NCBI GenBank assembly: GCA_030753015.1
Contig: JASMDC010000013.1
Coordinates: forward strand, 25,216 to 89,215
Source of the DNA: Candidatus Undinarchaeales archaeon
Lineage (GTDB): Archaea > SpSt-1190 > JASMDC01
Length of the DNA stretch: 64,000 nucleotides
Direction of reading: 5' to 3'
A model generated the notes under the pieces. The model worked only from the letters and a program-made list of their open reading frames with translations, ran no database searches and had not been told where the DNA came from. How positions within the stretch are numbered: the stretch's first letter is position 1; the number at the start of each line of letters is the position of its first letter. This document shows positions 1-64,000 of this stretch, piece after piece. The position numbers were made by a program, and so were the translations under genes.

Positions 1-3000
1 CCGAGCAGGCTATCGCTCACCGTGGTAGGTGTCGTACACACGACGACGGTGTCGCCGGACGACAGTATGACCTCGTCAACAGCCTCTTCACCCTCCACAA
101 GGCCCCGGCGGTCGACAAGGGCGGACGTCACCGTTCCGCGGAACTGGCCCATACCGGTGTTCTCCAACTCCGCGCACCCGACCACCTCCTCATCGAAGAA
201 GGCCCGGTGAGGGCCATCGGGTCCCACTGGCTCTCCCTCCACCTCGAAGATGGTGCTAACCACCCGCAGGTCGGAGAGCTCGTCGCGGACAGCGTCCGCC
301 AGGTCCACGTCCAAGGGGCCCATGCCGTTGCACAAGCACGCGAACCGTCCCTCCTGGGCGTTGAACGCGTTCGTGAACCCTCGGCACCCGTACTCGTCGC
401 GGCAGTACGTCTGCAATGCTCGGTACACGGCTGCGCCTTGCGGAAGTGGGCATGGTCTGCCCGTATGGACGCCCACGGGATCGTCATCCCAGGCACAGTG
501 GCACTCGCCCGCTACGGTACCATCAGCGGATACCGAAGCGCGACAGTAACCGTAGAGGCTTCCCGGGACACCACCGGGCGAGCGGAACATGCTACATGCG
601 TCCTGGCACGAGACCGCCTCATGCACGCGCTCGTAGGGATCCAGACCTCCCCCCTCGATATCGAAGCATTCCGGATCGGGGAAGATCCGGCGGACATCTA
701 GTGAAGCGATGGACGCGATGGTCGCCTGGAGCAGTGTCCGACGTGCGATCTCCCGCCCACGGTCAGCGGCCTTGAGCGAGCAGACCATGGGTATCGGGCC
801 GGGATAGCTGGCGTTGATGATGAAAGCCGTCCGGTCGGCCAGGGTGTCGAACGGATAGGGATGCTCGACATCGCAATCGACCGGGTTCACCGACCAGATC
901 TCATCGGGACATCGCACGCAAGCAGGGAAAGTACCCTGTTCGTTCGGTCCGGTGGTGGGATTGCCGCAGGCGAACGTACAGCTTCCCGGGACGATACCCA
1001 CACCCTCGTCACCGAAGACCGCGCCGTTGGCCGTAGCCAAGGGTCTGTCGCGGAGCGCGTCAGCGATCCGATCGCCCAAGCACTGCTCGTCCAGCTCACC
1101 TTCGGCAGTGCATGCCGGTGCTCCGCGTTCGTGGATGCCCTGGAAGCATCCTGTGTCGTCACCGCCCGTGCACTGACATTCACCGTCGAGGAGCGTCGCG
1201 AGGACCCCTTCGTCGTACTTGGGAGAGAGCATGAACGGTATCTGCTGGTCGGCCTCCACGACAATGTCGTGCGCGATGTCCCAAAGCATTCCTACAGGAG
1301 CGACGGCATCCTCGCTCACTGCGTCAGCTGGCATGTCCCGATAGAGATCGCGTAGCAGGTCAGCCGCTCCCGGCTCGAGGTCGCCACGCGCGGCAATGAC
1401 GAGCTGCTCGAGGAGGAGGCTGAAATCATCTAGGATCAGGTCGGAAGTATCCGCATGTGCGGCCGCCTCGAACAGCTTGGCAGCCACCTCGCCGTTCTCG
1501 AAGGCCACGCAGGCATCATGTCTGGGCTTCCAGAGAGCGACCAACGCGCGATAAGCATCATCGTTGCCCTGGCCGGATTCGGGGAATGGAACGCACGCGC
1601 ATGGATCCATGTCAGGATAGGGCGCGTTTGCAATGCACCTTGACGCTTCCTGCATTCGTTCCCACCCTGCGTCCATCCCCTGCAGTGTTGTGAGATAGGC
1701 GTCCAGGAACGTGTCCATCTCGTCCAGTCGCTCGATAGAACCGCAGGGATTATCTGTGCCTTCTTCCATGATGATGGTGCGTAGGTTGGCCCCCAGTTCG
1801 GCGGTGGGTGCGCCGTTCCATGTGACGTTCGAGGTGAAGACACGCAGACCGCGCAGTGTGCATGCGCGCTTGGTACGGAGGACGTCGCGGACGCAGGTCG
1901 CGATACCCTCGGCGCTGGGTGCCGGCTCGGTACCGGGTGCACCGGGGGCGACTGAATCCCCTTCGGTCATGCAGGTCCCAACACGGGTAACCAATGGGCA
2001 CGCCTCTACGTCGAATCCCTCCCACTGCGTGCATGTGGCCGTGCAGAGTGCGGCAGCGCTAGCATAGCTGAGACCGTCGGCGAAGTACACGGACAGTCCC
2101 GCTTCGTCGTGGTCGGCGATTGCGTTACCGATAAGTGGCGGGGCGTCCTGGTCCGTGCTCGTGCATCCTCCATAGGTCGCCCCGAGCACGCGGACATCGG
2201 CCAGACATCGTCCGCACTGCTGTTCGAGGACGTTGCGGAGCGCAAGCAGGTCGTCGCGCACGCGCGAAAGGAGCGCACGCCGCGCCCGCAGGTAGCCGTC
2301 CAGGTACTCGAGCCTACTAACCTCGCTCTCGTGGTGGAAGGATACGCACCGGCCGTCCGGTAGAACCCTCAACACATCGTCAAGGCACTCCTCTTCCGGA
2401 TCCCCATCCCGGCAGGGCTTTGGGGACCGCATGGCCGCGTCCTGGAGCTTGCCGAGCTCGTCGTCCGGTGACACGGGTACCCACTCGCCATCGCACACGG
2501 CACGGTCGGCCCCCTCACCGCATCTCGGGGTGATATGGACCGCGTCGTTGCCCTCGGCATCGCACACACCGGCCACCGCCAATGGCAGGGTTGCTCGCTC
2601 CCGGTCCCGGAACCGTGCTCCGACAGCACCGCCCTCCGGGGCCAGCCGCCACAGGTCCGCCGAGTACGAGAACAGGGGCTGGGTCCAATCGAGGCCATAG
2701 CCCTTGTTAAGGCTCTGTCTTGCGATTCCGCGCCAGGCACTGTAATGGAGCGCCCGCTGACGCAGGGCGTGCTTGGTCATTCCTGTCGCCGTACCGATGG
2801 CCAATCCCATGTCCTGAAGCACTTCGGTGGCTGTGAGAGAGGTCGCCTTACCCATCACGTCAAGCCCACCGTCCAACGCCTGGGCGTTCACCTTCTCGAT
2901 CGCTTCCAGGACCAGGTCCCGTGCTGCGGGCTGGCCGCCGGACAGCGCTTCTCTCGAAAAGACCCGCTCGAGCGCCTCCCGGATGGGGCCGATGAAACCT

Positions 3001-6000
3001 ACGCTCCCGAGCATGTCTATCGCTGCACGCTCGGTGATACCGAAACGAAGGGCGATCCGCCGGCCGGTCCGCTTGATATGTGCCTCGAGGAGGATTGCAT
3101 TGAGACCGTCCACCATCTCACGTTGGAACTGCGAATGGGCCGCCGCGGTTGCCTCCTCGAACGCCTCAGGTGTCAAGGTCTTCCCGCCCCGCGCCATGAA
3201 CTCCTTGTTGAGGTGCTTGGCATAGATCGCACCCGTGTCGATGGACGGGAGGAGCTCGTCCAGGTAGCTGTACGTTGCCGCACGGAGCGTTTTCCCGTCG
3301 GAGAACCGGGAGACGAGATGCCTCAGGTCCATGTTGTTCGCGACCCCCTTCAGGGCCGAGGCCCTGCTGACCATTCCTGGAGGATATTTACGTGAAAAGA
3401 ACTCGACCTGTGCGTCGAGCATCTTCCTGCTCAAGGTTGCCGGATCGCCTGCGAACGGGCCCGCCTCTTTCGCTCCTTTCGCGAAGGCAGCTCGTGCCTG
3501 CTTGAAGGCCTCGTCACCTATCCGCTCTTTTAGCAATAACTGACCCTCGGGGCCGATAGCGTCGAACCCTTCACGAAGGAGTAGGTATTTCGTCCGTTTA
3601 CCTGTACCGGTCACCGGTCGCGCGAGGATCTTGCCCAGCCCTTCTGTCATCTCTATGGCCACCTTCTCCACGTTCAGTTCTGAAAGTCCCTTCCCGATGG
3701 TCCGGCCGATATCGATACCGAGCTCCCTGGACCCTAAAGGTAACCGTTTCGGCATGCGTGCGTTCATACCAGCCATGAGAGCGGTGGCCTGGTCGACCGA
3801 GAAACCTATGGTATGGAGCCTTTCGGCCACGGTCGCCCATCCATCGCCGTCCAGAGCATCGAGATGACGCAGCGCGTCATCCGTGAACTTGAACCATCCG
3901 CCCTGCTTTGGAACAGTGAATGCACCATTGTCCCAGATCTCGGGTACAAGGGTCGAGGGGGACCTGAATGTGTACCTCGGTGGAGCTTCCATACCCCTGC
4001 GCATCATATCGTCAAGACCCCTGCCCATGCGCTCGGCCAGTTCCCGCTGCACGTCGTCGGCAGGCTCTGCAAGGATCAAGCGCGCTGTGTCGAGGGCGGA
4101 TCTGGCGGTCTCACCGGCCGTCACCTTGACCGCGAACTCCCCGGCCTCCCCTCCGGCCTCCTCGGCAAGCTCTTTGGCTGCCCGTCGCACCGAGTTCGCG
4201 CCAGCCGTCGCGGCCCCTTCGGTCACCTCCATCCCGAGCCGGGTGGCGACCTTGGGAGCGTAGTGCGTGAGCAGATAGCTGCCCGCACCGCCGACCTTCG
4301 TGTTGATCCGCATAGGGAGATAGTAGGGGCTCCGTGCCAGATACTGGGCCGCATCGGTGCCCGCTTCCGTCGCGAGCTTCCCATGCCCCGTGATCTCGGC
4401 GACCGCGCTGGCCGCCCCTGCGGTATAAAGCAGCGATGCCCCGTGGCCGAGGAGCTCGCCCGTGCCGGACTTCGAGTATCCACCTGTGTAGAGGTGCATG
4501 CAGTACCCGTCATCGACGCCTGGCAGCGCTTGGTCCGACTGGTGGTAGAGCAGATCGGCCATGAGGGCCGGATCGAGCTCCCGGAAGTACGGATTCACCT
4601 GCTCCTCGCCGGCCCCTACCAAGTCGGATACGACAGGGTAGGTAGTACCCTCGTTCTCCACGTGCTCGATGATGGACGTACCCCGCCCCGAGACCGCCGT
4701 ACGCTCCAGCTCGCGGATGGTGTAGAACCATGGCGGACTGCCCGGAGAGAGCGGCTGCCCTTGCCGGTCGGTCGGTGTCCACGCTCCCTGCTCGTCGAGC
4801 ACCTCGATGCCGTCGGTCCCACGGGCTAGGACGGGGCCTCCTGCAACGGTCACGATGACCGGCTCCTCGTCCGGCGCGGTGCACGTCGTGATCACACCGA
4901 AAACGAGGGCCTGGACCTTGGCAGGATCGGGTACCAGCTCGTGTACTATGCGGGATTTGAACGAGCTCTTGTGCGTGGAGTCCAATAGGACCCCGGTCGC
5001 GCCCCAGAGGGCTGTCTGAAAAGTCGTATCACGCTCCGATCCGCCCACGGCCAATCTCCCGTTGAACGAACAGGCACCCTTCTCCCTGGCATAGGGTCCG
5101 GATTCGCACAGCTGCCGCATCACGTCCAGGATGGCCCGGTCCTGTGGGCCATCATCATCAGCGGCGAGCTGGTTGTGCGGGCACGCGAGGTAGGAACGGG
5201 ATGCCAAGTGCACCTTCCATGGAAGCCCGCGCGCACCCTTGGCCTGACGCTGAGTGACCGATGTCCCGTCATCCCCGAGCGACATGGAGGCAAGCAGTCC
5301 ACGGGGGCAGCGTGCCAGCGCCTCCTGATCGAGCGTGCCGTCATCCTTGCGGAAGCTCGGTCCCAGCACCAGCGCCACTCCGATGTCCACTGAAGCCCCC
5401 GTGACGCTATCTCCGCCATCGGTGATCTCGACCTTGCCCCCGTAGCGGTGGGCCATCGACAGGTCATGGGACGAGAATTGCTCCAGCATCCAACCAGCCG
5501 GACCGGCGCCGATGGTACCGGTGTTCCTGTCCAGGGCGCACGAGCGCATGCAGTAGAGACCGAAGAACATCCGAGATGCCGCTTCCGCCTGTTCCTTCTG
5601 TTGAAGACCATAGGAGCGGATCGCTTTCTCTCGCGTTGTATATTCAATTCTTGATACCGCGTCCACACCCGGAGTGTCTGTCAACCCTTGTCCTACTGTG
5701 GCACCGGCCATTCCCAGATCACGGGTCAAATAGAACCAGGGCATCGCCTCACGCAGCGCGCCCTCCATCACTCCCAGGGCCTCCTGGGACATCCTGCTCC
5801 GGACGATCTGGTGGCCGAGGTTGTTCTCGTAGCAGTCAATGGCGAGGTCGAAGCACGAGGCGCAGGCGTTGTCGTCCTCCAGGACACGTCGCACCTGGTC
5901 ACGGCACCTGATGAGGGGCGAATGGGAGATGAGCGTCTCCAGCTCAAGTACGTATCGTCCCAGGAGGTCGGCCATGAGCCGTGTCTTCTCGGCGTAGCAT

Positions 6001-6872
6001 TTCCGTCGTCGCTCGGTCGCAAGGCCTTCGCACTTGCCCACGTGTATGGACACTCGGGGATCCATCAAACGCAGCATGCCTATGGCGTCTACTGACCGTG
6101 CGGCCGTGAATACGACCTCCTTCGCGCAGTGAGCGGTATCACAGGTCGTGGGGTACTGGGGACAGCTACAATCCTCGGCATTATCGGCGCACGCATCGCA
6201 CTCTTGGCACCTGCGGGCGAGCGAACCGTCATGCCAGATCAGGTCCTTGGCACGCCGTGCGGTCCATTCCGCGACATCGAGGTCCCCGAACGCTGTGTCG
6301 AAGCCCTTCGTGAATATGTCATATCTGGTAACCTTGAAGTCGCAGAGGTTCTCTGCAGGCGTGAGTTCGGTGACCGCAGTGAACTCGTCCTTCAGGTACT
6401 CGGCCCGCAGCATTTCACCAAGACAGACGGGCACTCCATAAAGAGGCGTGCTCTCTGTGAAGGACCATTCGGCGCAGAACCGTCGGCCGTCCGGATCGAG
6501 GATATCACCTGCGTCGCACACGAGCACGACATAGGCACGGTCCACGTCATCATACGCTAGCTCGTCGATGGTCACGAACGATGGGACCACGTCCATATCG
6601 AGCCCGAGGGCTTCGGATAGGATGAGGCCGCTCTCCTTGTCGTCCCCTTCCGGAAGGAGCCCGTCCGGGAGTACGAGGACACCGCCCCGCGCCACCTCCT
6701 TCATAATGTGGGCTGCGGTGTCGGCCGTCAGCTTCCTTCCAGAGAGGGCCTGTCGCCGCAGGTCTTGGCAGCTCGCCCCATCAGCGAGGGCAGGCAAGGT
6801 GACGAGAAAGACTATGAGAAGGAGTCCGAAGGCTCGTGGAACAAGACATCTCGGAACAATTTCCCCCCCCAT
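1..6872 (-). CDS. Giant secreted protein, C-terminus off the window (partial)
   Basis: Reading the minus strand from the ATG at 6872, one frame stays open without a stop to the left edge: 2290 full codons and two spare bases. A stop codon lies directly upstream of the ATG, so the start is fixed, and a TATA-like element near 6897-6904 fits a leaderless transcript. The first about 35 residues form a signal peptide (hydrophobic core LLLIVFLVTLPALA). Residues about 36-780 contain scattered Cys with a dense cluster near 219-250 (CQECDACADNAEDCSC). Residues about 790-1440 are Ala/Arg-rich, mostly helical and nearly Cys-free. From 1440 onward Cys is frequent again. I see no catalytic motif and do not recognise the family. 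Every shorter reading frame across this stretch is a shadow produced by the high G+C. The real stop and any C-terminal anchor lie outside the window. Confidence 0.9.
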   Translation of the reverse strand, partial: MGGEIVPRCLVPRAFGLLLIVFLVTLPALADGASCQDLRRQALSGRKLTADTAAHIMKEVARGGVLVLPDGLLPEGDDKESGLILSEALGLDMDVVPSFVTIDELAYDDVDRAYVVLVCDAGDILDPDGRRFCAEWSFTESTPLYGVPVCLGEMLRAEYLKDEFTAVTELTPAENLCDFKVTRYDIFTKGFDTAFGDLDVAEWTARRAKDLIWHDGSLARRCQECDACADNAEDCSCPQYPTTCDTAHCAKEVVFTAARSVDAIGMLRLMDPRVSIHVGKCEGLATERRRKCYAEKTRLMADLLGRYVLELETLISHSPLIRCRDQVRRVLEDDNACASCFDLAIDCYENNLGHQIVRSRMSQEALGVMEGALREAMPWFYLTRDLGMAGATVGQGLTDTPGVDAVSRIEYTTREKAIRSYGLQQKEQAEAASRMFFGLYCMRSCALDRNTGTIGAGPAGWMLEQFSSHDLSMAHRYGGKVEITDGGDSVTGASVDIGVALVLGPSFRKDDGTLDQEALARCPRGLLASMSLGDDGTSVTQRQAKGARGLPWKVHLASRSYLACPHNQLAADDDGPQDRAILDVMRQLCESGPYAREKGACSFNGRLAVGGSERDTTFQTALWGATGVLLDSTHKSSFKSRIVHELVPDPAKVQALVFGVITTCTAPDEEPVIVTVAGGPVLARGTDGIEVLDEQGAWTPTDRQGQPLSPGSPPWFYTIRELERTAVSGRGTSIIEHVENEGTTYPVVSDLVGAGEEQVNPYFRELDPALMADLLYHQSDQALPGVDDGYCMHLYTGGYSKSGTGELLGHGASLLYTAGAASAVAEITGHGKLATEAGTDAAQYLARSPYYLPMRINTKVGGAGSYLLTHYAPKVATRLGMEVTEGAATAGANSVRRAAKELAEEAGGEAGEFAVKVTAGETARSALDTARLILAEPADDVQRELAERMGRGLDDMMRRGMEAPPRYTFRSPSTLVPEIWDNGAFTVPKQGGWFKFTDDALRHLDALDGDGWATVAERLHTIGFSVDQATALMAGMNARMPKRLPLGSRELGIDIGRTIGKGLSELNVEKVAIEMTEGLGKILARPVTGTGKRTKYLLLREGFDAIGPEGQLLLKERIGDEAFKQARAAFAKGAKEAGPFAGDPATLSRKMLDAQVEFFSRKYPPGMVSRASALKGVANNMDLRHLVSRFSDGKTLRAATYSYLDELLPSIDTGAIYAKHLNKEFMARGGKTLTPEAFEEATAAAHSQFQREMVDGLNAILLEAHIKRTGRRIALRFGITERAAIDMLGSVGFIGPIREALERVFSREALSGGQPAARDLVLEAIEKVNAQALDGGLDVMGKATSLTATEVLQDMGLAIGTATGMTKHALRQRALHYSAWRGIARQSLNKGYGLDWTQPLFSYSADLWRLAPEGGAVGARFRDRERATLPLAVAGVCDAEGNDAVHITPRCGEGADRAVCDGEWVPVSPDDELGKLQDAAMRSPKPCRDGDPEEECLDDVLRVLPDGRCVSFHHESEVSRLEYLDGYLRARRALLSRVRDDLLALRNVLEQQCGRCLADVRVLGATYGGCTSTDQDAPPLIGNAIADHDEAGLSVYFADGLSYASAAALCTATCTQWEGFDVEACPLVTRVGTCMTEGDSVAPGAPGTEPAPSAEGIATCVRDVLRTKRACTLRGLRVFTSNVTWNGAPTAELGANLRTIIMEEGTDNPCGSIERLDEMDTFLDAYLTTLQGMDAGWERMQEASRCIANAPYPDMDPCACVPFPESGQGNDDAYRALVALWKPRHDACVAFENGEVAAKLFEAAAHADTSDLILDDFSLLLEQLVIAARGDLEPGAADLLRDLYRDMPADAVSEDAVAPVGMLWDIAHDIVVEADQQIPFMLSPKYDEGVLATLLDGECQCTGGDDTGCFQGIHERGAPACTAEGELDEQCLGDRIADALRDRPLATANGAVFGDEGVGIVPGSCTFACGNPTTGPNEQGTFPACVRCPDEIWSVNPVDCDVEHPYPFDTLADRTAFIINASYPGPIPMVCSLKAADRGREIARRTLLQATIASIASLDVRRIFPDPECFDIEGGGLDPYERVHEAVSCQDACSMFRSPGGVPGSLYGYCRASVSADGTVAGECHCAWDDDPVGVHTGRPCPLPQGAAVYRALQTYCRDEYGCRGFTNAFNAQEGRFACLCNGMGPLDVDLADAVRDELSDLRVVSTIFEVEGEPVGPDGPHRAFFDEEVVGCAELENTGMGQFRGTVTSALVDRRGLVEGEEAVDEVILSSGDTVVVCTTPTTVSDSLL

Positions 6873-6898
6873 TTAATCTACATTGGATAGGAGCAGAA

Positions 6899-7867
6899 TT
6901 AAGAGTCTTTGCTACGGACCGGACGAGGCCACATCCCGGCCACACCGCCGTGCTTCAGGTCCACCACAGGCGCCTCTTGTCCCCCGAGTCCCACACGCAG
7001 CACACCTGAGCCATCGGTCTCGCCGACCACGGCAGTGGTGAAAGGCCCGTCCAGAGCCCTGATGAGCTCATCCGGCCGGTCCGTGGTGAACACGAATCCC
7101 CGTGCCGGATAGACGAGCGACCAGCGATCAACCAGTACGCTATCGGGACGGGGGATTCGGTCCGCGTGGACGATGCCGCCCACGGTGCTTGTCTCAAAGA
7201 GCATCCCGAGCGTACCGATGATTCCCGGATTGCTCGCGTCCTTGCCCGCCGTCGCTAGGTGCCGTTTTGCTACCTCGCGTATGGCATCATGTGCTTCCCT
7301 GTACCGTTCCGGCCCCTCATTATCAGGGGGCCGCCACGCGAGAGGCCAGCGCGGATGGGCCTCTCCCGTCAGGTCCACGGCGACCACGATGGCGTCACCA
7401 GGTGACGCGCCACTTGAAGTGAGAAGGGCGTCACGGGGCACGGTCCCTAGCGCTGTGGCGCTCACGCCGGTCCGCGGTGCGTCTGGATGGATATGCCCAC
7501 CGACCACGGGGACACCGAGCAGGTCTGCACCCTCTTGGAGCCCCGCGAGCACGCTGGGAAGGTCGTCATCATGAGCCGACACTACATTGACGATGGCGAG
7601 GGGAGTCCCCCCCATGGCGACTATATCGTTTACGTTCACGAGCACGGCGCACCGCCCTGCGAACCGAGGATCGGCCTCCACAAGATCAGCGATGATACCG
7701 TCCGCTGCAAGGAGCAGGAGCTCATCACCGCCACGGTCGATGACGGCCGCGTCCTCACCCCAGCTCGAGGGGGGTACGCCGAGGGTCTTGCAGGCCTCTC
7801 CCAGGGGCGATTTCCGAACGAAGCCACGGTGCTCCCTGACGGCACTGGCGAGGGCACGGGCGTCCAT
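6899..7867 (-). CDS. Methanogenesis marker protein 2-like, AIR synthase-related (PurM/ThiL fold)
   Basis: 322 residues. Motifs in order: GEDAAVI (37-43), DGIIADLVEADPRFAG (56-71), VNDIVAMGG (79-87), GGHIHPDAP (123-131), then AGKDASNPG and TLGMLFETS. This series is characteristic of the AIR-synthase-related family known as methanogenesis marker protein 2, whose members have the ATP-binding fold of PurM, SelD and ThiL; the substrate is unknown. I chose ATG 7867 because an AT-rich TATA-like element lies about 28 nt upstream (7893-7900), giving a leaderless message; a longer frame to 8407 would run antisense into the next gene and shows no family similarity there. It is divergent from two Lrp-type regulators, which may control it. 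No other methanogenesis gene is visible, so presence of the marker alone does not establish the metabolism. Confidence 0.85.
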   Translation of the reverse strand: MDARALASAVREHRGFVRKSPLGEACKTLGVPPSSWGEDAAVIDRGGDELLLLAADGIIADLVEADPRFAGRCAVLVNVNDIVAMGGTPLAIVNVVSAHDDDLPSVLAGLQEGADLLGVPVVGGHIHPDAPRTGVSATALGTVPRDALLTSSGASPGDAIVVAVDLTGEAHPRWPLAWRPPDNEGPERYREAHDAIREVAKRHLATAGKDASNPGIIGTLGMLFETSTVGGIVHADRIPRPDSVLVDRWSLVYPARGFVFTTDRPDELIRALDGPFTTAVVGETDGSGVLRVGLGGQEAPVVDLKHGGVAGMWPRPVRSKDS

Positions 7868-8003
7868 GACGTGGGTGGGCCCGTTCGGTTTTAAGAGTGT
7901 TTGCCCCAGCACTCCACCTGACAGATACGATGTATCGTCATCACAGAGTAGAAAGCATAAGGTTTTTATTGGCCATCCTCGGAAGAAAGCTCGTGATGTG
8001 CCC

Positions 8004-8495
8004 ATGAAGATCGACAGCCTTGACGTTTCTATCCTGCGCCATCTCCAGAATGACGCACGGACCTCTTTCAATGCGATCGCCAAGGCCTGCGATACGACCA
8101 CCGATACGGTGAGCAAGCGTTTCAAACGCATGGTCCGTGACGGACTGGTGCGCAAGACCACCATCATCAAGGATCCCCGCCGGTTCGGCCAGGACTGCAT
8201 CGCCATCTTCGGCATCTCCGTGGGGAGGCCGGTGACCGATACCACCCTGGAGCATCTCCAGCGGGTTCCGGGCGTGCTCTTCTGTAGCCACAGCTTCGGA
8301 GCGCACGACATCATCGGTATCGTCGTAATGGACTCGATCGACCACTTGGGGAGCATCCAGGAGCGTATCCGGGACATCCCCTCGATCAAGGACCTCCACA
8401 TCAGCATCTTCGTGGGAGACTACCGGCTATGCCCGCACAACCTGGAGTTCGACGTTGAGGGCAGCTGTTGGGAGACCAAGAGGGGTGAAGCCTGA
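8004..8495 (+). CDS. Lrp/AsnC-family transcriptional regulator A
   Basis: 163 residues. The N-terminal 50 residues form the AsnC-type winged helix-turn-helix (SFNAIAKACDTTTDTVSKRF), followed by an alpha-beta RAM-like effector domain (about 65-140). Members bind DNA as dimers or octamers and often respond to amino acids. ATG 8004 is preceded at about 7970-7977 by TTTTTATT, the right distance for a leaderless archaeal transcript; an in-frame extension back to 7587 lies antisense to the marker-2 gene and is rejected. The C-terminus carries two Cys (RLCPHNLEF, GSCWE) beyond the usual fold. It overlaps the next gene by one base (TGATG), so the two paralogs are co-transcribed and may form heteromers. 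Confidence 0.9.
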   Translation: MKIDSLDVSILRHLQNDARTSFNAIAKACDTTTDTVSKRFKRMVRDGLVRKTTIIKDPRRFGQDCIAIFGISVGRPVTDTTLEHLQRVPGVLFCSHSFGAHDIIGIVVMDSIDHLGSIQERIRDIPSIKDLHISIFVGDYRLCPHNLEFDVEGSCWETKRGEA

Positions 8496-8950
8496 TGGCC
8501 GGCGACATGGACGAGATCGATCACGGCATCATCATGCGGCTCGAGAACGATGCACGGACGCCATTCTCGGCCATCGCCAAGGAGCTGGGCACATCGGTCG
8601 ATACCATCCGCAACCGATTCCGCAAGCTCCAGCGCCTGGGTATCGTCCGCGGCTCGACAGCGGTCATCCGGCCGGAGAAGCTCGGGTACGAGGTCATCGT
8701 GTTCTTCGGCGTCACCGTGCGACTCGGATCCCACGAGGAGCTCTTGGACAAGATCATCAAGATCCCGTCCATCTTAGTGGCCACACAGACAGTGGGACCC
8801 CACGACGTGATGGCCATCGGAGCCGCGAAGAGCTTCGCCCACCTGGACAGGATCGTACAAGCCATCCGCAGCCTCCCGCAGGTGTCCGGTATCGACATGA
8901 CCTTCAGCATGGGGCCCATGGAGCTCCACTCCCAGTACTTCCTGTTCTAG
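8495..8950 (+). CDS. Lrp/AsnC-family transcriptional regulator B
   Basis: 151 residues, paralogous to the gene just upstream: winged HTH (PFSAIAKELGTSVDTIRNRF) then the RAM-like domain with the same pattern of hydrophobic strands (VIVFFGVTV, VATQTVGPHDVMAIG). The ATG at 8495 overlaps the upstream stop by one base; an in-frame ATG at 8507 is a possible alternative. A tandem duplication followed by divergence is the simplest history. The pair is divergent from the marker-2-like gene, and the 136-bp intergenic space holds both promoters, so cross-regulation is plausible but not shown. Confidence 0.88.
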   Translation: MAGDMDEIDHGIIMRLENDARTPFSAIAKELGTSVDTIRNRFRKLQRLGIVRGSTAVIRPEKLGYEVIVFFGVTVRLGSHEELLDKIIKIPSILVATQTVGPHDVMAIGAAKSFAHLDRIVQAIRSLPQVSGIDMTFSMGPMELHSQYFLF

Positions 8951-9013
8951 CTGGAGCATCCCGGCCGACAGGTATTTATCCGAGCACGGGCTCTTTGCTG
9001 TTAAGGGAGCATC

Positions 9014-9595
9014 GTGAGACGCGTTCCGTCAGGGAGAAGGGGTCAGACCCAACCAGTCATTCTCGTGCTCGTCATCGGCCTCATCGTGGCGGGGTACGTC
9101 GGTAGTGATCTCATCGAGATGGTCGGAGAGGGTCTCCACTCGTTCTGGAAGAGCTTTACAGGAGAAAAGCAGGCCCTGGAAACCCGGATTGAAGTAATCA
9201 CCGTATACGGCTCCACTGACGTGACGGGCCCTCGTGCCAATCCGTACTGTGTGGCCAGCTGTTCGCCCGATGATGCGAGCCTCAGGCTCGTGCTCAAGGT
9301 GAAGAACACCGGTGAACACGACATCAAGCGAGGCCAGTACGATGAGCTCAAGGTCTACATGGGCGGCGTGCCGCTGGACAACGACACCGGCTACCGCCTC
9401 GACCACACCGTGGACCTCGGTAAGCGGGATGGCATGATGGATATCCCTCTCAACGTCACCTGTGCACAGGTGGGTGCCTCTACTGGATCGTCTGTGACGT
9501 TCGAGGTCAGACCGCCGAAGGGACAGGTAGGATCGATCGAGGTAGGGTGTGCCGAGTGCTGTGGTGAGCACACGACCTGCCTGACGGCCTGCTGA
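9014..9595 (+). CDS. Type IV pilin-like secreted protein
   Basis: 193 residues, GTG start with TATA-like GTATTTATC about 40 nt upstream. The N-terminus has a basic, class III-like signal (GRRGQTQPVILVLVIGLIVAG) similar to archaeal pilins, where a prepilin peptidase cuts after the charged stretch and the hydrophobic helix forms the filament core. The following about 140 residues look like a beta-rich head with a CARDB-like stretch (LVLKVKNTGEHDI) and seven or so Cys, several at the extreme C-terminus (CAECCGEHTTCLTAC). No prepilin peptidase, assembly ATPase or platform gene is nearby, so it may be a lone minor pilin. Pilin assignment rests on the N-terminus only. Confidence 0.65.
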   Translation: MRRVPSGRRGQTQPVILVLVIGLIVAGYVGSDLIEMVGEGLHSFWKSFTGEKQALETRIEVITVYGSTDVTGPRANPYCVASCSPDDASLRLVLKVKNTGEHDIKRGQYDELKVYMGGVPLDNDTGYRLDHTVDLGKRDGMMDIPLNVTCAQVGASTGSSVTFEVRPPKGQVGSIEVGCAECCGEHTTCLTAC

Positions 9596-9648
9596 AGGCC
9601 GGGACCACCCCATTAATTACTTAAGCCTGGGCCAGGAAGGCGTCAGTC

Positions 9649-11052
9649 ATGTCCGACCGGTACGATATCGTGGTCATCGGCGGCGGCCCCGGCGGCTACT
9701 CAGCTGCCATCAGGGCGGCCCACCAGGACCTTTCCGTCGCCATCGTCGAGGAGGACAGGCTTGGAGGCACCTGCCTGAACCGCGGTTGTATACCGACCAA
9801 GGCGCTGATCGCCTCGAGCTCGCGCTTCGCCTCCCTCGCCACGCTAGAAGAGCACGGTATCTCGGTCAAGAGCCAGTCCTTCTCCTACGGTGCGATGGCC
9901 TCCCGGAAGGACCGTGTGGTCGAAGCGATAGTATCCTCCCTGGAGAAGCTCGTAGCAGGTAACGGTATCACTGTGGTCACGGGCCGCGGACGGATCGTCG
10001 ACGGTGGCACCGCGGTGGAAGTGGCCCTCACTGACGGTGGGACACAAAGGCTCGAGGCGGGGACGCTCATCATCGCCACCGGCTCACGGACCGCTTGCTT
10101 GCCCTTCATTACTCCGGACCATGAACACATCCTCTTCTCGGACGATCTCCTGAAGCTCACCGAGCTGCCAGCGAGCCTTACCATCATCGGTGGGGGCGTC
10201 ATCGGGTGCGAGTGGGCCTCGATCCTCGCTGACCTGGGGTGCAATGTGACCATCGTCGAGCTTATGCCCACTCTGCTCCCCGGCATGGACAGGATGGCCG
10301 CGAACCTGGTGAAGCGGAGCCTGAAGAGCAAGGGCGTCACCATCAATACCAAGGTCTGCGTGACCGGTGTGAGCGTTGACGGGAACTATACCGTGACGAC
10401 GCTCGAGTCCGGTGAGGATGTACGCTCGGAACGGACCCTCGTGTGTGTTGGCCGGTCCTGCAACACCGAGGACCTCGGTCTGGAGGAGGCCGGTGTGGAG
10501 CTAGAGAAGGGACACATTGTCGTGGACAGGTTCCTACGGACAGATAACGACCACATCTTCGCCGTGGGCGATGTAGTGGGAGGGCTCATGCTCGCCCACA
10601 AGGCAAGCTGGGAGGGGGAGGTGGCCGTCCACAACATACTCCACCCTGATGAGATGGTCGACGCCACCGACGCGCTCATCCCTTCGGTGGTGTTCACGAG
10701 CCCGGAGATCGCCATGTTCGGTAGGACCGAGAACGAACTCAAGGCAGAGGACATCGCCTTCCGGGCAGGGAGGTTCTCCTTCGCTGCCAACGGCAAGTCC
10801 TTGTGCTCAGGAGAGTCGGACGGTTTCGTCAAGGTCCTCGTGGGCGAGGACGGATGCATCCTCGGCGCCATCATCGTGGGCCCGGACGCATCGTCCCTCA
10901 TCCCGTCGCTGCTCGTCCCGACCGTCACGGGTGTGACCGTGGAGCTGATCTCCGATGTCGTGTTCCCCCACCCCACTCTCGGCGAGGCAGTGAAGGAGGC
11001 AGTGGACGACGCCCAAGGGAGGGCGCTGCACAAGACTGCCCCGAAGCGGTGA
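9649..11052 (+). CDS. lpdA: Dihydrolipoamide dehydrogenase (E3)
   Basis: 467 residues, full length for the family. Oxidises dihydrolipoyl groups using FAD and NAD+. Seen in the sequence: FAD dinucleotide motif VIGGGPGGYSAA (9-20), redox disulfide GGTCLNRGCIPTK with Cys42 and Cys47, NAD-binding GGGVIGCEWA near 183, second FAD motif FAVGDVVGG, and the catalytic His-Glu pair HPTLGE near 441-446 supplied to the partner subunit. TTAATTACTTAAG about 30 nt upstream of ATG 9649 is a likely promoter. No 2-oxoacid dehydrogenase E1/E2 or glycine-cleavage gene adjoins it, so the lipoyl partner must be elsewhere. A TnpB remnant abuts its 3' end. Confidence 0.95.
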   Translation: MSDRYDIVVIGGGPGGYSAAIRAAHQDLSVAIVEEDRLGGTCLNRGCIPTKALIASSSRFASLATLEEHGISVKSQSFSYGAMASRKDRVVEAIVSSLEKLVAGNGITVVTGRGRIVDGGTAVEVALTDGGTQRLEAGTLIIATGSRTACLPFITPDHEHILFSDDLLKLTELPASLTIIGGGVIGCEWASILADLGCNVTIVELMPTLLPGMDRMAANLVKRSLKSKGVTINTKVCVTGVSVDGNYTVTTLESGEDVRSERTLVCVGRSCNTEDLGLEEAGVELEKGHIVVDRFLRTDNDHIFAVGDVVGGLMLAHKASWEGEVAVHNILHPDEMVDATDALIPSVVFTSPEIAMFGRTENELKAEDIAFRAGRFSFAANGKSLCSGESDGFVKVLVGEDGCILGAIIVGPDASSLIPSLLVPTVTGVTVELISDVVFPHPTLGEAVKEAVDDAQGRALHKTAPKR

Positions 11053-11065
11053 CAATACCTGTGAA

Positions 11066-11317
11066 CTACCCCTCTCCAAGTGGAGGGGCTTCCCGCTTCG
11101 ACGCTGTTTCCAGCTCCACGGGCGCATCGGGTGGTCCCCACCCTGATCTATCCTGAATGTTGATCGCAGCGTTCAGGTCGCGGTCTATTGTCAGCCCGAG
11201 GGTGATCCGGCCCAGACTATCGATGGAAACGTTCAGATCTCCTTCCATTACCAGACTGGGTCGAGGCATCTGCACGTGCACGAGGACCTCCCTCAGAGCG
11301 CACCATGCTATGGGCAT
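11066..11317 (-). pseudogene. TnpB (IS200/IS605-type) C-terminal remnant
   Basis: The minus frame ends with the typical TnpB tail: TIDRDLNAAINIQDRSG (last catalytic Asp region after the zinc finger) followed by PVELETASKREAPPLGEG. Only about 80 residues remain; the RuvC core and the zinc-finger CxxC pairs are absent or decayed, and no intact start exists upstream. TnpB is an RNA-guided nuclease encoded by IS605-type elements. The stop lies three bases from an inverted repeat that resembles the right-end hairpin of these elements. The remnant sits 13 bp past the stop of the dihydrolipoamide dehydrogenase gene, marking the old insertion point. Confidence 0.8.
11069..11088. repeat. Right-end hairpin of the decayed IS200/IS605-like element
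   Basis: CCCCTC (11069-11074) and GAGGGG (11083-11088) can pair around an 8-nt loop immediately after the TnpB stop. IS605-type elements carry subterminal hairpins recognised by TnpA, and the end of the TnpB-associated guide RNA maps to the same place. The partner left end is not recognisable. Confidence 0.5.
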
Positions 11318-11575
11318 CCATCACCCTGCCCCTGGAAGACCACGACCCCGACCGATCAGCCAGCATTCTCATCTTTGCTCATCGTTGGCCGGTTTTAGGT
11401 CTCCAGGACGCGACTGTTATCGCCTCTGGTCAATGATTGTCCTTGGTGGTCACCCCTATAGGTATTAGGCCGTTCATCATTATATCCCAAAGGGAGGTGG
11501 CGTGCCGGTACTCGTCCGGAAAGTAACTTTCGGGTCCGTCCCCCCCACGCCCCATCGGAAGGGGATTTCCCGCCA
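11318..11575. other. Non-coding stretch, probably decayed insertion-sequence DNA
   Basis: No supportable gene. The proximal part continues the decayed TnpB reading frame with disruptions. An imperfect inverted repeat, CCGGAAAGT/AACTTTCGG at about 11516-11534, could be a remnant of another subterminal hairpin. Nothing else was recognised. Confidence 0.4.
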
Positions 11576-11661
11576 AAATAAATAAAGAGTTAAATCTTGG
11601 GAACGCTCAACCTGCGGTGCTGCTCGCAGGACGCCTTCCCAAGGCGTGAGGGCGGCGGTTC
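11576..11661 (+). promoter_or_regulatory. tRNA promoter and structured 5' leader
   Basis: An AT-rich block at 11576-11595 (AAAATAAATAAAGAGTTAAA) is the only TATA candidate for the tRNA, about 65-85 nt upstream, so the precursor should carry a leader of about 50 nt. The leader can form ACGCC/GGCGT (11631-11635 with 11643-11647). An alternative pairing CTTGGGAA (11596-11603) with TTCCCAAG (11636-11643) would enclose CCTGCG/CGCAGG; the two folds exclude each other. Confidence 0.5.
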
Positions 11662-11763
11662 GGGCTCGTAGCTCAGCCGGTTAGAGCGCCGGTCTTATAT
11701 GGCCTGTGCTCATACACAGCCTAGGACAGCCGGAGGTCAGGGGTTCAAGCCCCCTCGGGCCCA
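11662..11763 (+). tRNA. tRNA-Ile(UAU) with a 28-nt intron
   Basis: Acceptor GGGCTCG pairs with CGGGCCC, discriminator A at 11763; D arm GCTC/GAGC; anticodon stem CCGGT/GCCGG; T arm AGGGG-TTCAAGC-CCCCT. The intervening sequence folds as a perfect bulge-helix-bulge: 4-bp helix CTTA/TAGG flanked by 3-nt bulges TAT and ACA, with a distal GG(C)CTGTG/CACAGCC stem. Cutting each bulge after its second base removes 11700-11727 (canonical position 37/38) and leaves the loop CTTATAA, anticodon TAT at 11696-11698. That anticodon reads AUA directly. Most archaea instead use a CAU tRNA with agmatidine. CCA is not encoded. Confidence 0.88.
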
Positions 11764-11764
11764 T

Positions 11765-11788
11765 GGGGGAGGTCGTTGGGCCTCCCCC
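11765..11788 (+). terminator. Hairpin after the tRNA
   Basis: GGGGGAGG (11765-11772) pairs perfectly with CCTCCCCC (11781-11788) around an 8-nt loop, starting one base after the tRNA 3' end; a T-containing stretch (TAACTTTGTC) follows. It may aid termination or 3' processing; archaeal termination usually depends on T-tracts rather than hairpins. Confidence 0.5.
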
Positions 11789-11858
11789 GATAACTTTGTC
11801 GTCCTGCTCGAGCTGCGGTCATTATATATCCTATAACTGATTAAGAATTAGGGGGACG

Positions 11859-13871
11859 ATGGCGAGGACAATCATTGCCGTGCTCATCGTGGTGTCATTG
11901 CTGACAACTGCCCCGGTATCGGTGGAGGCGAACTGGGACGCGCTCGGCGGTGGCAAGGCCTACAACGGCATGACGTCCTTCTTCAAGGTTACCGTCATGA
12001 ACCGGGACCGGGACGATGGTGTACGGACATCACTGCTCGTCACCGTGGACAGCGAGGACCTCCATCTGTCAGGTCCGCTGGACTGGCAGAACGTCCTTCT
12101 CAACCGGGCCATGTACACCATTCCTTTCCACCATGGCGAGGAGGACATGGTGCTCGAGACCGAGGCCGTGGAAGTGTTATACGGTAATCCGGCGACTTAC
12201 TACTTCGGTATCGAACCCGACGAGGAGTGCGAGACCGGGACCTACCGCGTCAACATCGGCGTCCAGGCGATGAACCCGGACGGGACCTGGGCCATCGTCG
12301 AGTCCAAGGTACTCATGTTGAGGGTGGAGGAGAGCATCGAAGTGGTTCTCCCCAGTATGGAGCTCTTCGTGGGCGGCGAGGCCAAGAAGATAGCCCTCCT
12401 GGTGAGGAACCGCGGACGTGCTGTAGAGAAGATCGAGGAAGTCTCGGCGACCTTCGAGGTACTCACACCGGAGTGCGATGGCCAGCTCCTCTTCTGTGAC
12501 CTGACCAACCGGCCGTGCGATGCGACCGAATGGCGGTTCCGTCCCCAGCGTAAGGATTCGCTCGTCAATACCGAGGATAATCCCATCATTCCCTACACCA
12601 TCAGGGTGGATGAGAGGTTCCGTTGCGATGATTCAGAATATTGCGGGATGTGCGACATCCGGGTCAATGTCACGTACATAACGTCCTACACCGACCTCCT
12701 CCTCAAGCGCAGCTACTCGTCCCAGATAAAGGCCGATGGCCTGGCGCCCATCACCGTCCGGGCCGGTGAGCGATCCGACGTCCATGTACGGCTCGTCGGT
12801 GCCCGGGCGCAGGACGGTGAGCTCCATTATGACGGCATCCCCGGCGAAGATCTCGAGATCCCACTCCTCATTAAGAACACAGGCAGAGGCTATGCTCACA
12901 GCTGCGAGGCGCTGATAGCTGTTCCGTCCTTCCGCGGAATGGCCGCATACGACATCCTCCAGATAGTATCTCCCTTCGAGGGCCAGGCGGTCGGGGAAGA
13001 CCTGGTGAGCGACGGAGTAGTCCTTGATAGGCTCGCACCGGACGAGCTCAGGGAGGTCAGGTACGTCCTGCGCATCAGCCCTGACGCACAAGACAACCTT
13101 GACAGGATGCCCGTTTTTTTCGAATTGGAATGCATGGACGGGTTCGGACGACAGTACACTGCCGAGAAGGACGGTGGATGGGACGATTTCTACATCACCG
13201 TGTCCCGACCGATTCCGCCCGAGCTCGCGCTCGATGTCACAGCATCAAGTGACGTCATCGACGGCGATCCTTTCAATGTCGACATCACGCTCACCAACAT
13301 GGCCCCCACTCCCGCTCACGATTGTACACTGTCCGCCAGCTGGTCCGGGCCGGTCCCTGTGGCCGGTGACGGGCACCTCTCCCTCAGCCGCCAGCTCGGA
13401 CGTGACACGCCCTACTCGCGTGTCATGGAGTTCACGGTCGTGGTGTCGGAGGACATCAAGGCCACTTGGCAGGGTGCGGCCCCTGGATCGATACGCATCA
13501 GTGGCACCTTCACGGCCTGGTGCACGGACCCGCGAGGAGTGAGCCTCGCCACGACATCGAGGTCGCTGAGCATCGCTGTGCGGGAGCGCGAGTCCGCGTT
13601 CATGAAACGCCGCGACCGCTCATGGGCGAGCCCCGGCCGCTCATGGACGAGCCCCGGTACTGTCGAGCAGGATGTCGTCGATGTGGAGGACAAGCTGGCC
13701 TGGCGAGGTATCCTCGGACTGGGGGTATTGGTCGTATTCATCTGGCTGATCGTCATGCTCAATCATCTCCAGCGGATGATGTCCGCACCCTTCACGGCCG
13801 TGTCCGATGAGGAACGGGACAGGAAGATGCGCGATAAGGAATCGTCCGACGAGGACGTGGATGAGCTGTAG
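11859..13871 (+). CDS. Single-pass anchored surface protein with CARDB-like domains
   Basis: 670 residues. Signal peptide (IIAVLIVVSLLTTAPVSVEA), large extracellular part of beta-sandwich repeats typified by strings such as IALLVRNRGRAVEKIEEV, IPLLIKNTGRGYAHSCEA and VDITLTNMAPTPAHDC (CARDB/NPCBM-like phrases seen in archaeal surface proteins), a CDDSEYCGMCDI Cys cluster, one membrane helix near residues 612-633, and a charged cytoplasmic tail of about 35 residues. Just before the helix is a short internal repeat (RSWASPGRSWTSPG). TATA-like ATTATATATCC lies about 35 nt upstream of ATG 11859. The plan matches the proteins at 33134-40222 and 40294-42765. Role: cell-surface or S-layer-associated component, inferred from architecture. 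Confidence 0.8.
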   Translation: MARTIIAVLIVVSLLTTAPVSVEANWDALGGGKAYNGMTSFFKVTVMNRDRDDGVRTSLLVTVDSEDLHLSGPLDWQNVLLNRAMYTIPFHHGEEDMVLETEAVEVLYGNPATYYFGIEPDEECETGTYRVNIGVQAMNPDGTWAIVESKVLMLRVEESIEVVLPSMELFVGGEAKKIALLVRNRGRAVEKIEEVSATFEVLTPECDGQLLFCDLTNRPCDATEWRFRPQRKDSLVNTEDNPIIPYTIRVDERFRCDDSEYCGMCDIRVNVTYITSYTDLLLKRSYSSQIKADGLAPITVRAGERSDVHVRLVGARAQDGELHYDGIPGEDLEIPLLIKNTGRGYAHSCEALIAVPSFRGMAAYDILQIVSPFEGQAVGEDLVSDGVVLDRLAPDELREVRYVLRISPDAQDNLDRMPVFFELECMDGFGRQYTAEKDGGWDDFYITVSRPIPPELALDVTASSDVIDGDPFNVDITLTNMAPTPAHDCTLSASWSGPVPVAGDGHLSLSRQLGRDTPYSRVMEFTVVVSEDIKATWQGAAPGSIRISGTFTAWCTDPRGVSLATTSRSLSIAVRERESAFMKRRDRSWASPGRSWTSPGTVEQDVVDVEDKLAWRGILGLGVLVVFIWLIVMLNHLQRMMSAPFTAVSDEERDRKMRDKESSDEDVDEL

Positions 13872-13940
13872 GCCACAAGCCCGAAAGTGGGAGTGCGTTG
13901 GTTGACAGGTTTTTAATAATCCACAGACATTTCGGAGACC

Positions 13941-15302
13941 ATGAAGGTCACGGTCCTCAACGGCAGCCCCAAGGGCGACGTCTCCGTCACCATGCAGTAC
14001 GTCGGCTATATCCGCAAGCGCTTCCCCGGGCACGAGTACGTGGTGCATGACATCTCGCAACGGGTCAAGAAGCTGGAAGGTAACTTGACCGCGTTCAAGG
14101 AGGTTGTCGACGACGTCGGTTCATCGGATGTTGTACTGTGGGCCTTCCCCCTTTATCACATGCTGGTCCCCTCCCAGTACAAACGGTTCATCGAGCTGGT
14201 TTCTGAGAAGGATGCGGTTGATGCTTTCAAGGAAAAGTATGCTGCGGTCCTGACCACGTCCATCCACTTCTTCGACCACACCGCTCACGCCTACATGCAT
14301 GCCATCTGCGACGACCTGGGGATGCGGTACGTCGGCTTCCATTCGGCCGAAATGAGCGACCTGCTGAAAGAGAAGGGTCGCGACCAGCTCGTTCTGTTCG
14401 CAGAGGATTTCTTCGACGCTGCCGAGCGCAAGAGGGTCACATCACGGGCGAACCCTCCCGTGAACACACGCTCCTGGAACTACCTTCCCGGTGCAGTCGC
14501 CGGGGCCATCGATACGAAGGGCAAGCAGATTATCGTGCTCACAGACGGGACCGGGGGGAACCTGGGGCGGATGGTTGAGCGCTTCACTGAGAGCCTCGCT
14601 GGTAAGGTGGAGGTCCACGACATCAATGACATCCCACTGAAGAACGGCTGTCTGGGATGCTGCAACTGTGGGCTGGACAACGAGTGCTCCCAGAAGGACG
14701 GCTTCCCGGAGTTCTTCAATGAGAAGGTCCGTACGGCGGATGTCGTCGTGTACGCGGGGAAGGTGACCGACCGCCACCTCTCCTCCCAATGGAAGAAGTT
14801 CATCGACCGCACGTTCTTCCACAACCACGTCCCGGCGCTCAAGGGTAAACAGCTCGGTTGGATCATTGCGGGGCCGCTAGGCCAGCTCCCCACGCTCAGG
14901 GCGACCTTGGAGGGCGAGGCCGAACTGGGTAGGATTAACCTCGTGGACATCGTGACCGACGAGTCCGGTGACAACGAGACCGTGGACACCATGATCCAAT
15001 CCCTCGCAGAGCGCCTCATCAGGCATTCCTGCTCAGGATACATGCGGACGCGCACGTTCCTTGGTGTGGGGGGTGACAAGCTATTTCGCGACTTCGTGTA
15101 CAATAGCCGGTTCGTGTTCCAGGCCGACCATGCTTACTACAAGAAGCACGGATTCTACGACTTCCCCCAGCACGAGTACGGAACGCGACTCCTTAATACT
15201 GTAATGACCGGGCTGACGTGGATTCCGCAGTTCAGGAAGGAGTTCAAGAAGCGTACGACCTCCGAAATGATCAAACCGTTCCAGAGACTGCTCGATGAGT
15301 AA
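13941..15302 (+). CDS. Tandem flavodoxin-fold NADPH-dependent FMN reductase / iron-sulfur flavoprotein
   Basis: 453 residues with two flavodoxin-like modules. The first begins MKVTVLNGSPKGD, the FMN phosphate-binding start of the NADPH-dependent FMN reductase family. The second (from about 195) begins IIVLTDGTGGNLG and contains CLGCCNCGLDNEC near 237-250, which includes a C-x2-C-x2-C-x5-C arrangement like the compact 4Fe-4S site of Isf-type flavoproteins. A helical C-terminal extension of about 90 residues follows. Two fused modules, only one with the Cys motif, is unusual; Isf proteins are normally single-module dimers, so this may be an intramolecular pseudo-dimer. TATA-like TTTTTAATAATCC lies about 30 nt upstream. 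Likely role: cytoplasmic electron transfer or oxidant detoxification. Confidence 0.85.
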   Translation: MKVTVLNGSPKGDVSVTMQYVGYIRKRFPGHEYVVHDISQRVKKLEGNLTAFKEVVDDVGSSDVVLWAFPLYHMLVPSQYKRFIELVSEKDAVDAFKEKYAAVLTTSIHFFDHTAHAYMHAICDDLGMRYVGFHSAEMSDLLKEKGRDQLVLFAEDFFDAAERKRVTSRANPPVNTRSWNYLPGAVAGAIDTKGKQIIVLTDGTGGNLGRMVERFTESLAGKVEVHDINDIPLKNGCLGCCNCGLDNECSQKDGFPEFFNEKVRTADVVVYAGKVTDRHLSSQWKKFIDRTFFHNHVPALKGKQLGWIIAGPLGQLPTLRATLEGEAELGRINLVDIVTDESGDNETVDTMIQSLAERLIRHSCSGYMRTRTFLGVGGDKLFRDFVYNSRFVFQADHAYYKKHGFYDFPQHEYGTRLLNTVMTGLTWIPQFRKEFKKRTTSEMIKPFQRLLDE

Positions 15303-15316
15303 GCAATTGATGGAGA

Positions 15317-15331
15317 ATGGTGCGCCGGTCG
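15317..15331 (-). repeat. 15-bp copy of the tRNA-Gly 3' end (att-like)
   Basis: ATGGTGCGCCGGTCG here is identical, in the same orientation, to 17690-17704, the CCA end and acceptor/T-stem edge of tRNA-Gly. Integrases that recombine at tRNA 3' ends leave such a copy at the far side of the inserted DNA, and this lies on the expected side of the tRNA, 2373 bp away. No integrase gene is present between the copies. Confidence 0.55.
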
Positions 15332-15505
15332 AGAACAAAGCGCACACTCACGAGTAATTGTTTACAGATTCACACGTAGAGGGCCGCATTCTAGGGAAGA
15401 AGGGATAGAATGATGTACAGTAGTCCAGACCAAGACGACCTGCTGATGGGCCGGAAAGGTACGAAATTTAAAGACACTCGATAACAGAATCCATAGGTGG
15501 CAGAA

Positions 15506-15661
15506 ATGGATTCTAACAAACCTACATCAGTGGCCTACAGCCAGGGGATAACCGCACTCATCTTCGTGTCGGCGCTCCTCGGGTTGTTCATCATGCCCAT
15601 GGAGGGGTTCGGGCCGTCGGACCCTGATGTGCCCCCTTTTGACACTACACGGGCTCAATAG
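15506..15661 (+). CDS. Small single-pass membrane protein, 51 aa
   Basis: Short frame starting at ATG 15506: N-terminal hydrophilic MDSNKPTSVAYSQ, one membrane helix (GITALIFVSALLGLFIM), and an acidic/proline-rich tail ending TTRAQ. TATA-like AAATTTAAAG lies about 37 nt upstream. It is inside the segment bounded by the tRNA-Gly 3'-end copies and just upstream of the insertion sequence, so it may be a gene of an integrated element. Function unknown. Confidence 0.6.
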   Translation: MDSNKPTSVAYSQGITALIFVSALLGLFIMPMEGFGPSDPDVPPFDTTRAQ

Positions 15662-15699
15662 AGCTTCCGTTCAACGTTATCATTTCGAAAGCTTTAAAT

Positions 15700-17320
15700 C
15701 AGGGTAGTGATAATAACACTACATGACCTTCATTCGCCGTATCAAGAGGGGCGACAGCACTTATGTGTACAATGTGCGGACCTACCGTGAGAAGGGTACC
15801 GGCAAAGTCAAGCAGGATACCGAGTACCTCGGCAAAGAGGTAGAGAAGGACGGCGAGACCACCATCATTCCACCCAAGAGAAGGACAAAGGGATTGCGCT
15901 CGATCCTGGATTACGGTGAGCCCATGGCCCTCTACAAGCTCGCCAAGGAGTTCGGCCTGCCCGAGGTCATCGATTCCTGCATCGCGCCACACACGAGGAT
16001 CGATGACATCGGCCTGAAGACCACCATCCTGGCCATCAACAAGGTCACTGCGGACGCGAGCCTCAGGGCGACAGGCTCCTGGTTCTCCCGCACGGCCCTC
16101 AGGGAGCGCGTCGATCTCACGTCGGCCGACCTCACCCCCAAGTGTGTCAGAGGCATCCTCTCGCTCCTCTCCAAGGAGACGCCCGACGTGACGGGGTTGA
16201 TCGAGGAGGGCATTGCGCGGCGCATCAAGAAGCTGTACAGCGATGATCTCGACACGCTCGTCTACGACCTGACGCCCATGACGTACTACGGCGACTGCAA
16301 CGACCTTGCCCGGTACGGCCATGCCTACCGTAGCACGGGGGAGAAGCAGGTGAACATGGTCCTTGCCGTGACCATGGGCCACCGCCTCCCCATCCATCAC
16401 AAGGTGCTCCCTGGCAACATCGTCAGCGTTTCCACCATCCGCACGTTCCTCAAGGAGCTGGAGGTCTTCGGGGTCAAGAACCTCGTCCTGGTGCTCGATC
16501 GTGGCTTTTACAGCAAGAGGAACATCGAGGAGATCCTGGGCGCGAAGCACGACGTCATCGGCGCGCTGGCATCGAACCTGAACCTGACCAAGCGGGCGCT
16601 CACCAAGAGCGTCGGCATGGAGAACTCCCGGAACCGTATCAGGTATCCGGGGGCCGTGACCTTCGCCAAGGAGTTCAAGGAGGACGATATCAGGGCCTTC
16701 GTCTACCACGATTCGGAGCGGCGGAGCCGCCAGCTCACCAGCTTCTACGAGGGCCTCACCGAGGTGGAGCGGAAGCTGGACGATCTGGGTGAGGTGGCGT
16801 TCCCGATCAAGGACGAGATGCTGGGGGAGCTGCACGGCGTGTGCGGTGACTACGCCGGGTACATCCGAGTCACGCCGACGTTCTCCGAGGACTGGTCGTT
16901 CACCTACCGGGTGAAGCACAAGGCGGTCCAGAGGACGACCAACCGGTTCGGGAAGACCGTCCTCTTCACCTCCACGAGTTTGAATGCCGTGGACGTGCTG
17001 AAGCTCTATCGGGAGAAGGACGTGATCGACAAGACCTTCAGGCTGATGAAGGACCGCGGGCTCGGGCCACTGCAGGCGAACCTCGAGGGATCGACGAGAG
17101 CTCGGGTATTCCTGGCGTACCTGGGCTACCTGATGCTCTGCCTTCTGCGAATGAAGCTGAAGGAGGAGACCTCCCTGGAGGAAGCGCTCTCACGGCTTGG
17201 TGAAGTGAGGGAGGTGCTCTACAAGGATGGATCACGGGAACTGCCAGAGCTCACGAAGCAGCAGAAGGCGGTCCTCAAGATGCTCGGGATGATGTAGTGA
17301 TAAAAACGGGCACATCTGGG
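15700..17320 (+). mobile_element. IS1634-like (IS4 superfamily) insertion sequence, approximate ends
   Basis: One transposase gene flanked by related terminal sequences: on the left ...GATAATAACACTACAT just before the start codon, and on the right, read in reverse, ...GTTTTTATCACTACAT just after the stop. The matching CACTACAT blocks are inverted. I could not fix the outer ends or a target-site duplication. It lies between a promoter-like element (CTTTAAATC, about 15690-15699) and a 5'-truncated membrane-protein gene, so it probably split that gene from its promoter. Confidence 0.65.
15723..17297 (+). CDS. IS1634-family DDE transposase
   Basis: 524 residues, full length for the family and apparently intact. 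The transposase DDE core is visible: first Asp in LVYDLTPMTYYGD, second in LVLDRGFYSKRNIEEI, and the Glu within YREKDVIDKTFRLMK, the YREK-type motif of IS4-superfamily enzymes. N-terminal VYNVRTYREKGTGKVKQ resembles the usual opening of these proteins. Cuts and rejoins its own element ends by a cut-and-paste mechanism. Lies inside the tRNA-Gly-bounded segment. A long frame on the opposite strand is an antisense shadow. Confidence 0.92.
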   Translation: MTFIRRIKRGDSTYVYNVRTYREKGTGKVKQDTEYLGKEVEKDGETTIIPPKRRTKGLRSILDYGEPMALYKLAKEFGLPEVIDSCIAPHTRIDDIGLKTTILAINKVTADASLRATGSWFSRTALRERVDLTSADLTPKCVRGILSLLSKETPDVTGLIEEGIARRIKKLYSDDLDTLVYDLTPMTYYGDCNDLARYGHAYRSTGEKQVNMVLAVTMGHRLPIHHKVLPGNIVSVSTIRTFLKELEVFGVKNLVLVLDRGFYSKRNIEEILGAKHDVIGALASNLNLTKRALTKSVGMENSRNRIRYPGAVTFAKEFKEDDIRAFVYHDSERRSRQLTSFYEGLTEVERKLDDLGEVAFPIKDEMLGELHGVCGDYAGYIRVTPTFSEDWSFTYRVKHKAVQRTTNRFGKTVLFTSTSLNAVDVLKLYREKDVIDKTFRLMKDRGLGPLQANLEGSTRARVFLAYLGYLMLCLLRMKLKEETSLEEALSRLGEVREVLYKDGSRELPELTKQQKAVLKMLGMM

Positions 17321-17513
17321 GTCGGAGTACCTTGCCGCGCTGGAGACCAACCAGTTCATCGCAGGATTGATTTTCTACATCACAATCCTGGGCGCGGTGG
17401 CTTTGGGGCTCGCGTATATAATCCAAGAGATTGAGCGGACCCGGGCGGCTTGCCTCGAGAAGCTGTTCGACATGGACGAGAAACTTGGAATGCTGGTCGA
17501 GAAGAAGAAGTAG
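17304..17513 (+). pseudogene. 5'-truncated small membrane protein split by the IS
   Basis: The frame opens just after the transposase gene without a start codon and encodes about 65 residues: SEYLAALETNQF, a membrane helix (IAGLIFYITILGAVALGLAY), then a coiled-coil-like tail (IIQEIERTRAACLEKLFDMD) ending in lysines. Codon usage and the clear helix-plus-tail plan indicate a real gene whose 5' end was removed by insertion of the adjacent IS. The orphaned promoter is probably the CTTTAAATC left of the IS. Function unknown. Confidence 0.6.
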
Positions 17514-17690
17514 ACTGGACGACAAGATCCTACCGCCTTGAACGTCAGGTTTCGGGACAGCGGCAACCACATCCAGAAGTTCTCGTAGACATAGGGTTCC
17601 CGGTGCACGAGCTCTCCGAAGGTAAGGAGGAGAAACCGAACACGCAAATCAATCCCCGAGTAAAGTCCTCCGAATCGGAGCGTAATCGGA

Positions 17691-17767
17691 TGGTGCGCCG
17701 GTCGGGATTTGAACCCGAGTTATCTGCGTGGCAGGCAGATGTCCTAGGCCAGCTAGACTACCGGCGC
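17691..17767 (-). tRNA. tRNA-Gly(GCC), CCA encoded
   Basis: On the minus strand: acceptor GCGCCGG/CCGGCGC, discriminator A, genomically encoded CCA (17693-17691), anticodon stem TCTGC/GCAGA with loop CTGCCAC giving anticodon GCC, T arm TCGGG-TTCAAAT-CCCGA. No intron. A TATA-like CTTAAAAGATTT lies about 35 nt upstream (about 17794-17805). The 3' terminal 15 bases recur at 15317-15331, making this tRNA a candidate integration site. Confidence 0.95.
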
Positions 17768-17846
17768 ACCTGACCTCGTGCCGGAGGAAGCCAAATCTTT
17801 TAAGGTTAGTGGTCGGCCTCCGGGCCTCCGTTGTAGCGCTTGTGGA

Positions 17847-18518
17847 CTACTTCATCCGCATGAGCCGGGCAGTGCGTCTGCGCCACTCCTTGTCGACTTC
17901 TCTGAGCTCCTGCTGGCACTTTTTCACGAGCTCTTCAATGCGCCTTCGCTTGACGTACTTCATGTAGTAGGGCAGTATGTGCTTGAGCACGGGATTGCGC
18001 TGCCAGATGAGCTCGAAGTCCATGTCCACGTACCAGGTGGTCCAGATGGCATAGGGGCCCGTGGGGGGCTCGCCATCGAGCCAGCCAACTCCCGGCGGGA
18101 AGGGCCGGTCCGGGATCCACAGGGTAAGGTACGGGATGCGGATCTGGGAGAACATATAGTCCTCCTCGCGCAGCATGATTCCGCCGTGGAGGATGATGTC
18201 GCGCACCCGTCGTGTGGCGAGGAAGAAGAAGTTCTCCATGATGCGGAACCCGCGCTCCTTCATGAGCTGGATGAAGGTATCCTCCACTTCGGGAAAGAGC
18301 TTGCCCACGTAGGTGAGCTCGAAGTTCTTTACCGCCACCTTGGACCAGCGGCCCGTGCGTCCACCTGTGCCGAAGGCGTCCACCCACGCCGGGTTCTGGC
18401 GCGAGCTGTAGATACCACCCCCGACAAACTCGGAGTCCTCCTCCTGCAGCAGCCCCATGAGGGTGGCGCCACGGGGGACCATCACGTCCGGCATGCCCAC
18501 GGGAAGGTTAATCGCCAT
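17847..18518 (-). CDS. Unrecognised protein, paired with the 643-aa membrane protein
   Basis: 223 residues, rich in Trp, Arg and aromatic residues, with no signal peptide and no clear membrane segment. Starts one base after the stop of the upstream 643-residue gene (TGAGATG), so the two are translationally coupled and probably act together. N-terminal half contains LPVGMPDVMVPRGATLMG; the C-terminus is strongly basic and helical (RRRIEELVKKCQQELREV then RRRTARLMRMK). I do not recognise the family. Confidence 0.8.
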   Translation of the reverse strand: MAINLPVGMPDVMVPRGATLMGLLQEEDSEFVGGGIYSSRQNPAWVDAFGTGGRTGRWSKVAVKNFELTYVGKLFPEVEDTFIQLMKERGFRIMENFFFLATRRVRDIILHGGIMLREEDYMFSQIRIPYLTLWIPDRPFPPGVGWLDGEPPTGPYAIWTTWYVDMDFELIWQRNPVLKHILPYYMKYVKRRRIEELVKKCQQELREVDKEWRRRTARLMRMK

Positions 18519-18519
18519 C

Positions 18520-20451
18520 TCAGTGCCTCCCCTGCTGTTGTGGTGGGTTCAGATCGAACTTGAAGGCCCCTCTCCAGGCCTCCTGCATGGCCGCGGTGAA
18601 GATGGGCTGCATCTCGAAGAGCAGCGCGTACATAGCCCTCCGGCGCCGGCTGGAGAAGAGCCCGCCGAACATACCGCGGAACCTTCCGTACCGGTCGATG
18701 GGGGGCGCGTCACCGCCGTATGAGAGGCCGAAACCCTTTGGATAGAGCCCGAAGGTCGCCAGGACATCGACGACCGAGTACCACGACTCGGCGATGCCCC
18801 GGCGGAGGGGTTCGAAGAGGCTCTCGACCCGTTCCACCTGCTTGATGACGATTCCGTCGTTGACGTGCGCGGGATCGAAGCGGAATAGCTCGTCCAACCA
18901 CCCGAACGTGATGAAGTTCACTATCCAGGGAAGCCCTTTACCGAACACCGCATCGAGGATGCCGCCCTCATGGGCGTGCCCGTGGTCTTCCGTCTCGCCG
19001 TACTCCTCGTCCTCGAGGTCCCCCTCGTCCTCCTCGAGCTCTCTTAGCCATTTGGGCTTCTTCTTCTTGTTGAATAGCTTGTTGCCATAATCGATGGTCT
19101 CCCAAGGCGAGAAGCCCGAGGCCTTGTTGAGCCAGTACATGAGGAACGCGTGGGACCGTGCCCGCTTTGCGGGGATGCGCTGGCAGAACACGGTGGGATC
19201 GCCACGCCACCAGACGTTGAATGACGCCCATGAGATCACGTTCGCGAGGCGCTCGACCTCCACGATGCCTATGTAGCTCCACGTCCTCACCCTGCCCCAG
19301 AGGAAGGGGGTCCCGGGTTCGGAGTACACGACCATGGCACGCTCGACGAGGATCTTCCACATTGGTTTCCAGAAGTGCCACATGGGCTGGCAGAAGAGGA
19401 AGTATGCAGTGTACCTTACACGAGGCACCCACTCGATCTGTTCTCTCACTACCCCTTCCATCTGGCCCTTCTCGCTGGTCCTCTGGAACTCGTTGAACGT
19501 GTCGATGCGGATCTTCTCAGCGGCCGCGATGTGCCGGGCCGCCCACATCTTGTAGGACCGTAGGTTGGCCAGCTGGAGCGACATGTTCTTGTGGATCTCC
19601 GTCTTGAGGCGGTGGAGCATCTGATAGTAGTTGATCTTCCAATGGAGGTACTCCTGTAGCTTTCGTTTGAGCACTGCCGCCACTGCGGGATTGATCTTCT
19701 TGTTCTTCACCAGATCGTCCACGCTCTTATAGTCCTGGACCCGGTAGAACCACATCATCACCCCCCGGAAGGTCTCCACAGGTTTCCCACCGGTCGCGCG
19801 TCCGGTCGCGAGGGCTGAGATGCTGGCGTTACCACCGTACTCGTCGATGAAGATACCCCGCACGAACTCCTCCTTCGGTCCCGTGAGGCATGCTGTTGAT
19901 ACTTCCTCAGACCACTCCTCCACGTTTCCGACGTCGACCTTTCGCCGGTCAGTGACCTCGTTGAAGGTGCGGAGGTTGTCCTCGAACACCCCGAGCCTCT
20001 CATCGATCTTCTGCTGGTCGGCCCGGAGGTTGTACACAGCGGTCTGGACGGACTGGATGGTAGAAAGGAGCTGCTGGGCGCTGCGGCGCTGGTAATCCTG
20101 GCGCGAGAGGAGTTCGCCGGCCGTACGTGACATGGGCGTGGCGTAGAACGCCTCGTCTAGGATGAAGCCGCCCCAGTAAGTACCCTCCGAGAAGAGCTGC
20201 TCGTGGCAGGCGTTGATCTGTTGGTAGGCGTACTCGATGGCCTTGAAGAGGTCCACATCGGTCCGCATGGCGATCTCAAGGATGATGAACCACGAGAATG
20301 AGGTCAGGCCGAGGTAGTTCATGAGGTCGTCCACGGACACGGGTTTGCGCTCCTTGAACAGGTCCACGAACTGCTTTTCGGCGGCCTTGAGGAGCAATAG
20401 CTCTCTCCAGGTCTCGTAGAGAATGATCATCACGATGATGAACAAGCCCAC
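18520..20451 (-). CDS. Unrecognised 643-aa membrane-anchored protein
   Basis: N-terminal membrane helix (VVGLFIIVMIILYETW), then a long, mainly helical, Trp- and Tyr-rich body with a possible coiled coil near 130-170, an acidic/His stretch (about 470-490, EDEEYGETEDHGHAHEGG) that could bind metal, and a proline/glutamine C-terminus. GTG 20451 is the first usable start; the frame is open 13 codons further and would add hydrophobic residues, so an unusual upstream start cannot be excluded. First gene of a two-gene unit with the 223-aa protein. The intergenic region with the divergent HTH gene holds a perfect palindrome. Function unknown. Confidence 0.8.
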   Translation of the reverse strand: MGLFIIVMIILYETWRELLLLKAAEKQFVDLFKERKPVSVDDLMNYLGLTSFSWFIILEIAMRTDVDLFKAIEYAYQQINACHEQLFSEGTYWGGFILDEAFYATPMSRTAGELLSRQDYQRRSAQQLLSTIQSVQTAVYNLRADQQKIDERLGVFEDNLRTFNEVTDRRKVDVGNVEEWSEEVSTACLTGPKEEFVRGIFIDEYGGNASISALATGRATGGKPVETFRGVMMWFYRVQDYKSVDDLVKNKKINPAVAAVLKRKLQEYLHWKINYYQMLHRLKTEIHKNMSLQLANLRSYKMWAARHIAAAEKIRIDTFNEFQRTSEKGQMEGVVREQIEWVPRVRYTAYFLFCQPMWHFWKPMWKILVERAMVVYSEPGTPFLWGRVRTWSYIGIVEVERLANVISWASFNVWWRGDPTVFCQRIPAKRARSHAFLMYWLNKASGFSPWETIDYGNKLFNKKKKPKWLRELEEDEGDLEDEEYGETEDHGHAHEGGILDAVFGKGLPWIVNFITFGWLDELFRFDPAHVNDGIVIKQVERVESLFEPLRRGIAESWYSVVDVLATFGLYPKGFGLSYGGDAPPIDRYGRFRGMFGGLFSSRRRRAMYALLFEMQPIFTAAMQEAWRGAFKFDLNPPQQQGRH

Positions 20452-20562
20452 TACACCGATATACTTCGCACCGAAGAGTAGAAGTGCTGCGATATCAATG
20501 GCCGTTGTAGGTCACCCCTCTGTAGTAACTAGTCGCGTCGTTGGTATAAGTACCACTCAACT

Positions 20563-20581
20563 TTTACACTATCAGTGTAAA
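20563..20581. promoter_or_regulatory. Perfect palindrome between divergent genes (operator candidate)
   Basis: TTTACACT-ATC-AGTGTAAA, an 8-bp perfect inverted repeat with a 3-nt centre. It lies between the 643-aa gene (minus) and the HTH-containing gene (plus), whose TATA-like TTATATATC is about 20 bp downstream. Geometry is typical of a dimeric repressor site; the adjacent HTH protein is the obvious candidate binder. Confidence 0.6.
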
Positions 20582-20625
20582 GTGTATATGAATGCTTATA
20601 TATCTATTACGCCATTTGTATACAC

Positions 20626-22161
20626 ATGGCGCGTCTAGACCCCCGGATCCTGCACCAATTACGCATAACGGGATCTATCTTCGTGAACAATGTGGAGAAC
20701 AGGAACGAAGCCCGACTGCTCGTGATCAGGCATGTCCATGAGCATCCGGGGATAACCGTTGACGACCTGTACACCGCCCTGAAGCGTGAGCTCCACCCCC
20801 TCTGGGTGCGCTCGCCCAAGGACCTGGAGACCCATGTGCTCCGACGACTGTCCCAGCACGTGATCGAGATCGTCGACGCCTCAGGGACGCGGAAGGAACG
20901 CGATCCAGAGATCGGAGAGGTGTTGCGTATCAGGGGGAACGACCACCTGAGCATCGAGCCCGAATTCACTGCAACCCTCCGGCCCGAGGAGCGCCCTGCC
21001 GATCCATCACGGGCCGCGACCTCCCTGCAGGCCTTGCAGGCAGCCACGCTCGAGGCAGAGGGGCGCCTCTCGTTCTGTGATGGGCTCTTGACCCTCCTCG
21101 AGCTCGACCTGTACCATTATAGCAAGTCGTTCCACATCCGGTACGAGGACATGCGACCGCTCTTGGATAAGCTACGATCGGCAGGTTCCCTGGCGGACCC
21201 CGACCTCGGCCTGGAAGGATTCAGCGAGATCATGCGCCCCGAATCGGAGGCGCGGTTCCTGAGAGCCTGCGCCGAGGGGGTCCATTACCTCAACCATACC
21301 CTCAAGGTCGAACGTCGATTGACCGTTGAGGAGCGGTCCCATGTCGAGGAGGAAGCGCGGGCCATCGCCGAGATGGCGGGCGAGGCCTTCACTGCCCTGA
21401 ACGCACACCTCGAGGATAATCTCCAGCTGCGGTTGCGCACGTTCTCTAGATGCGAGTGCGTGCTCGCGCTCTCAGCATATACCGCGACACTTGCTCATAT
21501 GGGCGAGGAGAAGGAGAGGATCGAGACGGCGAACCAGCTCCTCAGGCGCCTGGCCGACATGCTCGTCCTCGACGTGAAGGGGAAGACCTTTCACTACATA
21601 GATACTATCGAGCGGAAGGAGACGCTCGTGAACGACCGGGCACCGTACCTCATGGCACTCGCCACCATCGCGCTCTCGGCCTCCGTCCCCGCCTTCCATC
21701 GGGACGGTGATGAGGGACGGGTGTTCGAATGCGAGCGCACTGTCACCAAAGCACTCCATGAGCTCGCGGCCATCGGGACCGACGAACTCGAGGGGATGAG
21801 CGATGACGAGGCCGCTGCCGAGCGGTTCGGTTTCGGCTACGGGAAGGTAATGGTCCCCCATCCCGGTCTCGCGCTCGTCCTGGCCGCCGTAAGCGGTGCC
21901 ATGACGGACCCGCCCCCGGGGGCGGATAGGGAGAGCGATCCTGAGCTCATCGAGGCGTTGGAAGAGCTCCAGCTCGTAGGGTACCCCCTGCTCCTCGACC
22001 TACGAGGGGAGGACGGCATGTGGGAGGACAAGAACGGGGCGGCCGTGGTACCATTCACCGCGATGGCGATGCGTGCGCTCACTCTCCGTTCCGATCTCCT
22101 CGATGCCAGAGAGGTGGCCACTGCCATCAGCAGCTCGGTGGAGACTAACGAGGAGAACTAA
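20626..22161 (+). CDS. Winged-helix N-terminus plus large helical domain, unknown function
   Basis: 511 residues. Residues about 25-100 look like a winged helix-turn-helix (ARLLVIRHVHEHPGITVDDL, then VLRRLSQHVIEIVD as wing). The remaining 400 residues are helical, with a phrase near the C-terminus (LLLDLRGEDGMWEDKNG) resembling the QxDGxW repeats of alpha/alpha-toroid proteins, but I cannot count enough repeats to assign that fold. No membrane segment. Divergently transcribed from the 643/223-aa pair across a perfect palindrome; a regulator role is inferred from that arrangement. Confidence 0.7.
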   Translation: MARLDPRILHQLRITGSIFVNNVENRNEARLLVIRHVHEHPGITVDDLYTALKRELHPLWVRSPKDLETHVLRRLSQHVIEIVDASGTRKERDPEIGEVLRIRGNDHLSIEPEFTATLRPEERPADPSRAATSLQALQAATLEAEGRLSFCDGLLTLLELDLYHYSKSFHIRYEDMRPLLDKLRSAGSLADPDLGLEGFSEIMRPESEARFLRACAEGVHYLNHTLKVERRLTVEERSHVEEEARAIAEMAGEAFTALNAHLEDNLQLRLRTFSRCECVLALSAYTATLAHMGEEKERIETANQLLRRLADMLVLDVKGKTFHYIDTIERKETLVNDRAPYLMALATIALSASVPAFHRDGDEGRVFECERTVTKALHELAAIGTDELEGMSDDEAAAERFGFGYGKVMVPHPGLALVLAAVSGAMTDPPPGADRESDPELIEALEELQLVGYPLLLDLRGEDGMWEDKNGAAVVPFTAMAMRALTLRSDLLDAREVATAISSSVETNEEN

Positions 22162-22166
22162 AGGAC

Positions 22167-23273
22167 CTATACCTCGAACCTGTTCGCATCGATCTCCTGC
22201 CCGAGCTCGAGCAGGGCACCACCACAACCGATGGCGTCCCACCGAGGCCCGGCGACATACTCCCGTGCGAACGGATCACGGTAGGTCCGCAGGTTCATGA
22301 TCGGATTCTCCATCATCCGCAACTGCCCGGGATTGACCACGGGAGTGCCCTCGAGATAGGTCACACCGACGCACGAGTGGACGTGTCCGCAGCCGACCAC
22401 GGCCGTCGCCGAACGCTGCGCGAACTTGGCCACCATCTTCGAGCCCACGAAGAACACCTTGAACTTTTCCTCGTCCTCGGTATCACTGAGGATACCGATA
22501 TCGGCACCGGAGTGGTAAGGCGGGATATGCGAGAGCAGGATTATACGCCGCCCTTCCGCTTTACGGTAGGCACGAAGAAGAAGTCGGCCGTACTCCTCCT
22601 CGGAATACTCCAGGCGAGGGGCGTTCTGGGTCAGGACCTGCGTGTGGAATGTATTGAGGTAGTAGGATTCCCAGGGGATGAGCGAAGTGGGGAGCCCCGC
22701 GGGTACCAGTTCCACTACACGCCCGAGCCCAACGACTGCCAGGTCGTTGCTGAGGGGGACGGCCCGTCCATGAGCATGGACGATGTTCGGATGGTCCTCG
22801 CCCACCTCCTCGACCATACGCTCGGCATTGAAGTAGTCCTGCTCACCCAGCACGATGACCACTGGCTGCTTCCTGATGGTCGTGAGGACGTCAAGAACGT
22901 CCCGGAGGCTCCGGCGTGTGAAATCCTTGAAGTCCGGGTCGTTCCGCCCACGCTCGATGAGTCCCTCGACCCATATGACGCGTTCCGTTTCCACAGGACG
23001 CTCCCCCTTCACGTCCTTCACGTACTCCTCGAACCGCAGGTGTTCGTCCTGCGTCACCTTAAAGGGGAAGTAACCTCGCTCCCTGAGCGTGTCGCGCTCC
23101 TTCTCAGTGGCGTCCGGGGCCACGGGCCAGACGGCACGGGAGCCGACGTCCCCGGCCACAAGGAAGGCGTCCGCCTTGCGCGATAGATGGAACCGCACGG
23201 CTCTGCGCGTGTTCTCCACGTCACCATGGATGTCGGCGACAAGCACCGCCCGGTATCTATGCGTCTTCGACAT
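22167..23273 (-). CDS. Calcineurin-like metallophosphoesterase, intact metal site
   Basis: 368 residues. All dimetal phosphoesterase motifs are visible: DIHGD (Asp14, His16), VAGDVG (Asp43), GEQDYF in place of GNHD (near 145), LLSHIPP (near 250) and GHVHS (near 303), followed by NPGQ typical of YfcE-like members. An insertion of about 80 residues sits between motifs II and III. Its start overlaps the end of the upstream paralog by 17 bases, so the pair is co-transcribed. Substrate unknown; phosphodiester or phosphomonoester hydrolysis is the family activity. Confidence 0.9.
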   Translation of the reverse strand: MSKTHRYRAVLVADIHGDVENTRRAVRFHLSRKADAFLVAGDVGSRAVWPVAPDATEKERDTLRERGYFPFKVTQDEHLRFEEYVKDVKGERPVETERVIWVEGLIERGRNDPDFKDFTRRSLRDVLDVLTTIRKQPVVIVLGEQDYFNAERMVEEVGEDHPNIVHAHGRAVPLSNDLAVVGLGRVVELVPAGLPTSLIPWESYYLNTFHTQVLTQNAPRLEYSEEEYGRLLLRAYRKAEGRRIILLSHIPPYHSGADIGILSDTEDEEKFKVFFVGSKMVAKFAQRSATAVVGCGHVHSCVGVTYLEGTPVVNPGQLRMMENPIMNLRTYRDPFAREYVAGPRWDAIGCGGALLELGQEIDANRFEV

Positions 23274-24366
23274 GCTCGGTCACGATGATGGGGGAAGCGC
23301 GGACATCCCGCCCCTCTACCTCTGCGATTGCGGCCATTCCACCCATGGGTTCCCAGATGGCTACGGGGACGTATGACGTAGCAATCTCGTCCACCACGTT
23401 GCGTACGTTGTACAGAGGGCGCTCGAGGCCGGCGAGCTGCCCCGTGTTGACGACCAGCGTCTCACCGATGCGCGTGAGTCCCGTGCAGGCGCGGATGTGG
23501 CCGGTATTAACGAGGAGGGTTTCGTCACGCATGGCGTACGTACGCACGGCGGACGATCCCGTAGGATGCACCTGTCCCTCTTTTGAAACCACAAGATCGG
23601 CCCCCGATGCGAAGGGCGGCGTGTGGCTGAGGAGCAGGACTGGACGTCCTTTTGCCTTCTTGTAGCCCAGCCCGAGGAGCCGACCGGCCTCTCCCTCCGC
23701 GATCTCGTTATGCCCCACGGATTTGTGGACCTTTGGCCTTGAGCGCTCGTGTCCGGCGAAGAACGAAGCGGGGCTCTTGGTGAAGAGGGTCTCCACCACC
23801 TCGGAGCTGTCGGTGGCCACGACCCGGCCGAGGCCAACGACGGCAAGGTCGCCGAGGTCAGCACAATCCCCATGGATGAGCTTGAAAAGGGGCGTTCGCT
23901 CCCCAGTGGCCTCCATCAGGTCAGAGGCGCAATCGATGTCCCCGGAGCCGGGCACTATCAGGCAGGGGAGGTCGTTGTCGGCACAGAAGGTCTCGATCGT
24001 CTCGAGCACGGTGCTGAGCGATCGCTTACCGAAGTCTGATCCTTCGAGTTTGGTAGCACCCTCCTTGAACAAGCGGTCAAGGGAGTCCATGTCCTCTGCA
24101 GTGGCCTTCATGTCAAGGAAATCGTTGAACCGTCGAGCGAAACCGTCGAAGGTGGCGGCGTCCACAGAAAACGGCATGACCCCTCGTTGCTCGAGGAAAG
24201 CGCGGTCGCGATCGTCAGCTTCTGGATGGACGGGCCATGCTCGGTCGCCACCGAGGTCGCCGCTGACAAGCAGGCCGTCCACTCCAGTCTTCCTGCCCTC
24301 CTCGAGGACGTGTGAAAGGAAGAGACTGTCCCCGTGGACATTCGAGAGAAAAAGCAGCCGCGTCAT
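23257..24366 (-). CDS. Metallophosphoesterase paralog with altered metal ligands
   Basis: 369 residues from ATG 24366, chosen because the TATA element at 24395-24404 fits a transcript starting about there; an upstream ATG at 24387 would be too close to it. The fold matches the downstream gene, but key ligands differ: the first motif is SNVHGD (Asp to Asn at position 9), the third is GSGDID, and the last is TGHIRA where the second His of GHxH is Arg. SGDLGG, LLSHTPP and NTGQ remain. It is probably weakened or inactive and may serve as a regulatory partner of its intact neighbour. Confidence 0.88.
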   Translation of the reverse strand: MTRLLFLSNVHGDSLFLSHVLEEGRKTGVDGLLVSGDLGGDRAWPVHPEADDRDRAFLEQRGVMPFSVDAATFDGFARRFNDFLDMKATAEDMDSLDRLFKEGATKLEGSDFGKRSLSTVLETIETFCADNDLPCLIVPGSGDIDCASDLMEATGERTPLFKLIHGDCADLGDLAVVGLGRVVATDSSEVVETLFTKSPASFFAGHERSRPKVHKSVGHNEIAEGEAGRLLGLGYKKAKGRPVLLLSHTPPFASGADLVVSKEGQVHPTGSSAVRTYAMRDETLLVNTGHIRACTGLTRIGETLVVNTGQLAGLERPLYNVRNVVDEIATSYVPVAIWEPMGGMAAIAEVEGRDVRASPIIVTEHVEDA

Positions 24367-24394
24367 AGTGTTCAGTACCGTTATCATAGGAAAA

Positions 24395-24404
24395 CTATAA
24401 AAAC
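24395..24404. promoter_or_regulatory. Shared TATA element for two divergent genes
   Basis: CTATAAAAAC, read on the minus strand as GTTTTTATAG, lies about 30 bp from the start codons at 24366 (minus) and 24432 (plus). No other TATA candidate serves either gene. It decides the shorter start of the minus-strand phosphoesterase paralog. Confidence 0.6.
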
Positions 24405-24431
24405 TTCCAACGGTGCTCCTTTCGTAAGGAA

Positions 24432-24653
24432 ATGGGACACGAAGAATTCATGTATATGAACTACCTCTTTGGCCTCGGACTTTTGGCCATCTTCATCTCG
24501 GTAGTCGTGAATTACTTCTCCACACCTATTTCGCTGCTCGTGGCCGCAATCCTTATACTCCTCATCTTCAAGGAGGTCATTACGCCGGAGTTCCCCGAGA
24601 TCGACAAGTGGGATGCCGAGTCCGATCTCTACGAGGACTACCACAACTACTGA
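24432..24653 (+). CDS. Small membrane protein, 73 aa
   Basis: Two closely spaced hydrophobic segments (LFGLGLLAIFISVVVNYF and PISLLVAAILILLIFKEVI), then an acidic soluble tail of about 20 residues (IDKWDAESDLYEDYHNY). First gene of a probable unit with the following acidic protein, whose GTG starts 10 bases after this stop. Not recognised. Confidence 0.75.
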   Translation: MGHEEFMYMNYLFGLGLLAIFISVVVNYFSTPISLLVAAILILLIFKEVITPEFPEIDKWDAESDLYEDYHNY

Positions 24654-24663
24654 GGTCTTCGCC

Positions 24664-25131
24664 GTGAACGACGACGATCCGCTTACAAGCTTACTAAGCC
24701 CGCTCTTCGAAGAGCCTGCTGAGCGAGAGGAACCAGTGATCGGCCCCATTCGCGATGACTTCGGGCCGGTCCTGCCTTCCGTCATGGATGAGCCGACGTC
24801 CGCTCCCACGGACACGTGGATGTGGCCCATGCAGGACCCTCACCCCGAGGATATCGACCGTGAAGCGGACCTTCGCTCTCGTCTGGAGTTCATCCGCAAG
24901 GAGCTCCCCCCCGCCCAACGTCGGGAATGGATGCTGCGCCTGCTCAACCAGTTCTCCGACCTCTCCGAGGACAACGCCCTGTTCGGTGAGCTTAACAACT
25001 ACATGCGCCTCACTCAGGAGGAGGAGCATGCCGCCGGCGAGTTCTGGGAACGTACACCGCAGGCCTGGGACCATCCCCACGGTGGTGACTACGAGGACAA
25101 CAACACTCGTGACACATACAGGCTAGTGTGA
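24664..25131 (+). CDS. Acidic soluble protein, 155 aa, unknown
   Basis: I place the start at GTG 24664, preceded by GAGGT at a suitable distance and 10 bases after the upstream stop; the longer frame would overlap the upstream coding region with a low-complexity Thr run. Very acidic, Pro-rich first half, then a helical segment (PPAQRREWMLRLLNQFSDL) and a Trp/His C-terminus. No membrane segment or known motif. Likely partner of the small membrane protein before it. Confidence 0.7.
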   Translation: MNDDDPLTSLLSPLFEEPAEREEPVIGPIRDDFGPVLPSVMDEPTSAPTDTWMWPMQDPHPEDIDREADLRSRLEFIRKELPPAQRREWMLRLLNQFSDLSEDNALFGELNNYMRLTQEEEHAAGEFWERTPQAWDHPHGGDYEDNNTRDTYRLV

Positions 25132-25165
25132 ACCTTTTTATCCAGTGAGGGGTCAATAGGAACCT

Positions 25166-25741
25166 ATGCGGCCTCAACTGGAGGATGCTGACAAGGGCAT
25201 GACAGGGCTCTTCGTCTATCCCGTTGTGCTACTGGCCGTGTTCTATCCTTTTCGGTTCACCCTTTCCATCGACGACATCGGCGTGGTCATCAATTCCACC
25301 CTCATGATAACTGCCATCCGCCTCGCTCCCCTTGGCCTCTACCTCTTCTTCTGCGAGATGCGCGTGTTCTTCGCCTTCCGCGCCGCCATGGACGATGGCC
25401 AGCGCACTCTTTCGATCCTGTTCGGTGCATTCTTGCTCCTCTCATGGATCCCCGTCATGTACGGCGCCCAGAGCCAGATTACCCTCAAGGTCGTTGAACC
25501 TGTTGCAGGTGAGGAGCCTCTGATCCAGGCATTGTTCGAGACATTCGCCTCCATAGCCACGGTCATGGCCGAGGGCACTATCCCTGCTTTCGCTTTCCTG
25601 GGCTTCGCGGCCTTGGTCAACGCCTTTACATCGATGATCGACCGCGACTCGGATCCCTATTACCAGATGTACCAGCTTTCTGAGCAAGAACGCAAGAGGC
25701 GGGACCGTCACCATGACGCTCGCATGGAGATTCACCTTTGA
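25166..25741 (+). CDS. Four-helix membrane protein, 191 aa, unknown
   Basis: Hydrophobic segments near 13-30, 40-65, 80-100 and 125-150, with charged termini; the last 35 residues are polar and basic (SEQERKRRDRHHDARMEIHL). TATA-like CCTTTTTATCC lies about 30 nt upstream of ATG 25166. Same direction as the two genes before it. No transporter or enzyme motif seen. Confidence 0.75.
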   Translation: MRPQLEDADKGMTGLFVYPVVLLAVFYPFRFTLSIDDIGVVINSTLMITAIRLAPLGLYLFFCEMRVFFAFRAAMDDGQRTLSILFGAFLLLSWIPVMYGAQSQITLKVVEPVAGEEPLIQALFETFASIATVMAEGTIPAFAFLGFAALVNAFTSMIDRDSDPYYQMYQLSEQERKRRDRHHDARMEIHL

Positions 25742-25796
25742 AGGATCTGCCCCCGCTCGGGAAGAGTTTTTATTTCTAATCATCTAGTCACGGTCC

Positions 25797-25988
25797 ATGA
25801 CCATCATCGAGAGCCCCATGAAGGACTTCGTGGTGCACATCTGTGCCAACTGCAGCGAGAAGGACGAGTGTGCGAAGTCGGAGAAGGACATGCTTACATG
25901 CTCCGACATCCTCGCCGCGCGCTCCCTGAGCTTCATCTCCAACTACCTCGCTGCCCAGATGCAGTTCTGCGCCGAGCAGTACAAATAA
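25797..25988 (+). CDS. Small Cys protein, 63 aa, putative zinc-binding
   Basis: Contains C-x2-C-x5-C-x8-C (ICANCSEKDECAKSEKDM then TC), a possible single-metal site, followed by a helix and one more Cys near the C-terminus. TATA-like GTTTTTATTTC is about 27 nt before ATG 25797, giving a leaderless message. The methyltransferase gene begins 15 bases after its stop. Function unknown. Confidence 0.7.
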   Translation: MTIIESPMKDFVVHICANCSEKDECAKSEKDMLTCSDILAARSLSFISNYLAAQMQFCAEQYK

Positions 25989-26003
25989 ACAGATCGGTCC
26001 CCC

Positions 26004-26615
26004 ATGGGACGCTCCGCGGGTCCGCCGTCGCGTCCCGGTCGACGGCGGTCCTCCCGAGCCCTCCGTTTCTCGTTATTCCACACGTTCCTCAATCTCGGCT
26101 GGCGTCATCATCTCAAGCTCCGCCAGCTTGTCGACCTCGCTGGTTGTGATGTACTTGACCTCGGTGGGGGCGGGATCCCGCTCCAGGGGTTCTACGCTGG
26201 AGGTGCCAATCGTTACGTTGTCGGTGACATAGATGGTACGTCCCTCGGCCTCGGACGGTCCCTTTCACGGTTCTTGCGCATCCCTATCGAATACCGTCGT
26301 CTCGACGCCCGCTCCCTTCCCGATGAACGTTACGATGTCGTCGTGTCCACGAACCTCGATCTCCATCCACGGAAGTACTTCGAAGAGGTAGACCGCATCC
26401 TTTCCCCCGGAGGACGGTTCTACTGGAGCTACACCGAGTTCGAAGGCATCAGTCCATGGTATCTGGATGCCGAGGCACGGATGCGCAAGTTCGGATTCTC
26501 CACCCATGTAGTCTCATCCTCCTGGTACCCGTTCTCCACGATGCGTGCGGGTCGCCACGGGGGCCGTCACATGGTCGTCATCGGCCGCAAGGAAGAGAAT
26601 AAGAGAAACCTTTAA
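26004..26615 (+). CDS. Class I SAM-dependent methyltransferase-like protein
   Basis: 203 residues. Rossmann-fold signatures: motif I DVLDLGGGGIP (SAM binding, near 50), acidic motif II GDID, motif III RLDARSLP, motif IV YDVVVSTNLDLH, and RILSPGGRF typical of post-motif regions. The Arg-rich first 20 residues are unusual. Substrate cannot be told. Probably co-transcribed with the small Cys protein; the promoter of the downstream kinase overlaps its last codons. Confidence 0.8.
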   Translation: MGRSAGPPSRPGRRRSSRALRFSLFHTFLNLGWRHHLKLRQLVDLAGCDVLDLGGGGIPLQGFYAGGANRYVVGDIDGTSLGLGRSLSRFLRIPIEYRRLDARSLPDERYDVVVSTNLDLHPRKYFEEVDRILSPGGRFYWSYTEFEGISPWYLDAEARMRKFGFSTHVVSSSWYPFSTMRAGRHGGRHMVVIGRKEENKRNL

Positions 26616-26640
26616 ATAGTTGTTACTACTAATAAGTAGT
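26611..26640 (+). promoter_or_regulatory. TATA box and operator-like palindrome of the kinase gene
   Basis: TTTAAATAG (26611-26619) is followed by ACTACT-AATA-AGTAGT (26625-26640), a perfect 6-bp inverted repeat covering the expected transcription start. The TATA position fixes the start codon at 26644 rather than at the in-frame 26620. A bound dimer here would block initiation. Confidence 0.6.
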
Positions 26641-26643
26641 GGC

Positions 26644-27423
26644 ATGCTGCCTTCTTCAACCCTTGAGTACGCGGTACGCGATTTCTCCGGTGGTAAGGCT
26701 AACATCACCGGGACCTACCGCGTTGACGAGGGCAATATCAATGCGGCCTACCGTATCGATGTAGATGAGAAGGGGCTTCTTTTTTCGTCCTCCGGTTCGT
26801 ATTACGCGAAAGAGGGGGACATGCGCGGGGAGATCGTGGGCTCCAAGCTCGCGGAATGCGCCGGGCTCTCCACATATCGCATCAAGCAGTACAAGGGCTT
26901 CGGCCTCATGGAATCGGCGCCAGGGAACATGGTAATCAAGTCCCGTAACGCGATCGACAAGGACCCCAAGCGCTTCGCCTACGAGATCGGTAAGTTATGC
27001 GCCTATGACTTCGTGTTCGGCGTAGGGGACGGTCACGCCAAGAACGTGTTCTACGACGGCAAGAAGGCAACACGGATCGACATGGAGTCCGTTCTAATGA
27101 CGGACATGGTGGACACCCGATACGTTGCCAGGGACTTCCTCGACAACCTCACGGGCTACCACACCAAGGCCGAGACGCTCAAGCCGCAACTGCGCAAGGG
27201 CTTCGACGACGCCTACAAGTCCATCCGCTCGAACAAGAGAGAGGCCCTCGGGACCGTGAACCGGGCCATCCGCGCAGGTATCGAGGTGGGCGACGGCTAT
27301 GGGAAGAAACCAGTGGACCCGAGTGTCACCAGTGAGGTGTCCCGACGCATCGATCTGAACACCGATCGCCTCTTTGACGAGATCTTCGACCAGTACCGGA
27401 TTCTGGCGGAGAGGAGACAGTGA
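26644..27423 (+). CDS. Minimal HipA/PI3K-like protein kinase
   Basis: 259 residues. The kinase signature is GDGHAKN with Asp129 and Asn134, matching the catalytic loop TDGHAKN of HipA-type Ser/Thr kinases, then IDMES with Asp146 in the place of the metal-binding Asp. N-terminal to it, GEIVGSKLAECAGL resembles the conserved E...LA...GL helix of the same fold. It is far shorter than HipA (about 440 residues), lacks the HipA N-terminal domain, and has no HipB-like antitoxin beside it. A palindrome at its promoter suggests tight control. It could be a stand-alone regulatory kinase, a toxin, or a phage-defence factor; only the kinase fold is supported. Confidence 0.7.
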   Translation: MLPSSTLEYAVRDFSGGKANITGTYRVDEGNINAAYRIDVDEKGLLFSSSGSYYAKEGDMRGEIVGSKLAECAGLSTYRIKQYKGFGLMESAPGNMVIKSRNAIDKDPKRFAYEIGKLCAYDFVFGVGDGHAKNVFYDGKKATRIDMESVLMTDMVDTRYVARDFLDNLTGYHTKAETLKPQLRKGFDDAYKSIRSNKREALGTVNRAIRAGIEVGDGYGKKPVDPSVTSEVSRRIDLNTDRLFDEIFDQYRILAERRQ

Positions 27424-27517
27424 TAGAATATACCACCGATGAACTTTGCCCCAGCCGCGAAGGTCAGATTTTTAAAATCCGTCATGGTGGGGTGCCCCGC
27501 ATCCAGGGTGACATGCC

Positions 27518-28723
27518 ATGATCAATCCCACTGAGCGTTCGGCCAACATCGAGTACGCGATCCGAGACGTTCTCATTCCTGCTCTCAAGCTGGAGGAGCA
27601 GGGCCGGACCATCCTCAAGCTCAACATCGGCGATCCCATCGCCTTCGATTTCGAAACGCCTCCGCACATGGTGGAGGCGTACTGCCGAGCGCTGCGCGAC
27701 GGCCACAACGGCTACTCTGACTCGCAAGGGTACAAACCACTCATCAGTTCCATCGTGGAGCATGAGCGCAAGAAGTACGGCACTGAGCTGGATCCGTCCA
27801 AGGTGCTCGTCACTGCCGGTATATCTGAAGCACTGGTGTTCCTGTTCGGAGCTCTGCTGGAGCAGGGGGACGAGATCCTCGTTCCGGGACCGAGCTACCC
27901 ACCGTACACCACCCTCGTGAAGTTCATGGGTGGCGTAGCCCGCACCTACCGTACAGATGAGAACAACGGCTGGCAGCCCGATATCGATGACCTGCGGGCC
28001 AAGATCACGAACCGTACCAAGGCTATCGCCATCATCAATCCCAACAATCCCACAGGCTCTGCTTACACCCGACAAGTGCTCGCTCCGATCATCGACCTGG
28101 CCGCCGAGCATAAGTTGCCCATCATCAGCGATGAGATATACGATGGGCTGGTGTACGACCTGCCCCACACCTCGCCCCTGGCCCTCTCCGAGGAAGTACC
28201 AATGGTGCTCCTCAACGGCTTCTCGAAAGTGTACATGGTCCCAGGCTGGCGTGTCGGGTACATGGCCTTCAGGGACACCGAGGGACGGTTGGACGGCCTG
28301 TACGACGGCTGCATCCGCCAGGCCCGTGTGCGCCTGAGCACGAACCACCCGGCCCAGGTCGCATCCCTGGCAGCACTGGAGGGCCCGCAGGAGCACATCG
28401 AGGAGAACCGCCGGAAGCTCATGGAGCGGCGGGACATCATCTCCCGGCGCGTCAACGCCATCGACGGCCTCTCGGTGGCCAGGCCCGAGGGCGCGTTCTA
28501 TGCCTTCCCCCGTATCGATATCGAGCGGGGGCCATGGAAGAACGACAAGGCCTTCGTGCTGGACATGCTGGAGACCGCCGGTGTGCTTTGCGTCCACGGT
28601 AGCGGGTTCTGCGAGGATTTCGGCAAGGACCACTTCCGTGTCGTGTTCCTGGCACCACCTGCCGAGCTGGAAAGGGCCTGTGATGCCATCGAGGACTTCA
28701 TGGCCACACGGCTGCGGGACTGA
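27518..28723 (+). CDS. PLP-dependent class I/II aminotransferase (alanine/aspartate type)
   Basis: 401 residues, full length. Fold-type I features: substrate and cofactor loops NIGDP, NGYSDSQGY, PGPSYPPY, the INPNNPTG strand, SDEIYDGLVY, and the PLP lysine in GFSKVYMVPGWRVGY, then the C-terminal Arg region FRVVFLAP. The combination matches archaeal alanine/aspartate-type enzymes that use pyruvate or 2-oxoglutarate as acceptors. ATG 27518 has TTTTTAAAATCC about 40 nt upstream. Convergent with the membrane protein on the other strand (stops 3 bp apart). An antisense frame across the gene is a shadow. Confidence 0.92.
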   Translation: MINPTERSANIEYAIRDVLIPALKLEEQGRTILKLNIGDPIAFDFETPPHMVEAYCRALRDGHNGYSDSQGYKPLISSIVEHERKKYGTELDPSKVLVTAGISEALVFLFGALLEQGDEILVPGPSYPPYTTLVKFMGGVARTYRTDENNGWQPDIDDLRAKITNRTKAIAIINPNNPTGSAYTRQVLAPIIDLAAEHKLPIISDEIYDGLVYDLPHTSPLALSEEVPMVLLNGFSKVYMVPGWRVGYMAFRDTEGRLDGLYDGCIRQARVRLSTNHPAQVASLAALEGPQEHIEENRRKLMERRDIISRRVNAIDGLSVARPEGAFYAFPRIDIERGPWKNDKAFVLDMLETAGVLCVHGSGFCEDFGKDHFRVVFLAPPAELERACDAIEDFMATRLRD

Positions 28724-28726
28724 GGC

Positions 28727-29245
28727 TCACGGCTCCTTCTTCTCCACAGGGGCGGGAGCGAACCGGAAGGACTCGACCCAAGGTTCCTCGACCAGGCCCT
28801 TGGTATCCACTGCCGCAATGAAGAACTGTATCTTTCGGGTGGTCTTGTCCCCGGCAAAAGGCTGGCCGCCCGTGGCGTTGATAGCGTCCACGACCTGATC
28901 GAAGGTCATCTCCTCCGAGTGAACGAGGGTGACCATGACCTTCGTGCCGGGATTCTTGGCCATGTACTCCTTCATCCCCTCACGGCCGTAGGGCCCCTCG
29001 TCCGTCATGACGTTGTAACCGAAGTAGGCCGCCACGACGAGCACGAGGAGGATACCTATGACCTTGGGCGATATGCTGATGCCCCTCCCGGTCGCGGCGG
29101 GCGCTACCGGGGTCTGGCCGTAGTCCATCTGGGGCTGGCCGTAGTCCATACGCTGCTGTACCATACCGTATCCGCGGCTGCCGTAGTAGGAGCCGTATCC
29201 CTGGCCCTGGTACGCGCCTCCGGCCTGCTGAGGGTACGGGCCCAC
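28727..29245 (-). CDS. Single-pass membrane protein with Gly/Tyr/Gln-rich N-terminus
   Basis: 172 residues from GTG 29245. The first 45 residues are low-complexity (GGAYQGQGYGSYYGSRGYG), then a membrane helix (ISPKVIGILLVLVVAAYFGY), then an extracytoplasmic domain of about 100 residues with phrases such as EEMTFDQVVDAINATGGQPF. Starts 12 bases after the NadM stop, so it is the second gene of that unit. Similar small Q/Y/P-rich tails occur in archaeal membrane proteins of unknown role. Not recognised. Confidence 0.75.
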   Translation of the reverse strand: MGPYPQQAGGAYQGQGYGSYYGSRGYGMVQQRMDYGQPQMDYGQTPVAPAATGRGISISPKVIGILLVLVVAAYFGYNVMTDEGPYGREGMKEYMAKNPGTKVMVTLVHSEEMTFDQVVDAINATGGQPFAGDKTTRKIQFFIAAVDTKGLVEEPWVESFRFAPAPVEKKEP

Positions 29246-29257
29246 GGTAAGTGTCCC

Positions 29258-29764
29258 CTATTCCTTCTCCTCGAGGATCCGGATGCGCTCCACACCGTCG
29301 ACGCGCTTGATGAGGTCGGCGACCTCGGGCGGGACGAGCGACTCCCAGTCCTCACCGGTCACGATGCGCCGCCGGATCTCCGTACCGGAGAGCGCCTCCC
29401 GCTCGTACAGCGGTGAGTGGCGCACGTCGAACCCTGCCTCAGAGAACAGACGCCGGACCAGTGGGTTGTTGGAGAACACGACATCGATGGGCGGGCACAT
29501 GGACTCTACATGGCGCACCCAGATAGCGTTGCGGTTGACGTCGATGATGGGCACGAAGAAGAACACGCCCTTGCCCGACTGCTTCATCACCTTGGATAGC
29601 ATCCACACGCGCTCGCCCGCAGTGAACGGATTATTATGAGTGTGCGATGTCTGGGCGGAGCCTATACCGACGACCACGTCATCGAACTTCGCAGCTATGT
29701 CGCTGAGCACCCTGACATGGCCCTTGTGGGGCGGTTGATAGCGCCCTATCACGAGTGCGCGCAT
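29258..29764 (-). CDS. nadM: Nicotinamide-nucleotide adenylyltransferase, archaeal type
   Basis: 168 residues, the usual archaeal size. Makes NAD+ from NMN and ATP in the cytoplasm. Nucleotidyltransferase motifs: GRYQPPHKGH (7-16; family GRFQPxHxGH), SAQTSHTHNNPFTAGER, and LSGTEIRRRI (family ISGTxIR). ATG 29764 lies exactly about 26 nt from the centre of the TTATAA element at 29788-29793, supporting a leaderless start; longer upstream extensions run antisense to the KH gene. Divergent from the KH/RLI unit. Confidence 0.95.
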   Translation of the reverse strand: MRALVIGRYQPPHKGHVRVLSDIAAKFDDVVVGIGSAQTSHTHNNPFTAGERVWMLSKVMKQSGKGVFFFVPIIDVNRNAIWVRHVESMCPPIDVVFSNNPLVRRLFSEAGFDVRHSPLYEREALSGTEIRRRIVTGEDWESLVPPEVADLIKRVDGVERIRILEEKE

Positions 29765-29787
29765 CCCGGGAAGAACGCGAGATGCAC

Positions 29788-29793
29788 TTATAA
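29788..29793. promoter_or_regulatory. Symmetric TATA element shared by nadM and the KH/RLI unit
   Basis: TTATAA is palindromic, and its centre is about 26 nt from both ATG 29764 (minus) and ATG 29817 (plus). One element placed symmetrically can thus start two leaderless transcripts. It decides the starts used for both genes. Confidence 0.65.
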
Positions 29794-29816
29794 CTCTTAT
29801 GCAGGATTCGATGGGC

Positions 29817-30332
29817 ATGAAGCTTCCCATCTGTGCGTTCTGCGCAAACTCGTCCGCCCTCTGCGCCGTTGACGAGCCGCGTCTGGAGGCAGGGGAGATC
29901 GACCAGGCCGACATCATAATCTCACGCGCCATCGCCCGCATCGGCCGCCGGTCCCGCGCCCTCCAGGAATCCGAGATCGTCCGGGGGTTCGACCTGGGTG
30001 ACCGATTAGTAATCATCACCCGGGAGGAGGACGTAGGCCGCATCATCGGGAAGAAGGGCACTCGCGTCAAGCGTCTCACCGACACGCTGGGCAAGCGCGT
30101 CGTCGTCGTGGGCCAGCGGGACGACGTGCGGGGCATCGTGGACCGGATCATCTACCCGGGACGCCTGCGCGCCATCTCCAACGTCTACACCGACACGGGC
30201 TCCAAGCGCCTCGTCGAGGTGAACCGGGCTGGCGAGATCGACCTCGATCGGTTCGTAGCCATGCTCGCCTTTCTCTTCGGTGGTGAGTTCGAGGTCCGTG
30301 TCCTGGACAAAAAGAAGCGGGACGACGAATGA
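29817..30332 (+). CDS. KH-domain RNA-binding protein with N-terminal Cys motif
   Basis: 171 residues starting MKLPICAFC. N-terminal Cys6, Cys9 and Cys16 resemble the zinc-binding start of archaeal NusA-like KH proteins; the central KH fold carries the GxxG loop in VGRIIGKKGTRVKRL, followed by KRVVVVG. Such proteins are universal in archaea and thought to act in RNA or ribosome metabolism. The ATG at 29817 is chosen from the TATA spacing over ATG 29811 and 29799. The stop overlaps the RLI start (ATGA), so the two are translated together, consistent with a ribosome-related role. Confidence 0.85.
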   Translation: MKLPICAFCANSSALCAVDEPRLEAGEIDQADIIISRAIARIGRRSRALQESEIVRGFDLGDRLVIITREEDVGRIIGKKGTRVKRLTDTLGKRVVVVGQRDDVRGIVDRIIYPGRLRAISNVYTDTGSKRLVEVNRAGEIDLDRFVAMLAFLFGGEFEVRVLDKKKRDDE

Positions 30333-32104
30333 CGCGCATCGCCATCGTCAAGAAGGACGAATGCCAGGGCGGCCGTGATTGCCCCTATACGTGCCAACGC
30401 TTCTGCCCCCGCGTCCGTACCGGCGACGAGACCGTCACCGTGGGCGAGGACGGTAAGCCCGTCATCCACGAGGAGTTGTGCGTGGGATGCGGTATCTGCG
30501 TGAACAAGTGCCCCCACGACTCGATCATCATCGTCAACCTCCCGGAGGAGCTGAAGAGCGAACCGGTCCACCGGTTCGGTATCAACGGGTTCCGCCTGTT
30601 CAGGCTGCCGGTGCCCAAGCGCGGTTCCGTGGTGGGCCTACTGGGACCCAACGGTATCGGTAAGTCCACGGCCATCTCCATCCTCGGTGGCCAGCTGGTC
30701 CCTGACCTCGGAACGGGCGAGCCCGCCGATTGGGACGACATTGCGGAGTTCTTCGCAGGCAACGAGATCCTCAACTACCTCCAGGAACTGCGAGAAGGTA
30801 CGGCCAACCTCGCCTTCAAGCCCCAGCAGATCACCGCGATCCCCAAGCTGTACAAGGGCAAGAGTGCTCGCGAGCTCTTGGAGAAAATTGACCAGGCCGG
30901 TCGTTTGGACGAGCTGGTGAAGGCCTTCGAGCTCACCGACCTCCTCGATCACCCCGTGCAGAATCTCTCAGGTGGCGAGATGCAGCGCGTGTCCATCGCA
31001 GGCTGTCTCTCCCGGGACGCACAGTTCTTCTTCCTTGACGAGCCCTCGTCCTTTCTCGACATCAAGCAGCGCCTCAACGTGTCCAAGGTCATCAGGGACC
31101 TGGCGACCCAGGACAAGGCCGTGATGGTCGTCGAGCACGACCTGGTCATCCTCGACTACCTCACAGATTACACCCACTTGATGTACGGCAAGGCCGCAGC
31201 TTTCGGCGTGGTCTCCCTCCTGCGCGGTGCGCGGGCCGGTATAAACACTTACCTCGGCGGGTACCTTAAAGAGGAGAACGTCCGGTTCCGGACCGGCCCC
31301 ATCACCTTCGATGTGCGGGCCCCGATACCCGAGCGGGACGCCGACAAACTCGTGACCTTCGAGGGACTGAAGCGTTCGTTCCCGAGCTTCTCGCTGGACG
31401 TGCCCAAGGGCAACGTATTCCGTGGAGAGGTCGTAGGGATCCTTGGGCCCAACGGCATCGGTAAGACCACCATGGTCAAGATGCTGGCCGGGATTGAGGA
31501 GCCGGACGAGGGCTTCATAGACACGACCGTGACGGTCTCATATAAGCCTCAGTACCTAGAGGCCAAGGGCAACGCTACGGTCCAGTCCACGCTCAAGGCG
31601 GTCACCTCCGACGTCGGTACGGGGCTCTACCAGACCGAAGTGCTCCGCCCGTTGGCTCTCGAGGGCCTGCTCACCAAGCGTATCGTCCACTTGTCGGGTG
31701 GCGAGCTCCAGCGCCTTGCCATCGCTGTCTGCCTCTCCCGCGAGGCCGACCTGTACCTGCTCGACGAGCCCGCGGCGTACCTTGACGTAGAGCAGCGCAT
31801 TAACGCTGCCCGGGTCATCCGCCGCACCATGGAGAGACGGGAGGCGTCGTGCATGGTGGTCGACCACGACATCCTCTTCCTCGACTACCTCTCCAACCGG
31901 CTCATGGTGTTCATGGGCCGACCGGGCGTCTCGGGTAAGGCTGTGGGCCCCATGACGATGCGGGACGGGATGAACCTCTTCCTCAAGGACGTGGGCGTCA
32001 CCTTCCGGCGAGATCCCGAAACTCGCCGGCCGCGCGCGAACAAGACCGCATCCCTCAAGGACCGGGAGCAGAAGGCGCAGGGCGAGTACTACTACCTCGA
32101 GTGA
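30329..32104 (+). CDS. rli: Ribosome recycling ATPase ABCE1/RLI
   Basis: 591 residues, full family length. Splits 70S ribosomes after termination with aRF1/Pelota. Two 4Fe-4S clusters are visible: C12-C18-C22-C26 and C51-C54-C57-C61 (HEELCVGCGICVNKCP). Two ABC modules follow, with Walker A GPNGIGKS and GPNGIGKT, signatures NLSGGEMQRV and HLSGGELQRL, Walker B FFLDEPSSFLDI and YLLDEPAAYLDV, and the hinge regions between them. The gene ends ...QKAQGEYYYLE; the DNA of this tail recurs 8.2 kb downstream. Last gene of the KH/RLI unit. Confidence 0.97.
   Translation: MTRIAIVKKDECQGGRDCPYTCQRFCPRVRTGDETVTVGEDGKPVIHEELCVGCGICVNKCPHDSIIIVNLPEELKSEPVHRFGINGFRLFRLPVPKRGSVVGLLGPNGIGKSTAISILGGQLVPDLGTGEPADWDDIAEFFAGNEILNYLQELREGTANLAFKPQQITAIPKLYKGKSARELLEKIDQAGRLDELVKAFELTDLLDHPVQNLSGGEMQRVSIAGCLSRDAQFFFLDEPSSFLDIKQRLNVSKVIRDLATQDKAVMVVEHDLVILDYLTDYTHLMYGKAAAFGVVSLLRGARAGINTYLGGYLKEENVRFRTGPITFDVRAPIPERDADKLVTFEGLKRSFPSFSLDVPKGNVFRGEVVGILGPNGIGKTTMVKMLAGIEEPDEGFIDTTVTVSYKPQYLEAKGNATVQSTLKAVTSDVGTGLYQTEVLRPLALEGLLTKRIVHLSGGELQRLAIAVCLSREADLYLLDEPAAYLDVEQRINAARVIRRTMERREASCMVVDHDILFLDYLSNRLMVFMGRPGVSGKAVGPMTMRDGMNLFLKDVGVTFRRDPETRRPRANKTASLKDREQKAQGEYYYLE
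32070..32102 (+). repeat. RLI 3' tail, left copy of a long-range direct repeat
   Basis: 33 bp identical to 40272-40304 (36 of 37 if extended through one mismatch), same orientation, 8202 bp apart. The sequence encodes the last residues of RLI. The interval holds only an insertion sequence and the giant C25-type gene. Confidence 0.85.
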
Positions 32105-32125
32105 GGGTGTAACCGCTTCCTACGG

Positions 32126-33078
32126 GCCGCCGATCAGAACTGTAATTCCTCAGGACATATTGGACACTTTCGAGAATACTTGTGAGGGTATTTGGTATCC
32201 TATGCCTGCATGTGGCCTTTCGTTGTTGTAATAATCGACGAACGTTTCCAAGCTGTTGAATCGTGGGTATGTTGCTCTGAACGTCCTGTGGAATCTCTCG
32301 ATTTTTCCGAGCGTGGTGGGCTTGCCTATACCTCCGAATATGTGTTGTATACCTCGATCTTTGCAGAAGATCGTGAAGCCGGATACCTGTCCTTTAGATG
32401 CGTAGTACTGTGTTCCGTGGTCTGTGATTATCTGTCGGGGCTTGCCGTAGTCGTCAATAATCGTCTCGAGCTGTCCGAGGATGTTTTCTGTCGTTCCCCG
32501 TTTGAACAGCTCGATCCCCAGGATGTATCGCGAACAGTCGTCGATGAATGTTGACAGCCAACGGCGCTTGTAGATGCATAGATCTGTCTGCCATAGGCTG
32601 TTCGGGTGCTTCCTGGACCAGCTCTTGTACGTCTTCTGCCTGCGTTTTTTCTTCAGGCGTTTGATCAGACCTGCATCTTTGAGCGTCCGGTATACCGTCG
32701 CATGACCAACGCAGATACCTTCTTTTTCTAGCAAAACTTGTAGGGTCTTCTCGTTATGTCCCGTCTCTTCACGGATCGCTATGATCCGCTCTTTGACACT
32801 CTCGGGTGTCCTGTGTATCGTTTTGGGACGCCGGGACTTGGGCTTGAGACCTTCAAAGCCTTCCTTCTCATACTTGTCCCACCATGTGTAGAACGTGCTG
32901 CGTGGAACGCGGGCTTGAGAACAGATGTCATCCACGCGCCTTCCTTCTTTCCGTCGCCTTACCATCCAAAGCCTGAGCTTAGCAAGATCACGCTTCATAA
33001 CTTACCACAAGAAAAAAGAGAGACTCAACAACAAGAATGTCCAACATGTGGTGAGGAACTACAGCCGCCGATCAGAAC
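32126..33078 (-). mobile_element. IS481-like element with 15-bp target duplication
   Basis: The element is 32141-33063 (923 bp). Ends begin TGTAATTCCTC and, on the other strand, TGTAGTTCCTC, imperfect inverted repeats of about 25 bp with the 5'-TGT of IS481 elements. GCCGCCGATCAGAAC occurs immediately outside both ends (32126-32140 and 33064-33078), a perfect 15-bp target-site duplication, so the insertion is recent. It landed between the RLI stop and the promoter of the giant C25-type gene. Confidence 0.92.
32150..32998 (-). CDS. IS481-family DDE transposase (rve integrase core)
   Basis: 282 residues, apparently intact. N-terminal helix-turn-helix (VDDICSQARVPRSTFYTWWD) then a second HTH-like region, followed by the integrase core: Asp in WQTDLC, Asp in IITDHGTQYY, and Glu in GKIERFHRTF. 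The C-terminal YNNERPHAGIGYQIPSQVF is characteristic of IS481/IS3-type enzymes. Lower G+C than its neighbours, in line with recent arrival. Fills nearly the whole element. Confidence 0.95.
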   Translation of the reverse strand: MKRDLAKLRLWMVRRRKEGRRVDDICSQARVPRSTFYTWWDKYEKEGFEGLKPKSRRPKTIHRTPESVKERIIAIREETGHNEKTLQVLLEKEGICVGHATVYRTLKDAGLIKRLKKKRRQKTYKSWSRKHPNSLWQTDLCIYKRRWLSTFIDDCSRYILGIELFKRGTTENILGQLETIIDDYGKPRQIITDHGTQYYASKGQVSGFTIFCKDRGIQHIFGGIGKPTTLGKIERFHRTFRATYPRFNSLETFVDYYNNERPHAGIGYQIPSQVFSKVSNMS

Positions 33079-33133
33079 AACAACCCTTATATGGTATCCA
33101 AACTACATCAATAACTAGTAGATAGTGGAACCT

Positions 33134-36100
33134 ATGGAGAATGGGAAGGAACAATCCAGTGTCCTAGTAGAAGGACTCTTGCTGTTGGTACTGCTCCCAT
33201 CGCTGGTACTGTCCACCGAGCTCGACGTCGGCACAAACATAGCCACGAGCGAGATGTACTCCCAGCAGCTGAGGTACTTCAATGTCGATGTGGCCTTCTC
33301 CGACCCCGTACTCACTATGGAGGACGGTTCCACGAGCATCACTATCGAGAACACCACGCTCGTCTCCGAGCCCACGCACCCCATGCTCCCGATGAGGATC
33401 GTCACCCTTTACATCCCTGAAGGGTATCAGGTCTCGTCGGTGGAGGTCATTGAACTTGTGACTCGCTCCCTCGGAGCTGACCATCAGGTTCTGCCCGCCC
33501 CCTACCCCATTAGCCCCATCGATCATAAGCCTTCTGAAAGGAACACCTCCATCTACGGCTCACCGGAACCCTTCCCTCCTCAGTCTTTCATGACGTATGG
33601 GACCCGGCGCCTGATGGGATACAACGTGTTCCAGGTCGCGACCTTCCCCATCACCTACTACCCGATCAATGGAAGTCTACTCTTCCATCCAAGAATCAGA
33701 ATCAGGGCACAGCTGGAGTGGACCGGAACGGAGGGTCCAGGAAAGGAGGAGGAAGAGCGAGGTTTCATCAGCTCGATAGTCGAGAACGACTTCGCGCTCG
33801 AGGAGGGATTCGGAACGCCCGTCGTCCCCGATCACTCGGATTCCGATGGAGCTGGTGAAGGTGAGGGTGAGTCCGGGACCACGGAGGGCGGTGCGGACGG
33901 TGAGGGCGAACCACAGGCGGACAGCGGTCCAACATACGAATACCTTATCGTGTATCATTCACCGACCTTCAACTCCGCCGCGAACAGGCTGGGAACGTGG
34001 AAGTACCAGAAGGGCTACACAGTCGGTCTTGCCTCGACCGCATACTTCAACAGTAATTATGCAGGATATGACCTTGCCGAAAAGATCAGAAACGGTCTCA
34101 AGAACCTCCATGATAACTACGGTACTCAATGGGTCGTTCTCATTGGAGATTACAACTACGTCCCCCCCCGGTGCGGGTATGACAAGAAAGGAACGAACAC
34201 AGGGGGCAATACGGGTTACCTCTGTGACGCTGACTCCACACCAACTGACCTATACTACGCTGATCTCGATAGCGACTGGGACTACGACGGGGACAACCTG
34301 TACGGCGAGTACATCGATGATCACTGGGGCGGGGGAGTCCAGCGCCTCGACCTCACGGCAGAAGTGTACGTAGGAAGGATTTCTGTGTCTGATGCCGACA
34401 CCGCCCTGCAGGTCGTCGACAAGATCATCAAATACGAGAAGGAACCTACGACAGGGGACTGGCTATCGAAGGCCCTCATCCTGGGCGCTATGGCCAACTA
34501 CGACGAGGACACGAACAGCGACGGTCAGGTGGACAAGTTCAAGCGCGACTGGGCCCCGGTCATGGAGCAGCTCAGGACCGACTACTTCCCCGCAGACTAT
34601 TCCCTCACCACCATGTACGAGAAGGAAGGGGTCGCCTCACCCCTGGGACAGTCCACTTACTCATGCACCACGCCCCTCACGAACGACAACGTGAAGTCCG
34701 CTATCAATCAGGGCTACGGTGTCATGACCATGGGCGGCCACGGCGGTAAAACCGACATCTGGAGGGTCATCTGGAGCATGGACGCCGATAGTGACAACAT
34801 CAACGACCCCTCTGAAAAACAATGGTCGGCGTACCTGAAGACGACGGATACACTGTCGAACGCCAACAAGACACCATTCGTGTATACTGCCTCATGCCTG
34901 ACCGCCCTCATTGACGGTTCAAGTGACTCCCTGGGGGAATGGCTCGTCAACCAGCAGTGGTCGGGAGCGATCGGGTATGTGGGAGCGACGCGCACTTCGT
35001 ACTCCGGCATCGGTAGCACCGAATATTACAATCAGAAGCTCGTCAAGCTATTCTGGGATTCGCTCTTCTCAGGGTACTACTCATCGGGCGAGGCGCTCTA
35101 CCGCTCCAAGACACAGTACTCTGTACACCATCCGTTCACAGGTGCCTCGAATGATAATACCAAACTAAGGAACTACTACGACTACATCCTGCTAGGTGAT
35201 CCCGAGACGCCTATCTGGACGGATGATCCCGTTACGGTCTCCTCCACAGGGCTTCCCGAGAAACTCCAGACCGGGCATGCCAATGAATTCGTAGTGATAA
35301 TCAAAGACTCGGAGCAAAGCGCGGTCAATGGAGCACGTGTATCCATATCAGGAGCTGGGACCCATGAGGAAAAGACGACGGATACCCAAGGGAACGCTGC
35401 ATTCACGGGGATCTCGCCCACGTCGGACGGTACCGTGACCCTTGTCGTCACCAAGCACAACCACCTCACGGTAATCGAGGAGGTACAATCTATCACGGAC
35501 AATGACGCCCCGACCACCACGCCCGGAGTAACGGAGGACGGGTGGTACTCCGAGGACCAGACGCTCAGCCTGACATGCGACGACGGTTCCGGTGTGGGAT
35601 GCAGCACGACGTACTACTGCACGGACTCTGTAGGAACGTGCACGCCCGGGACTGTGTACACGCAACCGGTCTCGCTCTCATGCTCGACAGGGAGCATATG
35701 CATCCACTACGTCAGGTACTACAGTAAGGACCAGTTCGACAACGCGGAGTCATTCAAGACGAGCGTGGCTTTCAGGATCGACAAGCAGAAACCGACAACG
35801 ACGGACAGTTCGGATGCGAACTGGCACGGAAGCGACCAGGCCATCACGCTGACGTGCAATGACGGGACCGGCGCGGGATGTGACACCACGTACTACTGCA
35901 CCGATACGAGCGGTACGTGCACGCCTGATACGAATTACACGCAGCCCATCAGCATTACGTGCTCCGCTGGAAGCGTGTGCACAAGGTACGTCAGGTATCG
36001 CAGTAACGACACCCTTGCGAACACGGAGGACGTCAGGACAAGCAATCAGGTCAGGATCGACAAGCAGAAACCGACAACGTCGGACAACTCCGATACGAAC

Positions 36101-39100
36101 TGGCACGGAAGCGACCAGACGGTCACTCTCACGTGCAACGATGGGACCGGCGCGGGATGCGACACCACGTACTACTGCACCGATACGAGCGGGACGTGCA
36201 CGCCCAACACAACGTACTCGCAACCGATCAGCGTCACGTGCTCTGTGGGAAGCGTATGCACCAGATATGTCAGGTACCGCAGCAACGACACCCTTGCGAA
36301 CACGGAGGATGTCAGTACGAGCAATCCGGTGAAGATCGACAAGCATATACCGACCACGACCGACAGCTCTGACGCGAACTGGCACGGAAGCGACCAGGCA
36401 ATCACGCTCACGTGCGATGACGGATCGGGTGCAGGGTGCGACACCACATACTACTGCACCGATATGAACGGGACGTGTACGCCCGACACAGCGTACACGC
36501 AGCCGATCAGCATCACGTGCTCCGCGGGGAGCGTCTGCACGAGGTACGTCAGATACATCAGCAACGACACACTCGCAAATATCGAGGATGTAAAGACAAG
36601 CACGGGTCCCCGCATCGATAACGAGGCCCCTGTCACGAGCTCCAATGTGACGGAAGCATGGCACTCAATGGACCAATGGGCATCTCTGGTGTGTGATGAC
36701 GCCACAGGTGTGGGATGTAACGCTACCGCATACTGCATTGACACAAGCAGCGTATGTGGCTGTACCCCCACCACCATCTACGAAGGCCCGACCAACCTAA
36801 TCTGCTCCCCGGGTAGCGTGTGCACCCACCATATCTGCGTCGCGAGCAACGATTCTCTAGGCAATCTCGAGGAGAAGAGGAACATCGACGTGAACATCGA
36901 CAAATCCGGCATTGTGCTCCGCGACATAATCCTCCCCACGCAGGGAGGCCACTACCGGACACCAACGTCCCTGCCCCTTTCCCTGTCAGTGAACGATCAC
37001 ATCATCGACACGTGCTGGTACACAATCACGTCGACCGTCGGAGGCCGCTCCGTGCACACAATCCCAAAGTGTCAGAACGTCACTCTGGACATCACGACGG
37101 GCTCGTGGCTGGACGACTTTGACGATGGCTCGTGGATCGATAACAGTACATCCCACAACATCACCGTTTCCACCGGGGCGGTCCGACTCGTGCCCAAGGG
37201 CAACTCCACGGCCATTACCGGCAGGCTCCACAGCAGCCGGATCCGACCCATTAATCCTGGAAACTGGGGCCGCTTCACAGCCATCCAGAACGTCAACAAG
37301 TCCCAGGGCTCTGCGATCAGCTATTCGGTCCTGGACGGGGAGACGAACGAGACCTTGTGCAGTACCAACACCTCTAACAGGACTGTTGTGATTGACCTTT
37401 CCTCCTGTCTGAACGGGACCGCTTCGATAGTACTCTCGGCATCGCTCACATCTACGAACACATCGGCCGTGCCAGTTATCTACATGTGGAACGTGACGTG
37501 GTCACGGGCGGACGGCCCCTACGATCTGACGGTCCATGCCAACGACACGACGGGACGCTCCCAGAACAAGTCGCGACAATTCGTTGTCGACACGATCCCA
37601 CCTTCCATCACTTCGCTACTCATCAACGATGATGCCGCCTCCACGTCCACGAGGGACGTCACGCTCAATGCATCGGGCAGCGGGTTCTCGGAATGCAGGT
37701 TCAGCAACGATGGAGCCGAATGGTCCACGTACACTGCCTATAGCGGACCCGCGTCGTGGACACTCTCGGCCGGGAACGCTCAGAAGACCGTCTCTATGCA
37801 ATGTCGGGACTCCGCCGGTAACGAGGCGGTACAGGTCACCGATACCATCGACCTATCGATCCCGTCCAGTGGTGGTGGGAGCAGCAGCGGCAGCAGCAGC
37901 AGCAGCGCGAGCAGCAGCAGTGTAGCCAGTAGCAGCAGCAGCGGGAGCAGCGGTGGTGGTGGTGGAGGCGGCTATTCGCGCCTGAGCTATAACTTCTCGA
38001 TCGAGTGCGACCACCCGGAAATGCTCACGATGGAACCGGGCGGTCGCGCCAAGGTGTCCTGTATCGTGACTGCCCTGGAGACCCAGCTCCCCTCACTCAA
38101 CGTGACGACGGAACCGGTGGAAGGGCTCCATATCTTTCCCGCCATCCATTCCTTCGAAGAGATCCCGTACTGGACCTATAAGGACGCGGAAGAGACCTTG
38201 AAAGATGAACTGGTCGCATACCGGAAGTTCGTTCTCGAGATCAGTTCGGAGAAAAGCTGCAGAACGAGGATAGCTCCGATAAACATAATCGGTAGCTGCA
38301 TCTCGGAGGATGACAGGATCAACGTCACGAACGTGAGCAGGATATTCGCTAAAGTGCTCCCGCTACCGGAGTGTCCCGAGGAGAGTGATGGGTTCTGTCA
38401 GTCTTCGTGTCCTCTGGATGTCAGCGGGTGCGTTCCCGAGACGTGCGAGAACGCTCCCGAGGACTGCGGCCCATGTCCCGCGGACGAGGAAGAGGACGCG
38501 AACACTACGGATGACGAGGCCATCGGGCACGAAAACGTGACCCTTGAAGTCCCTACACCCTCCCCTTCCCAGGAAGCTACACCTGAGCCGACGGTCTCTC
38601 CTTCCCCGACGCCCGAGCCCGAGCCCGAGCCCGAACTTGAACCTGAGCCAAGCCTTGAACCTGAACCCGAGCCGACCCCGGTCCCGAATCCCAATGTAAC
38701 CGAGGACGAGTTCAACATGCATCTTGACGAGACGCGGAGCATCGTGGAGGACCTATCGTCAAGAACTGAGAACGTGACATCCCTCCTAAAGAACGATACT
38801 AAGATGGAGCTCCTGAAGAACATGAACATGGAACAGGAAATCAAACGCAACCTGGATTCCATCGAGGAGCTGTCACTGGAGTTCGAGATCATAACCAGGT
38901 CCAAGCCTGACGACATCATCGACGCCGATCAGCGAATCAGGACGATCAACCAGCGTATCGTTAAGCTCCAGGACACCACGCCCAAGAATATCATGATCGT
39001 GCACAGCTCTCGCCATGTCAGCAGGACGGCGAGACGTTCGAGGGAATCCATTCTCGATGAGATCGTCACGAGAGAGCAGGTCCGCCCGTCACCTCCGCTC

Positions 39101-40222
39101 GAGCGGGACACATCGGGTGAGAGCGAAGGTCCGGTCATTGTGGAGAACGCGTCCATCGTCACGGAGGTCGAGACCGTCCAAACCGAGTACCTGTCAGGGA
39201 GGGTGGAGCGCAAGACCCTGCTCAGTAAGGTGCTCACGAACACGGGGAACACGACACAGTACAACGTATCCCTCATCGTTAGCGTCTCCAAGGATATTGC
39301 AGCCAGGGCCAACCAGCTGGAGTTCAAGGTGAAACCAGTCGTGATCGTCGATGATCCCGTGTTCGGATGGACCATCGCCGAGCTTCCTCCGAACGTGACA
39401 GTGGAACGGACGTTCATGGTTCGAAAGGAACTTGAGTCATCCCAGGTGGAGTCGATCGACGAGGTGATCGTCAGCGGCATCCAGCTCGTTGAGGTCGAGA
39501 AGACTACCCCCTCGTCCGTTGTCACGGCAGGTCTTCCCGAACCGCCCTCCATGGGAAAGCTCATCGCTATAGTGGTCGTGCTCGTTTTTCTATCCCTCTT
39601 CATCTCGAGCGTAGACCTCGGCCGCCGTCCCATTCCACTTGGGGTACCTGATACTGCTTCGCTCCTACAAGCCCATACCGACTCGTGTCCACAACACATC
39701 CCCCTGGACCTCTCGACAGCCGAACGAACGATACCGAGGGAGGAGATGAACGTTTCCAGTATCGTCCGCTACATGAGCGAGGCACCAGAAAGGGGACAGG
39801 GAGAGATCGAAGCGGAACTGCTCGCCCTCGGGTTCTCCCAGCACGAAGTATCGCTCGCGTTCCAGGAACTCGCCGGACGGGCACGGAAGAAGGAAACGAA
39901 CGTATCCAGGATCGTCCTCTTTTTGAGCGAGGCACCGGAACGGGGTCAGGGAGAGATCGAAGCGGAACTGCTCTCTCTCGGATTCTCCCAGCACGAGGTC
40001 TCGCTCGCATTCCAGGAACTCGCTGGACGGGCACGAAAGAAGGAGACGAACGTGTCCAGGATCGTCCACTTTCTGAGCGAGGCACCGGAACGGGATCAGG
40101 GAGAGATCGAAGTGGAACTGCTCGCCCTCGGGTTCTCCCCGTACGAAATATCGCTCGCGTTCCAAGAGCTCGCCGGAAGGGTGCCCGGAGGGATTCCCCC
40201 GAGTTCTTTTCCAGAATATTAG
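33134..40222 (+). CDS. Giant membrane-anchored gingipain-type (C25) peptidase with repeat domains
   Basis: About 2362 residues from ATG 33134 (a GTG at 33125 is possible; TATA CTTATATGG at 33086-33094). Signal peptide (LLLLVLLPSLVLS); propeptide-like region; acidic linker; then a C25 caspase-like cysteine peptidase domain with catalytic His in MTMGGHGGKTD (near 536) and Cys in YTASCLTAL (near 587). Five tandem Cys-rich repeats of about 92 residues follow, then a beta region, a Ser/Gly linker (37870-37972), a Cys module, a Pro-Glu spacer, a coiled coil, one membrane helix (LIAIVVVLVFLSLFISSV) and a cytoplasmic tail of three 50-residue repeats. It probably processes surface proteins. It lies between two copies of the RLI tail. 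Confidence 0.88.
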   Translation: MENGKEQSSVLVEGLLLLVLLPSLVLSTELDVGTNIATSEMYSQQLRYFNVDVAFSDPVLTMEDGSTSITIENTTLVSEPTHPMLPMRIVTLYIPEGYQVSSVEVIELVTRSLGADHQVLPAPYPISPIDHKPSERNTSIYGSPEPFPPQSFMTYGTRRLMGYNVFQVATFPITYYPINGSLLFHPRIRIRAQLEWTGTEGPGKEEEERGFISSIVENDFALEEGFGTPVVPDHSDSDGAGEGEGESGTTEGGADGEGEPQADSGPTYEYLIVYHSPTFNSAANRLGTWKYQKGYTVGLASTAYFNSNYAGYDLAEKIRNGLKNLHDNYGTQWVVLIGDYNYVPPRCGYDKKGTNTGGNTGYLCDADSTPTDLYYADLDSDWDYDGDNLYGEYIDDHWGGGVQRLDLTAEVYVGRISVSDADTALQVVDKIIKYEKEPTTGDWLSKALILGAMANYDEDTNSDGQVDKFKRDWAPVMEQLRTDYFPADYSLTTMYEKEGVASPLGQSTYSCTTPLTNDNVKSAINQGYGVMTMGGHGGKTDIWRVIWSMDADSDNINDPSEKQWSAYLKTTDTLSNANKTPFVYTASCLTALIDGSSDSLGEWLVNQQWSGAIGYVGATRTSYSGIGSTEYYNQKLVKLFWDSLFSGYYSSGEALYRSKTQYSVHHPFTGASNDNTKLRNYYDYILLGDPETPIWTDDPVTVSSTGLPEKLQTGHANEFVVIIKDSEQSAVNGARVSISGAGTHEEKTTDTQGNAAFTGISPTSDGTVTLVVTKHNHLTVIEEVQSITDNDAPTTTPGVTEDGWYSEDQTLSLTCDDGSGVGCSTTYYCTDSVGTCTPGTVYTQPVSLSCSTGSICIHYVRYYSKDQFDNAESFKTSVAFRIDKQKPTTTDSSDANWHGSDQAITLTCNDGTGAGCDTTYYCTDTSGTCTPDTNYTQPISITCSAGSVCTRYVRYRSNDTLANTEDVRTSNQVRIDKQKPTTSDNSDTNWHGSDQTVTLTCNDGTGAGCDTTYYCTDTSGTCTPNTTYSQPISVTCSVGSVCTRYVRYRSNDTLANTEDVSTSNPVKIDKHIPTTTDSSDANWHGSDQAITLTCDDGSGAGCDTTYYCTDMNGTCTPDTAYTQPISITCSAGSVCTRYVRYISNDTLANIEDVKTSTGPRIDNEAPVTSSNVTEAWHSMDQWASLVCDDATGVGCNATAYCIDTSSVCGCTPTTIYEGPTNLICSPGSVCTHHICVASNDSLGNLEEKRNIDVNIDKSGIVLRDIILPTQGGHYRTPTSLPLSLSVNDHIIDTCWYTITSTVGGRSVHTIPKCQNVTLDITTGSWLDDFDDGSWIDNSTSHNITVSTGAVRLVPKGNSTAITGRLHSSRIRPINPGNWGRFTAIQNVNKSQGSAISYSVLDGETNETLCSTNTSNRTVVIDLSSCLNGTASIVLSASLTSTNTSAVPVIYMWNVTWSRADGPYDLTVHANDTTGRSQNKSRQFVVDTIPPSITSLLINDDAASTSTRDVTLNASGSGFSECRFSNDGAEWSTYTAYSGPASWTLSAGNAQKTVSMQCRDSAGNEAVQVTDTIDLSIPSSGGGSSSGSSSSSASSSSVASSSSSGSSGGGGGGGYSRLSYNFSIECDHPEMLTMEPGGRAKVSCIVTALETQLPSLNVTTEPVEGLHIFPAIHSFEEIPYWTYKDAEETLKDELVAYRKFVLEISSEKSCRTRIAPINIIGSCISEDDRINVTNVSRIFAKVLPLPECPEESDGFCQSSCPLDVSGCVPETCENAPEDCGPCPADEEEDANTTDDEAIGHENVTLEVPTPSPSQEATPEPTVSPSPTPEPEPEPELEPEPSLEPEPEPTPVPNPNVTEDEFNMHLDETRSIVEDLSSRTENVTSLLKNDTKMELLKNMNMEQEIKRNLDSIEELSLEFEIITRSKPDDIIDADQRIRTINQRIVKLQDTTPKNIMIVHSSRHVSRTARRSRESILDEIVTREQVRPSPPLERDTSGESEGPVIVENASIVTEVETVQTEYLSGRVERKTLLSKVLTNTGNTTQYNVSLIVSVSKDIAARANQLEFKVKPVVIVDDPVFGWTIAELPPNVTVERTFMVRKELESSQVESIDEVIVSGIQLVEVEKTTPSSVVTAGLPEPPSMGKLIAIVVVLVFLSLFISSVDLGRRPIPLGVPDTASLLQAHTDSCPQHIPLDLSTAERTIPREEMNVSSIVRYMSEAPERGQGEIEAELLALGFSQHEVSLAFQELAGRARKKETNVSRIVLFLSEAPERGQGEIEAELLSLGFSQHEVSLAFQELAGRARKKETNVSRIVHFLSEAPERDQGEIEVELLALGFSPYEISLAFQELAGRVPGGIPPSSFPEY
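35506..36906 (+). repeat. Five tandem ectodomain repeats, about 279 bp each
   Basis: Units begin near 35506, 35786, 36064, 36340 and 36619. Units 2-4 are nearly identical at the DNA level; 1 and 5 have diverged. Each encodes phrases such as DQAITLTCNDGTGAGCDTTY, CTPDT..YTQPISITC and CTRYVRYRSND, i.e. six or so conserved Cys in a beta-sandwich. The pattern indicates recent expansion of the inner units. Confidence 0.9.
39742..40191 (+). repeat. Three tandem 150-bp repeats encoding the cytoplasmic tail
   Basis: Each 50-residue unit runs NVSRIVxFLSEAPERGQGEI then EAELLxLGFSQHEVSLAFQE, then LAGRARKK. The core ELLSLGFSQHEVSLAFQEL looks like a small three-helix bundle of the UBA or winged-helix kind. 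Copies differ at only a few positions. Confidence 0.9.
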
Positions 40223-40271
40223 AGCCATCCCACTGGTCGATGTGCAAGCTGTGATGCATCAAGAAGAGAGA

Positions 40272-40304
40272 AGAAGGCGCAGGGCGAGTACTACTACCTC
40301 GAGT
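40272..40304 (+). repeat. Right copy of the RLI 3' tail
   Basis: Identical to 32070-32102. Read in the RLI frame it still encodes RE-K-KAQGEYYYLE and ends in an in-frame TAG, so it preserves the RLI C-terminus and stop as a fossil. The last codons of the convergent 823-aa gene (YSR stop) lie within it on the opposite strand. Confidence 0.85.
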
Positions 40305-42765
40305 AGTCCTGCGGATACTCCTGCTGGTACGGCGGAGGCACACCCTCCCCATCTTCCTCGTCCTCTATGTGGAGGTGGAAGGCGAAACCCACAGCAAGAA
40401 TGATCAGCATCCCCAGGACCATGAGCGTGGACAGGACGAGGTAGGTCCGCTTTGGTTTCGGTTGCTCCACGGACGTGGGCCGGTACTGCTCCAACGTCTC
40501 CTTGGCCTTGTCGAGCTTATCTTGGGCGGCCCCGTACTCACCCCGTTGTGTCAGCCGTGTCGCGTCCATGAGGGTGTTCTCCAGATCGGTCCGAATCCTG
40601 ACGTCGGAGATCTGCCCGACAGCCTCCTTGACGTAGGCAAGGTCCGCCTGGGTCCTGGCCCTGGACTCGGCGACGCGGTCGCGAGCATCGGCCGTCCCCG
40701 CGTCGGGCTCGTCCACATCGGTACCCAGGGGGGCGACCTCCAGCTCTGCCACGGTTGTCGTCGGCGACAGGCTGGGCCTGGTGTCGTTCCCGGGGTCTAC
40801 GGTGGTATTGGGGACAGGGGTGGGCGTTGGCGTCGTCACTACCAGTGACTCGCCGGGGGCCGTGAGGTTGAGCCCTCGCTCCTCGCATCGCTCGTTCCCG
40901 AGGACGTCCGCGCAGCAGAACCTGACGGCATGAGCACCCTCGCCCAGCGTCAGGGTCCACTGATTCTCCACGCCCCCCTCATCGGGGACACGGGTGCTCC
41001 CGTCGACGACAAGAGTGCAGGTGGCCGGCGGGCTTCCCCGCTCCTCGACGTCGACGGCATTGAACCGCACGATGGGCTGGTCGATGCCTGGCCGATAGGT
41101 GAGACTGAACGTCGGTGGTGTCGAGTCGAGGATCACCGTCCCCCGTTCGCATGCACGGTTGCCTGTCCGATCGGTACAGCACGCCTCCAGCCCGTTCTTG
41201 CCCTCGATCACCGTTGTCGTAAGGAACGCGCTCCCCTTCGCCTTGACCGGTCGCCCCACCTCGCCATCGCGTGCCAGGGTGCACGACACCTCCTCGTCCA
41301 TGGCATCGGTCACATCCTCGAGGATGATCCAGAGCGTATGTTCGCTCACCAGCTCAGGGAAGGAGGCTGCGAAATTGGGTGTCGCGCGGTCCACCATCGC
41401 GGGACTGCGTGTGATCACCGTACCACGTGGTCCGTTGCACATGACCTCCAGGTCGTACATGCCGTCGGTGTCAGCTTTGACACTCCCGACGAAAGCATTA
41501 CCGGCGAGCTCCATGTCAATGGATTCCCCCTCGGTCGGTGCGATCATGTGCATCTCACAGGCCACGCCGTCCTTGAGCGTGGGTACGATGGTGAGCTCAA
41601 TGGTCTCCTCGTCGACGCGCACACCGCCGATGGTCACGTTAAAGACCGTAGCGGGTCGCACTTCGAGCTCGGCCCGCTCGTAGTTGGGGAGCCCACCGAC
41701 GGTAAAGGTATAGAGGCCGTGGAGGGACGGGACGAATGTGATAGAGTGGATGCCCGGTGATCCCTCCACCAAGAGAACGTTGCTCTGTTCGCCCACGGGG
41801 GACGTGATGATGATGGAGAGGGGGACTCTAGCAGGTCCAAACACCTCGATCAATACCTCGTCCCCGAAGAAGGGCTGCTCGGGACCAACTGACAGCTCGA
41901 GCGAGTACAGACTGACCGGGAGATAGGCCACGTCGAACACCCGTGCATCCGTGTCATCGCACACCTCGTCGCAACACGTTACATTGGCCACGATCAGTCG
42001 GAGCTGAAGTACAATGGGCTCGTTACCGGCGCTACCGACGCGAACGTCCACGGTCGTGTTCGAGGACGTGGCCAGGTCCCTGATGGTACAGGAGCGCTCT
42101 TCGCCCAGCTCGAACACGATCGCCACGCTCACCGTCTCACCGTCATTTGTGATGTTCGCCCTCACACCCGCCTCCCGTCCCACCTCGACGCGATCCTCAT
42201 CGAGGACCGTTCCGCTGAAGCCGATGGGCGAGATGGCGACCGTTCCTACGTTGAGGTTGAGGCGTTGGGTGACGAGGAGGTTGGTGAGGGGTCGATCGGG
42301 ATCATAGGGCTGAGTGCGGTTGACCGTGATCGGATTGACCGTGATAAGTAGGGTTCGGCTGTCCTCACTGCGGCGCTCGTCCCAGGAGAAGAGCTCAGCG
42401 TAGGTGTAGCTCGGCGCATCCCGGATCGGCACCTGGGCGATGGTACCGTTCACGAGCACGTTCACCAGCAGATCGGTCCGTTCCTCGACCTTGGTCTTGT
42501 GCCCGTGGAGTCTGACGGAGGTCACGCGCCTCCCGCGGGGGACGGGGACCTCGTTCCGTGCCACAGGGAGGCGGATGGCGTAGGGTGCGGTGTCCTGCTC
42601 CGTGCCATCGATGACGATCTCGGCCTCGCCACGCACGTCCTCCACGCGGTGCTCGCGAATGGTGAGGTTCGCCCACCCCAACCTGGGGGAAACCGACCAC
42701 TCGACCCCAACGGCGGTCGTTAGCAACAGCACTACCAGGACGATGCACGCGCGTTGGACGCCCAC
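40294..42765 (-). CDS. Anchored surface protein with Cys-containing beta domains
   Basis: 823 residues from GTG 42765. I prefer this to the GTG at 42819 because a TATA-like TAATTTAAAAC (about 42787-42797) sits 26 nt upstream and the shorter form starts with a proper signal peptide (CIVLVVLLLTTAVGV). The ectodomain is beta-rich with many N-glycosylation-type sequons, Ig/bacterial-Ig-like stretches with paired CC (ANVTCCDEVC, GLEACCTDRTGN, AVRFCCADVLGN), a Thr-Pro spacer, a helical hairpin region, one membrane helix (LVLSTLMVLGMLIILAVGF) and a tail ending QQEYPQDYSR. Its stop lies inside the copied RLI tail. Confidence 0.82.
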   Translation of the reverse strand: MGVQRACIVLVVLLLTTAVGVEWSVSPRLGWANLTIREHRVEDVRGEAEIVIDGTEQDTAPYAIRLPVARNEVPVPRGRRVTSVRLHGHKTKVEERTDLLVNVLVNGTIAQVPIRDAPSYTYAELFSWDERRSEDSRTLLITVNPITVNRTQPYDPDRPLTNLLVTQRLNLNVGTVAISPIGFSGTVLDEDRVEVGREAGVRANITNDGETVSVAIVFELGEERSCTIRDLATSSNTTVDVRVGSAGNEPIVLQLRLIVANVTCCDEVCDDTDARVFDVAYLPVSLYSLELSVGPEQPFFGDEVLIEVFGPARVPLSIIITSPVGEQSNVLLVEGSPGIHSITFVPSLHGLYTFTVGGLPNYERAELEVRPATVFNVTIGGVRVDEETIELTIVPTLKDGVACEMHMIAPTEGESIDMELAGNAFVGSVKADTDGMYDLEVMCNGPRGTVITRSPAMVDRATPNFAASFPELVSEHTLWIILEDVTDAMDEEVSCTLARDGEVGRPVKAKGSAFLTTTVIEGKNGLEACCTDRTGNRACERGTVILDSTPPTFSLTYRPGIDQPIVRFNAVDVEERGSPPATCTLVVDGSTRVPDEGGVENQWTLTLGEGAHAVRFCCADVLGNERCEERGLNLTAPGESLVVTTPTPTPVPNTTVDPGNDTRPSLSPTTTVAELEVAPLGTDVDEPDAGTADARDRVAESRARTQADLAYVKEAVGQISDVRIRTDLENTLMDATRLTQRGEYGAAQDKLDKAKETLEQYRPTSVEQPKPKRTYLVLSTLMVLGMLIILAVGFAFHLHIEDEEDGEGVPPPYQQEYPQDYSR

Positions 42766-42888
42766 GAGTGATTGAGTGCGAGCGTGTTTTAAATTACTTG
42801 CACTGGTGTGACGTGACACGAGGACGATACCTTTTTAATTGGTCCGCGGGGCATAGACTAGGGAAATCCTTCTTGGATGTGACATGAC

Positions 42889-45582
42889 ATGGTGACCGTA
42901 CGACCTGTGATACTATCACTCGTGCTCGCCGCGCTCGTGCTGACGAGCGCGCAGGCGGGCTTCTTCGACAAGGCATGGGACAATGACTGCAGGAAGGCCA
43001 TCGGCACCGATCCCGCGGGCCTCGACGTTGACGTAGTGTGCTCCGGGTTCGTCGCCTACCTGAACGAGATGGGCCAGAAGCAGCCCGGCATCAACCTCAT
43101 CCTGCACCCGCGGACGATCGACTGCCTCAAGCTCGTGCGCGACGCGCGGACGGTCATTGCCAACGGCACCGTAGAGAGCGACGCGGACCTGGACGATCCC
43201 ATCGCCATCTGTCGGAACCTCATCGCACAGGAGCTCGCATGCGTGGAAGAGCGGAAGGCCGCGGGCAAGGAGACGCTCACCTGCTGGTTACTGACAGCAC
43301 ATGCAGGTAAGATACTCACGATGCATCCCGAGCACCTTTCAGAGACAACGAAGATCGGCGATGTCGTGAACCTCCAGCTCCACGAGGACTGCGTCACCAA
43401 CTCCCGCAAGCAGTTCGCTGACACCTTTGCCGATATCGGCGAGGAAGGACTGGAGGAGGAGTGTACCGAGTACGTTGACTTCATCGCAGGGGCGATCGAT
43501 GACTACGGCGTCGCCGCGCTCCCCCAGATACAGATACGGATCGCGCTCTGCTTCGCGTTCGTCAAGCAGAACACCAACGTCACCCACCCGATCATCTTCT
43601 GCAAGGACCTGCTCATCGAGGAGAAAGTGTGTGTGGACGAGAAGGTCGCCGCAGGGGTGGCGCAGCCGCTCAAGGAGTGCGACCTGGCCCATCTCCTCGT
43701 ACCGGCCATCAGGGCGAAGTGCATCAACGACGTGAAGAAGCATCTGCCCGCGGTAGCCGGACGTCTGGGCGATGAGGCCCTCGGCGAGGAGTGCGTCGGG
43801 TACCTTGGGTTCCTCGACCGCATCAAGAAGGACCACGGCCAAGCCGGCGTCAACTTCGTCCACTGGCAGATGGGCGAGTGCCTCAAGGGCATGGCTCGTG
43901 GCATCGAGGATAACAGCCTCACCATCGAGAATCCGATCAAGGTGTGCGAGCGCCTCATCTGGAAGGAGAAGGAGTGCGTGGACGAGTTCAAGAAGGCCGG
44001 TAAGAAGGACAAGGGTCTCTGCTTCTTCCTCGCGTCCCTGGCCGGCAAGACCATCATCAAGCATCCGGAGATACTTGAGGAGGAGGCCACCCTGGCCGAT
44101 GTGCTCGAGGTCGGGCTGGTGCACACCTGCGTCCATGACGTACGGAACAAGCTCCCCCGCACCTACGCTGACCTCGGCCCCGACGGCACGGTCACGCACT
44201 GCGTGGACTACGTGGCGTTCCTCACCGACACGGTCAAGACCTACGGTATCGGGTCCCTGCTCCTGGTCAAGCAGCGCATGGACGCCTGCTTCAGGTTCAT
44301 GGTGACCAAGACAGATGTGGACAATCCCGTGCTCGCGTGCAAGACCGCCATCATGCAGGAGCGCGAGTGCGTGGACAAGCTTGTGGCCGAGAACCACCCC
44401 GATCCCTTGGGTGCCTGCGACAAGCGTTTAGCGGCCGCGGCCGTCGCCATCGCCCTCGATCCAAGGCTGGCCAACCTCATCCCGCAGGGCATCGATCCGG
44501 GACGACAGCGTGCCGTGGACCGATTCATGAAACGTCATTCCTCGCTGGCCGACCTACTGGAGAAGCTCCCCGAGGACAAACGGGAGGTGTTCCTTTATCT
44601 GGACCGCGCCCGTCAGAAGAAGTTGCTGGAGAAGGGCATCGAGGACGCTGCCAAGCAACTTGCGAAGTTCCGTGTCAAGAAGGTCATCCGCCAAGAGCTG
44701 TTCCGCAAACGACTGGTGACGGCCGCGATACTGGAGCGGACCAGGAAAGCCTACCAGACAGCGCGAGGACGGTTCCAGAGCGCCCGTGTACGTCTCGCCA
44801 CGGCCAAGGCCGAGTTCGAGAGGTACAAGAGCCTGGAGAAGGAGTGCGTCGGGAAGGACACTCCCGAGTGCATCGAGGCGAGGGAGAAGGCCATCGAGCA
44901 CGGACGTGCGTTCCTCACGGCGCTGGCCGACAACGGCATCCAGCATCTGGAGAAGACCCGGAGCAAAGTAGAAGCTGCTGACGACCTGTCCGAGGAGGAC
45001 ACGGCCGACATCCTCGACGCCATCGACACCGAGGTCGCAGCGCTGGAGGCTGCCAAGGCCGCGGTCGCCGACGCTACCACCAAGGACGAGCTTAAGGAAG
45101 CCGGCCGCGAGATCGTCGCCATCGGTAGACGCGTCCATAAGAAGAGCGCCGTGTTCCTCCAGAGCATCGCTGCGGCCCACGTCCAGGACGTGCTCGCCCG
45201 TGCGGACGACCTGGAGCGGCGGCTGGACACCATTCTCGCCGATCTCGAGGAAACAGGCACCGACGTGTCATCCCTCGACCTGAAGGTGGAGACGTTCAGC
45301 CTACACGTGAGCACGGCCCGGGACAAGTTCGCGCTCGCCCAGCGCCACATCGAGGAAGCGCGAAGGCTGCGCAAGGACGAAGACCAGCTCGACGCCGCGC
45401 TCGAGAGCGCCAACAGCGGCAAGAAGCTCGTGAACGAGGCCAAGTCCGAGCTGCGATCTGCCGAGATCCTCCTCCGGGATATCGCCCGCGGCGTCAAGGC
45501 CGCCGGCGGTACCCTGAACATCGAGGTCCAGGAGGACACCGAGCAGATCGTCGTGGAGGAGATCGAGGAGGAGGTGGCCTAG
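42889..45582 (+). CDS. Secreted helical protein with four Cys repeats and coiled-coil region
   Basis: 897 residues. Signal peptide (LSLVLAALVLTSAQA). Residues about 25-530 hold four tandem repeats of 120-130 residues, each with six or so Cys and recurring phrases: a C..DVRKxLP start, E(E)CVxYVxFL, INFxxxxMxxCLK, NPIxxCxxLIxxExxCV. The rest (about 540-880) is Ala/Glu/Lys/Arg-rich and predicted helical or coiled-coil. No membrane helix near the C-terminus. The lipoprotein gene starts directly after its stop (TAGATG), so the two are coupled and may form an extracellular complex. Family unrecognised. Confidence 0.82.
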   Translation: MVTVRPVILSLVLAALVLTSAQAGFFDKAWDNDCRKAIGTDPAGLDVDVVCSGFVAYLNEMGQKQPGINLILHPRTIDCLKLVRDARTVIANGTVESDADLDDPIAICRNLIAQELACVEERKAAGKETLTCWLLTAHAGKILTMHPEHLSETTKIGDVVNLQLHEDCVTNSRKQFADTFADIGEEGLEEECTEYVDFIAGAIDDYGVAALPQIQIRIALCFAFVKQNTNVTHPIIFCKDLLIEEKVCVDEKVAAGVAQPLKECDLAHLLVPAIRAKCINDVKKHLPAVAGRLGDEALGEECVGYLGFLDRIKKDHGQAGVNFVHWQMGECLKGMARGIEDNSLTIENPIKVCERLIWKEKECVDEFKKAGKKDKGLCFFLASLAGKTIIKHPEILEEEATLADVLEVGLVHTCVHDVRNKLPRTYADLGPDGTVTHCVDYVAFLTDTVKTYGIGSLLLVKQRMDACFRFMVTKTDVDNPVLACKTAIMQERECVDKLVAENHPDPLGACDKRLAAAAVAIALDPRLANLIPQGIDPGRQRAVDRFMKRHSSLADLLEKLPEDKREVFLYLDRARQKKLLEKGIEDAAKQLAKFRVKKVIRQELFRKRLVTAAILERTRKAYQTARGRFQSARVRLATAKAEFERYKSLEKECVGKDTPECIEAREKAIEHGRAFLTALADNGIQHLEKTRSKVEAADDLSEEDTADILDAIDTEVAALEAAKAAVADATTKDELKEAGREIVAIGRRVHKKSAVFLQSIAAAHVQDVLARADDLERRLDTILADLEETGTDVSSLDLKVETFSLHVSTARDKFALAQRHIEEARRLRKDEDQLDAALESANSGKKLVNEAKSELRSAEILLRDIARGVKAAGGTLNIEVQEDTEQIVVEEIEEEVA

Positions 45583-46134
45583 ATGGACCGGGACCATCTC
45601 ATCACGGTGGTGCTCATCGTGCTCGTGCTGTTTGCAGCGGGATGCCAGAAGAAGGGCACTCCGCCCGGGAAGCAGCCCCCTAAGCCACCACCGGCCGCGC
45701 CCACGGAGGCACCTGTGGTGACCGAGGCGCCGGAAGCGACACCCGCACCCACAGCGACACCCGAGCCCACGAAAGCACCAGCACCGACCGAAGAGCCTGC
45801 ACCAACGGAAGCACCCACTGTGACACCTGAGCCGACGGAGGCACCGACACCCACCGAGGAGCCTACGCCGACCGAAGCACCCACAGTGACACCTGAGCCA
45901 ACGGAGGCGCCGGCACCCACCGAGGAGCCTGCACCGACAGAAGCACCCGTTGCGACGCCTGCGCCGACCGAGGCACCTACTGCGACACCTGAGCCCACGC
46001 CCGTGCCCGAGGACAACGAGCTGGCCGGCCAGATGGAGCTCGGTGACGACGAGCTCGACCAAGAGGAGAGCGACCAAGTAGCGCTCGGGGAGAGCGTGGA
46101 CGAGGCTGAGGACCTGATCGGCGACTGGGAGTAG
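45583..46134 (+). CDS. Lipoprotein with Thr-Pro-Glu-Ala spacer repeats
   Basis: 183 residues. Lipobox LFAAGC with Cys21 as the modified residue. Residues about 45-145 are a degenerate repeat of 22 residues (PEPTEAPTPTEEPTPTEAPT-type), a rigid extended spacer likely to be glycosylated, encoded by 66-bp DNA repeats at about 45765-46000. The C-terminal 35 residues are strongly acidic. Starts directly after the stop of the secreted Cys-repeat protein; it may tether that protein to the membrane. Confidence 0.85.
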   Translation: MDRDHLITVVLIVLVLFAAGCQKKGTPPGKQPPKPPPAAPTEAPVVTEAPEATPAPTATPEPTKAPAPTEEPAPTEAPTVTPEPTEAPTPTEEPTPTEAPTVTPEPTEAPAPTEEPAPTEAPVATPAPTEAPTATPEPTPVPEDNELAGQMELGDDELDQEESDQVALGESVDEAEDLIGDWE

Positions 46135-46188
46135 TTTTCGGCGGTCATCGGTCATGTGTGAATGGCTCTAGGGCACGATCCGCCCGTT

Positions 46189-46212
46189 CTTTTCCGGTCC
46201 AGTCCGGAAAAG
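46189..46212. promoter_or_regulatory. Palindrome before the coiled-coil gene
   Basis: CTTTTCCGG-TCCAGT-CCGGAAAAG, a perfect 9-bp inverted repeat, directly abutting the TATA-like CATTAAATAC (46214-46223). Position suggests an operator for the gene at 46269; a role as terminator hairpin of the lipoprotein gene is the alternative. Confidence 0.55.
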
Positions 46213-46268
46213 GCATTAAATACTCCAATAGTCTGTCACACCGTTACACACGGGAAAGAGGGATCCAC

Positions 46269-47087
46269 ATGATCGATATTGAAGCTAATCCTGACCTAGA
46301 ACGGGTTGTCGATGCTTACACCGACCTGAAGATGAAGGAATCCTACGGGGCCGTCGTCGAGCTCTTCGGCAAGGACGCCGCTGACGTCACATCCGGTGAG
46401 ATCTACGATATCGCCGGCAACTACGACTCCGCTGAGTCAAGGACCGAGCGTTCGCTCAAGGCCATGATCCGCAACGACGCCGACACCATGCTCGGCCGTG
46501 CCTGGAAGCACTTCGTCGGCTACATCCACCTCTCCAAGGAGGAGCGCGAGATGAAGGGCGTTCTCAACGAGACCGTCGATCGGAAGTACGGCGATGTCGA
46601 GGACCGCCTCGGCGGCACCATCGAGAAGCGGTACGGTTTCGTCACTGACGGGATCGAGTCCGGCGAGAAGCTCTACGACGAGCTCACGGACCGGCTCTGC
46701 GCCACGAAGAAGGAGTTCAAGGAGGTCAAGGGCCACATCAGGACGACCGCCAAGGAACTGTACGGGCTTGAGCACGACCTCAACCTCTACAGCAGCGCCC
46801 GAAACAAGTACGAGCGCACAAGAGACCCCAAGGACAGCGAGGGCTACAAGGCCATCCTTCACGACATCCATCGGACCGAGGGCGCCATCAAGGACACCTT
46901 CGCCGAGCTGGGCGGGTACAAGGCCAAGCGCGACGATCTGAAGGGCACCATCAAGGAGGTCAAGAAGGAGCGCAGCGATACCTTCGACGAGCTTGTGACC
47001 TGGCGTCACGAGTCCAACGACCTCCAGCTCATTTACTTCTTCCGGTACAACCGCGACGTCGGCGCCGAGGAGAAGCCCGAGCAGTAG
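46269..47087 (+). CDS. Helical coiled-coil protein, 272 aa, unknown
   Basis: Start at ATG 46269, preceded by GAGGGAT as a ribosome site and by the TATA at about 46214-46223; the upstream extension to 46158 crosses the promoter. No signal peptide or membrane helix. Nearly all helical with long heptad-like stretches (AKELYGLEHDLNLYSSARNK, DDLKGTIKEVKKERSDTFDE). Cytoplasmic. Unlike most genes here, it has a leader with a Shine-Dalgarno sequence. Not recognised. Confidence 0.75.
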   Translation: MIDIEANPDLERVVDAYTDLKMKESYGAVVELFGKDAADVTSGEIYDIAGNYDSAESRTERSLKAMIRNDADTMLGRAWKHFVGYIHLSKEEREMKGVLNETVDRKYGDVEDRLGGTIEKRYGFVTDGIESGEKLYDELTDRLCATKKEFKEVKGHIRTTAKELYGLEHDLNLYSSARNKYERTRDPKDSEGYKAILHDIHRTEGAIKDTFAELGGYKAKRDDLKGTIKEVKKERSDTFDELVTWRHESNDLQLIYFFRYNRDVGAEEKPEQ

Positions 47088-47159
47088 TAACGTATAGGAT
47101 ATGTGATTGGGGCCCCGATAGTCCGGGACCCCTTCCCTCTACTTCTCCGAGTACCTGTC

Positions 47160-48911
47160 CTACATCGAGACCGGTTCGTCCTCGGTGACGACCTCAGCTT
47201 TCTTCAGCTGGTCGATGAGGTGGCCTTTCACGTCGCGAGCCGTGAGCACGCCTGGAGAGGGCACGTCCGCGCTGAAGGTGCGCAGGATGCCGCTGGCTGC
47301 CTCGAACGATATCTTGAGCGAGGCCTCGTGGTCGAGTATCTCCTCCTTCCAGGATACACGCTTGAGCTGCGTGTTCGCGTCGGCGGTCTCTTCCGAGACG
47401 AGCACTTCCTTGGTCGCCAGATAGGCGTTCAGCCGGTCAGTGTCCACCTTATGGTCGAACCGAAGGGTGATCCGCAGGTCCTTCTCCGATGCTGCCTGGA
47501 GCTGGTCCATGATATAGTAGAGCAGCCACCCGATCGCACCCCAGACCATCAGGATGATGAGGAACCAGAGCGAGGAGTGCTCGCCCGCCCATATCGCGAG
47601 GGGCTGATTGACGTATTCGCCCGAGAAGGTGTTGACGATATCGAAGGAGATGGATCCGGCCAGGATTATCTCGAGCACCTCGACAGCCGAACCCGTCCGA
47701 TCCGACGCTCGCGTCATCTCCTGCATCTCGGCGATGTTCTCCTGCAGGGCCTCGTTCACCTTCTTCATCTGCTTCTCTGCGATGGTCCCGGCGATGTCGC
47801 GTAGTCCCGAGATCTCGTTCTGGAGCCCGGAGATGCCCATCTTGATGTCGGTGATGATCTCGCCGCGGGTGTGGGCCTGCTTATCGATCTCCAGCGCCTC
47901 CACGAGGTTCGCGCAGCACTCGTCATCCGCGATCTTCGTGCGCAGTGCGTTCCACTCACGACGGATGTAAGCCGTCGAGTGTGACATGTACTTGGTGATC
48001 TCTTCCAGGAGCACGATTGTTCCCGAGATCTTTGAGAGCATCTCCTGGATGTGCGAGATGCCCTCGGTATCCGACTCGGACACGGCAAGTATCTTCTCCC
48101 GCGTCTCACGGATCTGGTCCCAGAGGATCCACATCCTGGTGGATACGTTCCGCTGGAGTATCTGGAGCGAGTAGAGGAAGGCCGCCACGGACACGATCTC
48201 CTCGTACTTGGAGGCGTCAGGGCTGACCAGTATGATGCCGTGGGAGCCGACGAACACCTTCTCCTTGGGCGAGAGGGTGACCACCCGGTGCACCGCCTCC
48301 AGCACCTGGTTGAGCTCGTTCTCGTGCTGCTCCTTGTCCAGGTACTTATCGTCGTCGTCGAAGTGCGGTGTGATCTCGTCGCCGATGATGACGGTGAACT
48401 TGTCCCGCTCCTTCGAATCATCGAAGAACACAACGTCGAGCAGGCGCTTCTGGAACACTGAAAGGAGAGTGTCCACCATCACGGACGAGTCGAGCACGAC
48501 ATCGGAGATGACCCGGGACATCTTGTCCAAGGACTGGACCTCCTTTCGTCCGTCGATATCCTTGAGCGCCAAGCCGTAGATGACACGGCCCGAGAAGTCT
48601 ATGTTGACCCCGAACCGCTCGATCTGGACGACGTCCTCGGGATAGAACACCTGTGCGTCGAAGCATACGAACCGCGAGACGTCGTAGTCCCTGATCTTGA
48701 CCTCGGTGAAGATGGGATTGGTGGTGAAGGTAGCCGTGTTGGGCGTTGTGTCGATGCGTGATGTGAAGAGGTTGGACTTGATGCGCTTGGTGGTCTCCAG
48801 ATCATCGTTGATCGTCATGATCTGGTTCTTGTTGAATGGGATCCACTCACAGATCATGATCCGGGGATTCTTGAGGAAGACGATCTCCTCGAGCTCGTCC
48901 TTAATCTCCAT
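47160..48911 (-). CDS. 583-aa protein with C-terminal membrane helices, unknown
   Basis: Start at ATG 48911, overlapping the end of the upstream zinc-ribbon gene by 11 bases; the longer frame is antisense-like Ser/Arg-rich noise. The N-terminal about 230 residues look like an alpha/beta cytosolic domain (RFVCFDAQVFYPEDVVQIER), followed by HGIILVSPDASKYEEIVSVA, a long helical/coiled-coil region, and two hydrophobic segments, the second being SLWFLIILMVWGAIGWLLYY near 470-490. A soluble domain of about 90 residues follows. No known catalytic motif. Works with the ribbon protein, by overlap. Confidence 0.78.
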   Translation of the reverse strand: MEIKDELEEIVFLKNPRIMICEWIPFNKNQIMTINDDLETTKRIKSNLFTSRIDTTPNTATFTTNPIFTEVKIRDYDVSRFVCFDAQVFYPEDVVQIERFGVNIDFSGRVIYGLALKDIDGRKEVQSLDKMSRVISDVVLDSSVMVDTLLSVFQKRLLDVVFFDDSKERDKFTVIIGDEITPHFDDDDKYLDKEQHENELNQVLEAVHRVVTLSPKEKVFVGSHGIILVSPDASKYEEIVSVAAFLYSLQILQRNVSTRMWILWDQIRETREKILAVSESDTEGISHIQEMLSKISGTIVLLEEITKYMSHSTAYIRREWNALRTKIADDECCANLVEALEIDKQAHTRGEIITDIKMGISGLQNEISGLRDIAGTIAEKQMKKVNEALQENIAEMQEMTRASDRTGSAVEVLEIILAGSISFDIVNTFSGEYVNQPLAIWAGEHSSLWFLIILMVWGAIGWLLYYIMDQLQAASEKDLRITLRFDHKVDTDRLNAYLATKEVLVSEETADANTQLKRVSWKEEILDHEASLKISFEAASGILRTFSADVPSPGVLTARDVKGHLIDQLKKAEVVTEDEPVSM

Positions 48912-49467
48912 GGCGGACCACCTCCTCCAGCAGCGCGATGCGGGGCATGAACGGCTCTGTGATGTAGGGTACGTCCTCGATGCCCAGCAGGTCGATGGGG
49001 GTCTTCTTGTTGCACGACTTGCAGAAGAAGTAGGCCTCAGTCGCCTCCACGAACACATCACGGGTCTTCTTGCATTTCGGGCAGATGATCAGCTCCTCCA
49101 CGGCGTCCTGGTCGTCCTCGGTTATGGCCTCGACGGCCTCCAGTCCCTTTTCGCTGAGACGGTAGGCATTGATGTGGGTGTGCTCCGAGGTGGAGAGACG
49201 GAGCTTGTCCACGAAACCGATCTCCCGCAGGTCGTTGATATCGTCCTCTCCCTCTTGAGTGACGTTGATGAACTTACGCCGTCCGTGGAAGAGCACCGAC
49301 TGTGGAGCGTAGTCCCAGTCGAAGATACCATGGATGATGCCCTGGTAGAGCAACGCCTTGAGCGGCAGGTCCTTGACCCAGACTACCTCGTCCTCGCTGT
49401 CGGTGCGGGTGAGGAGATGTATGAGATAGAGCAGGCGTCCCTGCTCGCGGGTGAGCTTTACCCCCAT
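48901..49467 (-). CDS. Winged-helix plus zinc-ribbon protein, 188 aa
   Basis: ATG 49467 selected because TTTTTAA at 49491-49497 fits a leaderless start there. Residues about 1-130 resemble a winged-helix region ending INAYRLSEKGLEAVEAI, a phrase common in archaeal HTH proteins. A C4 zinc ribbon follows (CPKCKKTRDVF then CKSC). Overlaps the start of the downstream 583-aa membrane-protein gene by 11 bases. Probably a DNA- or protein-binding partner of that protein. Confidence 0.78.
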   Translation of the reverse strand: MGVKLTREQGRLLYLIHLLTRTDSEDEVVWVKDLPLKALLYQGIIHGIFDWDYAPQSVLFHGRRKFINVTQEGEDDINDLREIGFVDKLRLSTSEHTHINAYRLSEKGLEAVEAITEDDQDAVEELIICPKCKKTRDVFVEATEAYFFCKSCNKKTPIDLLGIEDVPYITEPFMPRIALLEEVVRHGD

Positions 49468-49526
49468 ACCACCATCCATCGGGGAGAGCTTTAAAAATTG
49501 CACGGACGGGTCGTGTGGACGTGCTC

Positions 49527-50174
49527 CTAGGTCGGGGCGGTGGGTGCCGCACCATCGCCCGGACATCCTTCTACGAGCCACCGTATGACAGGCTCGCTCA
49601 CCTTTGATCTATCGACCCCGAGCGCGGCCATGATCCCCTCGAAGGGGATATGGTTGCACCTGACCATCGCACGGAGGAGCCAGACGAGCTCGGTGGTCGT
49701 CATGTCAGGTGGCTGTTCGGGGGAAGTGTGCGCAGGACGCTCGCTGTACCGTGTCCCTTCCTGCTCGCGCTTCCGGCGCGGATCAGCGCTGAAGTAGACA
49801 GAGCAGCCCTGTAGCCTGGTACGGACGAGCTGATCCTTCCTGACGCACTCGAGGAGGTGGTGGTGGACGTTGGGGTGGGAGAGGAGGCGCCCCAGCTCAT
49901 AGGCGGTCAGGCCCTGTTCGCTCCCGTCGACAAGGGCGCGGATGGTGGGCCCGAGGTTCTTCCACGCAGAGAACCGGGCGCCTTGGTACTCCCAGAGGCC
50001 GTTCTCGTCGAAATCGGGGGTGGTCGGGGACGTGAGCATCTCACCGTTCATATTGTAGCTGGTGAGGTAGCCGGTGTCCTTGAGCTTCCTGAAGATGGTC
50101 CGCGTCGAGCAACTGAAGTGTCGAGCAAGTCCCTTGGCGCTGATGACCTTGTACGCGTCGAGAACGAGGACCAC
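49527..50174 (-). CDS. Double helix-turn-helix regulator, 215 aa
   Basis: GTG start 50174. N-terminal HTH (SAKGLARHFSCSTRTIFRKL), a central beta segment (LWEYQGARFSAWKNLGPTIR), a second winged-helix region (LTAYELGRLLSHPNVHHHLL) ending in a wing (CSVYFSADPRRKREQ), and a C-terminal helical region. DNA-binding is well supported, target unknown. It is divergent from the AAA ATPase gene across 586 bp containing the 96-bp repeats and two palindromes, so it is a candidate binder of either. Confidence 0.8.
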   Translation of the reverse strand: MVLVLDAYKVISAKGLARHFSCSTRTIFRKLKDTGYLTSYNMNGEMLTSPTTPDFDENGLWEYQGARFSAWKNLGPTIRALVDGSEQGLTAYELGRLLSHPNVHHHLLECVRKDQLVRTRLQGCSVYFSADPRRKREQEGTRYSERPAHTSPEQPPDMTTTELVWLLRAMVRCNHIPFEGIMAALGVDRSKVSEPVIRWLVEGCPGDGAAPTAPT

Positions 50175-50340
50175 GGATAATTGATCGGTCTTTTCTTCGA
50201 AGATATGTCATAGTATGCGATCCTTGATTAAATCATTCCAGTACTACCAGCGGTAGTAACTATCAGATCGATAACGGACGGCAAGAGACCTGGGATAGAC
50301 ATAATGGGCCGTGCACAGAGGGAGGGATTGGTGAGTCGAC
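50175..50340. other. Non-coding stretch before the repeat array
   Basis: No gene or clear motif seen apart from weak AT-rich sequence (about 50205-50235) that may hold the promoter of the minus-strand HTH gene. With the array and operators, the whole interval 50175-50760 lacks genes. Confidence 0.5.
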
Positions 50341-50600
50341 GTGTCAACGTAAGCGATGCATGTGATTGATACCGAGGTGTGTATTGATTACCATGACACG
50401 ACATGGTAGCCCCTACAGTCGCAAGCGGGGTGTCAGCATGTCAACGTAAGCGAGGATGATAAGGAAGAGAGGGAGTGCATTGATTACCATGACACGACAT
50501 GGTCGCCCCTACAGTCGCAAGCGGGGCATCAGCATGTCAACGTAAGCGAGGATGATATGGGGGAGTAAGAGTACGTTGATTACCTTGACACAGAACGGGC
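50341..50600. repeat. 96-bp tandem repeat array, non-coding
   Basis: Two complete units start with TTGATTACC at 50384 and 50480, a partial third starts at 50576, and the tail of an earlier unit (GTCAACGTAAGCGA) lies at 50343. Spacing is 96-97 bp. About 75 bp per unit are conserved, about 20 bp vary. Each complete unit contains the inverted repeat ACCATG-ACACGA-CATGGT and the pair CCCC/GGGG around TACAGTCGCAAGC. No reading frame spans it, and the unit is too long for a CRISPR repeat. Could be iterons, a tandem small-RNA locus or a regulator-binding array. Confidence 0.85.
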
Positions 50601-50674
50601 GCTTTGTTACGAAAAGCCTACATACCAGCGAGGTCTAGCTCACAGCCTCACCAGGAGTCGTTCTTTATATGTCG

Positions 50675-50737
50675 TTTCCGTTATAAACGGAAATATCGGG
50701 CATTAAATTTCCGTTATGAACGGAAACCTATATAAAC
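50675..50737 (+). promoter_or_regulatory. Twin palindromic operators and TATA box of the AAA ATPase gene
   Basis: TTTCCGTT-ATA-AACGGAAA (50675-50693) and TTTCCGTT-ATG-AACGGAAA (50708-50726) are two perfect 8-bp inverted repeats with identical arms, centres 33 bp apart (about three helical turns). The second abuts TATATAAA (50730-50737), which lies about 27 nt before ATG 50761, giving a leaderless transcript. Side-by-side sites on one DNA face suggest cooperative repressor binding over the factor-B element and TATA box. Confidence 0.85.
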
Positions 50738-50760
50738 TAGAGATCCCTACTACCTAGTCG

Positions 50761-51915
50761 ATGGAGTTAGAGGAGATACTCCACTACTTCAATCCCTGGT
50801 GGGAGGGAGAGACCGGCTTCCCGGGCATACTGCGGGACGCGTACCTCGACCGGCTCGGGGGGGAGCTCAAGGGCGACAGGCTCACCCTCGTGACCGGACT
50901 GCGACGCGTGGGCAAGACCACCCTCATGAAGCAGCTCATCCACACGCTGCAGGAGGAGGTCGATGCGAACCGTATCCTATTCATCTCCCTCGAGCATTTC
51001 GGCCTTCGTGATGAGCGGGTCTACGACATCATCGATGTGTTCCGCAAGATACACTCCCTCCCTCGAAAGGAGCGGATCTACGTGTTCCTTGATGAGATCA
51101 CCTACAAGGACGACGTGGCACGGGACCTCAAGATAGTCCACGACAACGAGAACGTGAAGCTGGTTGCAAGCTCGTCCTCAGCCACAGGCCTGCACGACGA
51201 GAAGGCTTACCTCACTGGGAGGAACCGGGTGATACGGATCGATCCTCTGGACTTCAGGGAGTACCTGACGTTCACAGGAAAGAAGGCAAGTGGTTCGGAG
51301 CGATATCTCCTTGAATCGTACTTCGAGGAGTACATGGAGTACGGGGGCATGCCAGAGTACGTGCTGACCAGGGATCCGGCGCTCATCCTTGAGCTGGTCT
51401 CTGACATCATCGAGAAGGACGTCATCGCGCGGCACGACGTCAAGGACCGAAGGACGATCGACGACCTCTTCCTCCTGCTGTGCGAACGGACGGGGAAGCA
51501 GCTCACCTACAACCGGCTGGCGCGGATACTGGATGTGAAGCCCGACACCGTGAAGAGGTACATCTCCCTCCTTGAGGAGAACCATCTGTTCTCCGTCCTA
51601 CCGCGTCATTCGAAGAGGTTGAACGAGAGGATCCGCTCACCCAAGAAGGTCTACATCGGCGACGTTGGGATTAGGAACGTGCACACCGGCTTCAGGGACA
51701 AGGGCGCGATCTACGAGAACCTCGTGTTCCTCAGGATGCGCGACGCCGTCCTCGGCTACCTGTACAGGGACGGGACCGAGATCGACTTCGTGACCGACGA
51801 GACGCTGGTAGAGGCGAAGTACAGACACGACCTCCCGGAGAGGCAGGAGGCGCTCATGCGCAAGCAGAGGGGGCGGAAGAGCGTCGTCGCTCGTGGCCAC
51901 GACTTCTTCCTGTGA
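50761..51915 (+). CDS. AAA_14/DUF4143-type archaeal ATPase
   Basis: 384 residues, full family length. Walker A GLRRVGKTT (46-54), Walker B IYVFLDE (Asp111, Glu112), sensor-like KLVASSSSATGL, then a winged-helix segment (YNRLARILDVKPDTVKRYIS) and a C-terminal PD-(D/E)xK-like motif (GTEIDFV...LVEAKYR). Members of this large prokaryotic family have no settled function; their frequent presence as variable islands suggests roles linked to mobile DNA or defence. The gene stands alone with two operators and a repeat array upstream. Confidence 0.9.
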   Translation: MELEEILHYFNPWWEGETGFPGILRDAYLDRLGGELKGDRLTLVTGLRRVGKTTLMKQLIHTLQEEVDANRILFISLEHFGLRDERVYDIIDVFRKIHSLPRKERIYVFLDEITYKDDVARDLKIVHDNENVKLVASSSSATGLHDEKAYLTGRNRVIRIDPLDFREYLTFTGKKASGSERYLLESYFEEYMEYGGMPEYVLTRDPALILELVSDIIEKDVIARHDVKDRRTIDDLFLLLCERTGKQLTYNRLARILDVKPDTVKRYISLLEENHLFSVLPRHSKRLNERIRSPKKVYIGDVGIRNVHTGFRDKGAIYENLVFLRMRDAVLGYLYRDGTEIDFVTDETLVEAKYRHDLPERQEALMRKQRGRKSVVARGHDFFL

Positions 51916-51989
51916 GCTAGAATACTGTCTTGGAAGATGCTATCTCCCTATTAACTTGGGATTCCCTGTCGTCTCCCATGCCCGAGAAA

Positions 51990-52032
51990 GCATGTCATCC
52001 GGTATATAAGTCTTATCCGGCAGGTGTCATGC
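51990..52032. promoter_or_regulatory. Nested palindrome around an orphan TATA box
   Basis: GCATG...CCGG-TATATAAG-T-CTTAT-CCGG...CATGC: the inner arms ATAAG/CTTAT (52006-52016) are perfect and overlap a TATA-like element, framed by CCGG pairs and GCATG/CATGC. On the plus strand nothing but a three-codon frame follows, so it may drive an unseen RNA antisense to the KaiC gene, or act as an operator. The remainder of 51916-52069 holds nothing recognisable. Confidence 0.4.
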
Positions 52033-52069
52033 TAGTGTAGTGACGGGCCCCGTGCCCGTATGTGGCCCC

Positions 52070-52774
52070 TCAGCTGCTCTGGCCGCCTATGAGGGCGATA
52101 CCGTTCTCTCCGATCTCGTAGGTGAGGAGCTTGATGGGCGTCTTGGTCCCGCGCATCTTCACGATGTCCATGGCCCGCTCCCGCTCGCCGGTGTATGGAT
52201 TGTCGCGCTTCACGAGCCGCAGAGCGCCATAAACGGAATACTCGGCCGAGTCCTGGAAGTTGCGTGACGTCGCCGCGTCGAGGATGATGAGGGCGGTGAC
52301 GTCGAGCTCCTTGAGCATGTACACCAGAAGGTCCAGCTGGTCCTTGAACTGGTACTGGTCCACCTTGGCGGCATAAGTGCCCAGGCTGTCGAACACCAGC
52401 ACCTGGGTCTCGTCCGGTGCGTGCTCGAGGATGTTGGAGAAGTTGCCTGTACGTACGGCAGTGGCCATCTTGTTGGCACGGTCGATGGACTCGACACGCT
52501 TGCCCGTGAGCTCGATGATGGAAAGGATACCCTTCTCCTCAAGGGCGTCCAGGTCCCAACCGAAGCCCTTGGCCTGGAACTTCAGGTCGGCCGCGTCCTC
52601 CTCGCTGGTGATGTACACCGTCCGCTTCCCCTGGTCACAGCAGCTCTTGGCGAACTGGAGACCGAGGATGGTCTTTCCACAGCCCGGCTCGCCGGTGAGC
52701 AGCACGGTCCGTCCGGCGGGGATGCCTCCGATGATCTCGTCGAGTCCCGCTATCCCGCTCTTGATCCTATCCAT
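52070..52774 (-). CDS. Single-domain KaiC-family ATPase (copy 1)
   Basis: 234 residues. RecA fold: Walker A GEPGCGKT (28-35), catalytic Glu pair SEEDAADL (Glu58, Glu59), Walker B QVLVFDSLGTY, and the C-terminal VKMRGTKTP typical of archaeal KaiC. Such proteins are thought to act as hexameric signalling ATPases that relay sensor input. Last gene of the cluster; a TATA-like CACATAAAAAAC at about 52818-52829 suggests its own promoter in the 79-bp gap. Close paralog of the next gene upstream. Confidence 0.92.
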   Translation of the reverse strand: MDRIKSGIAGLDEIIGGIPAGRTVLLTGEPGCGKTILGLQFAKSCCDQGKRTVYITSEEDAADLKFQAKGFGWDLDALEEKGILSIIELTGKRVESIDRANKMATAVRTGNFSNILEHAPDETQVLVFDSLGTYAAKVDQYQFKDQLDLLVYMLKELDVTALIILDAATSRNFQDSAEYSVYGALRLVKRDNPYTGERERAMDIVKMRGTKTPIKLLTYEIGENGIALIGGQSS

Positions 52775-52853
52775 GATGATCAGCTCTTGTGAAGATTATC
52801 TACTTGGAGCATCAGTTTTTTATGTGCTTGGTCGGGGCAGTGGACCCGGAGGC

Positions 52854-53555
52854 TTACACGTCCATCTCGATCTGACTCGTCAGGCTGATCCCGCCCTTGC
52901 TGATCTTGTAGGACAGCAGCTCCACTGGTGTCGCCGTTGAGCGCATCTTTACGATCTCCATGGCCCGCTCCCGCCGGCCGGTGAAGGGATTGTCCCGGCG
53001 CATCAGGCGGATGGCCCCGTACACAGAGTACATGGCCATGTCGTCGAAATGCTTGGAGGTGGCGGCGTCCAGGATGACCAGGCAGGTGATCTGCCGCTCG
53101 GCGAGGTTGTACAGCAGCAGGTCGAACTGGTCCTTGAAGTCGTAGGCTGTGACGTCTGCCGCGTAGGGGCCGAGGCTGTCGATGATCAACAGTTGCGTCC
53201 CATCAGGAATGTGCTCGATGAGGCCGGCGAAGTTGCCCTTGGCGACATCCGAGCCGATGCGTACCGAGAGTTCGATCTGCTTGGTACGCTTGCCCAAAAG
53301 CTCAACGAACGTCAGGAGCCCTTTCTTCTCAAGGTCCCAGCCAAGCGCCGTGCACTGGAGCCGGAGGTCGGCTGCGGTCTCCTCGCTCGAAAGATAGACC
53401 GTCTTCAATCCCTGCTCGCACCCGCTCCGAGCGAACTGCAGCCCCAGCACGGTCTTTCCGCAACCAGCCTCGCCCGTAAGCAGAGTTGTCCTGCCCACAG
53501 GGATGCCCCCGAAAAGATCATCGAGCTCCTTGATGCCTATCTTGATCCGTTCCAT
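52854..53555 (-). CDS. Single-domain KaiC-family ATPase (copy 2)
   Basis: 233 residues starting MERIKIGIKELDD. Walker A GEAGCGKT (28-35), Glu58-Glu59 in SSEETAADL, Walker B LLIIDSLGPY, and VKMRSTATP near the C-terminus. Residue-by-residue alignment with copy 1 requires almost no gaps in the first 60 positions, so the two arose by duplication and might assemble together. Begins 5 bases after the stop of the PAS protein. A longer frame upstream overlaps that gene and is rejected. Confidence 0.92.
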   Translation of the reverse strand: MERIKIGIKELDDLFGGIPVGRTTLLTGEAGCGKTVLGLQFARSGCEQGLKTVYLSSEETAADLRLQCTALGWDLEKKGLLTFVELLGKRTKQIELSVRIGSDVAKGNFAGLIEHIPDGTQLLIIDSLGPYAADVTAYDFKDQFDLLLYNLAERQITCLVILDAATSKHFDDMAMYSVYGAIRLMRRDNPFTGRRERAMEIVKMRSTATPVELLSYKISKGGISLTSQIEMDV

Positions 53556-53560
53556 GTCGA

Positions 53561-54493
53561 TCACTTCCCCTGCAGCCTGATGTCGAACATGCACGACTTC
53601 GCCCCTTGGGCGATGGTGCCCGTGACGCTCACCTCGCCCTTGAGCTTGGTCCATGTGAAAGTCCGGGTGACCATGGCGCGGCAGATATTGCAGAAGATGG
53701 GGCTGCCCTTTGCCTCATCGAGCCAGGGACATCGCGAGATCTGAACGGCGAGCTCATCCGGTCCCCCTGTACGCTTCGCGTGCGAGCCGAGGCCGTCGTA
53801 GAGTCCGTCCAGCCACGAGAAGAAGGCGTCAATAGCGAGGTCATCGTCGATGTTCCGGGCCACCCTCGAGTAGGGCGATGCACGCATCCGACCGAGATGG
53901 ACGTCGAACCGTTCCCGCATATTGCGATCGAACCTGTCTGCGAACGAATGGAGGAGCATGGTCCGTGCTTGCGGGGGCACTCCGGCCGCGAACACGGGGA
54001 GCGCGCTCGCCAGCAGGCTGAACACCTCGGCCCGGGCCTCGCGCTCGGTGAGCTCGTATGCCTTGAGCCGCGCGGTGATGTCGCGGAACACGATGGCGAC
54101 ACCGGAAATCTCGTCCCGTTCGTCCCTGATGAAGGCAGTATTGAGGCTTACCGGCACCCGCTTGTCACCCTTTGTCACTAGAAGGGTGTCCCGGTCATAG
54201 GTGACGCCCTCGTTCCGCTCGAAGGTCAGTGCGACCGGGCAGGTCATTGGCGTCCGCGAGCCCTCGTCCTCGAGCACGATGAGCTCGGAGATCCTCTTAC
54301 CGACGACCTCCTCGAAGGTATGTCCGGTGAGGGCCTCTGCTGCAGGGTTCATGAAGGCGATGTCACTGTTCTTGTCCGTTGCCACCACGGCGTCGGCGAT
54401 GCTGCGAAGGATGATCGACTGGCGCCGTTCCTCACGGGTGTGGTCGTGCCCGGACCGGTCCTGATCCCCTTTCGATGATGGCCTTCTTCCCAT
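53561..54493 (-). CDS. PAS-domain sensor with Cys-containing output domain
   Basis: 310 residues, no membrane segment. PAS domain at about 25-140 (ILRSIADAVVATDKNSDIAF, then PVSLNTAFIRDERDEISGVA and IVFRDITA). The C-terminal half is helical and then ends in a domain with CPWLDEAKGSPIFCNICRAM and a final GAKSCMFDIRL; the last phrase resembles the end of archaeal V4R/hydrocarbon-binding type domains, and the Cys set could bind metal. No kinase domain. GAGGTGA before the ATG and a TATA-like CGTATAAAGG (about 54520-54529) suggest an internal promoter. It likely feeds input to the KaiC proteins. Confidence 0.8.
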   Translation of the reverse strand: MGRRPSSKGDQDRSGHDHTREERRQSIILRSIADAVVATDKNSDIAFMNPAAEALTGHTFEEVVGKRISELIVLEDEGSRTPMTCPVALTFERNEGVTYDRDTLLVTKGDKRVPVSLNTAFIRDERDEISGVAIVFRDITARLKAYELTEREARAEVFSLLASALPVFAAGVPPQARTMLLHSFADRFDRNMRERFDVHLGRMRASPYSRVARNIDDDLAIDAFFSWLDGLYDGLGSHAKRTGGPDELAVQISRCPWLDEAKGSPIFCNICRAMVTRTFTWTKLKGEVSVTGTIAQGAKSCMFDIRLQGK

Positions 54494-54561
54494 CCTTGCT
54501 CACCTCAGGAGTGGAATGTCACCTTTATACGTGCTAGCCAATGAGAGCGGCGGGACAATCA

Positions 54562-55116
54562 TCAGATCTCGATGACCCGGTCGCACAGCTGGGCGATCTC
54601 GGCACGTACCATCTTGTTGATCCCGTCCTTTTTAGAGACGAGCACGCCGCTCATGTGGAAATGGCGTATGTTCGTGAGGACGATATGCATGAACCGCGCG
54701 AAGAAGAGCGGGTGGTTCTTCTCCAGCATGGCCGGGATGTCGTCGATGAGCAGGAACTTCTTGGCTGGCAGCTTCTTGATCGAGCTGATGATGGACACTA
54801 CGATGAACGTGAGGTCGGTTATGTCATCGATGCGGACGACGTTGTCGGTAAGCTCGGGTGTGGGACACTTGGCGTCCCCGTCCACGCAGTCGAGGATGAG
54901 TAGCCGCTCGCAGTCGAGGTCCTCGTTCTTGCAGCGCTCGATCAGCTTGTCCAGCGGCTGTCCCGCCGATAGCACCATGCCGCTGTACCCCTGGTCTAGC
55001 AGCTGCCGCATGGCCTCCATACCCACCTCGGGCTCGGTCCCTTCGCCCGTCTCGAGGAGGACGATACAACCCTCGGGCAGTTCCTCGATCGCCGTGCCCA
55101 CGATGGAGTCGATCAT
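54562..55116 (-). CDS. RecA-fold KaiC relative lacking Walker A (B)
   Basis: 184 residues. The strand order and phrases CIVLLETGEG, GYSGMVLSAGQPLDKLIERC, LLILDCVDGD, KKFLLIDDIPAML and MSGVLVSKKDG follow the RecA/KaiC core, and the Walker B-like FLLIDD is present, but the P-loop position reads GEGTEPEVG with no GKT/S. It probably cannot bind ATP in the usual way, as in DUF835-like archaeal proteins. Overlaps the upstream paralog by 4 bases (ATGA). Likely an adaptor or competitor for the active KaiC proteins. Confidence 0.7.
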   Translation of the reverse strand: MIDSIVGTAIEELPEGCIVLLETGEGTEPEVGMEAMRQLLDQGYSGMVLSAGQPLDKLIERCKNEDLDCERLLILDCVDGDAKCPTPELTDNVVRIDDITDLTFIVVSIISSIKKLPAKKFLLIDDIPAMLEKNHPLFFARFMHIVLTNIRHFHMSGVLVSKKDGINKMVRAEIAQLCDRVIEI

Positions 55117-55763
55117 AGGCTCACCTTGATGACCTCGTCCACCTTGAGTGCTACGTCCTTGATGAACCGTTTCTGGGCCAGATCGGCAGCGACGTTGACC
55201 ACGAGGCTGACGTTCTCGATGTCGTGGTGCTTGCGGATGGTCCTGAGCAGGAACTCCGAGAACCTCAATGTCTCGGACAGCGGCTTGTAGAGCGTGATAG
55301 TCGTGAGGGAGTCGATGAAAACGAACCGCTTGGGCCGCGACAGACGCTCGATGGACATGTAGATCGCCCGGACCAGCTCGTCGATGTCCAGCTCCGGGGA
55401 GACGTGGATGCAGCGCGGATCGTCGGTCCGTTCGGTGTCGGCGAGCGCGGTGGCCACGTCGACGAACAGGAGCTTCTTAAGGTCGATCCCCCGCTGACCG
55501 AACAGTTCCACGAGGTTCGGGAAAGGACGGTTCACGCTGACATACACGCCTTCGAAACCGAGCGCCAGAAGACCCTCCACGGTGGCGAGGTTCGCGTCGA
55601 AGTAGGCCTCTGTCGGCAGTTCGAGCATAACGACAGCCCCGGTCGCATGGTCGCTGAGCACTTGGGAAAGATGGCTCTCGATCGCCCTCCCATTTCCCGT
55701 TTCAGGTCCGTCCACGTCAGGCACCTCGCTTCTTCTTTGAAGATACTGAATCGTCTTTATCAC
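55113..55763 (-). CDS. RecA-fold KaiC relative lacking Walker A (A)
   Basis: 216 residues, paralogous to the following gene: AVVMLELPTEAYFDANLATV at the P-loop position has no GxxxxGK, then GFEGVYVSVNRPFPNLVELF, LLFVDVATAL, PKRFVFIDSLTTITLYKP (Walker B-like) and VSLVVNVAADLAQ. These features match KaiC-like/DUF835-type domains. Its first 47 bases overlap the end of the Cache sensor gene, and its stop overlaps the next start, so translation of all three is coupled. Probable non-catalytic partner in KaiC signalling. Confidence 0.7.
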   Translation of the reverse strand: MIKTIQYLQRRSEVPDVDGPETGNGRAIESHLSQVLSDHATGAVVMLELPTEAYFDANLATVEGLLALGFEGVYVSVNRPFPNLVELFGQRGIDLKKLLFVDVATALADTERTDDPRCIHVSPELDIDELVRAIYMSIERLSRPKRFVFIDSLTTITLYKPLSETLRFSEFLLRTIRKHHDIENVSLVVNVAADLAQKRFIKDVALKVDEVIKVSL

Positions 55764-57423
55764 TCTTTGCCTTCTGCAAGGGTGACGGGGATCTTGCCTG
55801 TATTGTGAGGTACACTCGCTCCCACGTGTCCGTGTACCGTTCGGGTATGGACAGGCTCAGTCGGATTGCGAGCCGCTCCCCGTCCAGAGCGTAATTAACG
55901 GTATCGGCCTCGAACCGTGTCTTCCCTTCCGCTAGAGCGACGATCTCGTGCCTGAACATGGCATATGACTCCTCCTTGAACACCTTGGGTAGCCCCGCAA
56001 GGAGCTCGTCCTTGCTCGATGCCTTGTACAGGTCGAGGGTATGCTGGTTGACATCGATGACTCGTACTATCCTTGCGAGCTTGACCAGTTCCTCCGGATG
56101 ATTATCGAGGTAGGAATCCAGGTCGGTCACACCCTCGCGCTTCAGCTCCTCGATGCGTTTCTTGCCTTCCGAGAAGTCCTCCTCCCACATCGAGATGGGA
56201 GCGTGCTCGAACAGGAACCGGTACCGCACCTCGCTCTCCTCCAGCGCCCTTTGCACCTCCTCCTTCTCCCTGAGGGTCTTTCTCAGCTCATCGCTCTCCC
56301 GTTTCAGCTCGGGTGCCGTTAGCTTCATGGCGAGCTTGAGGCTCACCATCATCCGCTCGAAGGCCCGGGCAAGCTCGCCGATCTCGTCCCGCGAGCCCGT
56401 GAGCTCCGGGTCGATGGTCGCCTCCATGTTCCCCAGGCTGATGTCCTCGAGGGTCGAACGCAGCTTCATGAGGGGGCGGGAGATCGAGTGGGCGGTCATG
56501 AGCGCGATGGCGATGACGGGCATCATCAGGATGAACAGAGCTGCTGTTGCACGGTCCTGAGCTCTATCGATCGGGTTCGTGATCTCCTCGGAATCGATCT
56601 TCACGACGAGCCCCCAGTCCGTCGCAGGGATGTACCGGGTCGCGGCCAGCACGGCCTGACCACGATAGTCCACATCCTGTGTGAACGTGTTCTCTGTCCT
56701 TGAGAGCGCCTGGATGATGGGAGCGTCCGTCCGTTCCTTGGGCATGGTATGATCCTCGCCCTCGATCTCGAACCGCAGCGGTGTGATGAAGTGAGCGTTA
56801 CCATCAGCACCTCTCATCGCGACCATGCTCTCACCCGTTTGCCCTAGGCCGGTCCGGTCCCTTGTCACGTCGATGATGCTGTCCATGCTGGCCTTGATGC
56901 AGATGACACCGATGGTCCTGTTATCGAGCACAAGGGGACCGACGAGGAGGAGCTGATGATGTATCTGGTCATTGGACCTGGCCTCCAGGTACGATCTTGT
57001 AACGCCCTTCTCGAGCTGTGGACCCGTCAGGGGGGATGTACCTTCGCTCGACGGATCTGTCGATGCGAGGACTCTCCCACCCTGATCCAGCACTGATATC
57101 TCCTCGAAGTCAGGGATCGATCCCCGTGCGTCGGCCAGGATGCGCCGCATCGTCACCAGGTCCTCGTCGCCCGCTTCCCGCAAGAACCGCTCTAAACTTA
57201 TGCGTAGCTGGGTGCGGCTCGAGACCAGTTCAAGTCGCTCGATATTACTGTCCACGACCTCCTCGACCCGTGCCTCCTGGATCGCGGCGAGGGCGTCCAG
57301 CTTCTCCGTCGCGAACTTCACGGCCTCGCGTTCTGCGATATCGAAGGTTACGAGCCCGATGATCATCATGGGGATTACGGATACGAGCAGCAGCGTTACA
57401 GGTAGCCGTCGCTTGAGGTCCAT
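55717..57423 (-). CDS. Transmembrane Cache-HAMP-PAS sensor without kinase domain
   Basis: 568 residues. N-terminal membrane helix (LPVTLLLVSVIPMMIIGLVT), extracellular dCache-type ligand domain (about 35-280; signature phrases YLEARSNDQIHHQLLLVGPL and ATRYIPATDWGLVVKID), second helix (AALFILMMPVIAIALMTAHS), HAMP (SISRPLMKLRSTLEDISLGN), a helical linker, then a PAS domain from about 400 that begins RYRFLFEHAPISMWEEDFSE. No HisKA/HATPase or methyl-accepting region follows. The signal must pass to partner proteins; the overlapping RecA-like genes and KaiC ATPases are the obvious partners. Confidence 0.9.
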   Translation of the reverse strand: MDLKRRLPVTLLLVSVIPMMIIGLVTFDIAEREAVKFATEKLDALAAIQEARVEEVVDSNIERLELVSSRTQLRISLERFLREAGDEDLVTMRRILADARGSIPDFEEISVLDQGGRVLASTDPSSEGTSPLTGPQLEKGVTRSYLEARSNDQIHHQLLLVGPLVLDNRTIGVICIKASMDSIIDVTRDRTGLGQTGESMVAMRGADGNAHFITPLRFEIEGEDHTMPKERTDAPIIQALSRTENTFTQDVDYRGQAVLAATRYIPATDWGLVVKIDSEEITNPIDRAQDRATAALFILMMPVIAIALMTAHSISRPLMKLRSTLEDISLGNMEATIDPELTGSRDEIGELARAFERMMVSLKLAMKLTAPELKRESDELRKTLREKEEVQRALEESEVRYRFLFEHAPISMWEEDFSEGKKRIEELKREGVTDLDSYLDNHPEELVKLARIVRVIDVNQHTLDLYKASSKDELLAGLPKVFKEESYAMFRHEIVALAEGKTRFEADTVNYALDGERLAIRLSLSIPERYTDTWERVYLTIQARSPSPLQKAKSDKDDSVSSKKKRGA

Positions 57424-57433
57424 GGTGCTCCTA

Positions 57434-59155
57434 TCACCCGCCGTTGAGGATGGCGAACACCCGTTCCTTGAACCGCTTGGCGTCGTCCTTTTTGAGAATG
57501 CCCTGCTTTGTGAGGTCCTTGAGGTAGTCCTCGATGTGCTCCTTGGTCAGGCCACGTGACTTCAGGTCACTGAACACGGTCCCGGCCATGGGCCCGATGA
57601 ACTGTTTGAACTCCTCGTTGAGACGCTCCTCCAGGGAATCGGACACCTTCCGTCCGACACCGGTGAGCATGCCCTCGTACCCCCTGAAGGACGGGCCTAT
57701 CACCATGCCCTCTTCGGTGATATCGTACCTTCGCAGGCCTTTGCTGTGGGCGCTGCCGCGGACCTTGAGGATATTGAGCATGAGCTTGAGCTCCCCTTCC
57801 ATCTCTACGTACCGCAACATGATGATGTTGTCGGTCATTGTGGAGAGGGTGCTCTCTGTGAGGGTGGTCTGGCCGATGAGGGACTGAGTGGCCATCGTGA
57901 ATATGGCCGTTGCTCCGCTCCCCTTCAAGTAGCCATTGAGCCGCTGGGCGAATCCGTTGAACACGTCTCCCGGGTACGAGTTGGAGACGGATGAGAGCGA
58001 GTCCACGACGCACCGCTTTATGTTCTTCTTCTCCACGATGTGCTTGATCTGGTGCAGGTGCTCCTCAGGCAGCTTCTCGCCTGGATATGCGCACCGGATG
58101 GTCAACAGACCTTCCCGCTCGTACCACTCCATATCCCAGCCAAAGCCCTTGGCGTTGCGGAGGAACTGCTCCCGGCTCTCCTCGAACCCAACGTACAAGG
58201 ACGCTTCGCCATGGCGGAGACCCTCCATGATGAAGTGCATCCCGAGCAGCGTCTTCCCCGTCCCTGTGGGGCCTGCCACGAGCGTGGACGAGCCCTCTAG
58301 AAGGCCGCCTGTCACCATCTCGTCCAGCTCCGGGACACCGGTGGACATGCGCTGAGTCGACGATCCGTAGTTGAGCTCTGTCCTTAGCAGCGGGAACGCA
58401 GTGATGCCTCCGTCGGTGATCCTGAAGAATAGCTCCTCGGCACGGTAGCTGCGGCCCCTGACCTTGACGAGACCCATCACACGCTGGAGCTCGCCACGCA
58501 CCTTCACCTGGTCCATCCTGAGGATGGCGTCGGAGATGAACTCCTCCACTCCGTACACCGAGTAGTGCCCTTCTGCGGTAACCTCGCTGGTGAGGATGGT
58601 AGTGCAACCAAGGCTTGCAAGAACTGTGCCAAGCTTGAAAATGAACTGCCTGATCTGGGCCTTGTCCTGGAGCTGATAGGCGATGGCCGTGACCGAGTCG
58701 ATGCACAGGCGTTTAGCGTTCTGCGCTTTTACCTGCTTCTCGATGAAGTCGATGACCTTCTCCTGGTCGAAATCCTTACCCGTCTTTGTGACGTTACGGG
58801 CCAGAATGTCCTGAAGGTCTACGATCATTATCTGCTCGTTCTCAAGCGCGTCCCGGTCGTAGAAGCTCATGGCCTCGAGGTTCTCGACAGCCTTGAAGAG
58901 GGGTTCGGTGACGGTGAAATAGATCCCCTTCTCGCCGTGGTGGACGCCCGCAAAAAGCCACTGGAACGAGAGGATGGTCTTACCGCTCCCCGAGGAACCG
59001 GCAAGGAGCACGACCGCTCCCTTGGGGAATCCCCCGCCCAGGATGTTGTCGAGCTCCCTCACTCCTGTGTAGGAATTCTCCTCGACGATCTCGGCGAGGT
59101 CCTCGCCCTCCTCCTCGTATAGCTTGTCGTCCTTCTTCGGAACCAGCGGTACCAC
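57434..59155 (-). CDS. Double-domain KaiC-family ATPase
   Basis: 573 residues, GTG start 59155 with TATA-like GCTTAAATTAC about 27-35 nt upstream. Two RecA modules: Walker A GSSGSGKT (53-60) and GPTGTGKT (about 293-300), Walker B-like RLCIDSVTAI and RCVVDSLSSV, catalytic acid positions in TVTEPLF and GFEESREQFL, and VKVRGRSY / LKVRGSAHS near the module ends. A C-terminal helical extension of about 70 residues (SDSLEERLNEEFKQF onward) is not part of cyanobacterial KaiC. First gene of the cluster; the sensor gene follows after 10 bases. No KaiA or KaiB seen. Confidence 0.93.
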   Translation of the reverse strand: MVPLVPKKDDKLYEEEGEDLAEIVEENSYTGVRELDNILGGGFPKGAVVLLAGSSGSGKTILSFQWLFAGVHHGEKGIYFTVTEPLFKAVENLEAMSFYDRDALENEQIMIVDLQDILARNVTKTGKDFDQEKVIDFIEKQVKAQNAKRLCIDSVTAIAYQLQDKAQIRQFIFKLGTVLASLGCTTILTSEVTAEGHYSVYGVEEFISDAILRMDQVKVRGELQRVMGLVKVRGRSYRAEELFFRITDGGITAFPLLRTELNYGSSTQRMSTGVPELDEMVTGGLLEGSSTLVAGPTGTGKTLLGMHFIMEGLRHGEASLYVGFEESREQFLRNAKGFGWDMEWYEREGLLTIRCAYPGEKLPEEHLHQIKHIVEKKNIKRCVVDSLSSVSNSYPGDVFNGFAQRLNGYLKGSGATAIFTMATQSLIGQTTLTESTLSTMTDNIIMLRYVEMEGELKLMLNILKVRGSAHSKGLRRYDITEEGMVIGPSFRGYEGMLTGVGRKVSDSLEERLNEEFKQFIGPMAGTVFSDLKSRGLTKEHIEDYLKDLTKQGILKKDDAKRFKERVFAILNGG

Positions 59156-59218
59156 CTGTAGAGTAAGGTGACGGACCGCAGTAATTTAAGCGTTTATTCT
59201 CGGCCGGCAGGGGGAACA

Positions 59219-61483
59219 CTAACCTTCACGCGGCAGAACGCGCCACGCGGCAAGGTAGCAGCACCCGGCCACCGCGAGCGCCCATCGGAAGCCGATGACC
59301 ATCCCCAGTTCCTGCGCTGCGAGGGAGCCAACGACCGAGGCAGCACCGTTGAGGGCCCATGCCACCGGTACGGCGTTCCCACCGATGCGAGCGAGCCCTG
59401 TCGGGAACGGCACCCCCATGAGAAGGCCCAAGGGTGCCACGAGGGCAACGACGGCCATCGATCGTTGTAGTCTATCTAGAGCGAGAGCGCTCGGGATCAG
59501 GACGTCCAGGAGGATAGGGGACGCGATGCAGAGGATGCCCAGGGCAGCTATTGCCCGGGAGGGATCGGCCAGTCGCGAGGAGAGGAGGGCTCCCAGACCG
59601 GATGAGGCGAGCAGTGCGGCAAGTGTCACTGAGAGGGTGGCAGTGGGAGAGTCAAGGAGCGGTAAGAGTCGATGGATGAGGGCTATCTCCACGGTCATGT
59701 ACGCGAGACCTACCAGCGAGAAGTATAAGGGCACGTTGCGCGGGACCTCTGCAATCTGTCCCTTGAGCGGGAGGACCACCAGGACGAGTGCCAGGACGAG
59801 TGCTTGTACGAGCATCAGCGGTACTATGAAGCCGCCCTCGATGAGCGGTTCCCAGCTCCCACCTCCGCGGTAGAGGTCGCCCGTCCGAGAGAAGCGGAAG
59901 AATTGAGCGAAGAACGGCCGGTCGTCCGAGGCAGGTCGGACGTCGAAGGCATGTCCGGCCAGTGTCCTCCCGGTGTCGGTGACAACGCCGTGGATATCGC
60001 GGAAGAGCAGCCCCTCCCCGCCACCAGGGAACGCAACGGGGCACCCGCGCTCATCGCATCGTGAGCGGATGCGTTCCAGCAGCTCGGTGGGGAGCGGGTT
60101 CGGGGAGACCACGATCGTGTATGTGGAGTAGGACGTGAACACAGCGATGTGGGACTCCAGTGCTGCGACACCCCGGTCCCGAAGGGCCGCTGCGAGTGTG
60201 GACACGAGCTTGACGCTGTCCCGGGGCACGGGGTGGAGGTAGCGTGTGACCACCAGAAGACCGCCAGGTCGGAGGGCGGCCAGGGCCGCGCCCAAACCCT
60301 CGGTCGTGAGCAGCTCGTCGGCCTCGAGGGTCGCCAGACCGGCGGACGAGACGAACGCCCGCCCCCCCTGGGTGAGGAGGATGAGGTCGAACGCTCTGGG
60401 GGAGCGGGCAAGGAAGGGTCGGGGTGTGTCGGCGGCCAGGGACACACGGGGATCGCCGGTGAGGTATCTCTCCTGGATTGTCCTGAGAATGGGATCGGGC
60501 TCCACTGCGGTCACCGATGAGGCACCGGCATGGAGAGCGAGCGCGATATCGAGGCCCGCACCGGGCCGCAGGACAAGCACGTCTCCCGGACGTGTAGGAA
60601 GGGGGACGACAGGGGGCAGGCATGCGGTGAAAGCAAGCTCGTCGCCCGGCACACCGCCCACGGCCTCGCCGTCGACGTACACCCCCAGCTGGGGCGGGAC
60701 GGGTACAGGGCAGTTCAGGCTCATCCCCGGTGCGAACCGCAGGGGCGAGCCGCCGTCAGGACGGGTGGCATTGAGCACGTCGATCCGGCTCGAGGGGCCC
60801 CACTCAGTGGACACCAGACGGGCCGCATCATAGTTGAGGTCGTGCTCCAGGCCCTTGTAGGGCGAGAGTGGGACGGCCATCCCGGGTCCAGCTAGAGCGA
60901 CCACCAGGGCGAGCGCCATGATAAGGCCAGGCATTGCTGCGCTCCGGTCGCGTGCCAGGAGCGGGGCCGCAAGGGAGCCGGCGAGAGCCGCGACAAGGGG
61001 TACGGCGGGACCGCCCAAGGCGGACGCCGCCAGGCAACCGAGGGACGCACCGAGCATGTCCGCCAGGTACACGCGCCATGGCCGACCGTGAGAGAGCGCG
61101 TAGGCAGTGCCCGTGCACATACCAGCGCACAAGAAGGGCAGTGCGATGAACAGATAATAGAGAGGGACGAGCCAGAGTTGCTGATGAGTGAGCACGAGGC
61201 TATAGGGATCGATGGGCGATAGGGCCGCGAGCATGAAGGCGGACGCCGCCGATGCCGCGAAGAGGGCAGGCCACGCGGCCAGGCGCTCGGGCGTCACCAG
61301 TCGGCGACGGATGGAGAGGAGCGTACCGGAGGCGGCGATGCCCATGACGGCACAGCCTACGACCATGACGGCGAAGTGGTGCCACAGTGACACCGAGAGC
61401 ACGCGGGTCAGCGACACCTCGAGGAAGAGGGCCGCTGCCGAGAGGAGCGCGATACCCCCCAGGTCGCGTGGGCGCAGGTCCAT
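59219..61483 (-). CDS. Polytopic membrane protein fused to spermidine-synthase-like domain
   Basis: 754 residues. About six N-terminal helices (ALLSAAALFLEVSLTRVLSV start), a central soluble Rossmann-like domain with VLVLRPGAGLDIALALHAGA and VTAVEPDPI resembling the SAM-fold of spermidine synthases, then about seven C-terminal helices (MTVEIALIHRLLPLLDSPTA). This layout is known in prokaryotes as fused MFS/spermidine-synthase-like proteins; whether it makes polyamines is unknown, and the usual GGGDG motif is altered to RPGAG. Very high G+C. ATG 61483. Same strand as, but with its own spacing from, the KaiC cluster. Confidence 0.8.
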   Translation of the reverse strand: MDLRPRDLGGIALLSAAALFLEVSLTRVLSVSLWHHFAVMVVGCAVMGIAASGTLLSIRRRLVTPERLAAWPALFAASAASAFMLAALSPIDPYSLVLTHQQLWLVPLYYLFIALPFLCAGMCTGTAYALSHGRPWRVYLADMLGASLGCLAASALGGPAVPLVAALAGSLAAPLLARDRSAAMPGLIMALALVVALAGPGMAVPLSPYKGLEHDLNYDAARLVSTEWGPSSRIDVLNATRPDGGSPLRFAPGMSLNCPVPVPPQLGVYVDGEAVGGVPGDELAFTACLPPVVPLPTRPGDVLVLRPGAGLDIALALHAGASSVTAVEPDPILRTIQERYLTGDPRVSLAADTPRPFLARSPRAFDLILLTQGGRAFVSSAGLATLEADELLTTEGLGAALAALRPGGLLVVTRYLHPVPRDSVKLVSTLAAALRDRGVAALESHIAVFTSYSTYTIVVSPNPLPTELLERIRSRCDERGCPVAFPGGGEGLLFRDIHGVVTDTGRTLAGHAFDVRPASDDRPFFAQFFRFSRTGDLYRGGGSWEPLIEGGFIVPLMLVQALVLALVLVVLPLKGQIAEVPRNVPLYFSLVGLAYMTVEIALIHRLLPLLDSPTATLSVTLAALLASSGLGALLSSRLADPSRAIAALGILCIASPILLDVLIPSALALDRLQRSMAVVALVAPLGLLMGVPFPTGLARIGGNAVPVAWALNGAASVVGSLAAQELGMVIGFRWALAVAGCCYLAAWRVLPREG

Positions 61484-61569
61484 CGCAGGTACCGGGCGCT
61501 CTCAGGAATTAAAAGGTTTGGGCGAGCGCGGGACGGTCCACGACGCGGGCACGAAAGAATAAGGGGGAC

Positions 61570-61668
61570 CTAGAACTCCTCGAACAGGAGCTTCTTGAGG
61601 ATACCAAGGATTAGAATGACAACCCCGATGAGGAGGCCGAGAAGGATATCGGGCACAGAGATGCTCAT
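61570..61668 (-). CDS. 32-aa single-helix membrane peptide
   Basis: Frame MSISVPDILLGL, helix LIGVVILILGIL, tail KKLLFEEF. ATG 61668 (an in-frame ATG at 61692 lies within the promoter). It shares the AT-rich promoter around 61698-61708 with the divergent M50-like protease. A coding role is supported by the clean helix-plus-basic-tail design and promoter position only; it is too short for statistics. Confidence 0.5.
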   Translation of the reverse strand: MSISVPDILLGLLIGVVILILGILKKLLFEEF

Positions 61669-61697
61669 ACCAACCGAGAGAAGATGTGGCATTGATG

Positions 61698-61708
61698 ATT
61701 TATATTAT
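61698..61708. promoter_or_regulatory. Shared AT-rich promoter of the micropeptide and M50-like protease
   Basis: ATTTATATTAT; its centre is about 27 nt before ATG 61731 on the plus strand and about 33 nt before ATG 61668 on the minus strand. It supports the short protease start and rules out the frame beginning at 61686. Confidence 0.5.
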
Positions 61709-61730
61709 ATCCGCAAGGATAGACCGCACC

Positions 61731-62393
61731 ATGGGCATCCTCAGGAACCTCCTTGCCGTGCTTCTCATTCCCCTCTGTGCCGGGTACACACTAGCCCTGA
61801 TCGATGTCGTCCGTTCCCTGATCAGGATCTCACCGCGTTCGGTGTCCTTCCTGGTCGGGATGGGATTCTTCCTCCTCCACCGGAGGCTCGCCGCACGCAT
61901 CGGTGGTGCCAAGAAGCAGGGCTTCGCAGAGGTGTTCGAGCACGAGCTCACGCACACGGTCGTCGCATGGCTCATGGGCTCCGAGGTGACAGAGTTCCAG
62001 GCGACGGATAAGAAGGGAGGACACATCGCCCACACGCATACGAACTTCATCATCACGCTCGCCCCCTACTTCCTCCCCACCGTCACGGTGCTCGTGCTCA
62101 TGATGGCCCCTGTCATCAAGGACGAGTACAGTCTCTACGTCGTGTTCTTCGCGGGATTCACGTACTGCTACCATCTCCTGTCGACCTGGCACGAGTTCTC
62201 CTTCCACCAGCCCGACATCGAGAAGAGCGGCAAGTTCTTCTCGGTGGTGTTCCTCTATCTCATGAACGTTGTGTTCGTGGGCATCGTACTACAATTCGTC
62301 GACTCGGGGAACTCGACGGTGCTAACCTTCCTGCTCGACGGCCTCAGCCAGAGCCTGACCCTCGTGGTCTCTGCGCTCTCACGCCTCATGTAG
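61731..62393 (+). CDS. M50-like intramembrane/membrane metalloprotease
   Basis: 220 residues with about five hydrophobic segments. Zinc motif HELTH (His71, Glu72, His75) in FEHELTHTVVAWLMG, then EFQATDKKGGHIAH and NFIITLAPYFLPT, then QPDIEKSG providing a likely third metal ligand Asp; this series matches M50B-like proteases. Such enzymes cut membrane helices or surface-protein anchors. It is divergent from a 32-residue membrane peptide and convergent with a secreted protein, either of which may be a partner. Substrate unknown. Confidence 0.82.
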   Translation: MGILRNLLAVLLIPLCAGYTLALIDVVRSLIRISPRSVSFLVGMGFFLLHRRLAARIGGAKKQGFAEVFEHELTHTVVAWLMGSEVTEFQATDKKGGHIAHTHTNFIITLAPYFLPTVTVLVLMMAPVIKDEYSLYVVFFAGFTYCYHLLSTWHEFSFHQPDIEKSGKFFSVVFLYLMNVVFVGIVLQFVDSGNSTVLTFLLDGLSQSLTLVVSALSRLM

Positions 62394-62400
62394 GGTCCGT

Positions 62401-62898
62401 CTAGGGACCTAGTTGCGGGTTGGACTCGCCGACTAGCTCACCCGGGGGCATGTCGCCCGTGCCGATGGCGAGTTCCTCGCCCTTTCCGAGCTTCCGGACC
62501 TCGGTACCATCACTGTGCGGGCACCAGTTCTCATCGAAGGCGCCCTCGAGCTTGACCTCCCATCCAGAGGCACCATCCTCGAATGAGGGATTGGTAATGT
62601 GGTTGAAGGGATCAGGGAGCTCCGTGCAGTCAGGAGGGACGCACATCTCGTCCACGGGTGTATCGGTGCAGTCGGGCGGGACGCACAGATCCTCCTCGTC
62701 GGATTCATCGGGTGTGGCCGTCGGCATGGGTGTGATGACCGGAGGCTGTTCGGTCGGGAGCGGCGTGAGGATCTGCGGCGAATCCGTCGGGAGCGGCGTG
62801 ATGACCGGAATCGTCGGGGTGGGTTCGATCGTCGGTTCTGCCACCGTCAGGAGCGATACCACCAGGAATAATGCGAACAGGGTCCTATGCCTTCTCAT
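62401..62898 (-). CDS. Small secreted Cys/Pro protein, 165 aa
   Basis: ATG 62898 chosen (TATA-like AATATAAACC at about 62921-62930; the GTG at 62904 is less likely). Signal peptide (LFALFLVVSLLTVAE), Thr-Pro spacer built from ITPLPTxxP repeats, then two copies of CVPPDCT, then a segment NPSFEDGASGWEVK that is the start of a carbohydrate-binding-like jelly roll (N-P-[SD]-F-E-x-G). The protein stops about 55 residues later, so that domain is probably truncated. Confidence 0.78.
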   Translation of the reverse strand: MRRHRTLFALFLVVSLLTVAEPTIEPTPTIPVITPLPTDSPQILTPLPTEQPPVITPMPTATPDESDEEDLCVPPDCTDTPVDEMCVPPDCTELPDPFNHITNPSFEDGASGWEVKLEGAFDENWCPHSDGTEVRKLGKGEELAIGTGDMPPGELVGESNPQLGP

Positions 62899-63015
62899 AA
62901 ACACTTTTCTCCAATGGATGGTTTATATTGGTATTGCACCCGTAAAATAGAGGTCACCGGGGGCCGGTCCGCTTCGACTCCTGGATGGAACGACGATGCT
63001 TGTGGGGAGTCTCTG

Positions 63016-64000
63016 TCATCCTTGGCGACTGTCACCCCACCTATCGCAGTCAGCCCCACACGTGCCATCGTCCTCGAACGGAAACGAGCATATGCTGTCA
63101 CCACAAATCGCGCAGTCAACCAGACACCTGTGCACGCTCTCGAACGGCACCGAGCATGTGCCGTCACCGCAAATAAATTCCAACGTAGACCCGGCGCGTT
63201 TCACGGTCTGGCGATATCCCTTCATACGCCCATCATCATCGTAGCTTATGTCCGTGATGTCGGTCTCGCCCACATCTTCGGAATCGGTTGTATCCTCTAT
63301 TTGGACGCTCGTCACCTTGCCATCATCATCGTAGCTGATCGTGACGGTTATCTCTCTCGTACCCCCTTCATCGGTCACTTCCGTGTACGTGTATCCCGTC
63401 ACTCGGCCCTCGTCATCATAATGGATGTCGGTGACAGTTGTCTCGTCCAGGTCTATTCCACCGGTCACGGTGGTCTCGCGGATCTCCATCACCTCACCGA
63501 GGGAGCCATATTCGATGAAGGTTTCCCTGGTGAATTCCTCCTCCGAGCCCTCGTAGTTTTTGGTAGTGGTCGTTCTCGTCGCCGAGAGCCTACCATAGTA
63601 GTCATACGTGCGTTCCTCATTTTCGATGGTCACCTGCGGGTAGCTCCCCAGGGGCAACAGATCGAGGCCGATCAGGGTGTTACGCCATCCCCGCGCCACG
63701 GAAGCATTCCCGAAGTGGGACTCGATGGAAGTGTACCGCTCGTCCAGGTTCTCACGGAGGTCTGTGTCGTGCACATCCTGGTTCGAGCCGCGGAACTCTG
63801 CCTCTTTCCTCTCCATCAACGCCGACCTGACAGTGTCGTCGGAGGGCCCGGATAGGGTCCCTTTGTCCCATCGCCTGATGCAGAACTTCATGCACGCCTC
63901 AGCCTCTCCCTGCCCCTTGCACTGCTCCCGACAGAGGGTGATGGGATCTGGACCGGATGGTTCCGGCGGTGCCCTGTCGCACACCCTACCGCATGTGTCG
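63016..64000 (-). CDS. Cys-rich YD-repeat protein, N-terminus off the window (partial)
   Basis: The frame is open to the right edge; a GTG at 63984 is not necessarily the start because the frame continues upstream (DTCGRVCDRAP...). Visible: a Cys cluster (CREQC, CMKFC), a helical segment, then four or more YD-type repeats (YYGRLSATRTT, YDDEGRVTGYTYTE, YDDDGKVTSVQIED, YDDDGRMKGYRQTV) of the kind found in Rhs/teneurin proteins, and two C-terminal CGDGTC/CGDSIC modules ending in DC. Surface protein. The N-terminus and any signal peptide lie beyond the window. Confidence 0.82.
   Translation of the reverse strand, partial: DTCGRVCDRAPPEPSGPDPITLCREQCKGQGEAEACMKFCIRRWDKGTLSGPSDDTVRSALMERKEAEFRGSNQDVHDTDLRENLDERYTSIESHFGNASVARGWRNTLIGLDLLPLGSYPQVTIENEERTYDYYGRLSATRTTTTKNYEGSEEEFTRETFIEYGSLGEVMEIRETTVTGGIDLDETTVTDIHYDDEGRVTGYTYTEVTDEGGTREITVTISYDDDGKVTSVQIEDTTDSEDVGETDITDISYDDDGRMKGYRQTVKRAGSTLEFICGDGTCSVPFESVHRCLVDCAICGDSICSFPFEDDGTCGADCDRWGDSRQG

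What the first reader, a model, noticed from the sequence alone, without database searches (positions are those of the whole stretch)
52070..59155. Kinase-less sensory pathway built from five KaiC/RecA-type proteins
One cluster encodes a double KaiC, a Cache-HAMP-PAS receptor with no kinase, two tandem RecA-like proteins without Walker A, a PAS protein with a Cys-containing output domain, and two single KaiC paralogs. Overlapping starts and stops tie the receptor to the P-loop-less proteins. This suggests a full signal route in which inactive KaiC relatives carry the signal from the membrane receptor to active KaiC hexamers, distinct from two-component systems and from the cyanobacterial clock.
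Basis: partly seen in the sequence, partly recalled or inferred. Interest (0 to 1): 0.65.

Follow-up and report, generated by a model that had tools for sequence, protein, structure and literature searches.

The report
Archaeal KaiC sensory operon without phosphorelay
A seven-gene archaeal operon joins a membrane sensor that has no kinase to five clock-type (KaiC) proteins, two of them with broken ATP sites; comparison with other microbes shows it is two conserved signalling blocks side by side, with the usual phosphate-passing parts missing from both.

Summary
Seven same-strand genes (59155 to 52070) encode a double KaiC, a dCache-HAMP receptor without kinase, two KaiC-fold proteins without Walker A, a PAS-MetOD1 protein and two active single KaiCs. 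Both Walker-less proteins are predicted to have the KaiC/RecA fold, and they are old separate lineages, not recent duplicates. The cluster is two conserved blocks. Block A (double KaiC, kinase-less receptor, iK1, iK2) recurs in the same order in Altiarchaeales-type genomes. The double-KaiC/receptor pair alone recurs in Nanohaloarchaeota, Iainarchaeota and one Nitrospirota. All six receptors share a post-HAMP signature, SLKLAMxxT(A/S)P. Block B (PAS-MetOD1 next to KaiC) recurs in several archaea as REC-PAS-MetOD1 or REC-MetOD1 beside KaiC, once as one fused polypeptide; the window copy lacks the REC domain. So both ends of a possible phosphorelay are absent. KaiC and inactivated KaiC as archaeal signalling hubs were already proposed (Makarova et al. 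2017). This is a new variant of that kind, with a testable receptor-KaiC link. Nothing biochemical is shown.

The parts
57434..59155 (-). Block A gene 1: double KaiC, 573 aa; Walker A GSSGSGKT and GPTGTGKT; second domain keeps the FEES catalytic glutamates and S438/T439 at the positions of KaiC S431/T432; C-terminal ~70-aa extension of unknown fold
   Evidence: extension weakly like MCM_C winged helix (0.0005, below cut-off)
55717..57423 (-). Block A gene 2: receptor 568 aa, dCache-HAMP-signature coil FERMMVSLKLAMKLTAPELKRE, then an unassigned PAS-like C-terminus; no kinase
   Evidence: relatives
55113..55763 (-). Block A gene 3: iK1, KaiC/RecA fold without Walker A, catalytic EE or the C-terminal strands; start may be GTG 55724 or 55715
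54562..55116 (-). Block A gene 4: iK2, KaiC/RecA fold without Walker A; ATGA overlap with iK1; separate lineage from iK1 (24% identity)
53561..54493 (-). Block B gene 1: PAS-MetOD1, 310 aa, no receiver domain; Cys cluster C255/C268/C271
   Evidence: REC-bearing relatives
52854..53555 (-). Block B gene 2: single KaiC K2, Walker A GEAGCGKT, EE present
52070..52774 (-). Block B gene 3: single KaiC K3, Walker A GEPGCGKT; 60% identical to K2 (likely duplication)

Best explanation
An archaeal KaiC signalling operon built from two conserved blocks. Block A: a ligand binding outside the cell changes the dCache-HAMP receptor; the change passes down the HAMP into the conserved SLKLAM..TAP.LK coil, which docks on the double-KaiC ring and changes its ATPase or autokinase state; iK1 and iK2, KaiC-fold subunits that cannot bind ATP through a P-loop, act as a dedicated pair of accessory or adaptor subunits of that ring. 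Block B: PAS-MetOD1 senses an internal cue and sets the state of the K2/K3 KaiC rings. No phosphate is passed from a histidine kinase to a receiver, because the receptor has no kinase and the MetOD1 protein has no receiver. Shown by sequence comparison: the parts, their conservation, the predicted folds, the missing kinase and receiver. Inferred: contacts, direction of signalling, ligand, output.
For: Order double KaiC - receptor - iK1 - iK2 in Altiarchaeales ex4484_2 (a broken FIST-like gene lies between) and archaeon GMC4; double KaiC - iK1 - iK2 in Altiarchaeales B52_G2. Position-1 and position-2 iKs each group on one side of a well-supported branch (99/95 and 99/99; the second also holds one stand-alone protein, L044_7), so the two roles predate the split. 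Double KaiC next to a kinase-less HAMP receptor also in Nanohalalkaliarchaeum, Iainarchaeum and Magnetocorallium. All six receptors share FxR..xSLKLAM..T(A/S)P....E; kinase-bearing receptors beside Methanoperedens double KaiCs do not. Receptor-first search found new signature receptors, G356 and G230, with a KaiC-family gene within 451 and 16 bp. S438/T439 and the FEE motif are invariant in five double KaiCs. iK folds: Z 16.3 to KaiC-like PH0284; Foldseek 1.8e-7. Block B: REC-PAS-MetOD1 or REC-MetOD1 beside KaiC in three archaeal families; fused REC-PAS-MetOD1-KaiC in G011.
Against: No interaction or activity data. Block A joined to block B is seen only in this genome, a 117-contig MAG with 5% estimated contamination. 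The genome has histidine kinases elsewhere that might act in trans. In G356 and G286 a signature-type receptor sits with REC and HK genes, so freedom from phosphorelay is not general. Af1503-type receptors in Archaeoglobaceae carry SLKVAM with no KaiC gene in about 8 kb on either side, so the short motif alone does not imply KaiC. Three weaker signature receptors lie 3.7 to 5.8 kb from the nearest KaiC-family gene.
Confidence: 0.5

Rival explanations
1. One reading: receptor to iK1/iK2 to the active KaiCs, the inactive proteins being the obligate carriers of the signal.
For: iK1 start overlaps or abuts the receptor stop; iK1/iK2 orthology kept over a long divergence; G356 has receptor, REC, iKaiC, HK in a row.
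Against: Receptor/double-KaiC pairs without iKs nearby in Iainarchaeum and Magnetocorallium; double KaiC with iK1/iK2 and no receptor between in B52_G2 (contig starts there, so a receptor may be cut off).
Confidence: 0.25
2. Two independent systems that merely share an operon: block A and block B do not talk to each other.
For: Each block is found alone elsewhere; no other genome was found with both joined.
Against: Gaps of 68, 5 and 79 nt on one strand suggest co-transcription; both blocks lack their phosphorelay domain here.
Confidence: 0.4
3. A hidden two-component route: a histidine kinase encoded elsewhere pairs with the receptor.
For: HKs exist in the genome, e.g. next to a KaiC on contig C77; related loci G356 and G286 have HK and REC genes alongside.
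Against: No HK or REC gene in the cluster; none of the seven proteins has REC, HisKA or HATPase.
Confidence: 0.15
4. A timekeeping KaiC oscillator.
For: Double KaiC passes the NCBI PRK09302 KaiC cut-off (414 vs 408 bits) and keeps S431/T432 equivalents.
Against: Fails the circ_KaiC cut-off (342 vs 546 bits); no KaiB found in the genome while the same search rings in Synechococcus.
Confidence: 0.03

Closest known systems
Archaeal KaiC-like ATPase signalling hubs (Makarova, Galperin, Koonin 2017, mBio e01959-17; not held here, known from memory and from its citation in PMC5847659)
   Same: KaiC ATPases and inactivated homologues linked to sensor and output domains
   Different: Here a defined, recurrent receptor-KaiC-iK1-iK2 block with a receptor signature, joined to a receiver-less MetOD1-KaiC block; I could not check whether that paper lists this block
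REC-PAS-MetOD1 / REC-MetOD1 response regulators beside or fused to KaiC (G011, G033, G053, G078, G149 and others)
   Same: PAS-MetOD1 next to KaiC; those KaiCs are 47-51% identical to K2/K3 in two of the families
   Different: The window protein has no REC domain and its KaiC is duplicated
Af1503 orphan HAMP receptor (Archaeoglobus fulgidus; HAMP structures such as 2y21)
   Same: HAMP plus SLK(V/L)AM end, no kinase or MCP domain
   Different: Af1503 stops soon after the motif and has no KaiC gene nearby; block-A receptors continue with T(A/S)P and lie beside KaiC
KaiABC circadian clock
   Same: Double KaiC with CII kinase motifs
   Different: No KaiB found, receptor-linked, inactive KaiC partners, C-terminal extension
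Methanoperedens double KaiC with dCache-HAMP-GAF histidine kinase and REC (L124-L126)
   Same: Double KaiC near a dCache-HAMP receptor
   Different: Those receptors carry HisKA/HATPase and lack the SLKLAM signature

Membership tests
KaiABC circadian clock | KaiC above the circ_KaiC equivalog cut-off (TIGR02655) | tested here: not met
   342 vs 546 bits
KaiABC circadian clock | KaiB in the genome | tested here: not met
   No PF07689 match at E 0.001 in G000; control rings in S. elongatus. MAG, so absence is not absolute
KaiABC circadian clock | Two phosphorylatable residues in CII | tested here: met
   S438/T439 invariant in five double KaiCs and aligned with KaiC S431/T432
Two-component system | Histidine kinase domain in the receptor | tested here: not met
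   No HisKA or HATPase in the receptor at E 0.1
Two-component system | Receiver domain in an output protein of the operon | tested here: not met
   No Response_reg in any of the seven proteins; relatives of PAS-MetOD1 have it
KaiC/RecA fold (iK1, iK2) | RecA-type core fold | tested here: met
   iK1 pLDDT 80, Z 16.3 to PH0284; iK2 pLDDT 87, Foldseek 1.8e-7 to PH0284
Active KaiC ATPase (iK1, iK2) | Walker A motif | tested here: not met
   Absent in iK1, iK2 and their block-A orthologues
DUF7504 (PF24336) | Score above the curated cut-off | tested here: not met
   iK1 16.9 and iK2 22.7 vs 27 bits; some block-A relatives pass
MetOD1 (PF18546) | Score above the curated cut-off and Cys cluster | tested here: met
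   127 vs 23.8 bits; C255, C268, C271
Archaeal KaiC signalling hub | KaiC ATPase physically or functionally linked to sensor/output domains | tested here: inconclusive
   Gene linkage is conserved; physical linkage not testable here

The most novel reading that the evidence does not exclude
A transmembrane signalling route in which a kinase-less dCache-HAMP receptor directly sets the state of a KaiC ring through a conserved post-HAMP docking coil, with dedicated ATP-less KaiC subunits as tuners and a receiver-less MetOD1-KaiC output: a histidine-kinase-free signalling system in which a KaiC ring takes the kinase's place, its receptor-KaiC core spread across several archaeal phyla and at least one bacterium.
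Probability: 0.35. Interest if true: 0.8.

Novelty: new variant of a known kind. Interest (0 to 1): 0.56.

Why it matters
Archaea have many KaiC proteins, and how membrane signals reach KaiC is open. This gives a concrete, recurrent receptor-KaiC pair with a short conserved contact candidate (SLKLAM..T(A/S)P), two conserved inactive partners and a natural REC-PAS-MetOD1-KaiC fusion, so receptor-to-KaiC coupling can be tested directly. It also suggests a question for Af1503-type orphan HAMP receptors, which share the end of this motif but whose partner is not indicated by their neighbourhood.

Tried and rejected
Genome-contig scan with iK2 alone found nothing. No iK1 relative in the window's own class, and no other class in its phylum among the 10 genomes held. 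Af1503 as a KaiC-linked receptor: rejected on neighbourhood, no KaiC gene in the fetched stretches around AF1503 in G410 (contig length 2,178,400, taken as A. fulgidus) or around its relatives. iK1/iK2 as recent tandem duplicates: rejected by the tree. Seven genes as one ancestral unit: rejected, two blocks. DUF7504 membership of iK1/iK2: below cut-off. C-terminal extension of double KaiC as a known domain: only a sub-threshold MCM_C match in one of three sequences. The receptor C-terminus gave only low-level PAS and unconvincing designed-TIM-barrel matches. Defence-system reading: no convincing PADLOC match for the seven proteins. The row labelled 'win' is empty because of a script error; the window receptor was read and aligned.

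Full report
WHAT IS THERE. Seven same-strand genes run from 59155 down to 52070: double KaiC; receptor; iK1; iK2; PAS-MetOD1; KaiC K2; KaiC K3. Pfam and NCBIfam give two full KaiC domains in the first (E 6.9e-105), HAMP and a weak dCache in the receptor with no kinase, MCP or cyclase domain, sub-threshold KaiC/DUF7504 in iK1 and iK2, PAS + MetOD1 (PF18546, 127 bits) in the fifth, and single KaiCs in the last two. Walker A motifs are intact in the double KaiC (both halves), K2 and K3, and absent in iK1 and iK2, which also lack the catalytic glutamates and the C-terminal strands of the domain. The genes are tightly packed: 10 nt, then an overlap or 1 nt depending on the iK1 start, a 4-nt ATGA overlap, 68, 5 and 79 nt. 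K2 most likely starts at 53555.

FOLD OF THE WALKER-LESS PROTEINS. AlphaFold2 on small alignments gives pLDDT 80 (iK1) and 87 (iK2). iK1 aligns over 177 residues with KaiC-like PH0284 (Z 16.3, 2.8 A) and with KaiC CII (Z about 14). iK2's best Foldseek matches are PH0284, FlaH and KaiC.

BLOCK A IS CONSERVED. Full-length relatives of the double KaiC, extension included, were found in G226 (58%), G208 (52%) and G388 (45%) among 394 archaeal genomes, with G397 added from the phylum of G208, and by a named scan in Altiarchaeales B52_G2 (same contig as G226), Altiarchaeales ex4484_2 (G208), archaeon GMC4 (G397), Nanohalalkaliarchaeum (G388), an Iainarchaeum and the bacterium Magnetocorallium, a Nitrospirota. 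Gene order: GMC4 double KaiC - dCache-HAMP-PAS receptor - iK1 - iK2; ex4484_2 the same with a dCache-HAMP receptor and, between receptor and iK1, a broken FIST-like gene (read by eye) and a HAMP remnant; B52_G2 double KaiC - iK1 - iK2, the contig beginning at the double KaiC; Nanohalalkaliarchaeum double KaiC - HAMP-PAS receptor - a 211-aa protein with weak V4R and KaiB matches - a DUF7504 protein; Iainarchaeum double KaiC overlapping a dCache-HAMP-PAS-PAS-GAF receptor; Magnetocorallium double KaiC - MASE3-HAMP-GAF receptor - REC...HK gene. None of these receptors has a kinase domain. In a tree of 46 inactive KaiCs, the first-position proteins form one group (99/95) and the second-position proteins another (99/99, with one stand-alone protein from G063 inside), so iK1 and iK2 are two old lineages kept together in fixed order.

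RECEPTOR SIGNATURE. The six kinase-less receptors share, right after HAMP, F(D/E)R..(V/T)SLKLAM..T(A/S)P....E. Kinase-bearing dCache-HAMP receptors near Methanoperedens double KaiCs do not. The profile's best solved matches are Af1503 HAMP structures, which end in SLKVAM. Searching 394 genomes with the profile found two further strong cases, both kinase-less: G356 (KaiC-family gene 451 bp away) and G230 (16 bp). Three weaker cases lie 3.7-5.8 kb from a KaiC-family gene, and Af1503 relatives in Archaeoglobaceae have none in the fetched stretches. The long signature therefore tracks KaiC linkage; the short SLKxAM does not. Caveat: the profile was trained on receptors chosen for lying next to a double KaiC.

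BLOCK B. PAS-MetOD1 relatives in families f36 and f5 have a KaiC gene directly next to them that is 47-51% identical to K2/K3; REC-MetOD1 genes in f29 also neighbour a KaiC. In G011 REC, PAS, MetOD1 and KaiC form one 668-aa protein. A second MetOD1 paralogue set (277-aa REC-MetOD1) shows no KaiC neighbour, so the link is specific to some lineages. The KaiC-linked relatives carry a REC domain (in G342 as a separate neighbouring frame); the window protein has only about 26 residues before PAS, so the receiver is missing. K2 and K3 are 60% identical.

MECHANISM. Best reading: receptor HAMP/coil acts on the double-KaiC ring; iK1/iK2 are dedicated inactive subunits; PAS-MetOD1 acts on K2/K3 rings; no phosphotransfer. 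The receptor/double-KaiC pair occurs without iKs nearby, which argues against the iKs as obligate carriers. The double KaiC keeps the CII glutamates and S438/T439, aligned with KaiC S431/T432 and invariant in five relatives, so autophosphorylation is plausible but untested. The genome lacks a detectable KaiB, so a clock is unlikely.

PRIOR ART. KaiC-like ATPases and inactivated homologues as archaeal signal hubs were proposed by Makarova et al. 2017 (not held; cited in PMC5847659). MetOD1 and REC-PAS-MetOD1 were defined in PMC5847659. A full-text search for MetOD1 with KaiC found only that paper, and its passages that I read do not describe a MetOD1-KaiC link. I could not check whether the 2017 paper lists these blocks. 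Novelty is therefore a new variant of a known kind.

LIMITS. All evidence is comparative; the source is a draft genome, probably a MAG (117 contigs, 98.9% complete, 5.01% contamination); the A+B junction is seen once; iK alignments for folding were shallow; complexes could not be predicted.

Noticed in passing
L072:7634-8806 (own genome, contig C33): 390-aa protein: KaiC domain without Walker A fused to a Ras/Arf-type small GTPase, next to a DUF7504 inactive KaiC.
   Followed up: partly
L099:730-2736 (G011): Natural REC-PAS-MetOD1-KaiC fusion protein, 668 aa.
   Followed up: yes
L122:5196-5831 (same as L112): 211-aa protein between receptor and inactive KaiC in Nanohalalkaliarchaeum, with weak V4R (0.0037) and KaiB (0.0056) matches; MetOD1 is V4R-like.
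   Followed up: no
L194:7673-9494 (A. fulgidus AF1503 region): Af1503-type receptors often have a ~170-210-aa gene overlapping just upstream and a 67-68-aa gene just downstream, possible partners of this orphan receptor.
   Followed up: no
L111:11320-12300: In Altiarchaeales ex4484_2 a frameshifted FIST-like gene and a remnant of a second HAMP-signature receptor lie between receptor and iK1.
   Followed up: partly
L167:5418-8969 (G356) and L171:4040-10526 (G286): Mixed loci: kinase-less HAMP receptor, REC proteins, inactive KaiC and a separate HAMP histidine kinase; L171 also has a hemerythrin gene before an active KaiC.
   Followed up: partly
window 50761-51915: AAA_14/DUF4143 ATPase on the opposite strand after the operon; matches PADLOC candidate PDC-S01 (6e-67).
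   Followed up: no
window 59219-61483: 754-aa hydrophobic protein, same strand, 63 nt before the double KaiC; no Pfam match at E 0.1 and no relative near block A in the fetched loci.
   Followed up: partly
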